The notes under the pieces were generated by a model. It searched no databases. It had not been told where the DNA came from and saw nothing but the letters and a program-made list of their open reading frames with translations. Shown one piece after another: positions 1-64,000 of a stretch of 64,000 nucleotides of DNA. Source of the stretch: Syntrophobacterales bacterium (lineage in GTDB: Bacteria; Desulfobacterota; Syntrophobacteria; Syntrophobacterales; Thermodesulforhabdaceae); assembly GCA_026417655.1 (NCBI GenBank), contig JAOACS010000001.1:1-64000 (forward strand). Reading direction: 5' to 3'. The number at the start of each line of letters is the position of its first letter. Positions within the stretch are counted from its first letter, which is position 1. A program made the position numbers and the translations under genes.

Positions 1-423
1 GCTCACAACTATTGAGGGAATATTCAACCTAAGGGCCGCCATTAACATACCTGGTATAATTTTGTCACAATTTGGAATGAGAACGAGGCCATCGAAGGGA
101 TGAGCCATGGCCATTACCTCGACGGAGTCGGCTATAAGTTCGCGGCTTGCGAGGGAATATTTCATGCCCGTGTGGTTCATGGCAATTCCGTCACATACCC
201 CTATTACCGAAAATTCCACAGGTGTACCACCGCAGGATCTTATGCCTGCTTTGACGGCTTCCGCTATTGTATCGAGGTGAATATGACCAGGAATGATTTC
301 ATTTGCCGAGTTAACAACCCCTATTATTGGCCTATTGAGTTCATCGTCAGTATATCCCATGGCTTTAAATAGAGAGCGGTGAGGAGACTTTTCAATCCCC
401 TTTTTCATTTGATCGCTTCTCAT
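1..423 (-). CDS. ilvD: Dihydroxy-acid dehydratase IlvD, N-terminal part (cut by window edge)
   Basis: This is the first 141 codons of a longer gene; the 3' part lies left of the window. The reverse-strand translation starts [20 protein letters not shown] and contains [38 protein letters not shown] and [15 protein letters not shown]. These are hallmarks of the IlvD/Edd family, with Cys in VCDG and NCDK as expected iron-sulfur ligands. IlvD dehydrates dihydroxy acids to 2-keto acids in Ile, Val and Leu synthesis. The ATG at 421-423 has a good AGGAG ribosome site about 10 bases upstream. An Edd (phosphogluconate dehydratase) identity is less likely because the N-terminal motif series is IlvD-like. 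The gene has its own likely promoter (499-527) although trmI lies upstream on the same strand. Confidence 0.93.
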
Positions 424-498
424 AATATACAGCTCCTTTTTTAGCAAAACGATGTGAAAGTCTTATGCCATCCATTGGAAAAAACATTGTCATTCTAA

Positions 499-527
499 AT
501 TTTACTAAGACTTTTCTTTGTTCTCAA
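499..527 (-). promoter_or_regulatory. Likely sigma-70 promoter of ilvD
   Basis: On the minus strand TTGAGA (522-527) and TAAAAT (499-504) are separated by exactly 17 bases, so each hexamer is one mismatch from consensus. Transcription would start near 492, about 70 bases before the ilvD ATG. I found no run of Leu, Ile or Val codons in the short 5' leader and no convincing terminator, so branched-chain attenuation is not supported here. Confidence 0.55.
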
Positions 528-583
528 GAAATAACGCTTCTAGTCTTTACCTGTGGAAGAGTTCAAGATTACGAAAAAAAGTT

Positions 584-1393
584 TTAACTTCCACTGTTTT
601 CGTCACTACTTTGGGAGGAATCGGCCGTTTTCCTAGCAAAAAGAAGAAATCCTGTATGGGAAATCATTCTATCGACGGGTCTTGTCCTTTGTTCGTCGAT
701 AAACCAATCTCTTTTGAGGATTTCAAAAATCTGAAAACATCTAAAACCCCGTTTCCTAAGGGCTTTGACTATTAGCTGTAATTGGGCAACCTGGGGACTT
801 AGACTTATTAAGATACCTCCATTTTTAAGAAGGGTCGAAACACTTTCTACTGCCTTCCAAGGTTCCGGAAGGTCTAAAATTACTCTGTCAAAGGTTACGG
901 AAAAGGGAGGCGATTCGATATCGGCTATAACAAGTTGCCACGATGGAGGATCATCTCCAAAGACCTTTCTTACGTTATTTTTTGCAAGTTCTGCAAATTC
1001 AGGCCGTTTTTCCACAGAAACAACCTGTCCATCTTTTCCTAAAAAAGCCAAAAGAAAGAGCGTAAGAGCTCCTGAACCAACTCCACTTTCAAGAATTGTC
1101 ATACCTGGGCGGATATCACCATAACAAAGAATTGCTCCTATATCTTTGGGATACATTATTTGGGTTCTTCGTTTTATGTGAAACAGAAAATCAGTCATAG
1201 CAGGGCGAAAGAAAAAAAGTTTTGTTCCCGATGAAGTCTCCCAAAAATCTCCCTCCTTCCTCTCCATGATATCGCTATGACGAATAGAACCAAGATGACA
1301 TGAGAAGGTATCCCCTTTTTGTAAGCGTATCAACCAGGTTTTTCCCTTTTGGGTTGTGATAAGGACCCATTCACCTTCTCGGAAGCTGTTCAT
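584..1393 (-). CDS. trmI: tRNA (adenine-58-N1)-methyltransferase TrmI
   Basis: The 269-residue protein matches the TrmI family, which methylates N1 of A58 in the T loop of tRNA using S-adenosylmethionine. An N-terminal beta domain (about 1-75) precedes a Rossmann methyltransferase domain. SAM motif I is ESGVGSGALT (about 102-111), the acidic loop is VSVEKR (about 125-130), and the family motif DLPEPW lies at about 174-179. Length and ATG start fit the bacterial/archaeal form. The gene is the last of a leftward run; the kinase gene at 1413-2882 lies 19 bases upstream, so co-transcription is likely. Downstream ilvD appears to have its own promoter. Confidence 0.92.
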   Translation of the reverse strand: MNSFREGEWVLITTQKGKTWLIRLQKGDTFSCHLGSIRHSDIMERKEGDFWETSSGTKLFFFRPAMTDFLFHIKRRTQIMYPKDIGAILCYGDIRPGMTILESGVGSGALTLFLLAFLGKDGQVVSVEKRPEFAELAKNNVRKVFGDDPPSWQLVIADIESPPFSVTFDRVILDLPEPWKAVESVSTLLKNGGILISLSPQVAQLQLIVKALRKRGFRCFQIFEILKRDWFIDEQRTRPVDRMISHTGFLLFARKTADSSQSSDENSGS

Positions 1394-1412
1394 GATGTTC
1401 TCCCAGGGAATC

Positions 1413-2882
1413 TTAAGAGGTTGTTAACTTTTCGCATTCCAAGATCTGGGCAATAGGGAAGGTAGCAGTAAAGATAGCCTGGTTACCATCCTGCATACAG
1501 GTCAAGATACCTCCCATGTTCTTTACAAGTCTATAAGATAGAGGGAGTCCAATACTTTTCCCACCCTCTGAAAAGGGTAAGAAGACCGTTTCGCAATCAA
1601 TCTCCTCCCCGGGAGGAAGGGGAGTAATACATTGAATGTGCACATGGTTTTCTGTTGCGAAGGTTATTACACGGAATTTTCTTTCGCATTTACACCCGTC
1701 GATAGCGTTTCTGAAAAGGTTTATAAGAACCTGTAAAAGCATATTGGGATCAACAAAGATATAGGGCATACTTTGAGCCAGAGAGAGCTCGCAAAATACA
1801 CCCTTTTGTTCCATTTCAGGCAATAGGAGTTCGTAGCATCTCGTGACTAGTTCGTTAGCGTTAAGACATATCTTACGGGCTTCTACAGGTTGGAGATATT
1901 GCCTTATGCGGTTTAGGAGCTGTTCTAGCCGGTGAACCTCTTGAAGGATTATATCGGCCTCTCGAAGTTCAGGGTATTTCTTTTTTATCCTTCTTGCGAA
2001 ACCACCAATAGAAGTAAGAGGATTTCTTATTTCATGAGCCACCTCTGTGGCTATGGCTCCAAGTGTTTTGAGTTTCTCCCCCTGAACAAGAGATCTTTCA
2101 TAGAAGACACGATCGGTAATGTCTACAACAATACCATCCATGTCGCATTCACCAGAATTGTCATGGAAAATGGGAAGAGATTGCACTAGAGTGTAGACCA
2201 AATGCCCCTTTTTGTGGATAAACCGACACTCATCCTTAAAAGGTGTGCATTCGCCTTCAAAGAATCTAAGAAAGGACCGCCTTAACCTCTCTCTGTCTTC
2301 ATTATGAACGATCCGTTCGAACCATTTTGAATCGCCTGTGACTTCTTCAGGCGTATAGCCAAGAATATTTTCTAGGGTTCTATTAACAAAGACAAGCTGT
2401 AGAGACCGATTTATAGAAAATATAATTAGGGGAATATTTTCTACTAATTTTGAGTATCGTTGTTCGGTTTTTTCAAGCTGCTTACGAATACTAATCCGTT
2501 CTTCGAAGTGGTTTAGGCAAAAGGATATCTCGTCGACGGAAAAGGGTTTTTTGAGATAGTCTGAAATACCTATTTTTATTGCCTTGACAGCGTCCTCGAG
2601 AGAACCGTAACCACTTACAAGAACGATTTCTATTCTGGGGTTGTATCTTTTAAGAAGGGATATAAGTTCCAGTCCACTCATTTCCGGCATTTGTACATCA
2701 ACGAAGGCGAGGGAGAAGTTTTCTTTTCGAGCATGATAAAGCGCTTCAATGGGATTTTGGTAATAAACCGCCTCGTAGCCCTTTGAATTTATTGTGTGGG
2801 CAATGAAGGATCCCACAACAGGATCATCGTCAACCACAAGTACTTTGTATTTGTGTTCCGTTCGCCTTCCTTGCCAATCCAT
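1413..2882 (-). CDS. Hybrid signalling protein: receiver, PAS and histidine kinase domains
   Basis: The 489 residues show a receiver domain (about 12-128; phosphoacceptor Asp62 in FVDVQMPEM, Lys in LKKPF), a PAS domain (about 140-262), a HisKA dimerisation helix (VAHEIRNPLTSIGG, His283) and a HATPase-like end. The N box is recognisable (LINLFRNAIDG, Asn392), and the segment FLPFSEGGKSIGLPLSYRLV resembles the F and G2 boxes. The ATP-binding G1 motif (DxGxG) is not visible where expected; that stretch reads CITPLPPGEEID. The protein has no membrane segment, so it should be cytosolic and take input through the receiver or PAS domain. No partner regulator is adjacent. Whether it binds ATP normally is uncertain. 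Confidence 0.87.
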   Translation of the reverse strand: MDWQGRRTEHKYKVLVVDDDPVVGSFIAHTINSKGYEAVYYQNPIEALYHARKENFSLAFVDVQMPEMSGLELISLLKRYNPRIEIVLVSGYGSLEDAVKAIKIGISDYLKKPFSVDEISFCLNHFEERISIRKQLEKTEQRYSKLVENIPLIIFSINRSLQLVFVNRTLENILGYTPEEVTGDSKWFERIVHNEDRERLRRSFLRFFEGECTPFKDECRFIHKKGHLVYTLVQSLPIFHDNSGECDMDGIVVDITDRVFYERSLVQGEKLKTLGAIATEVAHEIRNPLTSIGGFARRIKKKYPELREADIILQEVHRLEQLLNRIRQYLQPVEARKICLNANELVTRCYELLLPEMEQKGVFCELSLAQSMPYIFVDPNMLLQVLINLFRNAIDGCKCERKFRVITFATENHVHIQCITPLPPGEEIDCETVFLPFSEGGKSIGLPLSYRLVKNMGGILTCMQDGNQAIFTATFPIAQILECEKLTTS

Positions 2883-2951
2883 TTCCTGGGCTTCCTCGCA
2901 ATGTTTTGCGGCGATTTGATTCCGTTAAATAGTATCGCATAGCAATCACAT

Positions 2952-3653
2952 TTATTCCACTATCTTTTTCGGTTGTTCTTTTTTGAACATCACAATCGCT
3001 CTATTGATATTCCCTGGAAGGGAGTAATCAAACACTAGGGGAATTATACCACCTTCTTCGTAAGAGCAGCTATTATTTGTTAAGCCAAGATCCCTAAGAT
3101 TTGATGGTGTTGTCCAGTATACCATTACACCCCCAGGTTTGAGGCCTCGATTTGCAATGTCAACAATATCGGCGTGTTCTATTCTAATTGCTCGCCAAGT
3201 GATAAGATCGAATACCAATGGATCCTTTTCAACAATTTCCTCCCAAGAAGCCCTTAGCACATTAATCCCCTTTAACCCCGCAAAGGAGATAAAGCTCTTA
3301 AGAAAACTAACCTTTCTTCTTCTTAATTCGCAGAGAAGGATTTCAAGTTCTGGTAACATGATTTTTATTGGAATTCCAGGAAATCCAGCACCGGATCCTA
3401 TGTCTAACATTTTGCCGGACTTTGGGAGCCACCTTTGAGCCACTATTATTGAATCCAAATAATGTCTTATGATCAGCTCGTCCCAAGTTTTCGCAGCGGT
3501 TAGATTTGTGACCCTGTTCCAGAAAAATAACCACTCGGCATGGAGTTTTAAAAGCTTCGCCTGGTCTTTGCTAATTTCACATCCTACCTTTTGGGAATAG
3601 GCTTCCAAACGTTCTAGAAACCAGTGTGGTGCAGGAGGAATTGAGACTACCAC
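2952..3653 (-). CDS. rsmG: 16S rRNA (guanine-527-N7)-methyltransferase RsmG (GidB)
   Basis: The 233-residue protein has the RsmG signature WNRVTNLTAAK (about 46-56), the catalytic-region motif RHYLDS (about 63-68) and the SAM loop MLDIGSGAGFPGIP (about 82-95). RsmG makes m7G527 in 16S rRNA. It lies 24 bases downstream of mnmE, the classical gid/trmE pairing seen in many bacteria. The usual parA/parB partners that mark an origin region are absent on either side. The start ATG at 3651-3653 gives a normal length. Confidence 0.95.
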   Translation of the reverse strand: MVVSIPPAPHWFLERLEAYSQKVGCEISKDQAKLLKLHAEWLFFWNRVTNLTAAKTWDELIIRHYLDSIIVAQRWLPKSGKMLDIGSGAGFPGIPIKIMLPELEILLCELRRRKVSFLKSFISFAGLKGINVLRASWEEIVEKDPLVFDLITWRAIRIEHADIVDIANRGLKPGGVMVYWTTPSNLRDLGLTNNSCSYEEGGIIPLVFDYSLPGNINRAIVMFKKEQPKKIVE

Positions 3654-3677
3654 TATAGTCCACTCTCGAAAGGTTTT

Positions 3678-5117
3678 TTACTTGCCAATGCAAAACCTTG
3701 AAAAAACCCGATTAAGGACATCCTCAAGAGACACGCCTCTACCTATGATGGCATTTAATTCCTTTCGAGCTGCTTCGAGCTCATAGGCAATAAGCTCGTA
3801 GGGTAGGGGGGGAAAATGTGATCTTTCTTCGAGACACAAATGCTTTGCTCTAGAGATGTTTTCTAGAGCCCTTATAAGATGCTCCCTGTGACGTTGATTG
3901 ATTGCAAAACCCTCGGTAGCTTCTTCCATAACTTCCTTTAGGAATCTATCTCGTATAAACATTTTTAGAGCCTCCACATCCTCCCTTTTCTTAGCCGAAA
4001 TAACTATTAAAGGCGCTTCGGTCTTATAGCGATCTCTTATTGAGGTCTCATTCCATCGATGGGGTAAGTCCGCCTTATTGAGGACAATAATGTAGCGAAG
4101 ACCCTGGAGTAGTTGATATATATAATCATCCTCGGATGAAAGGGCTTCGGAAATATCCAAAAGCCATAAAACTACATTGACCTGTTCGATCGCTTTAAAG
4201 GTTTTTTCAATCCCCATTGTTTCTATAACATCCGCCTTTTGGCGAATACCCGCCGTATCCATGATACGCACCAAAACGCCATCTATTGTAAAACTGTCTT
4301 CTATTACATCCCTAGTTGTGCCTGCATATTCGGTTACTATGGCACGATCTCTTTCCAGGAGAGCGTTAAGAAGGGAGGACTTTCCTACATTAGGTTTTCC
4401 AACTAATGCAAGAGAAAGGCCCTCTCGGAGAATTCTTACACTGTCAAAGGCTCTTATAGTTTGCTCTATTGGAAGGATAAGTTCTTCCTCAAGCTGTTTC
4501 GCAAGAGATTTTAGGAATGCTTCGGTTGACAATCCCTCTTCCTCCTCTTCGATGTCCTCAGAGAAATCAAGGTGAGCTTCAAGATGGGCTAAAATGTTTG
4601 TAATGACATCGATCCATTTTGTAATTCCGGAGGATGTCCATCCTTGGAGTTGGCGTCGAGCGAGGTCAAGAGAGGCTCTTGATCGACTCGAAATGATACC
4701 CTCTATAGCCTCAGCCTGGCTCAGGTCTATTCTACCATGTAGGAATGCCCTGTAGGTGAATTCTCCAGGATCTGCAAGGCGGGCTCCCTGTTTTATAACT
4801 AGATGAAGAATCTCTTCCAGGACAGCGTATCCGCTGTGACAGTTGATCTCCACAATGTCTTCTCTGGTGTATGATCTGGGAGCCTTCATAACTGATAGAA
4901 GCACTTCATCAACAGGGAAGCCAGTTTCTGGATCGTATATCCAGCCGTAGTGAAGGCGGTGAGATCTCAGGGGAAGGCTTGGTGACACGGGTCTGAAAAG
5001 CCTCTTAGCTATGGCGATAGCATCTTTTCCGCTGATTCTAATGATACCAATTCCTCCTATACCCACGGGGGTAGCGATTGCGCAGATGGTATCGTTAGCT
5101 AGTATATCTCGAATCAT
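3678..5117 (-). CDS. mnmE: tRNA modification GTPase MnmE (TrmE)
   Basis: MnmE works with MnmG to install the 5-aminomethyl-type modification on wobble uridine. The N-terminal tetrahydrofolate-binding domain begins DTICAIATPVGIGGIGIIRI. The inserted G domain has the P loop GKPNVGKSS (about 240-248), DTAG switch (IMDTAGIR) and NKAD. The protein ends FCIGK, the conserved C-terminal CxGK motif. Length (479) is slightly above the usual 450-460, partly from an acidic stretch DIEEEEEGLS near 188-198. It is followed by rsmG and preceded by an amidohydrolase gene whose stop is 9 bases upstream of the ATG, suggesting one transcript. Confidence 0.96.
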   Translation of the reverse strand: MIRDILANDTICAIATPVGIGGIGIIRISGKDAIAIAKRLFRPVSPSLPLRSHRLHYGWIYDPETGFPVDEVLLSVMKAPRSYTREDIVEINCHSGYAVLEEILHLVIKQGARLADPGEFTYRAFLHGRIDLSQAEAIEGIISSRSRASLDLARRQLQGWTSSGITKWIDVITNILAHLEAHLDFSEDIEEEEEGLSTEAFLKSLAKQLEEELILPIEQTIRAFDSVRILREGLSLALVGKPNVGKSSLLNALLERDRAIVTEYAGTTRDVIEDSFTIDGVLVRIMDTAGIRQKADVIETMGIEKTFKAIEQVNVVLWLLDISEALSSEDDYIYQLLQGLRYIIVLNKADLPHRWNETSIRDRYKTEAPLIVISAKKREDVEALKMFIRDRFLKEVMEEATEGFAINQRHREHLIRALENISRAKHLCLEERSHFPPLPYELIAYELEAARKELNAIIGRGVSLEDVLNRVFSRFCIGK

Positions 5118-5126
5118 AAGACAAGT

Positions 5127-5966
5127 TCACAGCATCCCAAGAATTTTGGCAGCATTGCCACCTTCTATCATATTTTGCTCTTCTTCCGAAAGCCCTGCGG
5201 CTCTCATTTCCTTTCGGTAACGTTCTAGCTCAAGGAGAGGATAGTCACTTCCAAAAAGGATCTTTTCAACACCGAGAATCTCTATGGCTACACGATATAT
5301 CTTTGGAGTATAGAGAAAAGGGGAGGCCGCTGTATCGACGAAAAGACTTCTAAATAGCTCAGGAACCTCCCTTTTAAGGAGAGCGTAAAAGAAAAGGCCT
5401 CCCGCCCAGTGGGCTAGAATTAACGGAATATTTTGAGCCCTTTTCACAATCTCGTAGTAGAAATCCAGCCCTTGGGGAGCTTTTCCTGGATAAGAATGAC
5501 CAATAGGTTCGTTGGCGTGGACAAGCATAACCCCATTATAGGACTTTACCAATTCCGCTATCTGTGAATATATCTCAAGAACCCTTTGTGAATCGCAGGC
5601 TCCATAAATTGCAATTTCACCAACCCCCTTTGATCCAGATTTTAGACACCGCTCCACCTCCCTAACTGCCCAATCTTCTGTTGGAAGCACGCAAGCCAAA
5701 GGAATGAGGCGATGGGGATATTTGCCTGCCCATTCAAGGACATAGTCATTATGCATCATTGTAGTTTCATGGCTACTCCATGGAAACCCAAATACAACAG
5801 ATCTATCAATACCAGCCTCATCCATGGCAGAAATGATCTCTTCACCCCTTGCCATCTTTGCCTTTGGATGGCCGTATAGTAAAAAAAAGGCCGGTTCATT
5901 ATAGTACTTTTGTCTATTTGTTATCACCTTTTCTGGGAAAATATGTGTGTGCACATCAATAATCAT
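5127..5966 (-). CDS. Amidohydrolase-2 family metal-dependent hydrolase
   Basis: The 279-residue protein is a TIM-barrel amidohydrolase (Pfam Amidohydro_2 type). The metal ligands are visible in order: HTH at His6/His8, LVHAN (His150), LAHWAGG (His186) and GSDYP (Asp241). The family includes decarboxylases and lactone or amide hydrolases acting on aromatic or small acids. Nothing here fixes the substrate. It sits directly upstream of mnmE and is divergent from suhB across a 93-base gap that must hold both promoters. Such proteins are often listed as predicted TIM-barrel fold hydrolases. Confidence 0.85.
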   Translation of the reverse strand: MIIDVHTHIFPEKVITNRQKYYNEPAFFLLYGHPKAKMARGEEIISAMDEAGIDRSVVFGFPWSSHETTMMHNDYVLEWAGKYPHRLIPLACVLPTEDWAVREVERCLKSGSKGVGEIAIYGACDSQRVLEIYSQIAELVKSYNGVMLVHANEPIGHSYPGKAPQGLDFYYEIVKRAQNIPLILAHWAGGLFFYALLKREVPELFRSLFVDTAASPFLYTPKIYRVAIEILGVEKILFGSDYPLLELERYRKEMRAAGLSEEEQNMIEGGNAAKILGML

Positions 5967-6059
5967 GCTATAACCTCTCCCTCTTTTAGGTGTTTAAATT
6001 TCACTTTCTGAAGCTAGAGCGATTCAAACCTAAAGGCAAGGAGAAATAGGAGATAAAGA

Positions 6060-6884
6060 ATGGTGGATAGTAAGGAAAAGGACATTTTAAAGACTATGGA
6101 GAAGGCGGTTCGAGAGGCTGGTGATCTTATTAGATCAAGTTATGAAACGGCGAGGAGTAGCGACTTTAAAGAGAAGGCTAACTTCGATTATGTAACCGAG
6201 GTCGATAAAGAGGCGGAACGGATTATAACTGACACTTTGACAAGGGCCTTTCCTGGTGATGTCATTATTGCCGAGGAATCCTATGATGGGTCTTACGATG
6301 GAAATAGTCCTGCATGGATTATAGATCCTTTGGATGGAACGACTAATTTTATCCACGGCTTTCCTATGGTGTCGGTGTCGATAGCTCGTGTAGAAAATGG
6401 TATTGTATCGGCTGGGTGTGTCTTCGATCCTCTTCGGAATGAATTCTTCTGGGCGTTTAGGGATAGGGGAGCCTTTATTGGGGATAGAAAATTATCGCGC
6501 CGTTTGTGGGATTTTCCTGTGTCTCAGGCTCTTGTTGCAACGGGCTTCCCTTTTAGACGTAAGGATCTTTCTGAGTTTTATTTTCAAGCCTTTATGGAGA
6601 TATTTAAAGCGGTAAGCGATATTCGCCGTGGTGGATCGGCGGCTCTTGATCTAACCTATATTGCCTGTGGACGTATAGATGGTTTCTGGGAGATAGGACT
6701 TAAACCATGGGATATCGCCGCCGCTATACTGTTTATACGAGAGGTTGGAGGTATCGTGACCGATTTTTCGGGGCAAGGAGAAGAGGATGTAATCTGGAAT
6801 GGTAATATTGTAGCAGCAGCATCCCTTGAATTGCACAAAGTTATTCTTAAGAGTGTCCAGAAATATTTGGGTAGAATTATATAA
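6060..6884 (+). CDS. suhB: Inositol monophosphatase family phosphatase SuhB
   Basis: The 274 residues carry the two metal-binding motifs of the inositol monophosphatase superfamily: AEES (Glu72/Glu73) and WIIDPLDGTTNFIHGFP (about 86-102), plus the C-terminal GLKPWDIAAA motif with the third-metal Asp. The usual activity is hydrolysis of myo-inositol-1-phosphate or related phosphates; in bacteria SuhB also has a ribosome/antitermination role. The ribosome site AGGAGATAAAGA precedes the ATG. The gene is divergent from the amidohydrolase and is followed after 176 bases by the small candidate selenoprotein gene on the same strand. Confidence 0.93.
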   Translation: MVDSKEKDILKTMEKAVREAGDLIRSSYETARSSDFKEKANFDYVTEVDKEAERIITDTLTRAFPGDVIIAEESYDGSYDGNSPAWIIDPLDGTTNFIHGFPMVSVSIARVENGIVSAGCVFDPLRNEFFWAFRDRGAFIGDRKLSRRLWDFPVSQALVATGFPFRRKDLSEFYFQAFMEIFKAVSDIRRGGSAALDLTYIACGRIDGFWEIGLKPWDIAAAILFIREVGGIVTDFSGQGEEDVIWNGNIVAAASLELHKVILKSVQKYLGRII

Positions 6885-7060
6885 GGGATCGACCTTTTCA
6901 CGAATTCGGGTTATATGAATAATGTTGATCCCTTGGTTTGATAAGGCGAATCAATCTTTTTAGGTGAGTTGATAGGAAGGTTGAAGGAGCCTTTTTAGGC
7001 GATCGCCAAGGGGAAAAGGGGATATCCCTTACTGTAGATCTTAAATGATGAGGTTAAAAA

Positions 7061-7195
7061 ATGGGTGACTGGCTAATACTTATTGGTGTAGTTTTGGCAT
7101 GGATTATTTTGAACAAATGGGTCTTCCCAAGGATAGGATTGCCTTCTTGAAGCGCCCGATCTTGTTCGGTTGGAGACCGAAGCAAAAAGGATTAA
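7061..7195 (+). CDS. Candidate small single-pass selenoprotein (UGA at 7148-7150 read as Sec)
   Basis: An ATG at 7061 with GAGG seven bases upstream opens a frame of 29 codons (MGDWLILIGVVLAWIILNKW then VFPRIGLPS), interrupted by TGA at 7148-7150 and continuing with SARSCSVGDRSKKD to TAA at 7193-7195. Residues 4-20 form one hydrophobic helix. The product would have a short exposed tail with U30 and C35. Just after the TGA is a hairpin, TTCGGT (7165-7170) pairing with ACCGAA (7176-7181), loop TGGAG, about 14 bases from the UGA and with G at the second loop position. This matches the general bacterial SECIS model. The same window holds a certain Sec enzyme (fdhA). I recall short deltaproteobacterial membrane proteins with a similar xPxxGxxT-U tail but cannot verify this. 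If Sec is not inserted, the product is a 29-residue membrane peptide. The 3' end overlaps the convergent carboxypeptidase gene by four bases. Confidence 0.6.
7165..7181 (+). promoter_or_regulatory. Candidate SECIS hairpin of the small selenoprotein
   Basis: Six perfect pairs (TTCGGT with ACCGAA) close a five-base loop TGGAG. TTG (7162-7164) and CAA (7183-7185) can extend the stem past a bulged G. Position and loop composition fit the bacterial selenocysteine insertion element, which lies inside the coding region just 3' of the UGA. Confidence 0.5.
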
Positions 7196-8568
7196 CGTCT
7201 TCTTGAAAAGCGCCTAGGGAGCGGACTTCTCCTTCTACGGGATCTTATAAATTTCATCACGAGAATTAGGACAAAGATAGATAAAACTATTGGACCACCC
7301 ACCTTTGCTAAGGTTTTCCAATCTGGAAGTTTGGGAGGAGAGGGTTCGCTTCCTTTAGTAAAAAGTCTCTGGATAGAATGCCATACCCTTTTGAAAAAAC
7401 CAGCTCTCTGAACATCTTCTCCCGCTACAATTGGGATTGTTTCCACGATCTCATCGCCTTTATAAAGGATTACCTTTCCTACAGTCTGACCCACCTTTAC
7501 AGGGGCGGTTAACTCGGAGGGTATCTCCACTACAGTTTTTATTTTCTTTTCCTCTCCCCTAGGAACTAATAGTAGTTTCGACTCCAAGGGATAAAGAGCT
7601 ACACTATTTTTATAGCCTTTCCAGACTCTTACCGTTCCAATAACCTCAGAGGAGTTTACAGGCCTTATCAAAACGTAGGATCTAAAACCATAGTTTAGAA
7701 GCTGCATAGCATCGCGCTCTCGAATATTAGGTTTTGCAGCCCCAAGAACCACGGCGATAAGCCTCATTCCATCTCTCTTTGCGGTGGCTATTAGGTGATA
7801 TCCTCCTGCTGCCACAAAGCCTGTCTTTAGACCATCGACGGAAGGATCCTTGTTCAGTAAATGATTTCGGTTGTATTGGAGGATGTTATTAAAGGTAAAG
7901 TCTCTCATGGAATGATAAGAAAGGGCGTGAGGAAAGCGATTTACATAGGCCACGGCAAGTTTTGCAAGGTCCTTTGCCGTGGAGTATTCCTGTGGGTCGG
8001 GGAGACCATGGGGGTTTGCAAAGTTACTGTGGGTTAAACCCAATTCCTGAGCCTTCTGATTCATTAATGAGACAAAAGACTCTACTGTGCCTGCAATGTG
8101 TTCCGCAACAGCCACACAAGCGTCATTTCCCGATACAACCGCAATACCCTTAATGAGCTCATTCAAGGGGATCTTGCGCCCCACCTCAATAAACATTTGT
8201 GATCCACCCGTTTTCCAGGCACGGTGGCTTACGTAAACTTCGTCGTCGAGATGAATAGATCCCTTTTCAAGAGCCTCAAACACTATATAAAGAGTGAGGA
8301 TTTTGGTAAGGGAAGCGGGAGGGATCTTTTCGTCGGCGTTATATTCATAGAGAATTGAACCCGTTTCGGGTTCGACTAATACCGCCGATCTTGATTCGAG
8401 AGACAAAGGTTGGGGTTGTGGTGTTCCTATCTGCTTTGTTCCTACTGAAGGGGGAGCACCATAAAGGAACTGTTTTGTAAGTCCCAGAAAGATCAAAATG
8501 ATCCATAAACCCATAACCCACTTCGGCTGAAAGTGATCGCTGAGCTTGTTCATCAAAGGATCTCCCAT
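7192..8568 (-). CDS. D-alanyl-D-alanine carboxypeptidase (penicillin-binding protein 5/6 type)
   Basis: A serine-type D-Ala-D-Ala carboxypeptidase that trims the terminal D-Ala of peptidoglycan stem peptides in the periplasm. The three active-site motifs are SLTK (Ser86), SGN (about 146-148) and KTG in DGLKTGFVAAGG (about 245). A signal peptide or anchor lies at about 17-38 (VMGLWIILIFLGL). The PBP5 C-terminal beta domain follows. Unusually, the protein ends with a transmembrane helix (GGPIVLSIFVLILVMKFI, about 428-445) and an Arg-rich tail, instead of the amphipathic anchor of E. coli PBP5. A second Met at codon 6 (MNKLSDHF) could be the real start. It is 15 bases downstream of engB. Confidence 0.92.
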   Translation of the reverse strand: MGDPLMNKLSDHFQPKWVMGLWIILIFLGLTKQFLYGAPPSVGTKQIGTPQPQPLSLESRSAVLVEPETGSILYEYNADEKIPPASLTKILTLYIVFEALEKGSIHLDDEVYVSHRAWKTGGSQMFIEVGRKIPLNELIKGIAVVSGNDACVAVAEHIAGTVESFVSLMNQKAQELGLTHSNFANPHGLPDPQEYSTAKDLAKLAVAYVNRFPHALSYHSMRDFTFNNILQYNRNHLLNKDPSVDGLKTGFVAAGGYHLIATAKRDGMRLIAVVLGAAKPNIRERDAMQLLNYGFRSYVLIRPVNSSEVIGTVRVWKGYKNSVALYPLESKLLLVPRGEEKKIKTVVEIPSELTAPVKVGQTVGKVILYKGDEIVETIPIVAGEDVQRAGFFKRVWHSIQRLFTKGSEPSPPKLPDWKTLAKVGGPIVLSIFVLILVMKFIRSRRRRSPLPRRFSRRR

Positions 8569-8583
8569 CTCGATGTGACATGT

Positions 8584-9201
8584 TTAAATAATTGCATCCA
8601 TAATTTTTAACCATAATTCATCTCTTCCAGTCTTTTCCTTGGCGGAAAATAACACAATATCTTTGGGAGAGATTGCAAGAATTCGGGCACATTCCTCCCG
8701 GGCTTTTTCCCATTGGTTACGGCTCAACTTATCAACCTTTGTAAGCACTGGGATTATAGAAAAAGATCGAGCTGCTAGCCAATGGTAAAGTTGAACATCT
8801 TGGGGCATTGCAGGATGCCGAGCGTCCATAATAAGCACTACCCCTTTAAGAGTTTTCCTGCTCTGAAGGTATCCCTCGATGAGCCATCTCCACTTAGCCT
8901 GTATCTCCTTTGGAACTTTGGCGAAACCGTAGCCAGGAAGATCTACAAAATAAAAGGCTTTATTTATTATAAACCAATTGATACTTTGAGTCCTTCCAGG
9001 TGTATTGCTTGTCTTTACCAATTTTTTACGCAGAAGGAGGGCATTTATGAGAGAAGATTTACCAACATTTGATCGGCCAGCGAAGGCGATCTCTGGAAGA
9101 CTTTCCGTTGGAAACTGTTGGACTATAAAGGCGGATGTAAAAAACTCAGCCGAGCTAATTTTAAAGTTTGCCACCTCCTGGTTTTTATTAACGGTGCTCA
9201 T
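8584..9201 (-). CDS. engB: Ribosome biogenesis GTPase EngB (YsxC/YihA)
   Basis: The 205-residue protein shows the EngB/YihA pattern: G1 GRSNVGKSS (about 42-50), a threonine-containing G2 region (NTPGRTQSINWF), G3 DLPGYGFAKV, G4 TKVDKL and a G5-like FSAKEK. EngB is needed for large ribosomal subunit assembly. The start codon overlaps the stop of the upstream aminotransferase by four bases (ATGA), implying translational coupling. The length is typical. Confidence 0.95.
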   Translation of the reverse strand: MSTVNKNQEVANFKISSAEFFTSAFIVQQFPTESLPEIAFAGRSNVGKSSLINALLLRKKLVKTSNTPGRTQSINWFIINKAFYFVDLPGYGFAKVPKEIQAKWRWLIEGYLQSRKTLKGVVLIMDARHPAMPQDVQLYHWLAARSFSIIPVLTKVDKLSRNQWEKAREECARILAISPKDIVLFSAKEKTGRDELWLKIMDAII

Positions 9202-10358
9202 AGGGACTTCTCACCTAGAAACTCTTCAATTCTTCGTAATCCTTCCTTAATTCGGTCCAGTGAATTAGCATAACTGAAGCGTAAAAATCCCTCACCATTA
9301 GGTCCAAAATCGATACCCGGCGTAACTCCCACATGGGCCTTCTCGAGGATGTCAAAGGCTAATTTGTAAGAATTTTTTTCGAATCTAGAGGCATTGGCAA
9401 ATACATAAAAGGCCCCTTTGGGTTCTTTTACAACCCCAAATCCTATCTCCTTAAGGCGCCTTACCATAAAACGCCTTCGCTCGTCGTATATTTGCACCAT
9501 CCTTTCTACATCTTGACTCACTTCTGGATTGGTGAGAGCCTCATAGGCTGCGCGCTGAGAGACGGAGTTTGCCGATATAAAAAGATTCTGCACCATGCAT
9601 TTTACCGTTTTCACAAACATCTTTGGCACAATAATATAACCTAGCCTCAAACCGGTCATGGCGTATAATTTAGAGAAACCATTAAAGACAAAGCATCTAT
9701 CGGTAAACTCTAGGGCAGAGTGAGCTCTAGCGCCATTATAAACCAATCCATGATAAATTTCGTCACTAAAGAGCCATAGCCCCATGTCAGAAAGAGCCCG
9801 AAGCTGATCTGGTTCCGTGATCTGCCCGGTAGGATTTGAAGGTGAATTGATCATTATGGCCTTTGTTCGATTAGTTATAGCTGTTCTTACCCTCTCTAGG
9901 TCGTATTGAAAGCCATCAATCTCTTTAACAACCAAAAATCTGGGAATGGCACCAACGAAACGGGCAAAATTAGGGTAGCAGGCGTAGCCAGGATCGCTAA
10001 GGATAATCTCGTCTCCCGGTTCAAGAATCAGGGAAAAGGCTACAATAAAGGCAGGGGAGGTTCCGGAGGTTATAACAATCTGATCTGGATCGAGTCCCTT
10101 TATTCCATAGGTTACTTCATAAAAGTCGCAAATTGCTTCCCTTAGTTCTAAAATGCCCAAGCTATGGGTGTAATGGGTCTCACCATTTCTAAGGGCTCTA
10201 ATTGCAGCCTCTTTAACGGCCTCTGGAGCATCAAAATCAGGTTCTCCTACCTCAAGGTGCACCACGTCGTGCCCTGTCCTTTCCAATTCCTGAGCTCGTT
10301 CCAAGACATCCATTACTATGAAGGGTCGGATCTCGGCTACCTGTCTGTTGATTGTCAT
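9198..10358 (-). CDS. Class I/II PLP-dependent aminotransferase (AspC-like)
   Basis: The 386 residues match fold-type I aminotransferases of the aspartate/aromatic group. The ITSGTSPAF loop, SPSNPTGQ, the DEIYHGLVY motif and the PLP lysine in FNGFSKLYAMTGLRLGYI (about 225-242) are all present. C-terminal RFSYANS carries the carboxylate-binding Arg. The acceptor and donor cannot be told from sequence; aspartate, alanine or aromatic amino acids are possible. It overlaps both neighbours by four bases (a TPR lipoprotein upstream, engB downstream) and belongs to the same transcript as hisG and hisI, so a role in amino acid synthesis is reasonable. Confidence 0.88.
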   Translation of the reverse strand: MTINRQVAEIRPFIVMDVLERAQELERTGHDVVHLEVGEPDFDAPEAVKEAAIRALRNGETHYTHSLGILELREAICDFYEVTYGIKGLDPDQIVITSGTSPAFIVAFSLILEPGDEIILSDPGYACYPNFARFVGAIPRFLVVKEIDGFQYDLERVRTAITNRTKAIMINSPSNPTGQITEPDQLRALSDMGLWLFSDEIYHGLVYNGARAHSALEFTDRCFVFNGFSKLYAMTGLRLGYIIVPKMFVKTVKCMVQNLFISANSVSQRAAYEALTNPEVSQDVERMVQIYDERRRFMVRRLKEIGFGVVKEPKGAFYVFANASRFEKNSYKLAFDILEKAHVGVTPGIDFGPNGEGFLRFSYANSLDRIKEGLRRIEEFLGEKSL

Positions 10359-11266
10359 GGTTTCCTTCCTAGAGATTCTATTTTCTTTAAGTAGTCTAAA
10401 GCCGCCTTTGCCGTTGGTGTATCAGGCGCTAGCTTTACCACCTGCTCTAAATAATACTTAGCCGCCCCGTAGTTGCCCTGTTGGTATAAGAGTTTTCCGT
10501 ATCCGAAGTTGGCCTGAACTAATTGAGGATCGTATTGGAGAGCTTCCTTATACTCGCTGAAAGCTCCTGAAGAATCGCCAAGTGCTTCAAGGGTTCTCGC
10601 CAGTTCAAGGTGGGCTATAGCATAGTTTGGGGCGAGCTCTATTGCCTGGCGGTAATATTTAGCAGCCTCTTTATAATTTCCCATACGGTAGAAAAGTGTT
10701 CCCAGATTGTAAGCTGCAAGTTGGGGTGTTTCGTAAAAGGGATTGCTTAGGGCTTTCTCGAAGGCTTTACGAGCTTCTTCAAGTTTACCTTCCTCTGCTA
10801 AGAATGCTCCTAAGGCATTTATTGCCTCGGCATAATCGGGCTGAACAGTGATAGCTTTATGGAGATATTCTTTTGCCTGCTCGCGAAAACCTCTCCTATT
10901 ATAGGCTATAGCGATCTCGTAAAGAAGTTGAGGATCCTTTGGACGTTTAGCCTCTGCGGCTTTAAGATACCTCAAGGCCATCGCAGCATTTCCGGCGGCT
11001 AAATAACTTTCTCCGATAGCTTTTAGCTTTTCTGGGTCACCAGAAAGTTCTTTGGCTATCGAGGCAATAGGTGGTTCCTCGATTTTTTCAATCGGAGTTG
11101 GCTCTGGAGCTGTTATAGGTTTAGGGGATTGGGTTTGAAGAGTTAAAGAGGAGGGAGAAGATGGCCTTGGTTGGGCAGCTTGCTGTTGTGTTCCGCATGA
11201 AACTAAAGTAACGGCCATTATCAACATGAAAGATGTCTTTAATAACATAAGAAAACCTTTTGCCAT
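10355..11266 (-). CDS. TPR-repeat lipoprotein
   Basis: The N terminus has a lipoprotein signal ending in VTLVSCGTQQQ, so Cys24 is the likely lipidated residue. A Pro/Ser/Gln-rich linker (about 25-65) precedes at least five tetratricopeptide units between about 75 and 295, with repeated patterns such as YNRRGFREQAKEYLHKAI and LYQQGNYGAAKYYLEQ. The protein should sit at the outer membrane facing the periplasm and act as a scaffold. It resembles PilF/NlpI-type proteins but no type IV pilus genes are in the window, so no specific role is assigned. It overlaps the aminotransferase gene by four bases. Confidence 0.82.
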   Translation of the reverse strand: MAKGFLMLLKTSFMLIMAVTLVSCGTQQQAAQPRPSSPSSLTLQTQSPKPITAPEPTPIEKIEEPPIASIAKELSGDPEKLKAIGESYLAAGNAAMALRYLKAAEAKRPKDPQLLYEIAIAYNRRGFREQAKEYLHKAITVQPDYAEAINALGAFLAEEGKLEEARKAFEKALSNPFYETPQLAAYNLGTLFYRMGNYKEAAKYYRQAIELAPNYAIAHLELARTLEALGDSSGAFSEYKEALQYDPQLVQANFGYGKLLYQQGNYGAAKYYLEQVVKLAPDTPTAKAALDYLKKIESLGRKP

Positions 11267-11297
11267 CCCTGATGCTGAAGTAAAACCGCCACCTTCT

Positions 11298-12170
11298 TCA
11301 AATGACCTTGTTTAACGGATACTCTATAATTCCCTCAGCACCTCGTTTGATAAGTTTAGGTATGAGATCTCGCACTACTTTCTTAGAAACCACAACTTCC
11401 ACAGAGAGCCATGAGTTATTATACAGGTAGGAGACCGTAGGGGAAGTGATGCTCGGAAGCACTTCCATAACTTGGGCCATTTTGTCTTCGGGAACGTTCA
11501 TTTTAAGTCCTACGAACTCGTCTGCTCTAAGGGCTCCTTGAAGTAGAGTGGAAATTTGAAGGATCTTGTCTCGTTTCCATTCATCTTCCCAGGCTTCTCT
11601 ATTGGCAATAAGTTGTGGGTTTGAGGTCATAAGTTCTTTGATAATTCTTAGGCCATTTGCCCGCATCGTACTACCCGTTTCCGTCACTTCCACAATAGCA
11701 TCACATAATCCTGCTATGACCTTCGCTTCCGTAGCTCCCCAGGAAAACTCTACTTCCACGTTGATACCAGCCTCCTTGAAGTAGCGCTTGGTAAATTGAA
11801 GGAGTTCAGTAGCCACTTTCTTCCCCTCTAGGTCTTTAATCTCTTTAATAGGGGAATCATAGGGAACAGCAATTACCCATCTAGTAGGTCTATTGGAAGC
11901 TTTGGAATAAACTAGGTCGGTCACAACCACAACATCGGAATTGTTTTCTAGGATCCAGTCTTTTCCGGTGATTCCAGCATCGAAGGTGCCGTTTTCTACA
12001 TAGCGAGACATTTCCTGAGCTCGACAGATAGAGCAACTAATTTCCGGATCATTTATATCGGGAAAGTAACTCCGTTCGGAAATAGTAATATTCCAGCCTG
12101 AATTTCTAAATAGTCTAAGAGTTGCTTCCTGAAGGCTTCCTTTAGGGATTCCTAACACTAAGCGCCTCAC
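11298..12170 (-). CDS. hisG: ATP phosphoribosyltransferase HisG, long form
   Basis: HisG joins ATP and PRPP in the first step of histidine synthesis. The protein starts [21 protein letters not shown] and includes [13 protein letters not shown] and the PRPP-loop region [17 protein letters not shown]. At 290 residues it is the long form with a C-terminal ACT-like regulatory domain, so it should not need HisZ and should respond to histidine directly. Its start overlaps the hisI stop by four bases. Other histidine genes here are hisI upstream and the fused hisHF far away at 53514-55097, so the pathway is scattered in this genome. Confidence 0.96.
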
Positions 12171-12559
12171 TTTTTATATACCTCCTCTGGATCGAATATG
12201 CGGGGTTCAACAATGACACACCGGTTCCCATCAATTTTACGGTAGAAACAGGTTCTATAACCCGTGTGACAGGCAGCACCACCCCGCTGATGCACCTTAA
12301 GAAGGATAGTGTCTTCATCGCAGTCAATCAATACCTCTACCACATCCTGAGTGTGTCCTGAAGTTTCTCCTTTTACCCAGATTTTTTGTCTCGATCGGCT
12401 CCAGTAATGAGCTTTCTTGGTTTCTAGAGTCTTACGCCAAGCTTCTTCATTCATGTAGGCGAGCATAAGAACAGAGCCGGTTTCAAAATCCTGAACAATC
12501 ACTGGAAGTAAACCTCCGGCTTTAGTGAAATTTGGTAGAATCATATTGCTCTCTCCCAT
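12167..12559 (-). CDS. hisI: Phosphoribosyl-AMP cyclohydrolase HisI
   Basis: A 130-residue monofunctional HisI, the third-step cyclohydrolase of histidine synthesis. The zinc and magnesium ligands are visible in [13 protein letters not shown] and [14 protein letters not shown]; the [14 protein letters not shown] motif is also family-typical. It lacks the HisE domain found in HisIE fusions. Two starts are possible, the ATG at 12557-12559 and a second Met at codon 6 (MILPNF). It is adjacent to hisG (four-base overlap) and two bases downstream of rlmN. Confidence 0.95.
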
Positions 12560-12561
12560 AT

Positions 12562-13689
12562 CTATTCTCCCTTCGTAAGGGCATGATGGGTGTGGGATGG
12601 GATATTTGTTGAGAATCGCCTCAAAGACCCGGCTAATTGGCCGCAGGCAGCCTGTATATCTATCCCCCGACTTTCTCTAATGGTGGCCGTTATGTGAGCC
12701 TTTTGTAATATGGCCTGAAATTCATTAACCTTAGCTTCTGAGGGTCTCCTATATTTTGCACCTTCATGGGGGTTATAGGGAATGAGGTTTATCTTGCAAC
12801 GTAGTGGACGAACTAACTCCGACAGTTCCTTGGCTTCTCTAGGGCTATCATTTACGCCATCTATGAGGACGTATTCAAAGGTAATACGCTTCCTGGGCGG
12901 AAGGGGATATTTTATGCAAGCTTCAATTAGGGGTTCTAGAGAATAGGTCCTGTTAATGGGCATAAGATCGCTCCGGAGATCGTCTCTCGGGGCGTGAAGA
13001 CTTACTGCCAGGTTTACGGGATAATGCTTTCCCAGCCGATCCATAGCAGGAATAATCCCTACCGTAGAAAGGGTTATCCGTCTGTGAGAAAGGTTAATCC
13101 CCCTAGGCTCAAGTAGAATCTCTAAAGCTCTAAACAGCTCGGCCTCGTTAAGGAGAGGTTCTCCCATTCCCATGAAAACAACGTTTGTTATCCGATTCTT
13201 GGATAATTGTTGAACTTGAACATACTGATCAACAATTTCTCCAGCCTTTAGATTCCTTTTGAAGCCTAAAGAGCCTGTATAGCAAAAGGAACACTTTAAA
13301 GGGCATCCTACTTGAGTGGACAGGCAAAGGGTATAGCGAGGTGGATCGGGTATCAGAACCGATTCCACGGCGTATCCATCGGGGAGCTTGAAGAGGAACT
13401 TTTCTGTTCCATCGGATGAAGTGAGCTTAGAAATAAAAGAGATGGCCTCTAGGTGAAAGGCTTCTTTTATTTCCCTTCGAAGGTTGTTACTTAAATCTGT
13501 GCATTGATCCCATGAGCCAATAAGTCTAACGTATAGATGGTGAAAAATCTGTCTTGCTCGGAAAGGCCGCTCTCCCCAATCTATCATTAATTTTTCCAGC
13601 TCGGAAAGTGTAAAGTTTTTGATACAAACCTTTTCCCCCAATTTACTACACCTCATTCTGCCCTTCATATAGTTTAAAAATTCGTCCAA
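12562..13689 (-). CDS. rlmN: 23S rRNA/tRNA adenine-C2 methyltransferase RlmN
   Basis: A radical SAM enzyme that methylates C2 of A2503 in 23S rRNA and A37 in some tRNAs. The iron-sulfur cysteines are in [11 protein letters not shown] (Cys129, 133, 136), followed by [13 protein letters not shown]. The C-terminal AACGQL holds the resolving cysteine and the mid-protein second catalytic Cys lies in [14 protein letters not shown]. The first 11 codons ([11 protein letters not shown]) may not be translated, since a Met at codon 12 also fits. It heads the rlmN-hisI-hisG block. Confidence 0.94.
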
Positions 13690-13767
13690 ATAGATAACAG
13701 AATTTCTCTTTTTAGGAAATTGTAATTGACTTAGGGTGTGAATTTAAAACAGGGGTTTAAGAACATA

Positions 13768-13829
13768 AGTTACCGAGAAAAACGTATCTAGCAAAAGGTT
13801 CTTTATAGGGTGTTCCAAAAGATTAGATA
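13768..13829. repeat. Left copy of a degenerate approx. 60-bp direct repeat
   Basis: This stretch (GTATCTAGCAAAAGG, then TAGGGTGTTCCAAAAG) resembles 14769-14832 (GTATCTAGGCAAG, then TAGGGAGTGTGTTAAAAG) in the same orientation and order. The copies lie about 1.0 kb apart and bracket the coiled-coil gene at 13840-14613. They could be remnants of a mobile element or simply similar promoter regions. Similarity was judged by eye only. Confidence 0.35.
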
Positions 13830-13839
13830 ACGCCTGTTG

Positions 13840-14613
13840 TTATAATTCAAAACTCTGTATGACTAAGATTCCAATTTCCTTAGCCTTTTTTAACACGCCC
13901 TGGGTGGCATAGTGAGTTATCAAAATCTTTACTATCTCCACATCTCCATACTCATTTTTTATGGCTTCTACCTTCTCCTCTATTTCGCTGAATGTCTTAT
14001 CGAGTTCCCTTTTGCCGGTAAGTCTTAACTTAGATTCACCCATTATCAGTATATCTTTTCCATTTCTTTTTCCGTGGGCAAAAATATTTATTTCCTTACC
14101 TCCTATTTCCTGCCTTACGAACCTTTCTTTTATTTCTATCTGAAAGTTAGATTTGAGAAAGGCAGGTAATAATCTGAAGGCCTCATTTTCAAAGGCATAG
14201 CTCATTGTCCTCTGAAGTCCGCCTAGGTCTCTCCTTGTATTAGCAAGTCCTTTTGCGAGTTTCCTTAATTCCTCTTCTGTTCTTTTCTGAGCCTCTATGA
14301 GTTCGGTAACTGCGGTTTCAAGGCGACCTGTCCGTTCTTCACTTTTCTTTTGGGCCTCTACAAGTTCTTCTAGTCTTTTTTCTGTTCTTCTCTGAGCCTC
14401 TATGAGTTCGGTAACTGCGGTTTCAAGGCGACCTGCTCGTTCTTCACTTTTCTTTTGGGCCTCTGCAAGTTCTTTTACTGTCGCCTTTAGTTCGTCAAAG
14501 TCAGATCTTTTAACCGTGTCCGCTATTTCAAGTCTAAAATATTCAAAGGCTTTGATAATGGGTAATTGAAACTCTTCTGGTAATGCATCTATTGCTTCTA
14601 TTATTTTCATCAT
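13840..14613 (-). CDS. Coiled-coil protein with PD-(D/E)XK nuclease-like C-terminal domain
   Basis: The 257 residues begin with a short helical segment (LPEEFQLPIIKAFEYF), then a long coiled coil (about 40-125) rich in Glu, Lys and Gln. It contains two near-identical 35-residue (five-heptad) units beginning EAQKKSEERAGRLETAVTEL and VEAQKKSEERTGRLETAVTE. The C-terminal domain (about 135-257) has the pattern EINIFAHGK, then ILIMGESKLRL, then VKILITHYA, which fits the restriction-endonuclease-like fold (acidic residue, ExK core). Related proteins of unknown function with variable coiled-coil length are known in thermophilic bacteria, and a DNA-related role is only inferred from the fold. It stands alone, with gene-poor flanks of 150 and 261 bases. 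Confidence 0.72.
   Translation of the reverse strand: MMKIIEAIDALPEEFQLPIIKAFEYFRLEIADTVKRSDFDELKATVKELAEAQKKSEERAGRLETAVTELIEAQRRTEKRLEELVEAQKKSEERTGRLETAVTELIEAQKRTEEELRKLAKGLANTRRDLGGLQRTMSYAFENEAFRLLPAFLKSNFQIEIKERFVRQEIGGKEINIFAHGKRNGKDILIMGESKLRLTGKRELDKTFSEIEEKVEAIKNEYGDVEIVKILITHYATQGVLKKAKEIGILVIQSFEL
14291..14500 (-). repeat. Two tandem 105-bp units inside the coiled-coil gene
   Basis: The unit starting GCCTCTATGAGTTCGG at 14291 recurs at 14396, an offset of exactly 105 bases (35 codons, five heptads). The first roughly 80 bases of each copy are almost identical. The repeat keeps reading frame and heptad register, so unit number could vary between strains without breaking the gene. 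Confidence 0.85.
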
Positions 14614-14768
14614 GGCAAGCTAGAGGTCCTAAGTCACAATTTACATATTACACCACGTCTTTATAACTTTATAAACTCCGACATCAAGAGTAAAGATTAA
14701 AGAAAGTCTCAGTATTACCCTTCAGTAAGAGTTTATTTCTCTTCGAGTTCTTACACATTTCACCCTAT

Positions 14769-14832
14769 GTTAGGAAAGGAAAGTATCTAGGCAAGTTTTA
14801 GGGAGTGTGTTAAAAGTTTATTACTAGGATGC
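14769..14832. repeat. Right copy of the degenerate approx. 60-bp direct repeat
   Basis: Partner of the stretch at 13768-13829, in the same orientation. It lies in the 261-base intergenic region (14614-14874) upstream of fdhA. Apart from this repeat and an AGGAGG ribosome site for fdhA near 14860, I see no gene or strong promoter there. Confidence 0.35.
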
Positions 14833-14874
14833 TACATGTTTTAAGTAACGTATGCCAGGAGGGGAATAGGAAGG

Positions 14875-16941
14875 ATGGATTATAGGGTTATTCCAACGAT
14901 ATGCACTTATTGCGGCTGTGGCTGTGGTGTTGGACTAGAAGTAGTAGATGGAAGGGTTGTTCGGACTCTTCCTATTAGAACAAATCCCGTAAATGAAGGG
15001 AAGTTATGCATCAAAGGATGGAATGTCCATGAGTTTATCCACCATCCTGCAAGGCTTAAAAAACCTCTTTTAAAACATGGTGGACAGTTAGAACCAGTCT
15101 CTTGGGAAGACGCCTTTGACTATCTGGCAAGAGAACTTTCTAGGATAAAGGAGACTTACGGCTCCGACAGTATAGGTTTTTTGGTGAGTGCAAAATGCAC
15201 TAACGAAGATAATTACGTAGCCCAAAAGTTCGCTCGGGTTGTTATTGGCACGAATAACGTAGACCATTGTGCTCGTCTTTGACATTCTTCTACCGTGGCA
15301 GGTCTTGCTGCGGCTTTTGGAAGTGGTGCTATGACAAATTCCTTTAAGGAGATAGAGGACACAGAGTGTATCTTTGTTATAGGTTCCAACACTACTGTTG
15401 CTCATCCCCTTGTAGCTACAAGGATTTACAAAGCTAAAGCCAAGGGAGCCAAACTCATAGTTGTTGATCCAAGAAAGATTCACCTTGCAAGCTTTGCGGA
15501 TATTTACGTTCAGCACCGATTAGGTACCGACGTGGCTTTGATAAATGGTATCATGCACGTTATTTATAAAGAAGGGTGGTATAATAAAAAATTTATAGAT
15601 GAGCGGACAGAAAACTTCGAAGCCCTTGTTGAGGTTATAGATAAGTATCCTCCTTCTCTCGCTTCCCGAATTACGGGTGTGGCCGAAGAGGACATTATTA
15701 AGATAGCTAGGTATTATGCCACCTCAGAAACAAGTTCAATCCTTTACTGTATGGGAGTGACACAACACGCAACAGGTGTCGATAACGTAAAGAGCCTTGC
15801 GAACTTAGCAATGCTTTGTGGTCATGTGGGAAGGCCATCTACCGGTGTAAACCCTCTCAGGGGACAGAACAATGTTCAAGGTGCCTGTGATATGGGGGGA
15901 TTGCCCAATGTGTATCCAGGCTACCAAGCTGTAAATGTTCCTTCGAACAGAGAGAAGTTCGAGAAAGCCTGGGGTGTGACCCTTTCACCTAATGTTGGAT
16001 TAACGGTAGTGGAAATGACCAATGCTGCATTGGAAGGAAAGCTCAAGGCCCTAATAATAATGGGTGAAAATCCCCTTGTGAGCGATCCTGATGTACATCA
16101 TGTAGAGGAAGCTCTAAGGGCCTTGGAGCTTTTAGCTGTAATAGATATTTTTCCAACCCCTACAACAGATCTTGCTCATGTTGTTCTTCCCGGTGTCTCC
16201 TTTGCCGAAAAGGATGGCACCTTTACTAATTCGGAAAGACGGGTTCAGCGTGTTCGCAAAGCTATTGAACCAATTGGAGAGGCTAGGGTGGAATGGGCAA
16301 TATTTCAGGATTTGGCGACTCGGTTGGGCTACCATATGAGTTACTCCTCCTCTGAAGATGTTTTTAAGGAACTTACTGCTCTCACTCCTTCCTATGCTGG
16401 AATTTCCTACGAGAGACTCGACAAAAGTCCGGAAGGCCTTATATGGCCGTGTCCCACGCCAGATCATCCCGGCACACCGATTCTACACAGGGGCCAATTT
16501 GCTAGAGGGAAGGGGCTATTTCATGCCGTCGAGTACAGGGGTCCAGCGGAAGTGCCCGATGATGAATATCCCTTTTGGCTTACTACAGGCCGAGTTTATG
16601 TGCACTACCACACGGGAACTATGACAAGACGATCTTTCCATCTCGTTCGAGAGCTCAACGAACCTTACGTGGAAATTAGTCCAGAAGATGCCCTAAGGTT
16701 GGGCATTGAGAATGGAGAAATGGTTAGGCTCGAAAGCCGAAGGGGATATATTATAACGAAGGCCTTTGTAACAGATTCGGTGAAGGAAGGCCTCCTTTTT
16801 ATGCCCTTCCATTTTGCTGAGGCGGCAGCAAATAGATTGACAGCCAGCACCGCCCTCGATCCAATAGCAAAGATACCGGAACTTAAAGTTTGTGCTGTTA
16901 AACTCTCAAAACTAGAACCTCAGACCACAGTTGCAGCCTAA
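14875..16941 (+). CDS. fdhA: Formate dehydrogenase catalytic subunit with selenocysteine
   Basis: The full gene is 688 codons with an in-frame TGA at 15280-15282 read as Sec (residue 136). The frame around it reads VDHCARL-U-HSSTVAGLA, the invariant active-site motif of Sec formate dehydrogenases, with the neighbouring His. An N-terminal 4Fe-4S site uses Cys10, Cys13, Cys17 and Cys45 (CTYCGCGC and KLCIKG). The rest is the molybdopterin oxidoreductase core (MGVTQHATGVDNVKSLANLA, GQNNVQGACDMG) and the molydopterin dinucleotide-binding domain at the end (TTGRVYVHYHTGTMTRRS). It oxidises formate or reduces CO2. It has no twin-Arg signal, so it is cytoplasmic and FdhF-like. No electron-transfer subunit is adjacent. 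FdhD, encoded at 29479-30318, is its likely sulfur-transfer chaperone. A strong AGGAGG site precedes the ATG. Confidence 0.95.
15280..15320 (+). promoter_or_regulatory. Sec codon and SECIS element of fdhA
   Basis: TGA at 15280-15282 is followed by GCA (15298-15300), loop GGTCT (15301-15305) and TGC (15306-15308). The GGTCT apical loop at this distance is the same as in the well-studied E. coli fdhF SECIS, where SelB binds. Confidence 0.85.
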
Positions 16942-16949
16942 AATTAGAT

Positions 16950-16971
16950 GGGCAGGTCCCTATACCTGCCC
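16950..16971. terminator. Hairpin between convergent fdhA and substrate-binding protein gene
   Basis: GGGCAGGT (16950-16957) pairs perfectly with ACCTGCCC (16964-16971) across a six-base loop. It starts nine bases after the fdhA stop and lies in the 72-base gap between convergent genes, where a shared terminator is expected. The U tracts are poor on both strands (AAAACC and TCTAATTTT), so termination strength is uncertain. Confidence 0.55.
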
Positions 16972-17013
16972 AAAACCGACTTAGAAGCTAGGCTAGTAGA
17001 ATTTAAATACCCT

Positions 17014-18603
17014 CTACTCACTAATAATGTGCCACTCCCTCGGATTTAATCCCATCGGATACACATGGACATTACCTATTCGACGGTGAACGGCGACGAG
17101 GGCCTTCATTGTAAAAAGGAAGGTATAGGGTTGTTCTTCATGAACTATTGCATGGAGCCTTTGGTATAATGTGCGCCTTTTTACTGGATTGAATTCCCGT
17201 CGAGCTTCCTCAATAATTCTATCGACCTCCTCGTTTACGAAACCAACAAAGTTTGATCCTCCCTCCTGTTGAGATGAATGCCACACTTGATAGGGGTCCG
17301 ATTCCCATCCCAAGCTCCATCCAAGAGTGCAAGCATCGAAATCATGAGATTGAATTTTCTGTATAAATACTGCCCATTCAAGACGACGAATTTCCATAAT
17401 AATTCCCATTTCCTTTAATCTTTCCTGAAAAATCGTTGCAAGCTGTTCTGCGAACTTAGAACCCGACGATATTATGAATTCGAAGGAAAAGGGCATTCCA
17501 TCCTTGTCTCGAATCCCATCTCCGTCATGATCTATCCAACCGGCTTCTTCCAATAACTTCTTTGCCTTCTCTGGATCATAAGGATAGGGTCTGATGGATT
17601 TATTGTAATCGGGGCTTTCCAAATAAAAGGGACCTGACACAACCGTTCCTAGACCAAATAGGATCTTTTCTAAAATAGTTTGCCTGTCAAGAAGAAGAGT
17701 CATCGCTTGTCTAACCCGCCTATCTCTAAAAATGGGCCTACGCATATTCCATCCAATAAAGTTATATTGAGGCACCGAATAGGTCAGCTTCTGAAAGTGT
17801 TTGTTAAAGCGTTTTCCTCTTGTTTGATAGACCCACTGGATTGGACGGAGCCCCATCACATCAAGCCCCTCCTGTTTAAGCACCTGAAGAGCTACGGTGG
17901 AATCCGTGATAATTTTAAAGACTATCCTAGGGATAGAAGGTGATATACCCCAGTAGGACTCGTTTCTTGCTAAAACTATTTCCTTTCCTGTTTCCCACCT
18001 TTTAAAGATGTAGGGTCCTGTCCCTACTGGAGATCTTCCTATGAAATGGGTATTGAAATCTTCTCCCTCTTTGAAAAGATGAGAGGGAACAATAGGCATG
18101 GTTCCACAAACCTCCAGGGCTTTGAAATAGGGTTGACGATAGGTAAACTTAACCGTGTAATCATCAAGGGCTTCAACCTTTATCACATCCTGGTAGTAAT
18201 TTCTAAGATGCATAGCATCAACCGATGGGTCCATTATGCGCTCAAAACTAAAAACCACATCCTTGGCTTTAAAGGGAACTCCATCGTGCCACTTAACATC
18301 ATTTCTCAGTGAAAATGTATAGGTCAGATGATCATCCGAAACAGTCCAGGATTTTGCAAGTAGAGGAACAAGCTCCATGGTGGCTTCGTCTCGCTTGAGC
18401 AGGGACTCATAGATGTAATCGTTTATCTGCGAAGCGTAGGCGTCGGTTGCTATAATAGGATTTAACGTAGCTGGTTCTGCACCAAGGTGTATCAGTAGGG
18501 TCTCATCGGTAAGACCTTTTCCATAGGTAGGGCTATTTAATCCAATAAGGATTATCGCAAAAATAAAGCTAAGATATAATCTTACCGGTAGAGCCATCTT
18601 CAT
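17014..18603 (-). CDS. Periplasmic oligopeptide/dipeptide-binding protein (SBP family 5)
   Basis: The protein matches family-5 solute-binding proteins of Dpp/Opp ABC importers: LLIHLGAEPATLNPI near the start, YTFSLRNDVKWHDGVPFKAKDVVFSF, RRPIFRDRRVRQAMTLLLDR and DACTLGWSLGW. The signal peptide is MKMALPVRLYLSFIFAIILI. I place the start at the ATG 18601-18603, one base after the uppP stop; a TTG six codons upstream is possible but less likely. Substrates of this family include peptides, nickel and sugars. No permease or ATPase gene is adjacent, but two matching permeases lie at 55094-57159. Confidence 0.88.
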   Translation of the reverse strand: MKMALPVRLYLSFIFAIILIGLNSPTYGKGLTDETLLIHLGAEPATLNPIIATDAYASQINDYIYESLLKRDEATMELVPLLAKSWTVSDDHLTYTFSLRNDVKWHDGVPFKAKDVVFSFERIMDPSVDAMHLRNYYQDVIKVEALDDYTVKFTYRQPYFKALEVCGTMPIVPSHLFKEGEDFNTHFIGRSPVGTGPYIFKRWETGKEIVLARNESYWGISPSIPRIVFKIITDSTVALQVLKQEGLDVMGLRPIQWVYQTRGKRFNKHFQKLTYSVPQYNFIGWNMRRPIFRDRRVRQAMTLLLDRQTILEKILFGLGTVVSGPFYLESPDYNKSIRPYPYDPEKAKKLLEEAGWIDHDGDGIRDKDGMPFSFEFIISSGSKFAEQLATIFQERLKEMGIIMEIRRLEWAVFIQKIQSHDFDACTLGWSLGWESDPYQVWHSSQQEGGSNFVGFVNEEVDRIIEEARREFNPVKRRTLYQRLHAIVHEEQPYTFLFTMKALVAVHRRIGNVHVYPMGLNPREWHIISE

Positions 18604-18604
18604 A

Positions 18605-19444
18605 CTATCTAATTGAAACAATAAGGAGTGTTACAATACCCACTACAAAACAGTAAAAACCGAATCGATAAAATGATCCTTTTAAAACTGTTCTCAGGAG
18701 GAGTTTTAGTGAGGTGTAACCCACAATAAAGGATGTTAGGAAACCTACAATAAGAGCGGTGGGTGGTATATTATTGCTACTTCCTATATTTGGAATTTCT
18801 AAGGTAATCGCTCCCAAGACGGCGGGGACGAAAAGCAAAAATGAAAAGGTCCCTGAGGCTCTCTGGCTACATCCCGTAATTAGTGCGGTTGATATGGTAG
18901 AACCGGATCGTGAAATACCAGGAGCTATGGCAATCGCCTGGGCGATACCAATTATTAGAGCATGTAAGTAGGTGGGTTCATTAAAGTAACCCTTTGGATA
19001 AATGGGAGCCCACCTAGTCAAGATGAGAAGAGCACCAGTAATGAAGAAATTTATTCCCACAATGAAAGGTGAGGCGAATAGAGTCTCAATTTGATCTTTA
19101 AAAAAAAATCCGACTACCACAGCAGGTATAGTCCCTACAATCACCTTCCCTATCATAGTTTCAGCGATAAACCTAAAGAGGGTATAGCCCTTAGTAGTAT
19201 AGGATTTTTTGATAAGAATTCTTAAGATTTCTAAGGCTTCGAAAAAAAGAGTAGAAAGATCCCTTCTAAAAACGATTATAACGGCTAAAAAGGTTCCCAT
19301 GTGGAGAACTACATCGAAAAAGACTTCCGGCTCTTTAAAGCCAAGAAGCCACTGAGCAACCACTAGATGCCCCGAACTGCTTATTGGAAGAAATTCCGTA
19401 ACACCCTGAAGAATGCCAAGGATAAAGGCACTGAAAATATCCAT
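18605..19444 (-). CDS. uppP: Undecaprenyl-diphosphatase UppP (BacA)
   Basis: A 279-residue integral membrane protein with the two signature motifs of UppP: GVTEFLPISSSGHLVVAQ (about 15-32) and APGISRSGSTISTAL (about 172-186). It removes a phosphate from undecaprenyl diphosphate to regenerate the lipid carrier for cell-wall synthesis and confers bacitracin tolerance. About eight membrane helices can be seen. Its stop is one base from the likely ATG of the peptide-binding protein gene, so the two are probably coupled. Confidence 0.95.
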   Translation of the reverse strand: MDIFSAFILGILQGVTEFLPISSSGHLVVAQWLLGFKEPEVFFDVVLHMGTFLAVIIVFRRDLSTLFFEALEILRILIKKSYTTKGYTLFRFIAETMIGKVIVGTIPAVVVGFFFKDQIETLFASPFIVGINFFITGALLILTRWAPIYPKGYFNEPTYLHALIIGIAQAIAIAPGISRSGSTISTALITGCSQRASGTFSFLLFVPAVLGAITLEIPNIGSSNNIPPTALIVGFLTSFIVGYTSLKLLLRTVLKGSFYRFGFYCFVVGIVTLLIVSIR

Positions 19445-19464
19445 TAATTAACTCCCTATCTCTC

Positions 19465-20235
19465 CTAAATGGATCTTTTAGTTTTTCTTATCCTTCTCGA
19501 TTCCCGCTTCCAATCGGGACCCTTTGATTTTTGCTTCTTCTGTGATTTCTTAGAACTCTCATCTCTAACATCTCCCACCTCTTTAAGAAAGGCTTCGACT
19601 GTAAGGGCAAAGGATCCATAAAGTTTTGTTTCATCCCTTGGTTGAGATTGCTTAACTATCTTTTCCCTGCGGGCCTCTCTAACTTCTTCAAGTGCCTTTT
19701 CAGAAATAGGTGGAATTAGAAGGGCCTTAGGTGGAATAGGAAGATCTGTAAGAAAAAGCTTATCTCCCGCCTGGTAGAAATGGTGATTTGGCAAAACCTC
19801 CGTGTTTACCGTAACCACTATATATGTATCATCGTAAGAGGGTTTTGCTCTCTTAAGACCTTCCTCGGGATCATTCCAAAGGGGTATAAAGGATCTGTGA
19901 GAGGGAACAGAGATGCCCTTTGACTTTACAAAGGGTATCCCCTTCAAGGGAACAGTAAAGAAAAGGTGCTTCGGGGGAGAGACTTCCGGATACAAAGGAG
20001 GAGCTATCTTAAGCTTTAACCGTCCTTCTTCAAGTCTAAAGGGAAGCTCTGCCCCTGAGAGTTCAATTTCTCTTATGTGGCTTTCTCTAACAAATCGGAG
20101 GTTCTCTTCTCTTTGAAGAGCCCAAAAAAGTTCCTTCCAGGGCATGGTTCCATCCTTATCCCAGAAAAGGCCATAATCGCCAGGATTTGCCGTGGTCATG
20201 GTTTTAAGAATTTTTGCAAGCTGTTGAGGTTTCAT
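19465..20235 (-). CDS. KptA/Tpt1-like protein with degenerate active site
   Basis: The 256 residues align by eye with RNA 2'-phosphotransferase (KptA/Tpt1). An N-terminal winged-helix-like part (LAKILKTMTTANPGDYGLFW, then DKDGTMPWKELFWALQ) corresponds to the KptA segment LSxxLRHxPxxxGxxLDxxGW. A C-terminal ADP-ribosyltransferase-like part begins PPKHLFFTVPLKGIPFVKSK, where KptA has PPxxLYHGT. The catalytic Arg-His of RHxP and the His of LYHGT are replaced (TTANP, LFFTV), so normal 2'-phosphate transfer is doubtful. A very basic tail (about 215-256, Lys/Arg/Ser-rich) could bind nucleic acid. It overlaps the HDAC-like gene by four bases, implying joint translation. The true function is unknown; the fold assignment is an inference. 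Confidence 0.6.
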   Translation of the reverse strand: MKPQQLAKILKTMTTANPGDYGLFWDKDGTMPWKELFWALQREENLRFVRESHIREIELSGAELPFRLEEGRLKLKIAPPLYPEVSPPKHLFFTVPLKGIPFVKSKGISVPSHRSFIPLWNDPEEGLKRAKPSYDDTYIVVTVNTEVLPNHHFYQAGDKLFLTDLPIPPKALLIPPISEKALEEVREARREKIVKQSQPRDETKLYGSFALTVEAFLKEVGDVRDESSKKSQKKQKSKGPDWKRESRRIRKTKRSI

Positions 20236-21107
20236 ATCCCTAAGTCCCCTAATATCCTAATTACAGATGGAATAACGTTGTTTGCTATACTTCTACTGGA
20301 TCCACCTCCCAGCACAACCTCTAATTTCCCTCCGCAGGTTTCGTCAGAGACGGAGCACATCGCACGAGCAATGGCTTCGTATGCTTCTACCGTAAGCCCC
20401 AAATCACCATAGTCTCCTCTATGGGTATCGAAGCCAAAATACCAAAAAATAAACTCTGGGCGGAACTCGCGGATTCTTGGAATAAAGTCCCTCTGAACTA
20501 TTGAGGCGTAAAGGGCATTTCGTTCAGAAGGGGATTTTGCGCCCCGCAGTTTATCATAGGCAGACACATCAATTTTAGTTCCATCGGAGGACTCGTAGTT
20601 TTGTTGGCAAATACAACAATGAAGTATAGTAGGATCGTCTTTTACAAGTTCTCTTGTTCCATCACCGTGATGAGCATCGGTGTCTACAATAGCGATCCTT
20701 CTTACACCGTAACTGCTTCTGATAACATCTATTGCTATTACAACGTCGTTAAAACAACAGTAACCCCAAAAATAATTTCTTCCAGCATGATGTCCCCCAG
20801 CTCCAATAAGGGCAAAGGAACGAGAGTGTTCTCCCTTAAGAATAGTCTCAGCTCCTAGAACAACGCTTCCCACAGAGTGCCAAGCTGTGCTACACAAGGG
20901 ATCTCTCATGACCTCCTCAATGTGATCTCGGGAATGGACTCGAAGAATAAGTTCTTCCCTAATGGGAGGGGCGTAAAGTAGATGAAACCTTTCATCCTTT
21001 AGAATGTTCTCCAGCACAGCTGGGAAGTCCTGAAGCCTTGTCCCCTGGGTTAGATAGCTTCTTCTACTGAAACTTTCATGGTAAATAATGGCTACTGAGG
21101 GTTTCAT
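20232..21107 (-). CDS. Histone deacetylase superfamily (acetylpolyamine amidohydrolase-like)
   Basis: The 291 residues carry the HDAC fold signatures: GAGGHHAGR (His106/107), the zinc ligands Asp144 and His146 in VDTDAHHGDGT, and Asp227 in YFGFDTHRGDYGDLGLT. Family members remove acetyl groups from proteins, polyamines or small molecules. The catalytic Tyr usually found in a GGGGY motif is not present; the position reads LGGGSSRSIANN, so activity may be altered. The start overlaps the end of the PIN-DegT gene by 32 bases, and the stop overlaps the KptA-like gene by four, placing all three in one transcript. Confidence 0.85.
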   Translation of the reverse strand: MKPSVAIIYHESFSRRSYLTQGTRLQDFPAVLENILKDERFHLLYAPPIREELILRVHSRDHIEEVMRDPLCSTAWHSVGSVVLGAETILKGEHSRSFALIGAGGHHAGRNYFWGYCCFNDVVIAIDVIRSSYGVRRIAIVDTDAHHGDGTRELVKDDPTILHCCICQQNYESSDGTKIDVSAYDKLRGAKSPSERNALYASIVQRDFIPRIREFRPEFIFWYFGFDTHRGDYGDLGLTVEAYEAIARAMCSVSDETCGGKLEVVLGGGSSRSIANNVIPSVIRILGDLGI

Positions 21108-22701
21108 AAATGGATCCTCTAATCTTTTCTATAAGTTCTCCTTCTACATAGGGATGCATGGGGAGAGATAGGATTTTTTCAGAACAGGTTTCTGAAATTG
21201 GAAAATCTCCTGGTTTATAACCAAGATCCTGAAATGCAGGCTGGAGATGGAGGGGACGAGGGTAGTATATAGCCGTTGGAATGCCAAGATTTGATAGTCC
21301 CTCACGGATCTTGTCACGAAGAGCTCTCGATGGTGTAAGGATACTGTATTGTGACCAGGCGCTTTCAATCCCTTCAGGTATTTTTGGCGTAGTTATCCCA
21401 TAAATGGTGGAAAGTTTTTGTGTATATAGACTAGCAATATGTCTCCTTCTCTCCTTTTCCTCTTGAAAAATCTTTAGTTTTGCAAGAAGAACTGCTGCTT
21501 GGATGCTATCTAGCCTCCCATTAATCCCAATGATCTTGTGGTAATACAGAGTTCCGTCGGTTCCGTGGTTTCTTATGAGTCTTAGTCTTTTCGCAAGTGA
21601 ATCAGAGTTAGTAAAAATTGCTCCTCCATCCCCGTAAGCCCCAAGAGGTTTTGCTGGAAAGAAGGATGTGCAGCCTATATCTCCTAGGCTCCCTGCGGGT
21701 TTTCCTCTATAGATCGCACCAAAGGCCTGGGCTGCGTCTTCTATGATAAAGAGGTCAAAGGATTTTGCGATCTTAAAAATTTCATCATAGGAGGCTGGAC
21801 AGCCGAAAAGATCAACCGTGATGATAGCTCTTGGCCTAAGTCTAAAGACATTTGAAGGAAGAAAGACATTGGATCGCTTTCCAGAAATTGCTTCAAGAGT
21901 GTTTTCTAGAGCCTTAGGATCCATTGTGAAGGTTTCGGGATCTATATCGACAAATATAGGTATTGCACCTACAAGGCGAATTACTTCAGCTGTGGCGATG
22001 AATGTGAAGGGAACCGTTAAGACGGCATCTCCTGGTCCTATATCGAGAGCAAGAAGAGCCATGAAAAGAGCATCTGTTCCGCTTGAACAAGCTATGGCAT
22101 GTTTTACCCCGACTTCCTCTTCAAGCCGTTTTTCTAATTTGGCGATCTCAGGTCCATCCACATAACGGCCATGTCTTAGGACATGGAAGATGTTCTTTTC
22201 TACATCGTGGCGTATGAGATCCTGTTGTTTCTCGAGATTAACAAAGGGGATGGAAGAGAGACTGTCTACAGAAAGCTTAAGGTAATCTTCGGGAGAAATA
22301 GTCTTAAATGGCAAAAGATCCCTTTCCTTCGAAAGAATTAAAGCTTTTTCACCTAGTCTTTCTAGAGCTTTAAAAAGCTGAGCCCAAATAGGGTAGGGGG
22401 AATGTAGAACATAGCCATCTTCAGAAAGGGCCGAAAGCCAATGATGATCTTTGGAAAAGGCTAAAAGTAGCCTTGAGGCCTCTTTGAGGGCTTTTTCTTG
22501 AGTAAGACCTTTAGTGGTTTTAAGATAGGTCGACAATTCAGCATGAACCCGGTCAACGCATCCCACATATAGCCAGGTCTTTACACCTTCTCTCTTAGCC
22601 TTGGAAAGGGCACTGGATACTGAAGAGTCTTCCTTGGTACAGGCTTCTAAAACAACATCTGGAGCAAGTAAAATGTCGGTTATCACCTTAGCATTTCCCA
22701 T
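21076..22701 (-). CDS. Fusion of a PIN-like domain and a DegT/DnrJ/EryC1 aminotransferase
   Basis: Residues about 165-541 are a complete DegT-family sugar aminotransferase: CSSGTDALFMALLALDIGPG, DLFGCPASYDEI, EDAAQAFGA (Asp322), the PLP lysine Lys351 in FFPAKPLGAYGDGGA, and the ending IYYPRPLHLQPAFQDLGY. The usual job is making 3- or 4-amino sugars on nucleotide sugars. The first 150 residues are extra. They start ITDILLAPDVVLEA and end ILSKERDLLPFKTISPEDYL, which resembles the first and last strands of a PIN nuclease domain, though the acidic quartet looks incomplete. The N-terminal domain assignment is tentative. The gene is packed between a metalloprotease and an HDAC-like gene. Confidence 0.8.
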   Translation of the reverse strand: MGNAKVITDILLAPDVVLEACTKEDSSVSSALSKAKREGVKTWLYVGCVDRVHAELSTYLKTTKGLTQEKALKEASRLLLAFSKDHHWLSALSEDGYVLHSPYPIWAQLFKALERLGEKALILSKERDLLPFKTISPEDYLKLSVDSLSSIPFVNLEKQQDLIRHDVEKNIFHVLRHGRYVDGPEIAKLEKRLEEEVGVKHAIACSSGTDALFMALLALDIGPGDAVLTVPFTFIATAEVIRLVGAIPIFVDIDPETFTMDPKALENTLEAISGKRSNVFLPSNVFRLRPRAIITVDLFGCPASYDEIFKIAKSFDLFIIEDAAQAFGAIYRGKPAGSLGDIGCTSFFPAKPLGAYGDGGAIFTNSDSLAKRLRLIRNHGTDGTLYYHKIIGINGRLDSIQAAVLLAKLKIFQEEKERRRHIASLYTQKLSTIYGITTPKIPEGIESAWSQYSILTPSRALRDKIREGLSNLGIPTAIYYPRPLHLQPAFQDLGYKPGDFPISETCSEKILSLPMHPYVEGELIEKIRGSIYETLSSHYLP

Positions 22702-22707
22702 AAGATA

Positions 22708-24501
22708 TCAATTACGAATCTCCTCTAAAAGGGACTGTAGGCGCGAAAAAGCGGTATCTACAGATGTAGGATCGGAGGTAACTGTTCTCAGGAATTGTCT
22801 CGCTCTATTTGCATCGCTTTCCCCAGCATAATTTATGCCCTGTTTTTTCACTTCACAGCTAAATTTATTTGCAACTGTAAGTTTGTTGTTGATGGCGTCA
22901 AGATCTGAACCTCTAGCGCCGTCTAGGATATTAAGGGCGATAGTTCCAGGGGTAAAGGTTCCATTTATAAATCCATTTGTGTAAAATGCCTTACCTATAC
23001 TGTCCGGCCTCCGGTCGAATAAAGCAAGGTATATGGCATCAATTACATTTCCAATGGTTGAAGAGTTAATCTGTCCGTAGAGATTTTGTGATTCTACCGA
23101 AGTCGCAAAAGAGTTGATAATACCATTAAGGTTTCCTCCTGATCGATTGAGAATACCTAACCAGTATTCAATTCCCCCTGGATCTCCCGGTCTTTGGTAA
23201 TAGGCGATATAAATCTTTTGAATACGATCGTCCACAGTGCATGAAGGAGATACTTCTCTACGGTATGATGCTACAAAGTTTTTGGTTTCTCTAATGGTTC
23301 GTGAGTTGTCGGCAGCATCTTGGTAACCCTCAGGAACTCCTATTGCGTATCCTTGATAAGTTATGGAGGGGTTGGAAAAATAGGGGATCTTGGGAGAATC
23401 GTAGCTCATGATGGTTGCAAAGATCCCAGGCCGGTCATAACCATACGAATAACTGAAGATACCAGGATTAGAGGCGTGGTCTCTATCGTGGGCACATCCA
23501 AAGTTATGGCCTAGCTCATGGGCTAAGGTAAGATCTAGGCAGTAGTAATTACTGCCATCCATTGATTTACCCACTTGAACTACAGAAAAACCATAACCTG
23601 AGCTCCTCAAAGGATTGCTTAAAGATGTTAGAATCCATGCTAAGCCACAGCCACCGTTGGTTACTCTATCAAACCTTCTAAGTAGCGTAACAAGGTCCGC
23701 TCCATATCTATCCCGAAGTGAAGAGACCTCTGAAAAAACACTCCTTCCATTAGTTAAATCGTCCAGTGCTGAGTGGATGGATCCACTATCTGGATAGGAT
23801 ACCTTTTGAATATGGACGAGTCGGATTTCTAAGTCTATTTTACTATTTCTATAGGCCTCATTTGTAAGGTCGACCAGATGTTGAATACCTGCCCGAACGT
23901 TGGATGCCCCCCCTAGATAGTTTTCTACCCCCGGCGTGTAGTAGGCCATAAGATCCACTATCGTGTTGGAGGAGCCGGAAAGGTTCTCGTAAGTAAAAAA
24001 GTCGGATAAAAGTTCCTCTGGTGGTTTTGGTTGAGGTATTGTATCCTCTCCTAAAGGCATTTCAAAGGCTGGATTTTCTTCCTCCACCAACAGAATACCG
24101 CTTGCTGAAGTTGGCTTTATTTTGAGTCGCCTATCTCCTCTAAAAATGGTTCCGAAGGCTACATTATCCGATAGAGTAATTACGATAGTGTCCCAGGAAC
24201 AGAGGCCCTCTGGCTTAGCTGACCATGTAAGGCCCCCTGGTCTTTTCTTTATCCCTGTAGTGGTGACCTCTATCCTTTCGCCTCCCACGATGATTGTAGC
24301 TAGGTCTCCTTCTAAGAGAGAGGACAAAACTTCCTGTGAAAGAACTGCTCTCTGAGGCACATAGAGAAAGGAAGATCCCCCTACCTTATGAGCACTAAGG
24401 CTATCATTATAAATGGGAGAAAGAACTATTCTTTTCCCCATCGAAATAGTTGGCGAAGCAAAAAGGATAGTAAAAATGATAAAAGTTAACATTTTTTTCA
24501 T
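22708..24501 (-). CDS. Secreted reprolysin-like zinc metalloprotease with DUF4214-type C-terminal region
   Basis: The 597-residue protein has a signal peptide (MKKMLTFIIFTILFASPTIS). The catalytic domain (about 180-420) contains the extended zinc motif HELGHNFGCAHD (His328, Glu329, His332, His338) followed by the Met-turn TIMSYD, typical of metzincins (M12B/reprolysin group). From about 434 to 560 is a DUF4214-like helical repeat region (IQKIYIAYYQRPGDPGGIEY, then AIYLALFDRRPDSIGKAFYT), common in surface and exported proteins. It probably degrades or processes extracellular proteins. It is followed after six bases by the PIN-DegT gene and preceded by the enoyl-CoA hydratase gene. Confidence 0.87.
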   Translation of the reverse strand: MKKMLTFIIFTILFASPTISMGKRIVLSPIYNDSLSAHKVGGSSFLYVPQRAVLSQEVLSSLLEGDLATIIVGGERIEVTTTGIKKRPGGLTWSAKPEGLCSWDTIVITLSDNVAFGTIFRGDRRLKIKPTSASGILLVEEENPAFEMPLGEDTIPQPKPPEELLSDFFTYENLSGSSNTIVDLMAYYTPGVENYLGGASNVRAGIQHLVDLTNEAYRNSKIDLEIRLVHIQKVSYPDSGSIHSALDDLTNGRSVFSEVSSLRDRYGADLVTLLRRFDRVTNGGCGLAWILTSLSNPLRSSGYGFSVVQVGKSMDGSNYYCLDLTLAHELGHNFGCAHDRDHASNPGIFSYSYGYDRPGIFATIMSYDSPKIPYFSNPSITYQGYAIGVPEGYQDAADNSRTIRETKNFVASYRREVSPSCTVDDRIQKIYIAYYQRPGDPGGIEYWLGILNRSGGNLNGIINSFATSVESQNLYGQINSSTIGNVIDAIYLALFDRRPDSIGKAFYTNGFINGTFTPGTIALNILDGARGSDLDAINNKLTVANKFSCEVKKQGINYAGESDANRARQFLRTVTSDPTSVDTAFSRLQSLLEEIRN

Positions 24502-24536
24502 GGCTTTATCCTTTAAAATTTTTAGTTTGTCCTAGG

Positions 24537-25238
24537 TTAGGTCTTTAACACCACCTCCTTTAGGGCTGATATACGGCGTCGCCAACTCCTTTTTATCTTG
24601 GTGTAGGTTTCCCGATCTTTTTCTGCCATTTTTCTTGCAAAGTCCATTGTTCTAGGAAATAGCTCCGACTCTGGAAAGGCCCCGTCGACAATCCCCACTT
24701 CCGATGCCTCTTTACCTCCAAGTCGCGCACCTGTAAGGATAAGATCCTTTACTGCCCGAGGGTTTGGAAGCATTTCCACGACTTCCTCCATGAGTAGCGT
24801 AAAGGGTATTTTAATGTCCACTTCTGGGAAGCAGAACCATCCCCTATCTTCTCTCATGAAACGAAAATCTAGAGCTGCCGCAAGGATAGCTCCCCCTGCA
24901 AAGGTGTGACCTGTAAGACAGCCAATGGTTGGAAGGTTAAGAAGGGCTGCTCTGAAATAGACTTTGTCCATAAGCTTTGCGAACTCAAGGAAATATTCTC
25001 GGGGCTGTTCTCTCAACCAGTCTAGATTAATTCCTGTGCACCAATATTTGGACGAATTGCTGGTTATAACAAGGGATGCATTCTCTTTTGTCGCCTCAAT
25101 TTGATCGAATACGTCAAGATATTCTTCAAGAACCTCCTTGGTAAAGGTGTTGGCTCCATCTCCATTTGTAAGTGTCAAGACGAAAACCGAACCATCCTTT
25201 ATGAGCTCCATTGATGCCATAGCTTTTTTCTCCTTCAT
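24537..25238 (-). CDS. Enoyl-CoA hydratase/isomerase family protein
   Basis: A 233-residue crotonase-fold protein. The first oxyanion-hole segment is SSKYWCTGINLDWL and the second is GHTFAGGAILAAALDFRFM. The Glu pair of classical hydratases is not obvious: the sequence after the second hole reads REDRGWFCFPEVDIKIPFT, which resembles delta3-delta2-enoyl-CoA isomerases with one acidic residue in FPEV. It probably acts on fatty acyl-CoA intermediates. The start overlaps the argJ stop by four bases, an unusual operon partner for argJ. Confidence 0.8.
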   Translation of the reverse strand: MKEKKAMASMELIKDGSVFVLTLTNGDGANTFTKEVLEEYLDVFDQIEATKENASLVITSNSSKYWCTGINLDWLREQPREYFLEFAKLMDKVYFRAALLNLPTIGCLTGHTFAGGAILAAALDFRFMREDRGWFCFPEVDIKIPFTLLMEEVVEMLPNPRAVKDLILTGARLGGKEASEVGIVDGAFPESELFPRTMDFARKMAEKDRETYTKIKRSWRRRISALKEVVLKT

Positions 25239-26494
25239 GTTCTGTACTTAGCGTTGATGGTCACGTAATCATGGGAAAAATCACAGGTCCAGATTCTAAA
25301 GGAGTAATTTCCCATCCCAAGAGAAATCCTTACATTTATCTGCTTTTTCTTGAATTCAGCACTTGCACGCTCCTCGATCTCTTTCTCTTGCACTGGCATT
25401 CCATCGCGAAAAACACAGACTTCGTCAAAAAATAGGGATACCAAGGATACATCGAAGGAAACACCCGATCTTCCCACAGCGGCAATAATCCTTCCCCAAT
25501 TCGCATCCTCTCCATAAAAGGCCGTTTTAACCAGTGGGGATTCTGCAACCGTTTTGGCGACCCTTTTCGCAACCTCTTCGGAAGGAGCATCTACGACCTC
25601 TATCTCTATAAACTTGGTTGCCCCTTCTCCATCTAAAACAATCTGCTTAGCAAGATCCTTTGAGAGCGCTTCTAGGGCTTCTAGAAAAAGGCGGGAAGTG
25701 TGTGTGTCCAAGGTTTCCAGTTTTTTGTTGTTACCACTTGCCAGCAATAGAACTGTATCGTTTGTGCTTGTGTCACCATCTACCGTGATAGCATTAAAGG
25801 ACTTGGATACGGCATTCCTTAGAAAGGTTTCCAATGTTATAGGGTCAACATTCAGATCGGTACATATGAATCCTAGCATTGTTGCCATATTTGGCGCAAT
25901 CATTCCCGAACCCTTTGCAACTCCACCTATCCTTATGGTCGAATTTTGGGTTTCTACTTCTACATAGGAGAGCTTAGGAACGGTATCGGTTGTCATGATA
26001 GCTCTAGCCACTTCATCCCATCGATTTGGAGAAAGACCAGCTATTAGTTCATCCAAGGAGTTGGCTATAGTATCAATGTCAATATGAGGACCTATAACAC
26101 CTGTTGAGGCGATAAGGATCGACTCTGGTGCTACTTTAAGAGCCTTCGCCACAAGCTCAGCACTAATTCTGGCTCGATATAAACCTTCTTTGCCTGTGCA
26201 TGCATTCGCTATGCCGGCGTTTATAAGAATCGCCCTTATGTGATGTCCACTCTTTTTTAGGTGTTCTCTAGAAAGAATTACAGGAGCCGCTGTAAAAAGG
26301 TTCTGAGTAAAAACCCCTGCTGCTGGGATTCCATCCGGTTTTTCTGACACAATGATAGCTAGATCTGGTCTTCCTTTGTATCTCATACCTGACTCTACAA
26401 CGCTTACCAAGATGCCAGGTATTACGAAATTTCTCCCCCTAACGACCACAACATCTTTTGTATTTTTTGCCACTTCCGCATGGACACGGGTCAT
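25235..26494 (-). CDS. argJ: Glutamate N-acetyltransferase/ornithine acetyltransferase ArgJ
   Basis: ArgJ moves the acetyl group from N-acetylornithine to glutamate in the cyclic arginine pathway. The self-cleavage and nucleophile motif is [20 protein letters not shown], cut before Thr in [18 protein letters not shown] and [16 protein letters not shown] are further family motifs. As drawn, the ATG (26492-26494) makes the gene overlap the secA end by 56 bases. The recognisably conserved part begins only around [14 protein letters not shown], so a GTG about 15 codons downstream is an alternative start. A separate short ArgA-like acetyltransferase lies at 29008-29466; together they supply acetylglutamate. 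Confidence 0.92.
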
Positions 26495-28976
26495 TTCTTC
26501 CCACCTTCTGTTTGCTTTTTATAGTCTTAGCCGATGAGGAGGATGTCCCTCCTCCACCACCGTAATACATAGGCTGGGATTCTTGTTCACGCTTAAGCTC
26601 TTCCACCTCTTCTTCTTGGCGAATTTGGATTTGGAACATCATCCTAACGGTGTCTCTTTTTATTCGGTAAATCATGTCATCGAACAGCTGATGGGCTTCT
26701 CGTTTGTAAGCTACAAGAGGATCCTCCTGACCATAGCCTCGAAGCCCTATACCCTCTTTCAGATGATCCATGCTGAGGAGGTGATCTTTCCAGTGAGAAT
26801 CGACATTTTGAAGGAGCACATAGCTTTCTAGTTGGCGCATGAGGGTCGAGCCTATTTCTCTCTCCCGCTCATCATACCGTTTCGTTGCGATTTCAACTAG
26901 GAAATCTTCAACAGCTTCTGGCGATCTAAATTCCTCTCCCGCTGAGCTACTCCCATTAAAGGGGGGTCTTATCCCCACAAGGCTTGTAAATTCTCTTGAA
27001 ATCCCTTCCCAATCCCACTCTTCAGGATGGAGCTTTTCATCACAGTAACTTCTAACTATTTCAGCTATAAGATCGCGAATCATATCCTCAATTACAGGCC
27101 GAAGGTTTTCACCTCGAAGGGCTTCTCGACGCTGTTTGTAGATTACTTCCCGTTGAATATTCATAACATCGTCGAACTCAAGGAGTTGTTTTCGAATACT
27201 AAAATTATGAGCCTCCACCCTACGTTGTGCATTTTCAATCGCCTTTGAGACTATTCGATGTTCTATGGGTTCATCTTCCCTCATACCAACCCGATCCATA
27301 ATCCATGCTACCTTGTCGGAAGCAAAAATCCTCATTAAATCATCTTCAAGAGAGAGATAGAAACGGGAAGATCCCGGATCACCCTGACGGCCAGATCTAC
27401 CACGGAGCTGATTATCAATGCGCCGCGCTTCATGCCTTTCAGTTCCTATTACGTGAAGCCCTCCGATCTCAGCGATACCTGGTCCTAGCACAATGTCGGT
27501 TCCTCGCCCGGCCATATTGGTGGAGATTGTGACAGCTCCACGTTGGCCTGCTTTGGCTATAATTTCGGCCTCCTTCTCATGATGTTTAGCATTTAGAACT
27601 TGATGGGGGATGCCCTCTTTTTTTAACATCTCGCTGAGACGTTCAGATTTTTCTATGCTTATGGTTCCGACGAGGACAGGACGACCCTGTTCATAAAGTT
27701 GTTTAATTTCTCGAACTACTGCTCTGAATTTTTCTTTCTCTGTTCGATAAATACAGTCGGGATGATCAATTCTAATCATCTTTTTATGGGTAGGAATGAC
27801 TATTACATCGAGCTTGTAAATTTGAGCGAATTCCTCTGCCTCTGTTTCGGCAGTTCCTGTCATGCCCGCAAGTTTTTCATACATTCTAAAATAGTTCTGA
27901 AAGGTGATTGTTGCAAGAGTCTGATTTTCACTTTCAATTTTAACCCCCTCCTTAGCTTCAAGAGCCTGATGTAGTCCATCGCTATAACGGCGTCCAGGCA
28001 TGAGTCTTCCGGTAAATTCATCTACGATAATTACTTTACCTGATTTTACAACGTAGTGGACGTCTCGTTTAAAAAGATAATGGGCCCTTAGTGCTTGGTA
28101 AACATGGTGGAGTAGATCGATATGTCTAGGATCATAGAGGTTTTCTACTCCAAGGAGTTCCTCGACCTTGGCAACGCCTTCTTCTGTAAGGGCAACGGCA
28201 TGACCCTTCTCATCAATAGTGAAATGGCGATCCTTTGTGAGTCTGGGGATAATCTTGTTTATCCGGTAGTATAGATCTGTAGATTTTTCAGATGGACCTG
28301 AGATTATAAGGGGTGTCCTTGCTTCGTCTATTAGTATACTATCTACTTCATCAACTATGGCGTAATATAGATCACGTTGAACCATATCTTCCAGGCGAAA
28401 TTTCATATTGTCCCGAAGATAGTCGAAACCAAATTCATTGTTTGTTCCATAAGTGACATCGGCAAGATAGGCCTTTTTACGTTCTTCGTCGTCCAGCCCA
28501 TGAACAATACATCCTACCGTAAGCCCCAGAAAACGGTATATCTTACCCATCCATTCGCTATCTCGTTTGGCTAGGTAATCATTTACTGTGACAACATGAA
28601 CCCCTCGCCCTAAGAGAGCATTAAGATAGACCGGCATTGTGGCGACGAGAGTTTTCCCTTCCCCCGTTTTCATCTCGGCGATTTTCCCCTGATGAAGGAC
28701 AATCCCACCAACTAACTGAACATCGAAGGGTCGCATACCTAGAACTCGTCTGGCCGTTTCTCGGACAACGGCAAAAGCTTCAGGGAGGAGGTCATCAAGA
28801 GGTTCACCACGGCTTAGACGTTCCTTAAATTCGGAGGTTTTTGCCTGGAGTGTAGCGTCACTTAATCGCATCATCTCCGGTTCAAGCCTGTTTATGCGAT
28901 CTATTGTTGGCGAAAGCCCCTCTAAATATCTCTCGTTGTAAGGTTTGAAAATTTTCCTCAATATCTTTGGCAACAT
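26439..28976 (-). CDS. secA: Preprotein translocase ATPase SecA
   Basis: An 845-residue SecA, the motor that drives proteins through SecYEG. Visible motifs are Walker [10 protein letters not shown] (about 102-110), Walker [31 protein letters not shown], and the helicase segment [20 protein letters not shown]. The protein ends with the zinc-binding SEC-C motif [17 protein letters not shown] Gly/Ser linker ([14 protein letters not shown]) precedes this end. Length is in the normal range. It sits in the middle of a compact leftward series, with argJ overlapping its 3' end. Confidence 0.98.
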
Positions 28977-29007
28977 GCCTTGGATCCTCTCTTATGAACT
29001 AGGTTTT

Positions 29008-29466
29008 TTAGCTTATATTTTTTACCATAGCAACTTCGTCGCAGTCAGGAAATTTCGGACATTTCAAACAATCAACCCATATCTTTTGCGGAAAAATACT
29101 TTTGTCAACTATTCTAAACCCGAGACGTTCGAAAAAGGCCGTTTCGTAGGTAAGAACAAACGTTTTGGGAAGCCCAAGAGAGCTGGCTTCATCGAGACAA
29201 GCCTCTACAAGTTTCCTACCTATACCCTGGCGCTGATATTCTATTCTTACAGCGAGGGATGCGATTTCCGATAGATCATCCCATATTATCTTGAGGGCGG
29301 CACAACCTACAATGGCTCCTCCATCATCGGCTACGAAGAAATCTCTCATCCTCGTGTAAAGTTCGCTAAGGGATCTTGGAAGAAGTCTTCCTTCACTTGC
29401 AAAGGGGAGAAGAAGACTATGGATTTTCTTAACGTCTCTAATTTTTGCTTTTCTTATTTCAACCAT
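29008..29466 (-). CDS. Short GNAT-type N-acetylglutamate synthase (ArgA-like)
   Basis: A 152-residue GNAT acetyltransferase. The acetyl-CoA loop is RIEYQRQGIGRKLVEACLDE (about 87-106). The C-terminal CLKCPKFPDCDEVAMVK is characteristic of the short, kinase-less ArgA type known from Desulfobacterota and actinobacteria. It would acetylate glutamate to start arginine synthesis, and the nearby argJ supports this. GNAT substrates are hard to prove from sequence, so a generic acetyltransferase remains possible. Confidence 0.8.
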   Translation of the reverse strand: MVEIRKAKIRDVKKIHSLLLPFASEGRLLPRSLSELYTRMRDFFVADDGGAIVGCAALKIIWDDLSEIASLAVRIEYQRQGIGRKLVEACLDEASSLGLPKTFVLTYETAFFERLGFRIVDKSIFPQKIWVDCLKCPKFPDCDEVAMVKNIS

Positions 29467-29478
29467 CAGTTCTTATCC

Positions 29479-30318
29479 TTATTCAATGAGCCTTCCACCG
29501 TCGTGGTAAACTGTAATGTGATTTGCTCTTACGTATCCTATAAGGGTAAGGTTTAAGGTGATTGCAAGCTCCACAGCAAGTCTTGTTGCTGCATGGCGGC
29601 TTACAAGAATGGGGATCCCCGCTTGGGCTGCTTTAATCACTATTTCAGATGTAAGTCTTCCGGTGGTAACTATTATTTTGTCACTTAAGGGAAGGTCCTC
29701 AAGAAAGGCTCTCCCAATGAGCATATCTAAGGCATTGTGACGTCCTATGTCGTATCTATAAAGAAGGGTTGAATCCTTTAACTTTACAATTTCTCCATTG
29801 ACTTCAGAAAGGGCGCAATTATGGACTCCATGGGTCTTCTTGAAAGTATCACTGAGGTAGTTTAGTTTCTTCATAACGTCCCATATTCGGAAAACCTCTA
29901 TCTTGGGCTGTTCGCCAAGGGGATGCTCTAGTAATGAGTCAATCACTTCACAAAGGAGGCTCCCTTTGGCGCATCCTGACGTAATGGCACGTTTTAGCCA
30001 GAATTTTTCGCGGGAACCTACGGTGCCCTCATAGGTAATATGAACGGTGCCCTGTTTTTCATTAAAAATAACTTCCTTTAGAGCACAACGTTCTCTGATC
30101 CAACCTTCCGCTATGAAGAAACCAACTGCAAGTTCATCCACATGGCGACCTGTGCAAAGAAGGGTTATCATTTGTTCTCCGTTGAAAAAAAGCGTTACCG
30201 GTGTTTCCTCCACAACCCACTGGTTAACAACCCTAGGAGGTCCTTCCTTGGTGTAAATCTTTACGGGAAGAGAGACGGAGGGTTCGTCATCCATTAGCCT
30301 TTCTGTGATCTTTTCCAT
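29479..30318 (-). CDS. fdhD: Formate dehydrogenase accessory sulfurtransferase FdhD
   Basis: FdhD transfers sulfur from a cysteine desulfurase to the molybdenum cofactor of formate dehydrogenase. The 279 residues show [33 protein letters not shown], then SGCAKG at the loop where other FdhD proteins carry CxxC; only the first cysteine is present here. [17 protein letters not shown] and [25 protein letters not shown] complete the pattern. The fdhA gene it should serve is at 14875-16941, 13 kb away. It overlaps the NUDIX gene by 25 bases. Confidence 0.94.
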
Positions 30319-30767
30319 GTTTGATAGTCCTTTAGGATCCTTTCATGGTCGAAAGCCAATCCTTGAGGTAGTTTATCTAACCTAAAGATGGCACAGTTTT
30401 TAGCATCGTCGGATGCTTTTGGACTCAGCATTCCCTTCTCTGAGTCCACCTCGGCAATGAAAACGACGGTTATAGTATGGTGTCGTGGATCTCGAGATGG
30501 ATCTGAATAGGCCCTAAACTGCTTAAGATTTTTTACAAAAAGGCCAGTTTCTTCTAGAACCTCCCTTGATGCCGCCTCTTCAAGCGATTCTCCGTAGTCC
30601 ACAAAGCCGCCGGGAAGAGCCCATCCGTGGGGTGGATTCTTTCGCTCTATAAGGACTATGCTATCGTCTCCTACCTCTATAATTACGTCAACGGTAGGAA
30701 AGGGGTTTTTGTGGATATAAAGGGGCTCTCCACATCTAGGGCAGTTAACTACCTTACCTTTGCTCAT
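30294..30767 (-). CDS. NUDIX hydrolase
   Basis: The start is placed at the ATG 30765-30767 ([17 protein letters not shown]), because the upstream in-frame codons overlap the permease gene and look non-coding. The Nudix box is [20 protein letters not shown] plus ETGLF (about 58-81). A CPRCG pair near the N terminus resembles a zinc ribbon half. The family cleaves nucleoside diphosphate derivatives such as ADP-ribose, NADH or damaged nucleotides; the exact substrate is unclear. It overlaps fdhD downstream and the permease upstream (14 bases), consistent with tight translational coupling. Confidence 0.88.
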
Positions 30768-32121
30768 TGGGTTTCTCCACTTCAGATTTTTTCCTAAAAA
30801 AGCCGTGTTCCAGAATAAGAGAAATAATAATTCCTGAAAGCATACCATTTTTCAAAAATAACTGTGCTATAGATGGAGTTGAAGAAATTATTTCCGTAGG
30901 AAGGATTGAAATAATTAAACCCAGCATAACCGATAACCCCACAATAGTTCCATCCCTTTGGGTGAAAGGAGGTGATGAAACCATTTGAAGAGCAGCTCCA
31001 ATCTGATTTCCCATAGCCATACATAGCACGGCAGACACGACAGATACGGGGATAAAGGCAAAAAATGCGGCAACTTTCGGGAAAAAGCCCATTGCAATGG
31101 TTATTATACCGCAGGCTGAAATAGCGTAACGACTAGCTATCCGCTGTGATGTAACCACTCCAGGACTTATACTGTAGCTTACAAGTCCTACTAGACTTAA
31201 GACTCCACAAACGATGCCGGATAAACCATTTAATATGAGCGATCGTCTGAGTGAAGAATTAAGGCGTTTTCTGTCGGTTACAGAGGCTATAGCTGTAAGA
31301 CTTCCCAAAATATTTACTAGAACTGCTACGTATGCAATGGTAAAGGAGACTCCAGAGATCAAAGATACTTGAGGACTTACCGGTGTCCATAGTGAAGGGA
31401 AGTTTACCCATGAAGCCTTCTCCCATATTGAGAAATCGAGCTTTCCTATGATGGAATAAAGGACTGTCCCCACCGTAACTCCTATGAGAAGAGATAGGGT
31501 TTTCCACAGTCCCTTGAGATGGTAACTACAAAGGGCTGTAAAGATAACAATTCCTGATGAGAAGACAAAAAACACCCACTGACTCTCCTTACTGTAGGCG
31601 TTTTGAGCTTCAGAAAGGGAGGTTGCCAAATGGGGAGCAAGAGATAAAGCAATGAGAAGAAGTATTGTAATCACGATGTTACGGGTAAATACCTTTGAAA
31701 AAAAGGAGACATTCCCGAGAGCACCGAGAAGGATCATAATAAAACTTCCCAGTATCATCCCCGATTGGATGGAGGATATTCCATAGGGAACCAAGGAAAG
31801 CATTGTTAGAAGGTGAGCAGTTGATGGTCCTTCAATTACAGGATACCTATGTCCCCAAAGACTTTGAACTAGGGTGAAGAGACCCGCTGTTATAAAAGTT
31901 AATTGAACGAAGGAGACTCTCGATTCATCCGACATTTTAAAGGCTTCAGCACAGAGAGCCGTGACGGTGAGAATGGCCGGGAAAAGAAAAAGAGTCCATT
32001 GGACACCGTACGCGAAGGCAAGAGCTATTGGGAGCTTATCATCGATACCGTAGATGTAGAAAGGTTGAGATCTTTCCAATTTTTTCCCGCTTAGCCTGAA
32101 ATGATCAATGCTGTATTTCAA
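30754..32121 (-). CDS. Nucleobase:cation symporter-2 (uracil/xanthine permease family)
   Basis: A 455-residue polytopic membrane protein with about 12-14 hydrophobic helices. Family motifs include [20 protein letters not shown], the half helix around [20 protein letters not shown], and [20 protein letters not shown]. The NCS2 family carries uracil, xanthine, urate or other purines with protons or sodium. The end of the upstream prs gene overlaps its start by 17 bases, fitting a nucleotide-metabolism cluster. Confidence 0.86.
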
Positions 32122-33067
32122 AGAGCGAGCTTATAGAATCTTCATTATGAATCCCCTTTATGGCCTCTGAGAAAAGCCTTGCTGCGGAAATCACTTTGAT
32201 CTTGGGACAGAGGACAGCCTGAGGACGAAGGGGTATGGTATCGGTTACGACGAGGGTTTCGATAGGCGAGTCTTGAATGTTATTTACAGCATTTCCAGAG
32301 AGAACAGCATGGGTTACGCAGGCATGGATCGTTTTAGCACCCTTGTTCTTAAGGGCGCTTGCGGCTTCTTTCAGTGTTCCAGCGGTATCAACCATGTCAT
32401 CGAGTATTATGGCGGTCTTGTCTTTTACATCTCCTATAATATGCATAACTTCGGCCTTGTTCGCATCTAATCTTCTCTTGTCTATAAGGGCAAGCCCTGC
32501 ATTTAGAATGTTGGCATAGGCTCTAGCTCTGGGAACTCCTCCTGCATCTGGTGATACGATTACTATGTTATTTCCAAAGTGTTCCTTTATGTAGGGGAGA
32601 AGAACTGGAGAAGCGTAAAGATTGTCAACAGGTATATCGAAAAATCCCTGAATTTGGCCTGCATGAAGATCCATCGTAAGGATTCTATTAGCCCCAGCTC
32701 TCGATAGTAGATCAGCTACAAGCCTTGCTGTGATAGGAACCCTTGGTTTATTCTTTCTATCCTGGCGGGCATAGCTGTAATAGGGCATAACGGCAGTAAT
32801 ACGTCTAGCTGAAGCTCTTTTAAGAGCGTCGATCATTACAAGGAGTTCCATAAGGTGATCGTTTACTGGATGAGACCCTGACTGGATTACAAAAACATCG
32901 GCACCTCGCACATTTTCTTGAATCTCAACTCTAATTTCTCCATCACTAAAGGTCGAAACTAGGGCCTTTCCAAGGGGGAGACCAAGATTTCGACAGATGT
33001 TTTCCGCAAGTTGCACATTGCTGTTTCCAGTAAATATCTTTACCCCATACATAGCCATAATGAGCAT
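32105..33067 (-). CDS. prs: Ribose-phosphate pyrophosphokinase (PRPP synthetase)
   Basis: Prs makes PRPP, the precursor for histidine, purine, pyrimidine and NAD synthesis. The sequence [60 protein letters not shown] and the PRPP-binding loop [16 protein letters not shown] are all standard. Length (320) is normal. Translation may start at the second or third Met (MAMYGVKIF). It heads the leftward block that runs down to secA and beyond. Confidence 0.97.
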
Positions 33068-33140
33068 TCCTCCAGAAGTAAATCTTTATCCTACTGGGTC
33101 AAAATTACGACCGTCCTTTCGTTACCCTATGGTTTTTAAA

Positions 33141-33154
33141 AAAGCAACCGCTTT
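33141..33154 (-). terminator. Weak minus-strand hairpin after the small Cys-rich gene
   Basis: AAAGC and GCTTT pair around a four-base loop. On the minus strand the stem is followed by six T. It lies in the 185-base gap between the 33253-33522 gene and prs, which otherwise shows no gene. Only five pairs form, so the call is tentative. Confidence 0.35.
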
Positions 33155-33252
33155 TAGTTTTCCGCGAGGAGTTATCTTTTTGGAGGTATTAAGGTTAAAT
33201 CTTGAAAAAATATAACACCCTTTGGTGGGCACCCAACAGGGAACCAAACTCC

Positions 33253-33522
33253 CTATGAAGCGGATTCACTGTGCCTTGTAGAGATGCGGGCCCGTCTTCT
33301 ACGTCCTGAAGTGTTATAATATTCTCTTTCAAGCAACTTACATTGGAGCGGTTTGATCACTTCACCTATCTCCCATTTTGGACGTTCTGGATCTGTAAGA
33401 AGCTCTTTGATACTGTTCCATGTCTTGGGGTTATAGTAGGCACATTCTTTCCCTTCATTGAATAATTCGCAATGATACTGGCTGACGTATTTTTCGTATT
33501 TCTTGCAATACTTTATTTTCAT
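33253..33522 (-). CDS. Small Cys-containing protein of unknown function
   Basis: An 89-residue protein with a good AAGGAG ribosome site upstream of ATG 33520-33522. It starts MKIKYCKKYEKYVSQYHCEL and has cysteines at 6, 18, 27 and about 61, plus an Arg-rich end (SGRRRRARISTRHSESAS). The first three cysteines with Lys/Tyr spacing could bind metal. I do not recognise the family and assign no function. It lies between prs and the gene at 33695-34105, all leftward. Confidence 0.6.
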   Translation of the reverse strand: MKIKYCKKYEKYVSQYHCELFNEGKECAYYNPKTWNSIKELLTDPERPKWEIGEVIKPLQCKLLEREYYNTSGRRRRARISTRHSESAS

Positions 33523-33663
33523 AATCCCCTTTTTCTCCTTACCTTAAATTTTAATTTTTTCAAAATTATTTTAATCATCGTGTTGGCGAATAACAATGAT
33601 AAACGAGGTAATAAGGCTGGATTTTTAGAAGATTATATCAGTTGGTGGGAATAAAAATTAAAA

Positions 33664-33683
33664 GAGGGGGATATCTCCCCCTC
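33664..33683 (-). terminator. Rho-independent terminator of the 33695-34105 gene
   Basis: GAGGGGGA (33664-33671) and TCCCCCTC (33676-33683) form eight perfect pairs with a four-base loop. On the minus strand this is followed by TTTTAATTTTT, a good U tract. It begins 11 bases after the stop of the leftward gene. Confidence 0.85.
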
Positions 33684-33694
33684 GCTATATCTTC

Positions 33695-34105
33695 TTAGAG
33701 TTCGTAGTCTCCGTCTATGGTTATTATGTATTCTCTATCCCGCTCTCCCGCCGTTACAACAAAAGTCCCACTTCCGGTTATAGTAGAGAGCTTGCCAAGA
33801 CCCTTATAAATTTTCCACGTGCCTCTAGTTACACCCTCTTTTGCATCCCTTTCGCCTTCAAATTTACTGTATATCGCTCCATGTTCGAAGGTGGTGATGG
33901 CATATCCCATCATTTTACCATCTCCACGAATTCTATCATGAAAGGTTACAGATCGTCTGGAAACAAATTTTCCTGCCACTCCTGGTTCGTATTCAATGGG
34001 TTCTCCTTCCATCTCAACCAAAGTAAGTGAGTGATCGAATTCATCATGAACATACATCATTTCTCGACGGGTAACCATTAAACGGTATTTTGCATGTCGT
34101 TTCAT
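33695..34105 (-). CDS. Hypothetical protein, probably a small beta-barrel
   Basis: A 136-residue soluble protein that starts MKRHAKYRLMVTRREMMYVH. It has alternating hydrophobic strands throughout and an ending GTWKIYKGLGKLSTITGSGT then DREYIITIDGDYEL. The G-W-K-x-YKGxGKLxxITGSGTF pattern resembles the allene-oxide-cyclase/dirigent-like barrel, but I cannot confirm this. No signal peptide is visible. It has its own likely promoter and operator (34141-34195) and its own strong terminator, so it is a single-gene unit that looks individually regulated. Confidence 0.65.
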   Translation of the reverse strand: MKRHAKYRLMVTRREMMYVHDEFDHSLTLVEMEGEPIEYEPGVAGKFVSRRSVTFHDRIRGDGKMMGYAITTFEHGAIYSKFEGERDAKEGVTRGTWKIYKGLGKLSTITGSGTFVVTAGERDREYIITIDGDYEL

Positions 34106-34140
34106 AGTTTGGAACCTCCTTTTTAAGTAAAAGGACGAAA

Positions 34141-34164
34141 AAATGTGAAAAACATCTCACATTT
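34141..34164. promoter_or_regulatory. Perfect inverted repeat, probable operator
   Basis: AAATGTGA (34141-34148) and TCACATTT (34157-34164) are exact reverse complements separated by eight bases. The site lies 36 bases upstream of the leftward ATG at 34105, just beyond the predicted -10 box, the position expected for a repressor site. The half sites resemble CRP half sites (TGTGA), but CRP needs a six-base spacer, so another regulator is more likely. Confidence 0.5.
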
Positions 34165-34167
34165 GTA

Positions 34168-34195
34168 ACTCTAACATGATACTGGTCTAGGTCAA
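34168..34195 (-). promoter_or_regulatory. Possible promoter of the 33695-34105 gene
   Basis: On the minus strand TTGACC (34190-34195) is followed after 16 bases by TAGAGT (34168-34173). The -35 box is one mismatch from consensus, the -10 box is weaker. The inverted repeat at 34141-34164 directly follows. Confidence 0.4.
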
Positions 34196-34268
34196 TAGCT
34201 ATTCTATTATTAGAATTTTAACTTGTGCTTTTTTTGATTAAAAATACCATGAAAAGACGAGTAAAGCC

Positions 34269-35285
34269 ATGATACAAAGGCCTTTGGTAAGATTTAAATC
34301 CATCTCGGTTTTTCATCAGGGGGCATTGGGCGATTTTTTACTGGCATGCCCTGTTTTTGAGGCTCTTTCTAACCTTGTCGATTCTAAACGAATACTTTTT
34401 TGGACCCGTAGCCTCCATGCTGAGCTGATAAAAGATGAACCTTTTTTCGGTGGTTTCTTTTCCCACGATGATCCATCGATATTACCCTTCTTCGATGATC
34501 TCTTGTGGAAGGATGCCGAAATACCACCTCCATGTCTAAACTCCGATCTTGTAATATTTTTCGGTAAGAAAACCCTTAGGGCCGTTTCCTACAGATTAGG
34601 CCAAAGAGTTCTTGAATATGGAAGCAAATGTCTTTGGTGTCCATCATTTCCGGAAGAAGGCTTAGGGAAACCTGTCCCCCTCTTTATAGCTGAAAACCTA
34701 AGCCAAAGACTACTTATCGATATTACTTTAAAACCATTTAGACTAAACATCCCTCCTAGAAAACTCGAAGAGGCTAGATTGTTCCTTGGTGATTTAAAGT
34801 CCCCTATCTTTATACATCCAGGAAGTGGCGGGCTAAGAAAGATTTGGCCATTGTCTAGATGGATGGGGCTTATCGATTGGATTAAACACTCCTTCCCCCA
34901 TCTTCCCATCGTCGTAATTACTGGTCCTTCGGATGAGATTATTGAACCGTTAGTTCGATGGGCATTCGATCGTTATAAGATAGCGAGGTTCCATAGTCTC
35001 TCCTTACCACTTCTTTCAGCTCTCCTATCTCTTGGTGCTCTTTATATAGGAAATGATTCTGGGATAAGCCATCTTGCGGTAGCTTCAGGGGTGCCTTCAG
35101 TGGTAATCTTCGGCCCAACAGATCCCTCCACCTGGGCTCCCTGGGGTAATCAAGTTAAAGTATTAAAGCAAACATGGAAGGAAGAAGAGATTCTTCTTAT
35201 GCCTAAAAATTCCGACAAACTTTACCTTCCAGATCGCTATATTCAGGATGCCGTTTTTAGAATGGTCCGAAAGGACCTCCTTTAA
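34269..35285 (+). CDS. Glycosyltransferase family 9 (LPS heptosyltransferase-like)
   Basis: The 338 residues fit GT9 enzymes that add heptose or related sugars to lipopolysaccharide core at the inner face of the cytoplasmic membrane. FHQGALGDFLLACPVFEALS near the start is the family motif for the first Rossmann domain. IHPGSGGLRKIWPLSRW and GNDSGISHLAVASGVPSVVI (about 258-277) bind the sugar nucleotide, and FGPTDPSTWAPWG closes it. Acceptor and sugar are unknown. It is convergent with the DUF4301 gene, with one base between stops. Confidence 0.88.
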   Translation: MIQRPLVRFKSISVFHQGALGDFLLACPVFEALSNLVDSKRILFWTRSLHAELIKDEPFFGGFFSHDDPSILPFFDDLLWKDAEIPPPCLNSDLVIFFGKKTLRAVSYRLGQRVLEYGSKCLWCPSFPEEGLGKPVPLFIAENLSQRLLIDITLKPFRLNIPPRKLEEARLFLGDLKSPIFIHPGSGGLRKIWPLSRWMGLIDWIKHSFPHLPIVVITGPSDEIIEPLVRWAFDRYKIARFHSLSLPLLSALLSLGALYIGNDSGISHLAVASGVPSVVIFGPTDPSTWAPWGNQVKVLKQTWKEEEILLMPKNSDKLYLPDRYIQDAVFRMVRKDLL

Positions 35286-35286
35286 T

Positions 35287-36831
35287 TCATTCGTTTTTAA
35301 TAAGATCCGTAATCTTCTTTACAGGATGGAAGGTTTCCCTTGGGACCTCTACGAATATGGTTATCCAATAGGCCATCGATCCATTCCATAGGCCTGGATG
35401 TTCCAGAACTCTTGTTGGTTTTCCATGATGGAGTTTTTCCGTGATTATATAAGAACTTGGATCAACAAAGTTCGAGAGTCGATATGTAAACCCCTCTGGG
35501 TTTCTCAATGAACAAACTACATCTACCGGGTTAAAATAAATAGATGCCCTCCATATTTCCATTTGCTCGACCCTAGTTGTATCAATTTGGGCCTTTTCAA
35601 TAATTTGTCTAGTAATCCAGCCATCTTTATCCATAACCCAAAAGGGACCTCCCCCTGGTTCCCCGACATTTTTCACCATCCCACAAACTCGCTTTGGTCT
35701 GTCGAGAAGATCTAAAAGGATGGCTCTTCTTTCGGTTTCGGAAGCCTTTTCATAAAGGGGTGGTAAATACTGTTTCCATTTAAGATATACCATTTCAGCT
35801 TCGGGAAGGGTTTTTGGGTTTTCCCTAAGTTGTCTAATAACGTTATTAAAATCTCGCTCCAAAGCTATGAGCATACCACCAATTATTTTTTTCCATCTAA
35901 CTACTAGGGGCTTTATTTGATCTCTTGTAACGTTATCAACATTTTTTATAAAGACAATATCGCCTCCGTACTCCTCAAGATTTTTAAGGAGAGCTCCATG
36001 TCCTCCAGGTCTAAAAATTATGTCTCCCTTTGAATCCCTCAAGAGTTCACCTCTTTCGTCAACTGCAGGGGTATCAGTTGATGGATCTTGAATAGAGAAG
36101 GAGATATCTAGCCTTACCCCATCCTTATAGAGTCGCTCTATGATAGATTCCAAGTGACTGTTAAACCGCACAAGATGAGCCTTTGAGACGGTAAAGTGAA
36201 TCTTACAGACACCTTCCCTATCCATTACATAATCTATTGCTTCAATTATGTGTTCCTCGAAGGCTGTTCTTACCTCGCTTCCGTATCGGTAAAATGGAAG
36301 CAATGCCTTTGGAAGGGTTCCAAGCCCAAGGCCTTCACTAGTTAAAATGCCATTGATTAGTTGCTTAAGAGGTCCCCTTTCTAAAATGTCCGGAATAGAA
36401 AAACCGCGCTCCTTGCACCAATTGCTCAGTTCCCCATAAAAGGGAAGTTTATCGAGGGAAGTTAATAATCTTAGAGCGTCCTTAAGTTCGGGCCTTTGTT
36501 CTACCTTAAGGGATAATTCATGAATTGTGTTAATGTCCTCTCTCCCGAAAAGGTGGCACAAAGATTGAAACATTCGAGTTGCTGCTCCCGAAGCAGGAAC
36601 GAATTTACTACATCGTCCCTTAGCCATTTCTTCTTCGTATATTCTTATAAAACGTTCCTGTTCGTGCTGGCTAAGGACTTCAATACCATCGGAGGCGGTG
36701 CATGGTCTTATTATCCTCGGTGGTTGTTTACCCTTTTCGAAAAATAGCCTATATTTGTTAAATGTTTCCAGATCAATACCGTGATTGACAATGTGGTAAA
36801 GATCTTTTGGGCTAAGGTCCCATTTTCCCAT
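35287..36831 (-). CDS. DUF4301 family protein
   Basis: The 514-residue protein has the DUF4301 signatures SKFVPASGAATRMFQSLCHL (about 98-117), IIFRPGGHGALLKNLEEYGG (about 271-290) and VFIKNVDNV. These motifs resemble nucleotide-sugar pyrophosphorylase-like folds, but no activity is established as far as I know. It heads a five- or six-gene leftward run (35287-39559) of small proteins. Length is typical of the family. Confidence 0.82.
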   Translation of the reverse strand: MGKWDLSPKDLYHIVNHGIDLETFNKYRLFFEKGKQPPRIIRPCTASDGIEVLSQHEQERFIRIYEEEMAKGRCSKFVPASGAATRMFQSLCHLFGREDINTIHELSLKVEQRPELKDALRLLTSLDKLPFYGELSNWCKERGFSIPDILERGPLKQLINGILTSEGLGLGTLPKALLPFYRYGSEVRTAFEEHIIEAIDYVMDREGVCKIHFTVSKAHLVRFNSHLESIIERLYKDGVRLDISFSIQDPSTDTPAVDERGELLRDSKGDIIFRPGGHGALLKNLEEYGGDIVFIKNVDNVTRDQIKPLVVRWKKIIGGMLIALERDFNNVIRQLRENPKTLPEAEMVYLKWKQYLPPLYEKASETERRAILLDLLDRPKRVCGMVKNVGEPGGGPFWVMDKDGWITRQIIEKAQIDTTRVEQMEIWRASIYFNPVDVVCSLRNPEGFTYRLSNFVDPSSYIITEKLHHGKPTRVLEHPGLWNGSMAYWITIFVEVPRETFHPVKKITDLIKNE

Positions 36832-36846
36832 TTGTAGGTCCTGAAA

Positions 36847-37347
36847 TTACGTGTTGATTTTTATCACGTGATGACCATCTTCCGTTTCAATAAAAAACTC
36901 TCCATTCTTTTCCTTAATCAACTCGGCCACTTGGTAATAGGCAGGTCTCGAAAATCTAGCTACGAAAGAGCCATTACGGATTTTGCAATAGAGGATGTTA
37001 TCTTTCCCAACGAAAAGGGTTGATGGGTCGAGAATCTCTACGGTGTTGGGAAGATGTTTTAGAGTGATGGAGATGGATTTTATGGTCTGTTTTCCCTTTT
37101 CTGTATCCACTCGTGTAACAACAAAGGGGGTATCAGCAACTTTTATGGGATGGAATGCGTTATCCCATTCGATAACATAGCCATTTCCTGGGATGAACCT
37201 GAGATGGTCGTAGAAGAGTTGAAGTATATCTTCGCGTATAATCGGATTTCCATGATAAAACCAGTTCCCTTCTTCATCTACCGTTATGCCCGAGGGTTCC
37301 ATTAAGGACTTTTTTAAAAGATCGGTTCTGTTACTTCCTATATCCAT
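36847..37347 (-). CDS. DUF1285-like protein
   Basis: A 166-residue soluble protein. The segment GITVDEEGNWFYHGNPIIRE (about 20-39), then ILQLFYDHLRFIPGNGYVIE and VADTPFVVTRV, follows the DUF1285 pattern (dG-W-y-G-pI, then lF..L, then aPF.V). Function is unknown. It lies 12 bases upstream of dtd and 15 bases downstream of DUF4301 in the leftward order 39559 to 35287, so it is probably co-transcribed. Confidence 0.7.
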   Translation of the reverse strand: MDIGSNRTDLLKKSLMEPSGITVDEEGNWFYHGNPIIREDILQLFYDHLRFIPGNGYVIEWDNAFHPIKVADTPFVVTRVDTEKGKQTIKSISITLKHLPNTVEILDPSTLFVGKDNILYCKIRNGSFVARFSRPAYYQVAELIKEKNGEFFIETEDGHHVIKINT

Positions 37348-37358
37348 AGTGTAAGCCT

Positions 37359-37808
37359 CTAAAATAGCTTTTTACTATCTAGAAGAATCGTTACTGGCCC
37401 ATCATTTACGAGATAAACATCCATCATCTCTCGAAATTTTCCTGTAGCTACAGAAACACCTGAAGCCCTCAGGCGACTTATACATTCCTCATACAACCCC
37501 TCTGCCTTATCGGGAGGAGCAGCATCTGCGAAGGAAGGACGTCTTCCCTTGCGGCAATCACCAAATAGGGTAAACTGGGAAACGATCAGTATCTTCCCAT
37601 TGATATCTAGCAACGATTTATTCATCTTTCCCTGTTCGTCCTCAAAAATTCTGAGATGAAGGAGTTTGTCAACCATATAGGAAAGATCCTCCTCTGAGTC
37701 TTCCCTTCCTACACCAAGAAATACGAGAAGTCCCTTATCTATACTGCCTACTACCTCTCCTCTCACCTCGACTTTTGCCTCTTTGACCCGTTGAACAACC
37801 GCTCTCAT
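37359..37808 (-). CDS. dtd: D-aminoacyl-tRNA deacylase Dtd
   Basis: Dtd removes D-amino acids wrongly attached to tRNA. The start is set at the ATG 37806-37808 because the protein then begins [15 protein letters not shown], the standard Dtd N terminus; the 29 codons upstream are a non-coding extension. Motifs are [20 protein letters not shown] (about 76-95) and the Gly-cisPro-like [12 protein letters not shown] at the end. It follows the NamZ-like gene with a 23-base gap. Confidence 0.95.
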
Positions 37809-37831
37809 AGTGCCTTTGTCTCCGAAATTTC

Positions 37832-39010
37832 CTAGTGACGATAAAGCATTACATCCTCTCGTAAATTGATGTAATTTTCCAGTTCCTCCTGCCACTGATC
37901 CTCGATCTTCTCAACATCTACACCAGACTCAATCGCTCTTCTTATTCGTTCGCTTCCTATCAAAATGTCTATTGGCAACTTTAAATGCTCGTACTCATAG
38001 GGAGGATCGAGCCACTTAAAGGCTTTGGGATATAATTTTATGAGTTGTTGAAGGAGTTCTAGTCCGAACCGGTAGGGCTTCCAAAGGTTTGTATCTAGAA
38101 TGTGAATATGAAATCCACCGCAGGTTTTTCCACTCCATTTATCATAAGTTGGCTCGAAAAATATAGGTCTTAGAAACAGGCCATATTTACCAAGTCGTTC
38201 CTCTCCCCATGAAGATATAACTTCGTAAGGGTTTATAAAAGGGGCTCCTACTAAAGCGAAGGGCAAGGTGGTTCCCCGTCCTTCACTTACATTCGTTCCT
38301 TCCAAAAGAACTGTTGCAGGATAAAGCAAAGCTGTTTCCCAGGTGGGCATATTTGGGGACGGAAAAACCCATGGGAGACCTGTGGAGGGAAATTCTTTGT
38401 TACGGGACCAACCTTCCATGGTGATCACAGTAATATCTACATCAATATGTTTTTCTTTGACTACCCATAAAGCAAGTTCTCCAATAGTTAGACCATGACG
38501 CATAGGGATAGAATAGCGTCCTACGAAGGATTTAAATTCTGGCTCAACGATGTTCCCTTCCACCATATTCCCACCAATAGGGTTTGGTCTGTCGAGGATA
38601 ACGACTCCTTTGTCGAGCCCAGATATAGCTTCCAGGAAGAGTCCCATTGTAGTTAGGTAGGTGTAAACTCTGGTTCCCACATCCTGAAGATCGACAAGTA
38701 TAATGTCTATCTTTTCTAACATATCCTGCGTTGGAACACGATTGGTTCCATAAAGGCTAAAAACTGGGATTCCAAGTCGGGGATGAGTAAAATGATCAGA
38801 CTCTTTCATATTAGCTTGCTTTTCGGAGAAAAACCCGTGCTGTGGAGAGAAGATACAAACGATACGAGCACCTAATCGAACTAACTCTTCCGGGAGCGGT
38901 TTGAGTCTAGATGTCACCGATGCTTGGTGACATAGGATGCCACAACGAGCAGAAAATAACCAACGGGGTGGATCATCAAGAAGCCTCTCACAGCCTAGCA
39001 CTATAGCCAT
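37832..39010 (-). CDS. DUF1343 / NamZ-like exo-beta-N-acetylmuramidase family
   Basis: The 392 residues match the DUF1343 family, whose studied member NamZ cleaves terminal MurNAc in peptidoglycan recycling. Family motifs are [54 protein letters not shown] and [21 protein letters not shown] see no signal peptide, so this one may act in the cytoplasm or be exported by another route. It lies between an unknown gene and dtd. Confidence 0.88.
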
Positions 39011-39025
39011 ATTGACCTCGCGATT

Positions 39026-39559
39026 TTAGAAATCTACGAGACCCCTAGTTTCGAGAGTTTTTATAATCTCAAGAGCCTGTTTTTCTAGACCTTCGTTTCT
39101 TTCTCTTATAGAGAAGGCGGCTATACGTCCCTTCGGTGTTACAATAAGCCTAATGGTGGCTCCTCCTGAAAGGTTTATTTCAAAGATGAAACCACCCCCT
39201 TCCAATTCCTGTTCTCTAGCTACGTGAAACTTCTCGTAGAGGACCTTTTTTACCTCGGCCACATAGATTTTACTCGCATAAAATATGAGGATAGATCTTA
39301 TCTCCTCGAGCCATGATTTTACCTTCTTAATGTGAAAGGGGCTAGGCTCGAAATCAATTTCTCCATTTTGAAAAAAGATCTTTCCCTCTTCGCAGTAAAT
39401 AATAACTCCCGAAATGGTATTCATAGCCTCTGGAGATCTTCCTGTTTTTTTCTTTACATATTCTTTAAGAATCTTTGTTGCTATTGAATCTGGTAGTCGT
39501 TTCAAAAGCGAGGTTTCCTTGAGATGACCTACAGCTAGTGGTCTGTTTTTCTCTTCCAC
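39026..39559 (-). CDS. Hypothetical protein
   Basis: A 177-residue protein beginning MEEKNRPLAVGHLKETSLLK. It contains two mixed beta stretches (AMNTISGVIIYCEEGKIFFQ and GGFIFEINLSGGATIRLIVT) and helices rich in Lys and Glu. There is no signal peptide, membrane helix or motif I recognise. It is the first gene of the leftward run 39559-35287, divergent from asnS. Confidence 0.6.
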   Translation of the reverse strand: MEEKNRPLAVGHLKETSLLKRLPDSIATKILKEYVKKKTGRSPEAMNTISGVIIYCEEGKIFFQNGEIDFEPSPFHIKKVKSWLEEIRSILIFYASKIYVAEVKKVLYEKFHVAREQELEGGGFIFEINLSGGATIRLIVTPKGRIAAFSIRERNEGLEKQALEIIKTLETRGLVDF

Positions 39560-39702
39560 CCTAAGTCCCCTTTTAGAAATTATTTTTCACTTAAGAGAAT
39601 CTAAATATAGGCTATTTCACCTCGAATTAAAATATGGAAAAGATAGATGAGGAGAAATATCTTTAGAAGCAAAAAATTATTGGAAAAGAGGTTTAGGGAG
39701 TT

Positions 39703-41085
39703 ATGGAAGGGCGACTTTCGGTCAGAGAAATTCTTCTAAGGGGTAAGGATCTAGTAGGACAGAAGGTTCGTATATGTGGTTGGGTGAGAACAAGGCGTGA
39801 CTCTAAGGCGGGAGTAAGCTTTGTTGAAATTAACGATGGATCGGCGGTGAGAAATCTTCAGGCTATCATTGATTACTCTAGATTTGGTAATTTAGTGATT
39901 TCCGAGCTTTTACCTCGTCTTCATACAGGAGCTTCTATCATGGTGGAGGGCACTATAGAACCTTCGCCGGGAAAGGGGCAAGATATTGAGATCCTTGTTT
40001 CGCATATAAAGGTCTATGGAGAAGCCGATCCATCAACTTATCCCTTACAAAAAAAGAGGCATTCCTTTGAGTTTCTACGACAGATCGCCCATCTACGTCC
40101 TAGAACAAACACAATCTCGGCTATTATGAGGTTAAGGAGTGCTCTTAGCTATGCCATTCACGATTTTTTCAAGAAGCGAGGATTCTATTATATTCACACC
40201 CCTATCATTACAACTAGTGATTGCGAAGGTGCCGGTGAGGTCTTTCGGGTAGTAGGGGGGCGAAATATTACCGAAGGGAGCGAATTCTTTGGACGTCCAA
40301 CGTATCTTACCGTAAGTGGCCAGCTTCAGGCGGAGATTTATGCTCTCGCTCTAGGGAAGGTGTACACCTTTGGACCAACCTTTAGAGCCGAAAATTCTAA
40401 CACGAGGCGGCACCTAGCAGAATTCTGGATGGTGGAGCCCGAGATGGCCTTTTGTGATCTTGATGGGGATATTTCTCTGGCCAAGGAGTTCGTTACATCC
40501 ATGATCGAAGCGATGCTTTCCGAGTGCGAAGAGGAGTTTTTCTTTTTCCAAAAATTCATCGATGAGCACCTTATGGATCGTCTAACGACAGTCCTAAAAA
40601 AGGGCTTTGAGGTTATTTCCTATAGTGATGCAATAAAGATTCTATCCCAGCATGCAAGGGAGCTAGAGATGGTGCCATCTTGGGGGGATGATCTGCAGGC
40701 TGAACATGAAAGATTTCTTACAGAAAAAATGGTTCGAGGACCCGTTATAGTCATTCACTATCCGAGAAAGCTTAAGCCCTTCTACATGAGGGTAAATGAC
40801 GATGGTGAAACTGTTTCGGCCATGGATCTCCTTGTTCCAGGTGTGGGTGAAATTATAGGCGGGTCTCAGCGTGAAGAGCGAGTCGACGTTCTAGTTGAAC
40901 AGATGACACTAAAGGGAATGAATATAGAGGATTACGAGTGGTATATTGACCTTCGCCGTTACGGATCGGTTTTTCACGCCGGTTTTGGATTGGGACTTGA
41001 AAGGTTTATACAGTTTCTAAGTGGTATTCAGAATATTCGGGAAACTATTCCATTCCCAAGAACCCCTGGTCACGCACTCTTTTAA
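39703..41085 (+). CDS. asnS: Asparaginyl-tRNA synthetase
   Basis: A 460-residue class II synthetase. The N-terminal OB-fold anticodon domain ([20 protein letters not shown]) is followed by motif 2 ([20 protein letters not shown]) and motif 3 ([15 protein letters not shown]), and the protein ends [12 protein letters not shown]. The ending and the [19 protein letters not shown] segment point to AsnRS, not AspRS. It charges tRNA-Asn with asparagine. It is the only gene in its transcript unless the next small gene is joined to it, 92 bases on. Confidence 0.96.
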
Positions 41086-41177
41086 GTCATGGGGGGTTAT
41101 TTTTTTGTGTCCAATTTTCTAGGATATGATAAATTTCAAAGGTAATTTTTAAATTCCAGCTAGTAGGAGGTTAGAGG

Positions 41178-41624
41178 ATGTGTGTTCACCATAAGATTAC
41201 GTGCCGTTGTGGTTTAGGGGTAGCCTATTTTTTCTTTCGTGACGATATTCTTCCGGAGGAAACTATAGTAGAGATCTTTTGCCCTGCCTGTAGCCATGTT
41301 GTTAAGTGGGATCCTTCATCGATGATTCGAGATGTGGGTTGGATTATCCATTATGACATGGAGGTAGCTCGCTTCTACCTCGAAAGGAAAAACGTCATAA
41401 GAAGTGGGGAGGAACTATCTCCTGAATTTCTTTTCTTCGAAGATTACTGCTCTTGGTATGGGTTGACTCCAACGGACATAGAGGAAAACATTCAACTTAC
41501 GAAAGAGCTTGAGACATTGAAAAATCGAGATCTTCGTCTATACTTTGAAACTTTCAAAAAACGCCGAATAGGAAGGGTTAAGGAGTTAAAGGCTCAGGGA
41601 TACCTCAAGGCTCTTAGGGCCTAG
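41178..41624 (+). CDS. Hypothetical protein with N-terminal metal-binding cysteines
   Basis: A 148-residue protein beginning MCVHHKITCRCGLGVAYFFF with CRC and CPAC pairs (about Cys9, 11, 35, 38), which look like a zinc ribbon. The remainder is helical (YDMEVARFYLERKNV, LYFETFKKRRIGRVKELKAQ). I do not recognise the family. A ribosome site AGGAGG precedes the ATG. It is followed after 16 bases by the DUF3786 gene, so the two are probably expressed together. Confidence 0.65.
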   Translation: MCVHHKITCRCGLGVAYFFFRDDILPEETIVEIFCPACSHVVKWDPSSMIRDVGWIIHYDMEVARFYLERKNVIRSGEELSPEFLFFEDYCSWYGLTPTDIEENIQLTKELETLKNRDLRLYFETFKKRRIGRVKELKAQGYLKALRA

Positions 41625-41640
41625 CTGGAAGGGGATCGGC

Positions 41641-42255
41641 ATGGACGTTAGACCCAAAGGATTATCCTCGAAGGAGCACCTTGTTCCCCTTGCTCTTTAT
41701 CAATTAACTCCCAGAACAAATTGTAATGAATGTGGTTTAGCCTCTTGCTTAGCCTTTGCTACTCAGGTCGTCAAGGGGGAGGTTCCCGTCGATAGGTGTC
41801 CTTACCTAGATCCTAAGATCAGAGAAGAGGTTCGCTCCAGGGTAGCATCTCAGCTAAGGGAAGGCTTTGGGCTTAAAAGGGAAGATTTTCAGATCTCTCT
41901 TGATTACCTCTTTGATGAACTACGTAAAGTAGGTTTAGATGACTGTGCTCGCCGCCATGGATTGTCCATTGAATTTCGTGATAATAAACGGGGGCTCATC
42001 CTTCCATTTATGACCTACAGGTTGTTTGTTACTGAAAGTGATATTTCGGTAATAGAAGGCGATATAGAACTTGATCCTTGGGAAAAGGTTTTTTGTCTTA
42101 ACTATCTCATCAGAAAACACGGAAGACCCTCGGGTGAATGGGTGGGTATCGAAAGTCTTCCAGGATCGATAGCTAAGGCGAGAACTATTCAGACTTCCTG
42201 CGAAAGACCTTTAAGGGAATTTATAAGTCGGATTTACCATTCGGAAGAGAGGTAA
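41641..42255 (+). CDS. Fe-S cluster domain plus DUF3786 protein
   Basis: A 204-residue protein. The N-terminal part has TNCNECGLASCLAFATQVVK and RCPYL (about 27-63), the four-cysteine 4Fe-4S domain seen in corrinoid iron-sulfur proteins and reductase subunits. The rest fits DUF3786 (MTYRLFVTESDISVIEGDIE, EKVFCLNYLIRKHGR). The combination is common in anaerobes. A role in corrinoid or redox metabolism is likely but not proven. It is convergent with rnhA. Confidence 0.8.
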   Translation: MDVRPKGLSSKEHLVPLALYQLTPRTNCNECGLASCLAFATQVVKGEVPVDRCPYLDPKIREEVRSRVASQLREGFGLKREDFQISLDYLFDELRKVGLDDCARRHGLSIEFRDNKRGLILPFMTYRLFVTESDISVIEGDIELDPWEKVFCLNYLIRKHGRPSGEWVGIESLPGSIAKARTIQTSCERPLREFISRIYHSEER

Positions 42256-42263
42256 AGATTTCT

Positions 42264-42722
42264 TCACTTCATCCTACGTAAACTCTTTTCTATGGCCTCC
42301 TGAGCTAGGGTATCACAGCGAGTATTTTCTGGGTGGTTGTTATGTCCTTTAATCCAGTGCCATTCGATCTGATGAGGTTCTGAAAGTTTTAAAATAAGTT
42401 CCCATAGATCCCTGTTCTTTACAGGTGTTCCCGTTGATGTTTTCCAGCCATTCATTTGCCATTTTATTATCCAAGAGGTGACCCCCTCTTTTAAGTAGCG
42501 AGAATCGGTGTAGATGCTTACCTTTGATGGGGACCTAAGCCTTTTCAGGGCCTCTATGACCGCCGTCAGTTCCATCCTATTGTTGGTAGTTTGAGGTTCA
42601 AACCCCCATAATTCCTTTACGCTGTCTCTAGTTTTTATAATAGCTGCCCATCCTCCAGGTCCTGGATTCCCCCTACAGGCTCCATCAGTGTATATCTCGA
42701 CTTTAGCATCACTGGGTTTCAT
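42264..42722 (-). CDS. rnhA: Ribonuclease HI
   Basis: A 152-residue RNase HI that cuts the RNA strand of RNA-DNA hybrids. The catalytic acids appear as YTDGACRGNPGPGGW (Asp12), NNRMELTAVIEAL (Glu), SIYTDSRYLKEGV (Asp) and NTRCDTLAQEA (Asp). Length is typical. It starts five bases after the DHH gene stop on the same strand. Confidence 0.95.
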   Translation of the reverse strand: MKPSDAKVEIYTDGACRGNPGPGGWAAIIKTRDSVKELWGFEPQTTNNRMELTAVIEALKRLRSPSKVSIYTDSRYLKEGVTSWIIKWQMNGWKTSTGTPVKNRDLWELILKLSEPHQIEWHWIKGHNNHPENTRCDTLAQEAIEKSLRRMK

Positions 42723-42727
42723 GATAT

Positions 42728-43735
42728 CTACTCTATCGAGTCAAAGACAAATTTTTCTATTATATTTCTCTCACATATTGGCACATTGTATTTTTTACGA
42801 ATGTACTCAAGGGGGATTTCGGCTCTTCCCATCGCCCCATGACCACCTGCGGAGCCTGCATTTCCAAAGGCTTTTTTTAAGAACTCCCCTACATGTTTTC
42901 TCCCGTCGCTTCGGCCGACAATTACAAGGGAGCTGTCCACTATTCCGGCAACTACACTAAAGGAAATTTCATGGAGCTTAAGGAAGAACTCCGAAAGAAT
43001 AACCAAAATGTCATGGGAGGGAACCTCATCCATAAACACAAAGATGCGATGTTTAGAAACGGTGTAGTGTTTCAAAGCTTCATCAAAGAACTTAAGATCT
43101 TCTATGGAAAGATCCGATATTTCAATCTTATTCAGGGTGTAACGATTTACGAAGGGATAGAGAAATAGGAAAGCTCTAATATCATCTTCTAGGGTTTGTC
43201 TCTCAAAGTTCCTGGTATCGGTTTTAATCCCATAGGCAAGGGCTGTGGCGAGTGAACTAGAAGGTTTTATACGGCTGGTTTTGAGATATTCGGTAAGGAT
43301 AGTTGACGTTGATCCATAGGAGGGACGAATATCGAAAAAGGGTCTCTTTTCTATGCTACATTCTAAAGGATGGCAGGGGTATGAAACCTCCTGAAACGGA
43401 TGGTGATCTATGATAACGTTATAGGAAAAGGATCTAAATACTTCGTTATGATGGGGCTGCCCATCTACTAGGACGAATTTAGAGTAATCCTTTGTGGAAA
43501 TGGAGTTTATGTCCTGACAAGGAATTTTTAGAAGTTTAACCATTGCGATATTATTCCAGCGTTTTATTGGCCTTATGAGCGCTATTTTAGTATGGCTTAC
43601 GTGGCGCCATAAAAGCCTTTTTACCGCAAGGGCTGAAGCTAACGCATCGGGGTCGGGATCTATGGTAATTAAAACTTGATCATCGAATTGAAATTGCTGG
43701 TAAAATCGACGAAGACATTCCTTTTTGCTTAACAT
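42728..43735 (-). CDS. DHH-family phosphoesterase (NrnA/RecJ-like)
   Basis: The protein starts MLSKKECLRRFYQQFQ at ATG 43733-43735, because longer reading into the frame gives a peptide encoded by the tRNA-Gly region. DHH motifs are VLITIDPDPDALASALAVKR, LVDGQPHHNEV and VIIDHHPFQEV; the DHHA1-type end reads AGSAGGHGAMGRAEIPLEYI. Such proteins degrade nanoRNA or cyclic di-nucleotide products (NrnA type), but here the substrate is not known. A tRNA-Gly lies 22 bases upstream. Confidence 0.85.
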   Translation of the reverse strand: MLSKKECLRRFYQQFQFDDQVLITIDPDPDALASALAVKRLLWRHVSHTKIALIRPIKRWNNIAMVKLLKIPCQDINSISTKDYSKFVLVDGQPHHNEVFRSFSYNVIIDHHPFQEVSYPCHPLECSIEKRPFFDIRPSYGSTSTILTEYLKTSRIKPSSSLATALAYGIKTDTRNFERQTLEDDIRAFLFLYPFVNRYTLNKIEISDLSIEDLKFFDEALKHYTVSKHRIFVFMDEVPSHDILVILSEFFLKLHEISFSVVAGIVDSSLVIVGRSDGRKHVGEFLKKAFGNAGSAGGHGAMGRAEIPLEYIRKKYNVPICERNIIEKFVFDSIE

Positions 43736-43756
43736 TTCAAAATTTCTTCGTTTAAC

Positions 43757-43831
<75 letters not shown>

Positions 43832-43923
43832 TCTTATGGAACCGCCCCTATAAATATTCCAAAATACCCTACAAGTCAAGAGAGAATGCATACGAAAAAT
43901 TAGGTTAGCAAAGCCCTATTCAA

Positions 43924-43953
43924 TTGACAAGGATAAATCTATTTTGCTTTATT
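43924..43953 (+). promoter_or_regulatory. Likely promoter of LIV operon 1
   Basis: A perfect -35 box TTGACA (43924-43929) is followed after 18 bases by TTTATT (43948-43953). The ATG of the binding-protein gene is 51 bases on, with GGGGAGGAG as ribosome site. No short leader peptide or terminator precedes this operon, unlike LIV operon 2. Confidence 0.5.
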
Positions 43954-44004
43954 AGGATGCTCGCAAGCTAGGGTATAAACTTGTAAAAGGGGAGGAGAGA
44001 TCTT

Positions 44005-45141
44005 ATGAAACGGTGGATCGTGGGAGTTCTAGCCTTTTGTTCGGGACTTTTCTTTAGTCTAGTAGTTGCCAACGGTGCCAATGAGGTAAAGATCGGTCTA
44101 ATGGGACCGATGACGGGGAAGTGGGCGAGTGAAGGTCAAGAGATGAAACAGGTTCTTGATCTCCTGGTGGAAGATGTTAATGCTAAGGGTGGCGTTAATG
44201 GAATGAAGGTTAATCTTGTTGTAGAAGACGATGGTGGTGATCCTAGAACCGCTGCTTTGGCTGCTCAGAAGCTTGTTACCCAAAAGGTTATAGCCGTCAT
44301 AGGGACATATGGATCTGCTGTTACAGAAGCTTCTCAGGGAATCTTTAATGAGGCTAAGGTTATCCAAATAGCGAACGGCTCTACAGCAATAAGACTTACT
44401 GAAAAAAAGCTTCCCTACTTCTTCCGAACCTGTCCAAGAGATGACGAACAGGCGAAAGTAGCCGTTCAGACAATACGAAAACTTGGTTTTAAAAACATTG
44501 CTATTCTCCATGACAATACCACCTATGCCAAAGGACTTGCAGAGGAAGCGAAGGGACTTCTCGAAAAGGAAGCGGGGGGAGTAAAGATAGTATTTTTTGA
44601 CGCTCTTACCCCAGGTGAACAGGACTACACAGCGATTCTTACTAAGCTTAAGAGCGCTTCCCCAGATATGGTCTTCTTTACTGGTTACTACCCTGAGGCA
44701 GGTTTACTTCTTAAGCAGAAAAAGGAAATGAAGTGGGATGTCCCCTTTATAGGGGGAGATGCTACAAATAACCCCGATCTTGTAAAGATAGCCGGTAAGG
44801 AAGCTGCGGTAGGATTCTACTTCCTTAGTGCTCCACTTCCTAAGGATCTTCCCAGTGGGGAAGCTAAAACCCTTCTCGAGGCCTTTTCCAAAAAATATGG
44901 GAATCCTCCTAACTCAATCTATGCTGTTTTGGCAGGCGATGGCTTCCGCGTTATAATTAAAGCCATTGAAACGACGAAATCTACCGATCCTGACAAGTTG
45001 GCCGATTACCTTCATAAGGAATTAAAAGACTTTCCCGGATTTACGGGATCCATAGCCTTCGATGAAAAGGGTGACAGGGTGGGAGAAGTATATCGAGTTT
45101 ATAAGGTTGACGAAAAGGGTCAGTTTATTTTACAGCCGTAA
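44005..45141 (+). CDS. LIV-type ABC importer, periplasmic binding protein (operon 1)
   Basis: A 378-residue type-I binding protein (LivK family) with signal peptide MKRWIVGVLAFCSGLFFSLV. The start of the mature part, KIGLMGPMTGKWASEGQEMK, and VVEDDGGDPRTAALAAQKLV, FRTCPRDDEQAKVAVQTI are family motifs. It delivers branched-chain or other amino acids, or amides, to the LivHMGF complex encoded directly downstream. The substrate cannot be read from sequence. Confidence 0.92.
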   Translation: MKRWIVGVLAFCSGLFFSLVVANGANEVKIGLMGPMTGKWASEGQEMKQVLDLLVEDVNAKGGVNGMKVNLVVEDDGGDPRTAALAAQKLVTQKVIAVIGTYGSAVTEASQGIFNEAKVIQIANGSTAIRLTEKKLPYFFRTCPRDDEQAKVAVQTIRKLGFKNIAILHDNTTYAKGLAEEAKGLLEKEAGGVKIVFFDALTPGEQDYTAILTKLKSASPDMVFFTGYYPEAGLLLKQKKEMKWDVPFIGGDATNNPDLVKIAGKEAAVGFYFLSAPLPKDLPSGEAKTLLEAFSKKYGNPPNSIYAVLAGDGFRVIIKAIETTKSTDPDKLADYLHKELKDFPGFTGSIAFDEKGDRVGEVYRVYKVDEKGQFILQP

Positions 45142-45149
45142 GTGGTCTT

Positions 45150-45171
45150 GGGGGCACGTAAGGATGCCCCC
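45150..45171 (+). terminator. Hairpin between binding-protein and permease genes (operon 1)
   Basis: GGGGGCA (45150-45156) pairs with TGCCCCC (45165-45171) around eight bases. The following ATTCTATTAG is a poor U tract. Such hairpins after the binding-protein gene usually protect the upstream mRNA and lower expression of the membrane components. Confidence 0.6.
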
Positions 45172-45197
45172 ATTCTATTAGAAATTGGAAATAGGGA

Positions 45198-46103
45198 ATG
45201 GAAAATTTTCTACAGCAGCTTCTAAATGGTCTATCGCTTGGTGGTATCTATGCTCTGATAGCTCTTGGTTATACTATGGTCTATGGAGTGTTAAAGCTCA
45301 TAAATTTTGCCCACGGCGACCTTTTTACTATAGGTGCTTACGTGGGCTTTACCCTGCTTGTGTCGGTAGGTATTACGGATTCAGTAGATCCTATGGCGGC
45401 ACTTATTATAATGGGCGCCACAGTTATGCTTTTTGTGGCTACTTTGGGTGTGGGCCTTGAGAGAGCTGCCTATCGACCACTTCGTCATTCCCCTAGGCTC
45501 TCTGCTGTTGTGTCGGCTCTGGGAGCCTCCATATTTTTCCAAAACGCCGTTATGCTCATATACGGGGCTAGATTCCATGTTTATCCTCAGGGGCTTTTTA
45601 CCAAATCAACCCTTTCTCTGTTTGGGCTCTACCTTCCTCTCGTTAAGGTCTTTGTGCTAATGGTTTCTCTTGTTGTTATGACTCTTTTGTACTTTTTCAT
45701 TCAAAAAACCTTGACTGGGGCTGCGATCCGGGCCGTCGCCATTGATCATAATGCAGCACGTCTCGTAGGAATAAACGTAGATAAAGTTGTGACCATAGTT
45801 TTTGTAGTGGGTCCAGCCCTTGGAGGACTTGCTGGGCTTATGGTAGGGCTACTCTACGGGCAGATAACCTTCACCATGGGCTGGTTATATGGATTGAAGG
45901 CCTTCACGGCTGCTATTCTCGGAGGAATTGGAAATATTCCAGGGGCCATGCTTGGAGGGATTATTCTCGGTATAATTGAATCCATGGCCTCAGCCTATCT
46001 TTCTATAGCCTGGAAGGATGCGGTTACATTCGTCGTCTTAATCCTCATCCTTACAATTAGACCCACTGGTATTCTCGGGGAACGGATTGCGGAAAAGGTA
46101 TGA
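45198..46103 (+). CDS. livH: LIV-type ABC permease LivH (operon 1)
   Basis: A 301-residue inner-membrane permease with about eight helices. LLNGLSLGGIYALIALGYTM, INFAHGDLFTIGAYVGF and AFTAAILGGIGNIPGAMLGG (EAA-like loop contacting the ATPase) are LivH signatures. It overlaps livM by four bases. Confidence 0.93.
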   Translation: MENFLQQLLNGLSLGGIYALIALGYTMVYGVLKLINFAHGDLFTIGAYVGFTLLVSVGITDSVDPMAALIIMGATVMLFVATLGVGLERAAYRPLRHSPRLSAVVSALGASIFFQNAVMLIYGARFHVYPQGLFTKSTLSLFGLYLPLVKVFVLMVSLVVMTLLYFFIQKTLTGAAIRAVAIDHNAARLVGINVDKVVTIVFVVGPALGGLAGLMVGLLYGQITFTMGWLYGLKAFTAAILGGIGNIPGAMLGGIILGIIESMASAYLSIAWKDAVTFVVLILILTIRPTGILGERIAEKV

Positions 46104-47062
46104 AAAGGCCAGTGTCTTTTAATCCCCTTTGGGTTTTTTTTATAGTTATTTTTGCCCTTCCTCCTTTGCTTGATCCCTATTGGGTTGACGTTTTAAATAA
46201 TGTAGGGCTTTACGCTATCCTAGGAATTAGCCTAAACCTTATTGTGGGACATACGGGGCTCTTCAATCTGGGACACGCTGCCTTCTATGCTATAGGAGCC
46301 TACACATCGGCTATTCTCAATACTAAATATCACATGCCTATACTCTCCATATTACCTCTTTCGGGGTTTACCGCTGGGCTTTTTGCCTTCATGGTAATGC
46401 GCCCTATTATACACCTTAGAGGAGACTATCTTTGCATAGTTACTATAGGAGTTGGTGAAATAGTAAGAATCGCCCTCGTAAATAATATATTTGGTATCAC
46501 GGGTGGATCTAACGGCATATTTGGTATAGCCAGACCGGAGCTCTTTGGTTACGTTATAAGAAGTCCCCATCAGTTTTTTTATCTAATCTGGATATTTCTT
46601 ATCATCACGGTTGTAGTATTCAAGCGTCTAGAGCATTCAAGGGTTGGTAGAGCCTTTAACTGTATAAGAGATGATGAAATAGCTGCTCAGGGATGTGGTA
46701 TAAACGTTGCCTCCTATAAACTTACAGCTTTCGTTATAGGCGCCACTTGGGCAGGAATGACGGGAAATATTTTTGCAACAAAGATGACAATCATCTCTCC
46801 CGAATCTTTCAGTTTTTGGGAATCGGTCATTATGTTTACTATTGTTATCTTGGGAGGTGCAGGGAGCATTGAAGGAACTATAATTGGAGCGTTTTTAATT
46901 ATTGGATTACCAGAAATTTTTAGAGATCTTTCGAGTGCTCGAATGTTGGTTTTTGGACTTGCCATGGTGATAATGATGATACTTAGACCTCGGGGTCTCA
47001 TACCACCTAAGTTAAGATCCTACAATGTAAGGAGCATTCTCGAAAGGGATTATTCAGTATGA
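46100..47062 (+). CDS. livM: LIV-type ABC permease LivM (operon 1)
   Basis: A 320-residue permease pairing with LivH. Signatures are NLIVGHTGLFNLGHAAFYAI, LRGDYLCIVTIGVGEIVRI, GGSNGIFGI and the coupling-loop region MFTIVILGGAGSIEGTIIGA. The segment FNCIRDDEIAAQGCGIN is characteristic of LivM. It overlaps both livH and livG by four bases. Confidence 0.93.
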   Translation: MKRPVSFNPLWVFFIVIFALPPLLDPYWVDVLNNVGLYAILGISLNLIVGHTGLFNLGHAAFYAIGAYTSAILNTKYHMPILSILPLSGFTAGLFAFMVMRPIIHLRGDYLCIVTIGVGEIVRIALVNNIFGITGGSNGIFGIARPELFGYVIRSPHQFFYLIWIFLIITVVVFKRLEHSRVGRAFNCIRDDEIAAQGCGINVASYKLTAFVIGATWAGMTGNIFATKMTIISPESFSFWESVIMFTIVILGGAGSIEGTIIGAFLIIGLPEIFRDLSSARMLVFGLAMVIMMILRPRGLIPPKLRSYNVRSILERDYSV

Positions 47063-47829
47063 TACTTCTTGCTGTTCAGCGTATTACCAAGACCTTTGGT
47101 GGGCTAGTTGCGGTAAATAATGTTTCCTTCGAAGTAGAGTCAGGCTCCATAGTTGGTCTCATAGGGCCCAATGGGGCTGGGAAAACTACGGTTTTCAACA
47201 TTATAACTGGCATATATCGTCCCGATAAGGGTGAAATTGTATTTAATGGTCAATCTATCACCTTGAAAAAATCTCACGAAATAGTCAAACAGGGTATCGC
47301 CAGAACTTTCCAAACCATTCGTCTCTTTTCTCAATTGAGTGTTCTTGAAAATGTACTTTCAGGTTTTCATTGTCGCACAAAATCATGGGTCTTTGGGGCT
47401 ATTTTTAGGTTTCCCTGGGAGCGGCGTGAGGAAAGGCAAAAGGTGGAAGAGGCTATGAAGCTTCTTCATTTTGTAGGAATTGAGAGATACTATAATCTTC
47501 CCGCCTCAAGTCTTTCCTATGGTAATCAAAGACTTTTAGAAATTGCCCGAGCTCTTGCCACCTCGCCTCAGCTTCTAATTCTTGATGAGCCTGCTGGGGG
47601 TATGAACGAAAAGGAGAGCGCTGAGTTAATTGAACTTATTAGAAGGATTCGGGACAGAGGCATTACAGTACTTCTTATTGAGCATGATATGAATGTAGTT
47701 ATGGATATTTGTGAGAAGGTGGTGGTTCTTGAATATGGTTCCAAGATTGCCGAAGGAACGCCAGAGGAAATAAAACGTAATCCCAGAGTCATTGAAGCAT
47801 ATCTTGGAACGGATGGTGAAGAGAGGTAG
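47059..47829 (+). CDS. livG: LIV-type ABC ATPase LivG (operon 1)
   Basis: A 256-residue ATPase. Walker A is GPNGAGKTT (about 35-43), the signature is LSYGNQRLLEIARAL, Walker B is LLILDEPAGGMN, and HDMNVVMDICEKVVVLEYG follows. It energises transport with LivF. Confidence 0.95.
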   Translation: MILLAVQRITKTFGGLVAVNNVSFEVESGSIVGLIGPNGAGKTTVFNIITGIYRPDKGEIVFNGQSITLKKSHEIVKQGIARTFQTIRLFSQLSVLENVLSGFHCRTKSWVFGAIFRFPWERREERQKVEEAMKLLHFVGIERYYNLPASSLSYGNQRLLEIARALATSPQLLILDEPAGGMNEKESAELIELIRRIRDRGITVLLIEHDMNVVMDICEKVVVLEYGSKIAEGTPEEIKRNPRVIEAYLGTDGEER

Positions 47830-47832
47830 AGG

Positions 47833-48546
47833 ATGCTCCTTAAGGTAGAAGGGCTCGTTGTCAAATATGGCCATATCGAAGCGCTTCACGGTATAGACCT
47901 TCACGTTGAAGAGGGCGAAGTGGTAACGATACTTGGAGCCAACGGAGCCGGTAAGTCTACAACTCTTCTTACTATAAGTGGCCTCATTAGGCCAGAGAAG
48001 GGTAGCATCTCCTTTAACCACAAACCCATCCATAAACTTCAACCCCATGAGATTGTAAGGCTTGGAATCGCTCAGGTTCCTGAAGGAAGAAGGCTTTTTG
48101 GAACTCTCACTGTGAGAGAGAATCTTCTCCTTGGAGCCATTACTCAAAAGGATAAACAAGGGGTCGCCAGAATGGAGGACCGCATCTACAATCTTTTTCC
48201 TATTCTTAAGGAGCGAAGTTCTCAGCTTGCAGGAACTCTCAGTGGAGGAGAGCAACAGATGCTTGCTATTGGACGGGCTCTTATGAGCCGTCCTAAGCTA
48301 CTGCTTCTTGATGAGCCAAGCCTTGGGCTTGCACCGCTTCTTGTAAAAAGCATCTTTGAAACCCTAGAGGAGATAAATCGGAACGAGGGCGTTACTGTTC
48401 TGCTTGTTGAACAAAATGCCCGTGCAGCTCTTTCCATAGCCCACCGTGGCTACGTTATGGAGACGGGGCGTATAGTTCTTTCGGAGGAAGCCAAATCCCT
48501 TCTTGTTAATCCTGATGTAAAGAAAGCATACCTTGGTGGCCATTGA
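47833..48546 (+). CDS. livF: LIV-type ABC ATPase LivF (operon 1)
   Basis: A 237-residue ATPase. Walker A is GANGAGKST, the signature LSGGEQQMLAIGRAL, Walker B LLLLDEPSLGLAP; the ending VKKAYLGGH is typical. It completes the ABC complex of operon 1. Confidence 0.95.
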   Translation: MLLKVEGLVVKYGHIEALHGIDLHVEEGEVVTILGANGAGKSTTLLTISGLIRPEKGSISFNHKPIHKLQPHEIVRLGIAQVPEGRRLFGTLTVRENLLLGAITQKDKQGVARMEDRIYNLFPILKERSSQLAGTLSGGEQQMLAIGRALMSRPKLLLLDEPSLGLAPLLVKSIFETLEEINRNEGVTVLLVEQNARAALSIAHRGYVMETGRIVLSEEAKSLLVNPDVKKAYLGGH

Positions 48547-48579
48547 AGACCGTTGTCCTTTGCGGGACGAGGTTTTACC

Positions 48580-50544
48580 ATGAAAGAAGATCGGGAACTT
48601 CAGGAATATCGAGATATTTTACCTACCCCCCATCGCTTTGAGGACGGCTTTGGTTGGAAATCGATTGTAGGGTCGATTTTCATTGGTTTTATTATGATGC
48701 CTGCTTCTATGTATCTCAATCTTGTAATTGGAACCGGTGTTGGTCCTGCAGCTCGATGGGTTACGGTAATCCTCTTTGCCGAGGTAGCAAAGAGAGCCTA
48801 TACCAGGTTACGCCAACAAGAAATCTTTGTGCTTTACTATATGGCTGGGGCAGCCCTCTCTTCACCCTTTTCGGGACTCTTGTGGAATCAATATCTAGTG
48901 CAATCGGAGGCCGCAAGAATTTTGGGACTAAGCCACCTCATCCCTTCGTGGGTTGCTCCATCTATTGATTCCTCTTCATATATTGAAAGAAGCTTTTTGC
49001 ATCGAGATTGGCTCGTTCCTATCCTGCTTCTAATTGGGTTTGAGCTTATTCAGGCTGTGGATCACTTTGGTCTGGGTTATGCTCTGTATCGGCTCACATC
49101 CGATGTGGAGAAGCTACCTTTTCCCCTTGCTCCTGTTGGCGCCTTGGGGACAATGGCCTTGACGGAGTCGGCAAATAGAGAGGAGACCGGTTGGCGGTGG
49201 AGGGTGTTCTCTATTGGAGGTATGATAGGCCTTATCTTTGGAATGATTTATCTTCTTGTACCGGCTATAACGGGTGTGATCTTCTCCGAACCTGTCCGTA
49301 TTATTCCAATTCCGTGGATTGAGTTGACCCATGTGACAGAAGATATCCTTCCTGCAGTGGCTGTGGGGCTTCAACTCGATGTGGGTCTTATCTTCATCGG
49401 TATGGTGTTACCCTTTTGGGCGGTTATGGGAGGACTTATAGGTTTTATCATAACGGTTGCTGTTAATCCGATCCTCTACCACTACGGTATTCTTCATCAT
49501 TGGAACAAGGGTATGAAAACTGTAGAAACGGTCTTTTCCAATAACTTCGACTTTTACATGAGCTTCGGTATAGGACTTGGACTTGCCATAGCCGTCGCTG
49601 GTATGGCCCATGTGATTTTAATACTTAGAAAGGGAGAGCGTATTCCCTGGCGTGATAAATTTAAAAAACTCTTTCATCCACCACCGGGGAGAGGAGATTT
49701 CTCTATAGGTATAGCTCTCTTTATCTACCTAGGTTCTACCCTGGCTTACATCTTCCTCTGTAGCTATCTTGTGCCTGGATTCCCCCTTATCTTCCTCGTG
49801 GCTTACGGTTTTATATATACTCCAATTATTTCCTATATTTCAGCAAGGATGGAGGGTGTAGCTGGTCAATTCGTGAGTCTCCCAATGGTAAGGGAGGCGA
49901 GTTTTATAATGGCCTCAAGATTCTTTGGCTACCATGGGCTTGAGATCTGGTATGCTCCTATTCCGATCCATAACTATGGCAAGGCAACAGTAAAATTTAG
50001 GGAGATCGAACTTACTGGAACTAGTTTCAGAAGTATCATAAAGGCGGAGATTTTTGTATTTCCAGTGGTTATGATTGCAAGCCTTCTTTTTTCTCAATAT
50101 CTATGGCGTCTTGCCCCTGTTCCATCAGTTCATTATCCCTACGCTCAAGAACTTTGGCATCTTCAGGCTCTAAACTCGCTTCTTATGCAGAGCTCAACGC
50201 TCGAAGAAGGTTCCCCTTTTGCTCAAGCCTTCAATCTTTCCTACGTTTTGGTTGGATTTGGTCTTGGCGTTGTTACCTATGGAACTCTCGCTGCTCTGAA
50301 TCTTCCAATAATGCTAGTTTATGGGATAACAAGAGGGTTGGGACAAACGACCCCTCATGGCATCTTGTTAGAAGTGGTAGGAGCTATTTTAGGACGTTAC
50401 TATTTCGTCAAACGCTATGGACTGAAGTGGAGACAGTATGCCCCCGTCCTTTTTGCAGGTTTTTCCTGCGGTGTTGGTCTTATGGGCATGCTGGGAATGG
50501 GCTTTACATTGATAATGAAGTCTCTTGGAAGACTTGCCTATTGA
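48580..50544 (+). CDS. Large polytopic membrane protein, OPT-like transporter
   Basis: The start is taken as the ATG at 48580 (MKEDRELQEYRDILPTP), with GACGAGG upstream; a TTG nine codons earlier is possible. The 654-residue protein has at least 12 hydrophobic helices (for example SIVGSIFIGFIMMPASMYLN and VALGLQ-type stretches). It resembles large proteins annotated as OPT or peptide transporter-like in anaerobes, but family placement is by general pattern only. It follows livF within about 30 bases and is followed by an HdrD-like gene 10 bases on, so it belongs to the same operon. Its cargo is unknown. Confidence 0.6.
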   Translation: MKEDRELQEYRDILPTPHRFEDGFGWKSIVGSIFIGFIMMPASMYLNLVIGTGVGPAARWVTVILFAEVAKRAYTRLRQQEIFVLYYMAGAALSSPFSGLLWNQYLVQSEAARILGLSHLIPSWVAPSIDSSSYIERSFLHRDWLVPILLLIGFELIQAVDHFGLGYALYRLTSDVEKLPFPLAPVGALGTMALTESANREETGWRWRVFSIGGMIGLIFGMIYLLVPAITGVIFSEPVRIIPIPWIELTHVTEDILPAVAVGLQLDVGLIFIGMVLPFWAVMGGLIGFIITVAVNPILYHYGILHHWNKGMKTVETVFSNNFDFYMSFGIGLGLAIAVAGMAHVILILRKGERIPWRDKFKKLFHPPPGRGDFSIGIALFIYLGSTLAYIFLCSYLVPGFPLIFLVAYGFIYTPIISYISARMEGVAGQFVSLPMVREASFIMASRFFGYHGLEIWYAPIPIHNYGKATVKFREIELTGTSFRSIIKAEIFVFPVVMIASLLFSQYLWRLAPVPSVHYPYAQELWHLQALNSLLMQSSTLEEGSPFAQAFNLSYVLVGFGLGVVTYGTLAALNLPIMLVYGITRGLGQTTPHGILLEVVGAILGRYYFVKRYGLKWRQYAPVLFAGFSCGVGLMGMLGMGFTLIMKSLGRLAY

Positions 50545-50554
50545 AGGTGGTTTT

Positions 50555-51910
50555 ATGAAAGATCCTGAGACTATTGTTAGAGAGCTCATTGAGGAATGCG
50601 GGGACTGTGATGTTTGCAGGAATTTGATGGAAGGGGTCTGCTTTTTCTTTCCTGAACTTTACAGACTGTGGGATGAGAAGAGAGAAAGGGGAGTTGAGAC
50701 TAAGCCCTCGGAACTTAGAAATCTTATTGAAAATTGCCATTTCTGTGCCCTGTGTCCCTGTGAGCCGATAAGGATGAAGATTATAGAAGCAAAAACCGCT
50801 TACGCAGAAAGGGATGGGCTTTCGTGGGCAGTGAAACTAGTGGAAAATGTGGAGCTTCTTTGGGGAATCTTTGGAAGGTTTCTGAAGCCCCCCTTTACTA
50901 CAGCACCATGGCTTAAGAATGTTTTGAGGATACATAAGGCAAGAAAGATCCCTTCATTTAAAAGGGAGTCTTTCGATATTTGGGCAGAAAAACGGGGACT
51001 TAGGGAACCACCAAAGGGAGGAAAGGACCTTAAAGTAGCCTATTTCGTTGGATGCACGGGAAGGTTTATATTCCCTGAGGTTCCAAAGTCTTTTGCTGAA
51101 CTTATGAAGAAGCTAGGTGTCTGGGTCTATGTTTTTGAACAGAAATGTTGTGGCATGCCAGCCTTTTTAGAAGGTGATAGAAGGCTTACGACTTCGTTAC
51201 TCAGTTATCAAGTGAATCGCTGGTTTAATCTAGTAAATGAAGGGTATGAGATTGTCTGCTCCTGTCCAACCTGCAGTTTTATGATGCGTAAGGTTATAAC
51301 GGTAGGAGGTATTTACGATGAAAAAAGCCGAAAAAACTTTGGAACTGAAGAGGTTGTAAATTCTTTGAAAAGCAAAACTCCAGCTTCTTATGATAAGTGG
51401 TCTATTTTGAATGAAAAACTATATGGACCTTCGGTTTCTGATAAAGAGTACTTTTCCTTCCTAGACCCCATAACTTGCACTATCCTTGCGTCTCACACCT
51501 TTGATGCAGGCGAGTACATACTGAGGATTTTTGAAAGTGGACATGGTGATTTTCGCAAAAGGGGTGAGGGTAATGAATATGAGGGATATGTTTATTTTCC
51601 TTCCTGTCATCAGAGGGAACAAAAAGGTGAGTTAAGTTATCTGAGACTTTTTGAAATACTTGACCTAAGAGATATCGCTGTTTTTCGAAATAATTTTTCC
51701 TGTTGCGGGTTGGGAGGCATAAGGGGCTTTTTCTCAACTTATCATGATAAGTCAATGCAACTTGGGAGGAAACTTATTGATCTTATAGGGAAGCTTAAAC
51801 CGAGGGGTATTATTACCGAATGTTTAAGTTGTAGGATCCAGTTTGAACAGATATCCTCTTATCCCGTAGTTCATCCTTTAGAGGTTTTAAACCGTCTGAT
51901 ATTAGGATAA
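50555..51910 (+). CDS. HdrD-like iron-sulfur protein with CCG domains
   Basis: The start is taken at ATG 50555 (MKDPETIVRELIEECGDCDV), with GAAGGTGG upstream. Two N-terminal 4Fe-4S clusters use ECGDCDVCRNLMEGVC and NCHFCALCPCEP. Two CCG domains follow: YFVGCTGRF with QKCCGMPAF and CSCPTCSF, then YFPSCHQ with FSCCGLGGI and ECLSCRIQF. This is the pattern of heterodisulfide reductase subunit D and GlpC/GlcF-type electron-transfer proteins. It is probably cytoplasmic or membrane-associated and passes electrons to or from quinone or a disulfide. It closes LIV operon 1. Confidence 0.85.
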   Translation: MKDPETIVRELIEECGDCDVCRNLMEGVCFFFPELYRLWDEKRERGVETKPSELRNLIENCHFCALCPCEPIRMKIIEAKTAYAERDGLSWAVKLVENVELLWGIFGRFLKPPFTTAPWLKNVLRIHKARKIPSFKRESFDIWAEKRGLREPPKGGKDLKVAYFVGCTGRFIFPEVPKSFAELMKKLGVWVYVFEQKCCGMPAFLEGDRRLTTSLLSYQVNRWFNLVNEGYEIVCSCPTCSFMMRKVITVGGIYDEKSRKNFGTEEVVNSLKSKTPASYDKWSILNEKLYGPSVSDKEYFSFLDPITCTILASHTFDAGEYILRIFESGHGDFRKRGEGNEYEGYVYFPSCHQREQKGELSYLRLFEILDLRDIAVFRNNFSCCGLGGIRGFFSTYHDKSMQLGRKLIDLIGKLKPRGIITECLSCRIQFEQISSYPVVHPLEVLNRLILG

Positions 51911-51969
51911 GTGATTTCTATGTTGCATCAAAAAAGATATTAAGGTATAAAAAAGAGGATTTTTAATGT

Positions 51970-52045
51970 GGGCGGGTAACTCAGCGGTGAGAGTGCCATC
52001 CTCACACGGTGGAAGTCGCGAGTTCGAATCTCGCCTCGCCCACCA
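51970..52045 (+). tRNA. tRNA-Val(CAC)
   Basis: Acceptor GGGCGGG pairs with CTCGCCC (one G-U), D arm ACTC/GAGT, anticodon stem CCATC/GGTGG with loop CTCACAC (anticodon CAC), T arm GCGAGTTCGAATCTCGC. CCA is encoded at the 3' end. Confidence 0.94.
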
Positions 52046-52456
52046 TTAGGGTTTTTTCTCAGCGATTTTATTTTGTAAATACCGAATAATCTCTTCTCTT
52101 GCCTTCTCTTCACTTCCAAGGTTATGGGCTACTATCTCTTTCAAAACATAAAACGTATCTATATCCATACTTTCAAAATCGATCCCCATTCCTTCTGGCG
52201 TAGTTCTTACTACTTTGCCTTTTACTGAAATAGAAATGGATGGCTCAGAGCCAGGCAGTTGAAGGGAGATTTCTACCTTTTGTCCGACCGGAAGTTTCTC
52301 GTTAGATACGATGAAAGCACCCTTCAGGCTAAGATCCTTAACCTCACCGGAGATTGATATAGAGACCTTCGTGCTTATCTCGGCTTTCGCGTGAAAAATA
52401 ACCCTCGTAAACCTTCGCTGCTCTCTTTCCACCATTGAAAATCTCCTATTTACCAA
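52046..52456 (-). CDS. PilZ domain protein (c-di-GMP receptor candidate)
   Basis: A 136-residue protein. The N-terminal EREQRRFTRVIFHAKAEI has the RxxxR motif and VKDLSLKGAFIVS has DxSxxG; both are needed for c-di-GMP binding in PilZ proteins. It likely responds to cyclic di-GMP and controls an unknown output. The stop is directly beside the tRNA-Val 3' end. Confidence 0.88.
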   Translation of the reverse strand: MVNRRFSMVEREQRRFTRVIFHAKAEISTKVSISISGEVKDLSLKGAFIVSNEKLPVGQKVEISLQLPGSEPSISISVKGKVVRTTPEGMGIDFESMDIDTFYVLKEIVAHNLGSEEKAREEIIRYLQNKIAEKKP

Positions 52457-52510
52457 CTACAATACTAACTTAAGCTTAAGTCCTAATACCAGATAGAGAG
52501 GTTAATATCA

Positions 52511-52930
52511 ATGGAAAAGGTAAAGATTTCTTGGAACGTAGAGATAAAGGGAGGGGTTAGTTTAAGGCTAACTACCCATGACAGCAAAGAGTTCATTATT
52601 GGTCCCTTTGAGAAAATAGAGGATCTTGAAGGGGAAATTGATGAACTTTGCAAGGGACTTCGTGGGGCCCTTGAAAGGGTCCGGGATGAATGGTTTTTGC
52701 TTACCCATAGAGAACAACTGGACGAAGATAATATCAGTGATCCCCAGCTTTTTTGGGATATGTTGAAAGAGAAGTCCCGAGAAGAGATGGTAAGGTTATT
52801 CAATGCTCAAGGTGTAACTCTAAGGAAATTAGTTGCCCAGTATGTTTTCGAAAATGTAAGCATTTTTACAGGCCCTGGAGCGACCTTTGCTGAACTCTAC
52901 AATCAGGAAACCTCTCTTCTCGAACCCTAA
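52511..52930 (+). CDS. Hypothetical protein
   Basis: A 139-residue soluble protein starting MEKVKISWNVEIKGGVSLRL. Two parts can be seen: a beta-rich N terminus (about 1-35) and helices rich in charged residues (IEDLEGEIDELCKGLRGALE, EEMVRLFNAQGVTLRKLVAQ). There is no recognisable domain. It lies 25 bases upstream of the gene at 52956 and is divergent from the PilZ gene. Confidence 0.6.
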   Translation: MEKVKISWNVEIKGGVSLRLTTHDSKEFIIGPFEKIEDLEGEIDELCKGLRGALERVRDEWFLLTHREQLDEDNISDPQLFWDMLKEKSREEMVRLFNAQGVTLRKLVAQYVFENVSIFTGPGATFAELYNQETSLLEP

Positions 52931-52955
52931 TTTTTCTAACCGGAGGGCTTTTTTT

Positions 52956-53306
52956 ATGGCTAAAGTAGGAGATGTGGTTCTTATTTACGTAGAAAACCAA
53001 CCAGCCTTTTTCGCAAGAATTGAGTCCATTAAACCAGATGTTAAACCTGAGTGGTTCCAGGTTAAAATGATCGTCCTTCAGATCCCCATGATGGTTGTAA
53101 CCTGGATACTCCGGGAGGCTTACATAAACGGGACAGAGTTTACTATGGGAGGCCGTCCTATGAGAATTACGCCTGTTGTAGCTCCTGTTGAGTTTGAAGA
53201 TGAATTGGAACCTGGCGAATCAGAGAAGGAGGATCTAAAAAAGGGAAGTGATAAGGTTTTTTCGGAAAAGGTTATTTCTCTTTCTGATAAAAAAAGGAAG
53301 AAATAG
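52956..53306 (+). CDS. Conserved hypothetical protein, 116 residues
   Basis: The start is taken at ATG 52956 with CGGAGGG upstream; a longer in-frame version overlaps the previous gene and is unlikely. MAKVGDVVLIYVENQPAFFA, RIESIKPDVKPEWFQVKMIV and TWILREAYINGTEFTMGG are beta-rich and conserved-looking; a Lys/Glu-rich tail follows. I recognise no function. Confidence 0.65.
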   Translation: MAKVGDVVLIYVENQPAFFARIESIKPDVKPEWFQVKMIVLQIPMMVVTWILREAYINGTEFTMGGRPMRITPVVAPVEFEDELEPGESEKEDLKKGSDKVFSEKVISLSDKKRKK

Positions 53307-53356
53307 TTTCCTAGTTAGATTTTTTGGAGAAGACATTCTTCTTTTTTCTCAAGATT

Positions 53357-53433
<77 letters not shown>

Positions 53434-53513
53434 ACAGGGCACTTGCTTTTTACATGAATATAGCCTAAGAATCAAGCCAAAAGACGACTTGAAATGGAAA
53501 GGAGATAGGTTTT

Positions 53514-55097
53514 ATGGTGACTCTTCTCGATTATGGGGCTGGAAATGTAAGAAGCGTTGTAAATGCCCTAACCACCTTGGGAGAGAAGGTTAAGTTTGTG
53601 AAAAGACCTGAGGACATAATCGATGCGGAAAAACTCGTTTTTCCTGGGGTAGGTTCCTTTGGCGAGATGATGAAGGTGCTAAAGAAAAAAGGTTTTGATG
53701 AGGCTTTGAGAGTCTATATCTTCTCTGGACGACCCTTTTTCGGTATTTGTCTTGGTCTTCAGGCTCTTTTTGAAGAAAGCGAAGAGTCTCCGGGTGTATC
53801 TGGGCTTGGGATATTTAAGGGGGTTGTTAGAAGGCTTAGAACCTCCCTTTCTGTTCCCCATATAGGGTGGAATGGTATCAAGGCTAGAAAACCATCCTCC
53901 ATATTCTCAGACATGAGAGGCACAGAAAAGTTTTATTTTGTTCATTCCTATTGTGTTGATCCAGAGGATACCAGTATTGTGCTCACTACTACGGACTATG
54001 GAGAGGAAGATTTTGTGAGCGCTGTAGAATGGGGGAATCTGGTTGCTACCCAATTTCATCCAGAAAAGAGTGGTCAGGTTGGACTTAGGATGTTAAGAAA
54101 CTTTCTAGATGGCAAACAATTATCACCTCGTCTGCCTTCCTCTATACCTGAAAAGACTAAGCTTGCTAAACGTATTATAGCCTGTCTCGATGTTCGTGCT
54201 AGTGATAGGGGAGAGTTGGTAGTTACGAAGGGGAATCAGTATGATGTGCGAGATCGGGAAAGTAGAGAAGTCCGAAACCTTGGCCATCCTGTGGAGCTTG
54301 CTCACCGTTATTACGAAGAGGGTGCCGATGAGATTACCTTTCTGAATATTACCGGTTTTCGAGATTTTCCTCTCCTTGATATGCCTATGTTGGAAGTTTT
54401 ACGGAAGACCTCCGAACGGGTCTTTGTCCCCTTAACGATAGGAGGTGGAATTCGTGATTACGTTGATCGGCAGGGCCAGGAGTATTCGGCCCTTGATGTG
54501 GCCTCGGAATATTTCCGTTCCGGAGCCGATAAGGTCTCCATAGGAAGCGATGCGGTATTAATAGTGGAAGAAGTGCTTAGTCGAGGTCCTTCGGGAAAGA
54601 GTTCTATTGAGCAGATATCCCGGGTTTACGGAAATCAGGCGGTTGTTATCTCCATCGATCCACGTCGAGTATATGTATCTAAACCGACGTGGGGATCACA
54701 TGTAGTGATTCCCACGAAGATTCCGGGGCCGAAGGGAGAACGTTATTGTTGGTATCAGTGCACAATAAAGGGTGGCCGAGAGGGAAGGGATGTAGATGCG
54801 GTAACTCTTGCAAAGGTTTGTGAATCTCTTGGAGCGGGAGAGATCCTTCTAAACTCTATCGATAGGGACGGAACGAATAGGGGTTTCGATACGGAATTAG
54901 TGAAAGTAATATCTGATGCCGTATCTATCCCTGTTATCGCATCCAGTGGAGCTGGATGTGCAAGACATTTTCTAGAAGTCTTTCTTGAAACCGATGTGGA
55001 AGCAGCCCTTGCGGCAGGTATCTTCCATAGAAGAGAAGTGACTATTCCAGAGGTTAAGGCCTTTCTAAAGGGGCACCTTGAGGTAAGGGAACTATGA
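53514..55097 (+). CDS. hisHF: Fused imidazole glycerol phosphate synthase HisHF (eukaryote His7 type)
   Basis: One 527-residue protein joins the HisH glutaminase (about 1-205: GICLGLQALF with the Cys nucleophile, HPEKSGQVG) to the HisF cyclase (about 215-527: RIIACLDVRAS, TIGGGIRDYV, SIDPRRVYV, IASSGAG). Bacteria normally use two separate proteins. The cyclase carries insertions and motifs of fungal and plant HIS7: LVVTKGNQYDVR, FLNITGFRD, ADKVSIGSDAV and GPKGERYCWYQCTIKGGREG. It catalyses the fifth step of histidine synthesis, using ammonia channelled from glutamine. hisG and hisI are 41 kb away. The gene overlaps the dppB-like gene by four bases. Confidence 0.94.
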   Translation: MVTLLDYGAGNVRSVVNALTTLGEKVKFVKRPEDIIDAEKLVFPGVGSFGEMMKVLKKKGFDEALRVYIFSGRPFFGICLGLQALFEESEESPGVSGLGIFKGVVRRLRTSLSVPHIGWNGIKARKPSSIFSDMRGTEKFYFVHSYCVDPEDTSIVLTTTDYGEEDFVSAVEWGNLVATQFHPEKSGQVGLRMLRNFLDGKQLSPRLPSSIPEKTKLAKRIIACLDVRASDRGELVVTKGNQYDVRDRESREVRNLGHPVELAHRYYEEGADEITFLNITGFRDFPLLDMPMLEVLRKTSERVFVPLTIGGGIRDYVDRQGQEYSALDVASEYFRSGADKVSIGSDAVLIVEEVLSRGPSGKSSIEQISRVYGNQAVVISIDPRRVYVSKPTWGSHVVIPTKIPGPKGERYCWYQCTIKGGREGRDVDAVTLAKVCESLGAGEILLNSIDRDGTNRGFDTELVKVISDAVSIPVIASSGAGCARHFLEVFLETDVEAALAAGIFHRREVTIPEVKAFLKGHLEVREL

Positions 55098-56092
55098 GGT
55101 CTTATATAATCCGACGTCTATTACAGGTTATCCCTACCTTTATTGGCATCACCTTTATAACATTTCTTATTATCCAGCTTGCCCCTGGAAATCCTATTCT
55201 CATGAAACTACAGATGAGGGGAGAGGGTCAACTTGCCGATACAGCTACGACAAAAAAGATTATAGAAGAGACCAAGAGACTCTATGGACTCGATAAACCC
55301 ATTATTGTTCAATACCTTCTTTGGGTAAAACGGGTTTTGACCTTCGACTTTGGGTATTCCTATAAGGATCATCGGAAAGTGTGGGACAAGATTAAAGAGC
55401 GTCTTCCTGTTACTCTACAGCTAAATATTCTTTCGATACTTCTTGTCTACATAATAGCTATACCTGCTGGTGTATATTCGGCCGTAAGGGCTGGCAGTTT
55501 CTGGGATAGGGTTTTTACTATTGGATTTTTCATCTTGTATTCACTTCCCAGTTTCTGGGTTGCAGTGATGTTAATTATGCTATTTGGAGGGGGAGAATTC
55601 TGGGATCTCTTTCCCGTTTACGGTATTTCGTCGCTTGGGGCTGATAGGTATCCATTCTTTAAGTGGCTTCTTGATCGAATATGGCATCTCATCCTTCCTG
55701 TGTTTTGTCTAAGCTATGGTGGCTGGGCCTATCTTTCAAGACTTATGAAGTCGGAACTTCTCGAGGTCATCCGTGAAGATTATATCCGCACGGCAAAGGC
55801 GAAGGGATTGGAGGAACGGGTCGTTATCATGAAACATGCCTTAAGGAATGCACTCCTTCCCCTTATTACACTCCTTGCTTACCTTCTTCCGGCTCTTTTT
55901 GGCGGAAGTGTTATCATAGAAAGTATTTTTTCTATCCCTGGTATGGGGCAATTGGGTTTTGAAGCTGTTCTTTCTCGGGATTACCCTGTTATTATGGCTC
56001 TTACCACTATTTCGGCAATTCTTACCCTTGCAGGGCTTATTATTTCCGATATGCTTTATGCTCTTTTTGATCCGCGTATTAAACTCCGCTAG
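55094..56092 (+). CDS. Dpp/Opp-type ABC permease (DppB-like)
   Basis: A 332-residue inner-membrane permease with about six helices. MRSYIIRRLLQVIPTFIGIT is the family start; LRNALLPLITLLAYLLPALF and GGSVIIESIFSIPGMGQLG are the ATPase-contact region and following motif. It pairs with the DppC-like protein encoded next. It overlaps hisHF by four bases. No ATPase gene follows. Confidence 0.92.
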   Translation: MRSYIIRRLLQVIPTFIGITFITFLIIQLAPGNPILMKLQMRGEGQLADTATTKKIIEETKRLYGLDKPIIVQYLLWVKRVLTFDFGYSYKDHRKVWDKIKERLPVTLQLNILSILLVYIIAIPAGVYSAVRAGSFWDRVFTIGFFILYSLPSFWVAVMLIMLFGGGEFWDLFPVYGISSLGADRYPFFKWLLDRIWHLILPVFCLSYGGWAYLSRLMKSELLEVIREDYIRTAKAKGLEERVVIMKHALRNALLPLITLLAYLLPALFGGSVIIESIFSIPGMGQLGFEAVLSRDYPVIMALTTISAILTLAGLIISDMLYALFDPRIKLR

Positions 56093-56103
56093 GTTAGAAA
56101 GAT

Positions 56104-57159
56104 GTGGCCATGAAAGTGGGAAGACGTTCATATTGGGGGATGGTATGGTCTAGATTTCGCCGTAACCCTATGGCTATGGTTGGCCTATTTATCACCTGTT
56201 TTTTTTGGGCTGTGGCTATCTTTGCTCCTCTTCTTGCCAATGACCGTCCCATTATAGCCCATGTAAACGGTTCCTTTATGTTTCCTTTATTTTACAGTAA
56301 GGGTGAAACGATAAAAAGTGATTCTTCGATCTCATTAGATAGGTGGAAAAGCTTTCGACAATATAAGGCCATCTCGCCTTTTCAGAGGCTTAATGAGAAA
56401 GAGCTTTCCGGTTGGATTATCTGGCCAATCGTTCCATATTCTCCTACGGAACATGATCTTATGGAAATTCTTTCCCCGCCTAGCAGTAAACATTGGTTTG
56501 GAACGGACGATAGAGGTCGAGATGTTCTTAGTCGCATGATTTACGGGTCCAGAGTTTCTCTTTCGGTGGGTGTCGTGGCTGTAGGAATTGCTACAGTAGT
56601 TGGCATAATACTAGGAGGGATTGGGGGATACTTTGGAGGATGGGTTGACGCTTTAGTAAATCGCATAATAGAAATACTACTTACTATTCCGACCTTTTTT
56701 CTAATTATCGCTATAATAGCGTTTCTTCCACCAAGCATCTATAATATAATGGTAGTAATTGGTCTTACGGGTTGGACAGGGATAGCTCGCTTCGTCAGAG
56801 CTGAATTTCTTAAACTAAAGGCTATGGATTTTGTTATGGCCCTAAAGGCTCTTGGAGCAAGCCCTGTAAGAATTATTTTTTTGCATATGCTACCAAACGC
56901 CATGGCTCCGGTCCTTGTTGCAATTGTCTTTGGAGTGGCAGGGGCGATTCTTACGGAATCGGGGCTCAGTTTTCTCGGTTTCGGCGTGCCACCACCAACA
57001 CCGAGTTGGGGAGATATTCTTAGCCAGAGTCGCGATTACGTAGAGTTCGCATGGTGGCTTACAGTTTTCCCTGGATCGGCAATATTTCTTACAATAACTG
57101 CTTACAATGTAGTCGGTGAAGGACTTCGAGATGCTATGGATCCGAAGCTTTATAGATAG
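56104..57159 (+). CDS. Dpp/Opp-type ABC permease (DppC-like)
   Basis: A 351-residue permease, longer than the usual 280-300 because of a large periplasmic segment (about 50-130). HWFGTDDRGRDVLSRMIYGS and SLSVGVVAVGIATVVGIILG are DppC motifs; MLPNAMAPVLVAIVFGVAGA with ILTESGLSFLGFGVPPPTPS is the ATPase-contact loop. A GTG at 56104 or ATG at 56110 may start translation. The family-5 binding protein gene at 17014-18603 may be its partner; no ATPase genes are in the window. Confidence 0.91.
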   Translation: MAMKVGRRSYWGMVWSRFRRNPMAMVGLFITCFFWAVAIFAPLLANDRPIIAHVNGSFMFPLFYSKGETIKSDSSISLDRWKSFRQYKAISPFQRLNEKELSGWIIWPIVPYSPTEHDLMEILSPPSSKHWFGTDDRGRDVLSRMIYGSRVSLSVGVVAVGIATVVGIILGGIGGYFGGWVDALVNRIIEILLTIPTFFLIIAIIAFLPPSIYNIMVVIGLTGWTGIARFVRAEFLKLKAMDFVMALKALGASPVRIIFLHMLPNAMAPVLVAIVFGVAGAILTESGLSFLGFGVPPPTPSWGDILSQSRDYVEFAWWLTVFPGSAIFLTITAYNVVGEGLRDAMDPKLYR

Positions 57160-57170
57160 AGTTTTATGAC

Positions 57171-57199
57171 TTGACCATTACTTTTCTTTTTTCTATAAG
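57171..57199 (+). promoter_or_regulatory. Strong promoter of the Phe leader and LIV operon 2
   Basis: TTGACC (57171-57176), a 17-base spacer and TATAAG (57194-57199): each hexamer has only one mismatch to consensus. Transcription would begin near 57206, about 50 bases before the leader ATG. Confidence 0.75.
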
Positions 57200-57255
57200 G
57201 AGATCGTAAAAGTTATCTTTAGGGGTATGTATTAGGGTTTATAGGAGAGAGATCT

Positions 57256-57345
57256 ATGACAGGGTTAAAAAGGTCCTTTCGTGGCTTCTTCTTTTGCTTT
57301 TTTAGAAAGGGGGAGCCTGCGATGGGACAAAAACTATATCCGTAA
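57256..57345 (+). CDS. Phenylalanine-rich leader peptide (attenuator)
   Basis: A 29-codon frame with AGGAG eight to nine bases before its ATG. Residues 7-16 read SFRGFFFCFF: six Phe among residues 8-16 (codons 57277-57279, 57286-57294 and 57298-57303). This composition is like the leader peptides of E. coli pheA and pheST. The segment that pairs with the terminator arm lies within its codons 18-23. The peptide itself probably has no function; ribosome stalling at Phe codons would be the sensor. The rest (RKGEPAMGQKLYP) shows no other enrichment. Confidence 0.75.
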   Translation: MTGLKRSFRGFFFCFFRKGEPAMGQKLYP

Positions 57346-57417
57346 CCTTTAAAATTAGAAAAAGATAAAAGAGATCGCAGGTGATCCCCCAAGCAGGTGG
57401 ATCGCCTGCGGTTTTTT
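57283..57417 (+). promoter_or_regulatory. Phe attenuator: three alternative pairings
   Basis: Pairing 1:2 joins GGCTTCTTCTTT (57283-57294, covering Phe codons 11-13) with AAAGGGGGAGCC (57306-57317), 12 pairs with three G-U. Pairing 2:3, the antiterminator, joins GGGGGA (57309-57314) with TCCCCC (57385-57390) and CCTGCGAT (57316-57323) with ATCGCAGG (57374-57381). Pairing 3:4, the terminator, joins CGCAGGTGATCC (57376-57387) with GGATCGCCTGCG (57399-57410), followed by six T at 57412-57417. When Phe-tRNA is scarce the ribosome stalls over segment 1, freeing segment 2 for the antiterminator. With ample Phe-tRNA, 1:2 and the terminator form. Confidence 0.7.
57376..57417 (+). terminator. Intrinsic terminator of the attenuator (segment 3:4)
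   Basis: Twelve pairs (one G-U) with an 11-base loop, immediately followed by GTTTTTTG. This is a strong rho-independent terminator located before the first gene of LIV operon 2. Confidence 0.85.
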
Positions 57418-57424
57418 GTTTGTT

Positions 57425-57462
57425 GAAAGCCGTGGGCGTAGAAGCTCACGGCTTTCTTTTTT
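57425..57462 (+). terminator. Second tandem intrinsic terminator before LIV operon 2
   Basis: GAAAGCCGTGGGC (57425-57437) pairs with GCTCACGGCTTTC (57444-57456), 13 pairs with one G-U, loop GTAGAA, then six T. It sits 38 bases before the ATG at 57500. I found no alternative pairing that would disrupt it, so how transcription passes is unexplained; see findings. Confidence 0.8.
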
Positions 57463-57499
57463 GGAAGGGACATAATATAACCGAGTTAGGAGGCAAGCC

Positions 57500-58702
57500 A
57501 TGGAAAGTAGAAGGGGTAAAATTTCAAAAGTAAATTGGCAACGGATTCTAATGGCTATTTTCCTTATTTTTGTTTTGTCCTTTGGGTTAATTTGGAGTGA
57601 AAGGGGAACGGATGCCAAAGATAAGGAACCATACAAAATTGGGGCGATCTTTTCGGTGACAGGTGTAGGATCCTTTCTTGGCGAGCCTGAAAAGAAGACA
57701 GCCCTTATGATCGTGGAAGAGGTAAATAAAAAGGGGGGAATAAACGGTCATCCTGTGGAGCTCATAGTCTATGATGATGAAAGCGATACAACCAAGGCGG
57801 CTCTTGCTGCCAAAAGGCTTATAAAAAAGGATATGGTTTCAGTCATTGTTGGTCCCACAAGGAGCGGCGAAAGTCTCGCCGTAGTGCCAATTGCTGAGGA
57901 GGCAAAGATACCTCTTATTTCTTGTGCTGCAAGCTACAAGATTGTTACCCCAGTTAGTGAGAGGCGTTGGATCTTTAAGACCGCCCAATCTGATCAACAT
58001 GCCGTAGAGCAAATGTATGAATTCATGAGAAACAAGGGGATTCGCAAGGTGGGGATCTTAAGTGATTCCACAGGCTTTGGTGCAAGCGGTAGAGAGGAGC
58101 TTCTAAGGTATGCTCCCCACTATGGAATCGAAATTGTAGCCGATGAAAGGTATGGACCTAAAGACACTGACTTAACCGCTCAGTTTACAAAAATTCGTTC
58201 TCTTAAGCCCGATGCGATAATAAACTGGTCCATTGGACCCACCCAGATTCTTGCAGTTCAAACCTGGCGAAACCTTGGTATGACCGATATACCACTTTTT
58301 CAGAGTCACGGCTTTGGAAGTAGAAAGAATTTAGAGATTCTTGGACAGGCTGCCGAAGGTGTATTACTCCCCATCTCACCGGTTATTATTGGAAAACTCC
58401 TTCCCAACGATCATCCTCAAAAGAAGGTAACCGTCGAATATGCCAATGCCTATGAGACGCTTTACAAAGAGCCGGTTTCAGCCTTTGGTGGATACGCCTG
58501 GGATGCCGTTCAGCTCGCCCTTTCCGCCTTTAAGGCGGTAGGAAATGATCCAGCAAAGATTCGAGATTATTTAGAAGGTTTGAAAAATTTTGTGGGCCAG
58601 AGTGGAGTATTTAACTTCTCTCCAGATGATCATAATGGACTCACGAAGAAAGATTTGATAATGGTTGAAGTTCGTAACGGAGACTGGGTATTAGCGAAGT
58701 AA
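57500..58702 (+). CDS. LIV-type ABC importer, periplasmic binding protein (operon 2)
   Basis: A 400-residue binding protein with a signal anchor at about 15-33 (ILMAIFLIFVLSFGLIW). The mature part begins PYKIGAIFSVTGVGSFLGEP, with INGHPVELIVYDDESDTTKA and QTWRNLGMTDIPLFQSHGFG further on, typical for LivK-type proteins. The ligand is unknown. The Phe attenuator upstream and the phenylacetate-CoA ligase downstream suggest an aromatic compound. The ATG has AGGAGG upstream. Confidence 0.9.
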   Translation: MESRRGKISKVNWQRILMAIFLIFVLSFGLIWSERGTDAKDKEPYKIGAIFSVTGVGSFLGEPEKKTALMIVEEVNKKGGINGHPVELIVYDDESDTTKAALAAKRLIKKDMVSVIVGPTRSGESLAVVPIAEEAKIPLISCAASYKIVTPVSERRWIFKTAQSDQHAVEQMYEFMRNKGIRKVGILSDSTGFGASGREELLRYAPHYGIEIVADERYGPKDTDLTAQFTKIRSLKPDAIINWSIGPTQILAVQTWRNLGMTDIPLFQSHGFGSRKNLEILGQAAEGVLLPISPVIIGKLLPNDHPQKKVTVEYANAYETLYKEPVSAFGGYAWDAVQLALSAFKAVGNDPAKIRDYLEGLKNFVGQSGVFNFSPDDHNGLTKKDLIMVEVRNGDWVLAK

Positions 58703-58713
58703 GGTTGAGAGAG

Positions 58714-58751
58714 AAGGACAGAGGATCCTTCGAGATCGGTTCCCTGTCCTT
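58714..58751 (+). terminator. Hairpin between binding-protein and permease genes (operon 2)
   Basis: AAGGACAG (58714-58721) pairs with CTGTCCTT (58744-58751) around a 22-base loop. There is no good U tract. It occupies the same place as the 45150-45171 hairpin of operon 1 and probably separates expression levels of the two parts. Confidence 0.55.
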
Positions 58752-58780
58752 CCTCATATAATTTAAATTGGCGGGAGAAG

Positions 58781-59653
58781 ATGTCGATTATGGAAGAATT
58801 CCTTCAGTATCTGATCTCTGGCATAACGGTTGGTATGATCTATGTGCTTGTTGCCCTCGGTTATAACATTATCTACAACGTCACAGAGGTTATAAATTTT
58901 GCTCAAGGTGAGTTTGTAATGCTTGGTGGCCTCTGTGCCGTCTTCTACTATGAGAGTTTGCATCTTCCCCTGTGGGTTGCCTTTTTCATGTCGATAGGAA
59001 CTGTTGGTGTGATTGGGCTTATCTTTGAGAAATTCGCTATCCGTTATGCAAGAAGTCAGAGTGTCTTGACACTGATTATAGTTACCATCGCCTTTTCTAT
59101 TATACTGAAGGGGTCGGCCATGTTTATTTGGGGGAAGGATCCATATAGCCTTCCGGCCTTTTCCGCCGGCTCACCCTGGATGGTTGCTGGAGCAGCAGTT
59201 CAGAGGCAAAGCCTTTGGATTATGGGGATAAGTTTAGTTATTATCTCGGGGCTTTCCATATTTTTCCATAACTCCTTTTACGGTAAGGCCATGTGTGCCT
59301 GTGCAGATAACCCCATAGCGGCTAAAATGATGGGAATTCCTGTGAGAAGAATGATCCTTCTTTCTTTTACTCTTAGCGCTGCTTTGGGGGCAGCAGGGGG
59401 TGTAATTATTACTCCACTATCTCTTATGGAGTATGATCGTGGAGCCTTACTTGGACTTAAGGGGTTTAGTGTGGCAGTTCTAGGGGGACTTGGTAATTTT
59501 TGGGGAGCCCTTATGGCGGGTATCTTTATAGGTATTGGGGAATCTTTCTGTGCGGGCTACATATCGTCGGGATATAAGGACGCCGTCGCGCTGGTGGCAC
59601 TTTTGATAGTGCTCTTTGTAAGGCCTGAAGGACTCTTGGGTAAGACTAAGTAA
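58781..59653 (+). CDS. livH: LIV-type ABC permease LivH (operon 2)
   Basis: A 290-residue permease: YLISGITVGMIYVLVALGYN, INFAQGEFVMLGGL and GFSVAVLGGLGNFWGALMAG are the LivH signatures. It differs clearly from operon 1 LivH, so the operons are old paralogues, not a recent copy. Confidence 0.93.
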   Translation: MSIMEEFLQYLISGITVGMIYVLVALGYNIIYNVTEVINFAQGEFVMLGGLCAVFYYESLHLPLWVAFFMSIGTVGVIGLIFEKFAIRYARSQSVLTLIIVTIAFSIILKGSAMFIWGKDPYSLPAFSAGSPWMVAGAAVQRQSLWIMGISLVIISGLSIFFHNSFYGKAMCACADNPIAAKMMGIPVRRMILLSFTLSAALGAAGGVIITPLSLMEYDRGALLGLKGFSVAVLGGLGNFWGALMAGIFIGIGESFCAGYISSGYKDAVALVALLIVLFVRPEGLLGKTK

Positions 59654-59683
59654 ACAACATGTCTCTTAAGGAAAGTAGATAAG

Positions 59684-60649
59684 ATGAATAGGAAGAATCT
59701 ACCTGGATTTCTAGTTTTTCTGGTCTGTATTGGACTTTTTCCTGTCTTCGCAACTAGAATTTCTGCTATCCAACATTACTTAGATGTTATGATCTTTGGT
59801 GGAATTTTTGGAATTGTGGCCATAGGGCTTTCTCTTCTTATGGGTTATGCAGGACAAATCTCCCTTGCTCATGCTGCCTTTATGGGGATTGGAGCCTACT
59901 CTTCAGGAATTCTTACCACCCATTTTAATTTCTCTCCCGTTCCTGCTCTTTTTCTTGGACTTCTGATAACGGCAATCATAGCCTTTTCCGTTGGAGTTCC
60001 CAGTCTTCGGCTTAAAGGACATTATTTGGCAATGGCCACCCTTGGGTTCGGTGTTATAGTCCACATCATATTTAGCGAGGAAGTCAATTGGACAGGGGGA
60101 CCATCAGGTCTTGTGGGTATACCGGGTTTTGGTCTAGGGGATTGGAAATTGAAATCTACTCTTCAATGGTATTACTTCGTGTGGCTGTGGGTAGCTGTTT
60201 CTATTTTGATTGCTCTTAATTTGGTAAATTCCCGTATAGGCAGAGCATTTCGGGCTATTCATGAGGATGAGAAGGCGGCAGAGGCCATGGGGGTTCCCAC
60301 AGCTCGATATAAGGTTCAGATATTCGTTGTAAGTGCAGCGATGGCGGCCTTTGCAGGAAGCCTTTATGCCCACTATGTGGAGTTTATTAACCCGGGGTCC
60401 TTCGATCTCGTATGGTCGATAAGATTTATACTTATGGTTATGGTTGGAGGTATCCAAAGTATATGGGGTTCGCTTCTGGGGAGTCTGTTTTTAACCTTTC
60501 TTAGTAATGAATGGCTTCAGGTTTTTGCTGAGCTAGAGATTCTTATATATGGCATAATCTTATTTATAATTTCACTTTTCTTTCCCGATGGTCTATTTCC
60601 TGTTATCTTTCGTTTCTTAGCTCAACAGTTGGAGAGAAGGTATGAATGA
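59684..60649 (+). CDS. livM: LIV-type ABC permease LivM (operon 2)
   Basis: A 321-residue permease with LLMGYAGQISLAHAAFMGIG, LRLKGHYLAMATLGFGVIVH, WTGGPSGLVGIPGFG and FRAIHEDEKAAEAMGVPTAR, all LivM features. It overlaps livG by eight bases. Confidence 0.93.
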   Translation: MNRKNLPGFLVFLVCIGLFPVFATRISAIQHYLDVMIFGGIFGIVAIGLSLLMGYAGQISLAHAAFMGIGAYSSGILTTHFNFSPVPALFLGLLITAIIAFSVGVPSLRLKGHYLAMATLGFGVIVHIIFSEEVNWTGGPSGLVGIPGFGLGDWKLKSTLQWYYFVWLWVAVSILIALNLVNSRIGRAFRAIHEDEKAAEAMGVPTARYKVQIFVVSAAMAAFAGSLYAHYVEFINPGSFDLVWSIRFILMVMVGGIQSIWGSLLGSLFLTFLSNEWLQVFAELEILIYGIILFIISLFFPDGLFPVIFRFLAQQLERRYE

Positions 60650-61421
60650 AGCTTCTGAAATCCCCATATTGGAAATCAGAGAACTAGGAAAGAGCTTCGG
60701 AGGCGTTGAGGCGCTCCACGATATAACTTTTTCCGTCCCTTCGGGAGTTATCCAATCCATAATTGGACCAAACGGTGCGGGAAAAACCACTCTTCTTAAC
60801 TGCGTAAGTGGCATTATAAAACCTTCCCATGGAAAGATTTATTTTCTTGGTAAACCTATTGAAAATCTTCCCCCCCACAGGATAGCTACCCTTGGAATTT
60901 CTCGGACCTTCCAGCATGTGGCTCTCTTTAAAAGAATGACTGTCATAGAGAATGTAGCTATTGGTAGACACTCTAAAACGAGGTCGGGATTCTTGGCTTG
61001 CACATTACGCCTCTCATCTATGAGGCGGGAGGAGAGGGATATATTTACCAAGGCCGAAGAATGGCTCGAGTTTGTAGGACTTTCTGATGAAATGTGGAAG
61101 GAGGCAGGATCTCTTCCTCTTGGAAAACAAAAGCTTTTGGAAGTCGCTAGAGCCCTTGCAGCGGAACCACGTTTACTTCTTCTTGACGAACCTGCTGGAG
61201 GCCTGAACACTTCAGAAACAGAACAATTTGGTGATCTTATCGAAAGAATTCGAAATCTTGGTATTACGATCCTCCTAATAGAACACGATATGAACCTTGT
61301 TATGGAAAAGTCGGACTATGTCGTAGTTCTACACTATGGTAAATTGCTTGCCACAGGAACACCTCGGGAGATTAAAAGAAATCCTCAAGTAATAGAGGTT
61401 TATCTGGGAAAAGAGGAATGA
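60642..61421 (+). CDS. livG: LIV-type ABC ATPase LivG (operon 2)
   Basis: A 259-residue ATPase. Walker A is GPNGAGKTT. The signature region reads LPLGKQKLLEVARAL, slightly off the usual LSxGxQ. Walker B is LLLLDEPAGGLN and HDMNLVMEKSDYVVVLHYG follows. It overlaps livF by four bases. Confidence 0.94.
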   Translation: MNEASEIPILEIRELGKSFGGVEALHDITFSVPSGVIQSIIGPNGAGKTTLLNCVSGIIKPSHGKIYFLGKPIENLPPHRIATLGISRTFQHVALFKRMTVIENVAIGRHSKTRSGFLACTLRLSSMRREERDIFTKAEEWLEFVGLSDEMWKEAGSLPLGKQKLLEVARALAAEPRLLLLDEPAGGLNTSETEQFGDLIERIRNLGITILLIEHDMNLVMEKSDYVVVLHYGKLLATGTPREIKRNPQVIEVYLGKEE

Positions 61422-62158
61422 GGGGAATGCTAACGGTAAAGAGTGTTCATGCCTATTACGGTGGGATCCATGCTTTGAAGGGTGTTTCTCTTCACGTTGC
61501 AGAAGGAGAGATTGTAACGCTTGTTGGAGCCAATGGAGCTGGAAAAACTACGATGGTAAGGGTCATTTGTGGGCTTCTCAAACCTTCTAAGGGATCAATC
61601 GTATTTGAGGGTCATAATTTGCTTTCGCTTTCTACAGAAAAAATAATAGAGCTTGGAATTGGACTGGTCCCAGAGGGTCGAGAGATCTTTTCAACCCTTT
61701 CTGTTGAAACCAATCTTGAAATGGGAGCCTTTCTTAAAAGAAAGGATCGAGCCTTTGTTGAAACTATGAAGGAACTAATGTTTTCTCGATTTCCTGTCCT
61801 TAAAAAGAAGAGAAAACAACGAGCCGGCACAATGAGTGGAGGTGAGCAGCAAATGCTTGCCATAGCGAGAGCTCTCATGAGTCAGCCAAGATTTCTGATC
61901 CTTGATGAACCTTCCTTAGGCCTCGCACCCCTTATTGTAAAAGAGATCTTTTCAATTATTGAAGAACTTAGAGCTGAAGGAAAAACCATACTTCTTATAG
62001 AACAGAACGCTAAGGCTGCCCTTAAAATTGCCGACAGGGGTTATGTTTTCGAGACTGGGAAGGTTGTCTTGGAGGGAATAGGTGGGGAGCTATTGGAGCA
62101 TAGAGAGGTCCAACGGGCTTATCTAGGTCGTGGAACCACAAAAATATGGGAGGCTTAA
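61418..62158 (+). CDS. livF: LIV-type ABC ATPase LivF (operon 2)
   Basis: A 246-residue ATPase: Walker A GANGAGKTT, signature MSGGEQQMLAIARAL, Walker B FLILDEPSLGLAP. A second ATG at 61427 could also start it. The ligase gene follows after three bases. Confidence 0.94.
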   Translation: MRGMLTVKSVHAYYGGIHALKGVSLHVAEGEIVTLVGANGAGKTTMVRVICGLLKPSKGSIVFEGHNLLSLSTEKIIELGIGLVPEGREIFSTLSVETNLEMGAFLKRKDRAFVETMKELMFSRFPVLKKKRKQRAGTMSGGEQQMLAIARALMSQPRFLILDEPSLGLAPLIVKEIFSIIEELRAEGKTILLIEQNAKAALKIADRGYVFETGKVVLEGIGGELLEHREVQRAYLGRGTTKIWEA

Positions 62159-62161
62159 AAC

Positions 62162-63484
62162 GTGCATTATGATTATAGAATTTGGGATCCGGAAAAGGAA
62201 TGTATGGATAGGGAGGAGCTTAGGCAGTTACAGCTCGAAAGACTTCAGGCTACGTTAAATCGAGTCTATAAGAACGTATCCTTTTACCGAAGGCGTTTTA
62301 AATCTATAGGTTTCGTCCCAGAAGAGGATCTCACAGATATTGAAGATCTTAAAAAACTTCCCTTTACAACTAGCGAAGATATAAGCGACAGCTATCCCTA
62401 TGAGATGTTTGCTGTTCCTCTTAGAGAGATAGTCCGTATTCACTCCTCCTCCGGAACCATGACAAATCCGCGGGTTGTGGGTTACACGAGACAGGATCTA
62501 AAAATCTGGAGCCGTTTAGTTGCCAGGATACTAACTGCTGCGGGGGTAACTGCCGATGATGTTATTCAGGTAACCTTTGGATATGGGCTTCTTACAGGGG
62601 GGCTTGGGATCCATTACGGTGCCGAGCTCATAGGAGCGTCGGTCCTTCCCACTTCGACGGGTCGCACAGAAAGACAAATTCACATCATGAGGGATTTTAG
62701 AACCACAATCCTAGTATCAACACCATCCTACGCCTTGGTGATAGCTGACCGGATGGAGGCCCTGGGAGTTGATCCTAAGGCTCTATCCCTTAGACATGTT
62801 GTCTGTGGAGGGGAACCCTGGACGGAGGAGATGCGTCGCGAGATTGAGGATAGGCTCTTTGTCACAGCGACCGATAACTATGGTGTGAGCGAAGTTATGG
62901 GACCGGGAGTGGCCGGAGAGTGTCTGGAAAAAGCGGGTATGCATGTCCAGGAAGATCATTTTATAGTTGAAGTGGTAGACCCCGCTACGGGAGAAACGTT
63001 ACCGCCGGGCTCTACTGGGGAATTGGTTATTACGACCCTTACGAAAGAGGCATTTCCGGTAGTTAGATACCGGACGGGCGATCTATGTAGTATTATAGAA
63101 ACTCCCTGTGCCTGCGGGCGAACTACTGTGAGAATTAGTCGAATAGGTGGACGAAGCGACGACGTTGTAGTAATAAAGGGCATAAATATTGTGCCTAAAC
63201 GAATAGGAGAGGTGCTTGAGAGGATTAAGGGCACTAGCCCTCCCTATCAACTTGTGGCCCTTCGGGAAGGTCATGAAGATCACCTAGAAATTCGGATTGG
63301 AATTACAGAAGAGTTTTTCTTCGATAAGATGAGAGATCAGAAGACTTTGGTGGATGAGATGCGACAGAAGGTTGCAAACTTTATAGGTATTACCCCAAGG
63401 ATTCGGCTTGTCGAATTAAACTCTCTCAGAAGGGACCTCCATGGTAACGTGATACTTTTTGTGGACGAAAGAACTACTTCTTAG
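62162..63484 (+). CDS. Phenylacetate-CoA ligase (PaaK family)
   Basis: A 440-residue adenylate-forming enzyme. The N-terminal WDPEKECMDREELRQLQLER is the PaaK start. The ATP loop reads SSGTMTNPRVVGYT, followed by ATDNYGVSEVMGPGVAGEC, VVRYRTGDLCSI and the C-terminal SRIGGRSDDVVVIKGINIVP. PaaK-type enzymes make CoA thioesters of phenylacetate or other aryl acetates. The start codon is GTG (62162) with GGAGG upstream, no ATG being suitable. It closes LIV operon 2. The exact acid activated is not certain. Confidence 0.88.
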   Translation: MHYDYRIWDPEKECMDREELRQLQLERLQATLNRVYKNVSFYRRRFKSIGFVPEEDLTDIEDLKKLPFTTSEDISDSYPYEMFAVPLREIVRIHSSSGTMTNPRVVGYTRQDLKIWSRLVARILTAAGVTADDVIQVTFGYGLLTGGLGIHYGAELIGASVLPTSTGRTERQIHIMRDFRTTILVSTPSYALVIADRMEALGVDPKALSLRHVVCGGEPWTEEMRREIEDRLFVTATDNYGVSEVMGPGVAGECLEKAGMHVQEDHFIVEVVDPATGETLPPGSTGELVITTLTKEAFPVVRYRTGDLCSIIETPCACGRTTVRISRIGGRSDDVVVIKGINIVPKRIGEVLERIKGTSPPYQLVALREGHEDHLEIRIGITEEFFFDKMRDQKTLVDEMRQKVANFIGITPRIRLVELNSLRRDLHGNVILFVDERTTS

Positions 63485-63486
63485 TT

Positions 63487-64000
63487 TCAGACTCCCTGAT
63501 CCCCTTTTACATAGAAAAATCCCTTAAAACCGTTGGTTTGTGACCAGGCGTAGGGATCCCCACCGAACTCCAATAGACCATCCTCCGCTACTGATACTGG
63601 AAAATAAGTTACGACAATAGGAATAGGACGTTCCAAGGTGATATATGTCTGATCAGGCCTTTTAAGATAGGTTTCTATCTGTTCCGCTCTCCTAGGATTG
63701 TCCCTTTGAAGGATCTCTTTTGCTAAATCCAAGGCTTTCTCTACGCGGATGCAGCCATGAGATATAGCTCTGGAGGCCCTTTTGAAGAGGTGCTGCTCAG
63801 GGGTATCGTGGAGGTAAAACCCATAGGGATTGTCGAACAAAAACTTAACCTTACCCAAGGGGTTTTTACCGCCAGGAAGTTGGTAAAGCCTTGGTTCACC
63901 CCATGAGTATGTAGAATCGAGTGTTCGAAATCCTCGCTTCTGAAAATAAAATTCATCGTTTGCAGCTTCTTTGCCCAATTCTATTCTTATTCTCTCGGGA
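63487..64000 (-). CDS. L,D-transpeptidase (YkuD family), C-terminal part (cut by window edge)
   Basis: The frame is open to the right edge, so the real start is outside; the apparent TTG start is not genuine. The 171 visible codons hold the YkuD catalytic region: FLFDNPYGFYLHDTPEQHLF, then SRAISHGCIRVEKALDLAKE with the catalytic His and Cys in SHGCIRV. These enzymes form 3-3 cross-links or attach lipoproteins in peptidoglycan. The pattern resembles the YcbB/LdtD subgroup. It is convergent with the PaaK gene, two bases apart. Confidence 0.9.
   Translation of the reverse strand, partial: PERIRIELGKEAANDEFYFQKRGFRTLDSTYSWGEPRLYQLPGGKNPLGKVKFLFDNPYGFYLHDTPEQHLFKRASRAISHGCIRVEKALDLAKEILQRDNPRRAEQIETYLKRPDQTYITLERPIPIVVTYFPVSVAEDGLLEFGGDPYAWSQTNGFKGFFYVKGDQGV

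Follow-up and report, generated by a model that had tools for sequence, protein, structure and literature searches.

The short gene at positions 7061-7195 (+ strand) of the window, by which we mean the whole 64,000-nucleotide stretch of DNA analysed here, almost certainly encodes a selenoprotein, and comparison of its sequence with those of its homologues makes it very probable that it represents a new family of very small membrane selenoproteins with a single membrane span. The product was read as MGDWLILIGVVLAWIILNKWVFPRIGLPS-U-SARSCSVGDRSKKD, that is, 44 residues with selenocysteine (Sec, U) at position 30 and cysteine at position 35. Recoding of UGA by a SECIS element is a known mechanism; what appears to be new is the family and its one-helix bacterial layout.

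Direct reading of the window bore out the frame that had originally been predicted from the sequence. A Shine-Dalgarno-like GAGG (7050-7053, +) is separated by a 7-nt spacer from the ATG at 7061, 29 codons precede the in-frame TGA of codon 30 (7148-7150, +), and 14 codons follow it before the TAA stop at 7193-7195; the codon for Cys35 (7163-7165, +) lies five residues past U. The proposed single hydrophobic helix was likewise recovered with AlphaFold2, which gave one helix (residues 2-24; 7064-7132, +) and a loose, unstructured tail at a mean pLDDT of 70.1. Upstream, an inositol-monophosphatase-family gene (PF00459; 6060-6884, +) ends 176 nt before the ATG; its adjacency is not conserved. On the other side lies the convergent dacA gene (D-Ala-D-Ala carboxypeptidase, Peptidase_S11; 7192-8568, - strand), which shares 4 bases with the end of the small gene.

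Sequence searches of 59 relatives returned homologues at E<=1e-4 in 47 genomes, at 48 places, all of which contain exactly one TGA inside an alignment that runs past it. In an alignment of 46 members, W20, P23, G26 and position 30 were invariant and Cys35 was present in at least 90%. The tail motif that had been proposed was one residue short, the corrected form being W-x2-P-x2-G-x3-U. When this alignment was used to scan the phylum, the survey of Desulfobacterota that the original prediction had recommended, 168 of 395 genomes matched at E<=0.01. Every match listed, from 150 of these genomes, carried TGA. The remaining 18 were searched again, and 13 best rows reported TGA; in the other five (G321, G369, G260, G055 and G056) the match ends just before codon 30, and reading on gives TGA. 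Fifteen of the 18 were read out directly, the other three being G113, G077 and G262, the last with a weak match (8.5e-4). The family also extends well beyond Desulfobacterota. In a named collection, 193 of 221 candidate stretches were relatives, and the 80 that were kept are, by record title, mostly from Desulfobacterota, with Planctomycetota, Spirochaetota, Acidobacteriota, Verrucomicrobiota, Myxococcota and Rokubacteria also represented. Cultured carriers bear the names Desulfacinum, Desulforhabdus and Desulfoferrobacter. One Cys member (L058) was found among the 80 stretches kept.

Codon 30 and the sequence behind it have the properties of a recoded frame. Across the 110 distinct loci compared, 109 have TGA as codon 30 and one has TGC, with no TAA or TAG, and Cys occupies U+5 in 104. 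For the 103 TGA members with Cys at U+5, tail codons +1 to +8 reached a mean BLOSUM62 score of 2.51 in frame, whereas the two alternative frames gave 0.09 and -0.18; variation in the tail was greatest at third codon positions (0.417 versus 0.247 and 0.209). Homologues that end at the TGA with random sequence after it, which had been named beforehand as the pattern that would speak against a selenoprotein, were not seen; the coding sequence behind the UGA is conserved in frame.

The original prediction had also placed a hairpin with a G-containing loop behind the TGA at the distance of a bacterial SECIS (bSECIS), and such a hairpin was found at 7165-7181 (+), with a 7-pair stem (7165-7171/7175-7181), the loop GGA (7172-7174) and 21 nt between TGA and loop. 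According to the legend of Fig. 2 in PMC13188914, the bSECIS model has a loop of 3-9 nt, a stem of 4-16 bp, a G in the first two loop positions, a distance of 16-37 nt after the UGA and an MFE of at most -7.5 kcal/mol; the window hairpin falls within all of these limits, with an MFE of -10.4 kcal/mol for 7148-7195. Single-sequence folding was not convincing as stand-alone proof, because this energy is ordinary (z -0.64; as stable a fold was reached by 50 of 200 dinucleotide shuffles). What sets the window apart is the occurrence of a G-loop hairpin at a suitable distance (p=0.013 relative to synonymous recodings) and, above all, the conservation of this hairpin. Searching for loops of 3-6 nt with G in the first two positions, a contiguous stem of at least 4 pairs and a TGA-to-loop distance of 16-37 nt, we found a hairpin in 102 of 109 TGA loci (median stem 7) and none by these criteria in the other 7; most loops lie 19-24 nt past the TGA. 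When each tail was compared with 300 synonymous recodings drawn from local codon usage, the hairpin outperformed the recodings at p<0.05 in 72 of 109 loci (p<0.01 in 30), versus p<0.05 in 2 of 107 for control stretches taken in frame, at random, from the longest frame of each locus. Tails that differ (e.g. GUGVGPSDRC, TULRPDGC and SLPVRKE) have their own hairpins in other registers, the structure being kept even where the protein sequence changes.

The machinery for Sec insertion, whose presence had been predicted from fdhA, was found in the genome itself in the form of SelB (G000:C3:6011-7909) and tRNA-Sec (G000:C18:16640-16734). The fdhA-type formate dehydrogenase gene in question, from a known selenoprotein family, lies at 14896-16902 of the window and has one in-frame TGA; contig C11 of this genome carries a second fdhA copy that also has an in-frame TGA. 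SelB scored over its cut-off in 54 of the 59 relatives. The presence of tRNA-Sec was tried as a test across the phylum and set aside, since it is too common to discriminate (over cut-off in 355 of 395 genomes). Outside Desulfobacterota, SelB was detected in 17 of 20 genomes; the three that failed are G433, with a Cys gene, and G441 and G448, both with TGA, G448 having only a 231-bit piece of SelB. With SelB and tRNA-Sec available and a G-starting loop 21 nt past the UGA that suits the bacterial SECIS model, the UGA at 7148-7150 would be read as Sec and 14 more codons translated.

The Planctomycetota made it possible to compare Sec and Cys forms of the gene. Searching 294 of their genomes gave 32 matches, from which the 25 stronger ones were used for the SelB comparison; among the 7 that were dropped (E>=4.4e-4), G487 is a plausible TGA member. 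These 25 matches comprise 21 TGA genes and four Cys genes (G433, G633, G690 and G619). The Cys homologues that the original prediction had proposed looking for thus exist, and they occur in genomes without SelB: SelB was over its cut-off in 20 of 21 TGA genomes versus none of the four Cys genomes (Fisher p ~4e-4), and the sole TGA exception, G460 (2.1 Mb), has a tRNA-Sec at 74.6 bits. With a tRNA-Sec limit of 59 bits, chosen after the gap had been seen, 17 of 21 TGA genomes and 0 of 4 Cys genomes were positive; by Rfam's own limit the counts were 19 of 21 and 1 of 4, and the hit in the Cys genome G619 (49.9 bits) is at the level of second-rank hits elsewhere. The Cys gene of G433 keeps a 17-nt hairpin, GTGCGGTGTCACCGCAC (L058 1539-1555), base for base as in the TGA relatives L070, L092 and L093; no such hairpin was present in the other three Cys genes. 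An exact hairpin in a genome without detectable SelB is what would be expected after a recent change from TGA to TGC, and L058 is likely to be a recent Sec-to-Cys switch with a SECIS remnant. Such a natural switch makes the value of Sec directly testable.

Tail conservation, the conserved SECIS-like hairpin and the Cys homologues in genomes without SelB all support the membrane-selenoprotein reading, and they also weigh on the simplest alternative, in which the TGA is an ordinary stop, the product is a membrane peptide of 29 residues and the downstream conservation is incidental. Gene finders would end the frame at this TGA, and one-helix peptides of about 30 residues do exist in bacteria. However, an ordinary stop followed by a random tail is ruled out by the codon-30 counts, which include no TAA or TAG, and by the in-frame conservation past the TGA. 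Since, moreover, the Cys homologues read through with the same tail motif, the hairpin is selected at synonymous sites and the Cys genes lie in genomes without SelB, we consider a 29-residue product exceedingly improbable.

We found no catalogued family to which this gene belongs. Searches of NCBIfam 20.0 (the June 2026 library) and Pfam with 46 members gave best E values of 0.043 and 0.0052, respectively, to models with unrelated names; five further members, three of them Cys forms, had no NCBIfam or Pfam match at E<=0.01; PHROGs and PDB searches gave nothing significant, and Rfam had nothing at the locus. The literature compared consisted of excerpts of PMC13188914, PMC12013277 and PMC8318568 and the table of PMC9312934. 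Among the 119 selenoprotein families and subfamilies in the table of the 2026 review PMC13188914, no name denotes a one-helix protein that has this motif, and an unnamed mention in earlier primary lists is possible. Table 1 of that review does include small selenoproteins (KCU-star, the dual-CXXC small protein and selenobacteriocin) that are also short and predicted, but their motifs as given there are different, and none of the 46 members matched the corresponding NCBIfam models at E<=1. The features shared with FdhA-type bSECIS selenoproteins are an in-frame UGA, a G-loop hairpin 16-37 nt downstream, SelB and tRNA-Sec, and Cys homologues; in contrast to these, the new family would consist of 44-residue proteins with one membrane helix, without a cofactor domain or thioredoxin fold and without HMM homology to a catalogued family. 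A resemblance of layout only exists with SELENOK and SELENOS, small eukaryotic single-span membrane proteins with Sec near the C-terminus in a flexible tail that faces the cytosol. These differ in being longer and resident in the ER, in the sequence of helix and tail, and in having the SECIS in the 3' UTR. PF12669, which we take to comprise FeoB-associated Cys-rich membrane proteins of about 50 residues, is similar in length and presumably also has an N-terminal helix and a short tail with Cys, but carries a Cys cluster where the new family has one U and one C; it was not among the Pfam matches of the 46 members at E<=1.

As to function, a membrane-tethered U/C redox relay is the most likely role. 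Over 102 members, the mean number of K+R was 0.15 in the first six residues versus 5.7 after residue 17, and by the positive-inside rule this charge bias suggests an N-out/C-in helix with the Sec tail facing the cytoplasm. The flexible tail T/S-U-x-x-x-x-C would then present Sec30 and Cys35 at the cytoplasmic face as a selenol/thiol pair, tethered to the membrane and forming a selenylsulfide when oxidised, which could be reduced and re-oxidised as a relay. Redox use of this pair is probable. For a substrate, the best present guess is sulfur in a reactive or zero-valent state at the membrane, as in persulfides and polysulfides, a guess that derives from Cys homologues accompanied by genes for persulfide dioxygenase and sulfide:quinone oxidoreductase (SQR) in three Planctomycetota genomes; a role in sulfur relay can be put forward only tentatively.

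Over 153 loci, no neighbour is common to the whole family, and the search for a family-wide conserved operon ended with neighbours that differ by clade. The dacA cluster of the window recurs in 27 of the 153 loci, an adjacency that probably reflects vertical clade synteny with no functional link. Sulfur genes accompany three of the Cys forms. In G633, a same-strand run consists of TauE/SafE, a persulfide dioxygenase/rhodanese (best PDB 3tp9, 3r2u), the Cys gene, a mitochondrial-type SQR (PDB 6mp5, E 7e-130), DsrE and a SoxA-like cytochrome. This type of Planctomycetota sulfide/persulfide oxidation run, comprising TauE, dioxygenase-rhodanese, SQR, DsrE and SoxA-like cytochrome genes with the Cys homologue inside it, was located at L221 1661-7499. 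G690 has a mirrored run in the same order by gene size, in which the dioxygenase, SQR and SoxA-like genes were identified. In G433, a dioxygenase and an SQR lie ~2 kb and ~6 kb from the Cys gene on the same contig. Two of the three Cys-gene sulfur clusters belong to closely related genomes, their SQRs being 90% identical. Two TGA members, L070 and L092, likewise have persulfide dioxygenase nearby, and there was a weak hit close to L175. At E<=1e-15, SQR was missing from the genome that holds the window and, in total, from 51 of the 59 relatives, leaving 8 of 59 with it, and at E<=1e-40 it occurs in one of 21 TGA Planctomycetota (G470 only) versus 3 of 4 Cys genomes. Since it is missing from this genome, from most relatives and from 20 of 21 TGA Planctomycetota, SQR is ruled out as an obligate partner. 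Separately, an SQR-like frame at G054:C1:2830899-2831999 contains one in-frame TGA and is perhaps a known selenoprotein subtype of SQR.

Other roles for a genuine selenoprotein have to be weighed against a sulfur relay. The protein might be a membrane-anchored scavenger of peroxides or electrophiles, or might act on membrane proteins as a thiol reductant, in either case without a particular connection to sulfur compounds. The five-residue spacing of U and C, the cytoplasmic tail and the lack of a fixed gene partner would all suit this, as would the redox function of most known selenoproteins (PMC13188914, section 7); but neither an oxidoreductase fold nor a partner was found and the Cys homologues point to sulfur genes, and we therefore regard this role as possible but doubtful. 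It seems unlikely that the protein belongs to a larger membrane complex as a small accessory or assembly subunit, or that it uses Sec and Cys to bind a metal: the invariant W20, P23 and G26 beside the helix suggest contact with another protein, but no neighbour is conserved over the whole family. Quite unlikely, too, is a part in envelope-stress signalling as a small membrane sensor or modulator of a Cpx-like two-component system. HAMP/HisKA histidine kinases make up 11 of 79 scanned upstream neighbours, a kinase cluster precedes the gene on the same strand with short gaps in 12 loci of the Desulfuromonadales type, and at L122 1839-3926 a CpxR/CpxA-like pair, made up of an OmpR-type regulator and a kinase resembling CpxA (291 bits versus a cut-off of 800), stops ~70 nt short of the start codon; however, such neighbours are confined to Desulfuromonadales-type loci, and other clades have others.

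Whatever the substrate, 168 of the 395 sampled phylum genomes carry a predicted selenoprotein that standard gene callers would cut near residue 29. Being short and mostly without Cys homologues, the family escapes both usual search strategies; the authors of deep-Sep state that their method may miss proteins without Cys homologues (PMC12013277). This suggests that lists of bacterial selenoproteins miss very small ones. The gene could serve as a test bed for SelB recoding, because the SECIS fills much of the remaining coding stretch, and it points towards a new membrane component of anaerobes with a redox or sulfur role. One may speculate, with considerable reserve, that with these proteins a first class of membrane micro-selenoproteins in bacteria has come to light: an old family of about seven phyla, retained almost exclusively in the Sec form, in which a selenol tethered to the membrane takes up sulfane sulfur and hands it on. 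If so, a larger hidden set of selenoproteins of fewer than 60 residues could exist that is missed by methods needing long frames or Cys homologues. As a minor observation, two weak family-like TGA frames (L216 and L217) lie ~70 bases apart on one contig of G262, and several other genomes have two family matches, so that paralogues may exist.

Follow-up and report, generated by a model that had tools for sequence, protein, structure and literature searches.

Does the short, phenylalanine-rich reading frame in front of a LIV-type transport operon regulate that operon, and if so, in response to what signal and to what end? The question was raised by the window, a stretch of 64,000 nucleotides (contig JAOACS010000001.1, assembly GCA_026417655.1) from a sulfate-reducer-like Syntrophobacterales bacterium, in which a sequence-only reading had recognised a complete phenylalanine attenuator. 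Judged by its anatomy, its conservation and covariation, the codon runs of paralogous operons and the content of the operon, the region is very likely a ribosome-mediated transcription attenuator that reads charged tRNA-Phe and controls a probable arylacetate-salvage operon, with the stalling, the termination, the relay between its two terminators and the substrate deduced from sequence.

Leader peptide and alternative pairings

The upstream neighbour, a dipeptide-type ABC operon, ends at 57159, 12 bases 5' of the promoter, and the elements of the attenuator follow in this order:

57171 to 57199, + strand: putative promoter, read directly (-35 TTGACC 57171-57176, 17-base spacer, -10 TATAAG 57194-57199)
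57256 to 57345, + strand: predicted leader peptide ORF, MTGLKRSFRGFFFCFFRKGEPAMGQKLYP (ATG 57256, stop TAA 57343-57345)
57280 to 57295, + strand: segment 1, contains Phe codons 11-13 and pairs with segment 2
57305 to 57323, + strand: segment 2, pairs with segment 1 (via 57305-57321) or segment 3 (via 57309-57323)
57371 to 57390, + strand: segment 3, pairs with segment 2 (57374-57390) or segment 4
57396 to 57415, + strand: segment 4, 3' arm of terminator T1, pairs with segment 3 and is followed by a T-run
57425 to 57438, + strand: segment 5, 5' arm of terminator T2 and alternative partner of segment 4 (57403-57416)
57444 to 57456, + strand: segment 6, 3' arm of terminator T2, followed by a T-run

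The promoter, which had been called near-consensus, is present with its 17-base spacer and a good -35 box, and is imperfect as a whole: its -10 box lacks the final T, which is why it was absent from the list of a consensus promoter scan. The leader of the sister species (L031) likewise has TTGACC upstream, and several other relatives have TTGACA or TTGACT there. The leader of 29 codons, six of them for Phe (residues 8, 11, 12, 13, 15 and 16), was confirmed, and AGGAG lies upstream of its ATG; the region thus combines a short putative leader ORF, a codon run for one amino acid and a predicted ribosome-binding site.

Folding with ViennaRNA recovered the three mutually exclusive pairings of the sequence-only reading and supplied their energies: 1:2 (57280-57295 with 57305-57321; 16 pairs, -19.0 kcal/mol), 2:3 (57309-57323 with 57374-57390; -26.9 kcal/mol), for which the pairing and its place held while the count rose from 14 pairs to 15, and 3:4 (57371-57390 with 57396-57415; 19 pairs, about -30 kcal/mol, then a T-run). 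The antiterminator 2:3 and the terminator 3:4, with its U-tract, exclude each other. Two further structures had been missed, namely a second terminator, T2 (57425-57456; 13 pairs, -23.6, with a T-run), and a 4:5 helix (57403-57416 with 57425-57438; 14 pairs, -21.3), whose loop of 8 bases takes in the T-run of T1 and whose formation excludes both 3:4 and T2.

At equilibrium 3:4 is stronger than 2:3, and the switch must therefore be kinetic, as in other attenuators. With the nascent RNA extended to the end of segment 3 and the ribosome position simulated, a stall at Phe 8-13 gave 2:3 (about 15 pairs) and a stall at Phe 15-16 progressively less of it; a ribosome past segment 2 gave no 2:3, and 1:2 was preferred with no ribosome present. 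With phenylalanine plentiful, the ribosome would run through the leader and mask segment 2, which would then refold with segment 1, leaving 3:4 to form and transcription to stop at T1; polymerase reading through T1 would meet T2 (5:6). With charged tRNA-Phe scarce, a stall at Phe 11-16 would cover segment 1, 2:3 would form before segment 4 emerges, and the free segment 4 would pair with segment 5, disarming T2 and allowing the operon to be transcribed. A small hairpin (57393-57409, -9.4), found in the window and the sister species and followed by GG and the T-run of T1, is compatible with 2:3, so the ON state may leak at T1; no comparable hairpin was found in other family members.

The leader stop indeed lies 20 bases beyond segment 2, a position that had been flagged as making the balance depend on rapid refolding of 1:2. 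Close relatives account for it: two leaders (G003, TTTTTTAGATAGGGGTCTGCC, and G004) end with TAG at the 5' edge of segment 2, where a terminating ribosome would mask segment 2 and segment 1 would be unneeded. In the genus of the window AAG replaces this TAG codon, and the leader therefore runs on for about a dozen codons. Going by these sequences, the long leader looks derived, and the 16-pair 1:2 helix, which is retained in the sister species and is not general to the family, would take over the masking.

Conservation and covariation in relatives

Orthologs of the binding protein encoded by the first structural gene were collected from 40 genomes, mostly of the same order. In 24 genomes a short ORF with a Phe or Tyr run, followed by the same two hairpins, lies upstream of the orthologous operon. 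A leader with an aromatic run (5 of 9 residues aromatic) was present in 21 of the 26 orthologous upstream regions, compared with 3.9% of dinucleotide shuffles and 2% of stretches elsewhere in these loci. A Phe run alone is no better than chance, Phe/Tyr-rich ORF tails being found in 13% of the 510-base stretches of the AT-rich window; conservation decides, and it is because the leader is conserved well above the shuffled level that the attenuator is more than a chance arrangement. The sister species, the closest relative, keeps the leader (FFFCFFRKGEPA) and all pairings, other members of the family have Phe or mixed Phe/Tyr leaders and one a Tyr-only leader, and Tyr leaders stand at the corresponding place in the rest of the order.

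Twenty-four attenuators were aligned, with a partial duplicate of G002b as an extra row, and 2:3 was paired in 96% of the alignment cells, compared with 34-45% when the partner was slid, and 4 of its pairs had changed on both sides. T1 and T2 were 97.6% paired, with 9 pairs changed on both sides, and the slid values for 2:3 and T1+T2 together ranged from 34 to 51%. The covariation score was reached by none of 500 shuffles. A clear instance is pair 4-104 of the alignment, at which most members of the window's family have G-C and the order otherwise has C-G.

These changes bear on the simplest alternative, in which T1 and T2 merely terminate the upstream dipeptide-type ABC operon and the Phe-rich ORF arose by chance in an AT-rich region. 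It draws on the frequency of aromatic ORF tails in the window and on the lack of any other terminator in the 12 bases between the upstream gene end and the promoter. However, relatives with a different sequence upstream still have the aromatic leader, 2:3 and both hairpins, and 2:3 covaries, which would be pointless for a simple terminator; passive terminators with a chance ORF were rejected on this contradiction and are highly improbable. The phenylalanine attenuator of the sequence-only reading, which had pointed to conserved Phe codons and compensatory changes in relatives as its check, is supported on both counts, the compensatory changes falling in 2:3 and 3:4, and the system is wider than had been claimed, with a coupled T2 and with Phe, Tyr and Trp versions.

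Distribution of the twin-hairpin RNA in the phylum

A covariance model of the two hairpins (R1) matched 52 of 56 genomes from the class at E up to 0.001, and at E up to 0.0001 it matched 144 of the 297 genomes sampled from the phylum; these figures count matches, not attenuators, some matches being of another type (e.g. L295). Most of the 52 phylum-level loci that were read in detail had an aromatic leader. The genes behind these leaders, identified by eye from sequence, encode DAHP synthase, archaeal-type ADH synthase, anthranilate synthase, TrpB-like proteins, LIV-type binding proteins, a PaaK-like protein and aminotransferases.

In the window genome, R1 matched at a Trp leader on contig C18 and at a Trp leader before a second iorA gene on contig C6. 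The former (L273, G000:C18:26977-27094; leader MVIIDVSLNVRGWWWCSIGAHHGYAVG) has the same twin terminators and precedes genes for DAHP synthase, trpE and trpG. The latter (L071/L072, G000:C6, upstream of 31570-33411; FWWW) precedes an iorA operon of the second clade that also encodes a Liv-type transporter and a PaaK relative of its own, a candidate for salvage of indoleacetate to Trp. A Phe leader (...GPGFGFFFFFRKPPEGY) lies 5' of the gene for a prephenate dehydratase domain protein (pheA; L185, G000:C2:179817-180353), with similar leaders in many relatives. Ten loci (L246, L248, L250, L252, L253, L274, L275, L282, L307, L308) have mixed Tyr/Phe, often Trp, leaders before a gene identified by eye as archaeal-type ADH synthase, and in several of them the first hairpin has no U-tract.

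Proposed coupling of the two terminators

Whether T2 takes part in the switch depends on the 4:5 helix. A second alternating pair (4:5 versus 5:6) coupled to the first, as in his-type attenuators, is present in the sequence, and the 4:5 core was kept across the 24 aligned family members with one mismatch; the T2 U-tract was found in 24 of 24. Among 99 copies, a U-tract (5 or more T in 8) followed T2 in 98, and T1 had 4 or fewer T in 17. Two of these 17 belong to the window's family, and most ADH-synthase copies of one type are also among them. In such copies T1 has no usable U-tract, and 3:4 is therefore unlikely to end transcription alone, so that regulation should pass to T2. Segments 4 and 5 matched better within than between loci, both for Watson-Crick matches (5.56 versus 5.10 of 7; 0 of 2000 permutations) and for pairing (6.59 versus 6.36 of 7; 1 of 2000 permutations), in copies that share ancestry and had been collected with a model of this very form, palindromic opposite-strand matches having been removed. 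The two segments change together across the phylum, for example as GCCATGG arms in both hairpins.

It is possible, though we consider it doubtful, that only T1 (1:2, 2:3 and 3:4) is regulatory and that T2, its stem a duplicate, serves as a passive back-up with no 4:5 relay, a reading compatible with the rest of the preferred explanation. Complementarity of 4 and 5 would be automatic if T2 arose by duplication of T1, and 4:5 alone showed no excess covariation among the 24 aligned members of the close family. On the other hand, no ON state could be reached if a strong T2 were never disarmed, T2 is intact in the 17 copies whose T1 lacks a usable U-tract, and the joint change of segments 4 and 5 across the phylum speaks against a passive T2. 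Because T1 has no usable U-tract in these copies and T2 nearly always has one, the comparison supports a his-operon-like relay in which 4:5 would disarm T2.

Operon content and probable substrate

The attenuator precedes six structural genes:

57500 to 58702, + strand: periplasmic substrate-binding protein (SBP; LIV/HAAT type), first structural gene (Pfam PF13458)
58781 to 59653, + strand: LivH-type permease (profile search)
59684 to 60649, + strand: LivM-type permease (profile search)
60642 to 61421, + strand: LivG-type ATPase (profile search)
61418 to 62158, + strand: LivF-type ATPase (profile search)
62162 to 63484, + strand: phenylacetate-CoA ligase family protein (PaaK; TIGR02155, 489 bits, nearly full length)

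Orthologs of the binding protein lead the same operon in relatives, in most of which the order is SBP-livHMGF-paaK-iorA. In the window genome iorA lies outside the operon, alone on contig C26, where no leader was found (L070). The nearest solved structures to the binding protein are LIV-type extracellular ligand-binding receptors, and all five Liv-like genes score far below the NCBIfam cut-offs for branched-chain transporters. PaaK also lies below its cut-off (646.3), and its arylacetate specificity is a lead only.

Going by gene family and regulation, the operon most likely serves salvage of phenylacetate or hydroxyphenylacetate, not branched-chain transport, because an importer, an arylacetate-CoA ligase and an arylpyruvate ferredoxin oxidoreductase sit under a Phe/Tyr attenuator. 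The ABC importer would take in the aryl acid, PaaK would form its CoA ester, and IorAB would reductively carboxylate the ester to a 2-oxo acid, to be transaminated to Phe or Tyr. The carboxylating direction is proposed because genes that open when charged tRNA runs short would be expected to produce the amino acid in question. Methanococcus maripaludis is described as converting aryl acids to aromatic amino acids via indolepyruvate oxidoreductase (Porat et al. 2004, cited in PMC4162585). Since the window genome also encodes prephenate dehydratase for de novo Phe synthesis, salvage would be an alternative source of Phe, not the sole one. The LIV-type genes of the sequence-only reading stand, and a probable salvage operon, with paaK-iorA in relatives, takes the place of amino-acid transport.

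A different function for a real Phe attenuator would be the import of Phe or other aromatic amino acids, with PaaK and IorA serving degradation or overflow. LIV-type importers are usually annotated as amino-acid transporters, and opening an amino-acid importer when charged tRNA-Phe is low would be equally logical; this function is nonetheless unlikely. PaaK and iorA share an operon in relatives, a catabolic pair induced by starvation would be self-defeating whereas reductive carboxylation would feed Phe, and all three paralogous operon types described below join a Liv-type transporter to a PaaK relative or iorA.

Other loci were inspected in the same way. No convincing leader was found at the other SBP paralog of the window genome (C15, L034) or at two lone SBP genes (L036, L049), and no clear leader at L057; that of L054 is degenerate. 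Elsewhere in the window, another LIV-type binding protein gene (43990-45063) is about 30% identical to the one at 57500, and one ORF (53514-55097) encodes fused HisH and HisF (imidazole glycerol phosphate synthase), above both curated cut-offs.

Specifier codons of paralogous operons

Specifier codons were counted in the best 12-codon stretch of each leader. In SBP-first operons outside the window's family these were Y 90, F 13 and W 1 (19 loci, some congeneric ones nearly identical), and within the family the leaders were mostly Phe or mixed (F 24, Y 10; six leaders). A second type, the PaaK-first operons, had F 101, Y 13 and W 8 in 19 loci, which were selected by R1, a model that begins after the codon run. 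The third type, the second-clade IorA operons, had Trp runs such as FWWCWWW (8 loci, an approximate count in which the automatic pick took one wrong ORF, L092). In each of the three types a Liv-type transporter is accompanied by iorA or a PaaK relative.

The PaaK of the PaaK-first operons is about 50% and their SBP about 48% identical, with an ACT-like protein between them in one inspected case; five of these operons (L129, L139, L144, L163, L174), mostly from Desulfobacterales bins, have long Phe leaders (e.g. MRFRFFYFGFFSFLDGFFFRKSIHGPAR). No SBP of this type (45-51%) was found in the window's family, and hence no sign of a PaaK-first operon. The simplest reading of these sequences would be that the SBP-first specifier of the family was re-coded from Tyr to Phe after the Phe operon had been lost. 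One locus (L032, G002:C80) has two binding-protein genes in tandem, with separate attenuators (leaders YYYYYY and FYFYFYFF). The Tyr version is present in Desulfacinum infernum, D. hydrothermale and Desulfoferrobacter suflitae, which are listed as strain genomes, not metagenome bins, and the attenuator may therefore be testable in culture.

Taken across the phylum, the balance of the evidence leans towards a family of relay attenuators, each with two terminators and a specifier exchangeable among Phe, Tyr and Trp, that would run aromatic amino-acid supply in Desulfobacterota-type bacteria. Operons for the parallel salvage of phenylacetate, hydroxyphenylacetate and indoleacetate would be under its control, and the Tyr-type operon of the window lineage would have been re-coded to Phe after loss of a separate Phe operon.

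Comparison with known systems

Leader-peptide attenuators are best known from enterobacterial biosynthetic operons. The pheA and pheST attenuators of Enterobacteria combine a run of Phe codons, mutually exclusive 1:2, 2:3 and 3:4 hairpins and an intrinsic terminator. The window has in common with them a Phe-run leader, exclusive hairpins and a terminator before the structural genes, and the likeness of design drawn by the sequence-only reading is supported; whereas pheA and pheST serve biosynthesis or PheRS, the attenuator of the window precedes an importer and PaaK, and has twin coupled terminators. Leader peptide and terminator logic are also shared with the Trp, His, Leu, Thr and Phe leaders of Rfam. 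The window and ten relatives had no Rfam match at the gathering threshold, and no leader family had a match with E up to 10 in the window region, relaxed matches lying far below gathering scores.

A survey of 255 genomes discusses leader-peptide attenuators as gamma-proteobacterial in origin and placed before biosynthetic genes (PMC3766115). A Phe attenuator before an ABC importer and a phenylacetate-CoA ligase had been thought undescribed, and the open-access literature on Tyr/Phe attenuators, delta-proteobacterial leaders, tandem-terminator attenuators and arylacetate operons yielded no report of this system, which is weak evidence. T-box leaders let tRNA charging control amino-acid-related genes, including transporters, with a specifier codon that predicts specificity (PMC2494555). 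The charging signal and the predictive codon are common to both systems; the window has no tRNA-binding leader, and its sensor would be the translating ribosome. The proposed salvage shares with the route of Methanococcus maripaludis the conversion of aryl acids to aromatic amino acids via indolepyruvate oxidoreductase, and differs from it in being bacterial, equipped with a dedicated ABC importer and placed under attenuation control.

Here the same attenuation logic would control importers and CoA ligases, and for each operon that is poorly annotated as 'branched-chain amino acid' the codon run directly and testably predicts the aromatic product. The locus also offers an apparent natural case of specifier switching, from Tyr to Phe, and of two terminators in one switch.

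The closest parallel to that switch is the attenuator of the his operon of Salmonella and E. coli, which has six segments, A to F, with B:C and D:E disarming the last hairpin. An alternating six-segment chain that passes on the antiterminator state is common to both, whereas here the third-fourth hairpin usually has its own U-tract, giving two terminators, and the specifiers are aromatic. The six-segment principle is thus known from the his operon, and two terminators, probably coupled, with aromatic specifiers are the variation on it.
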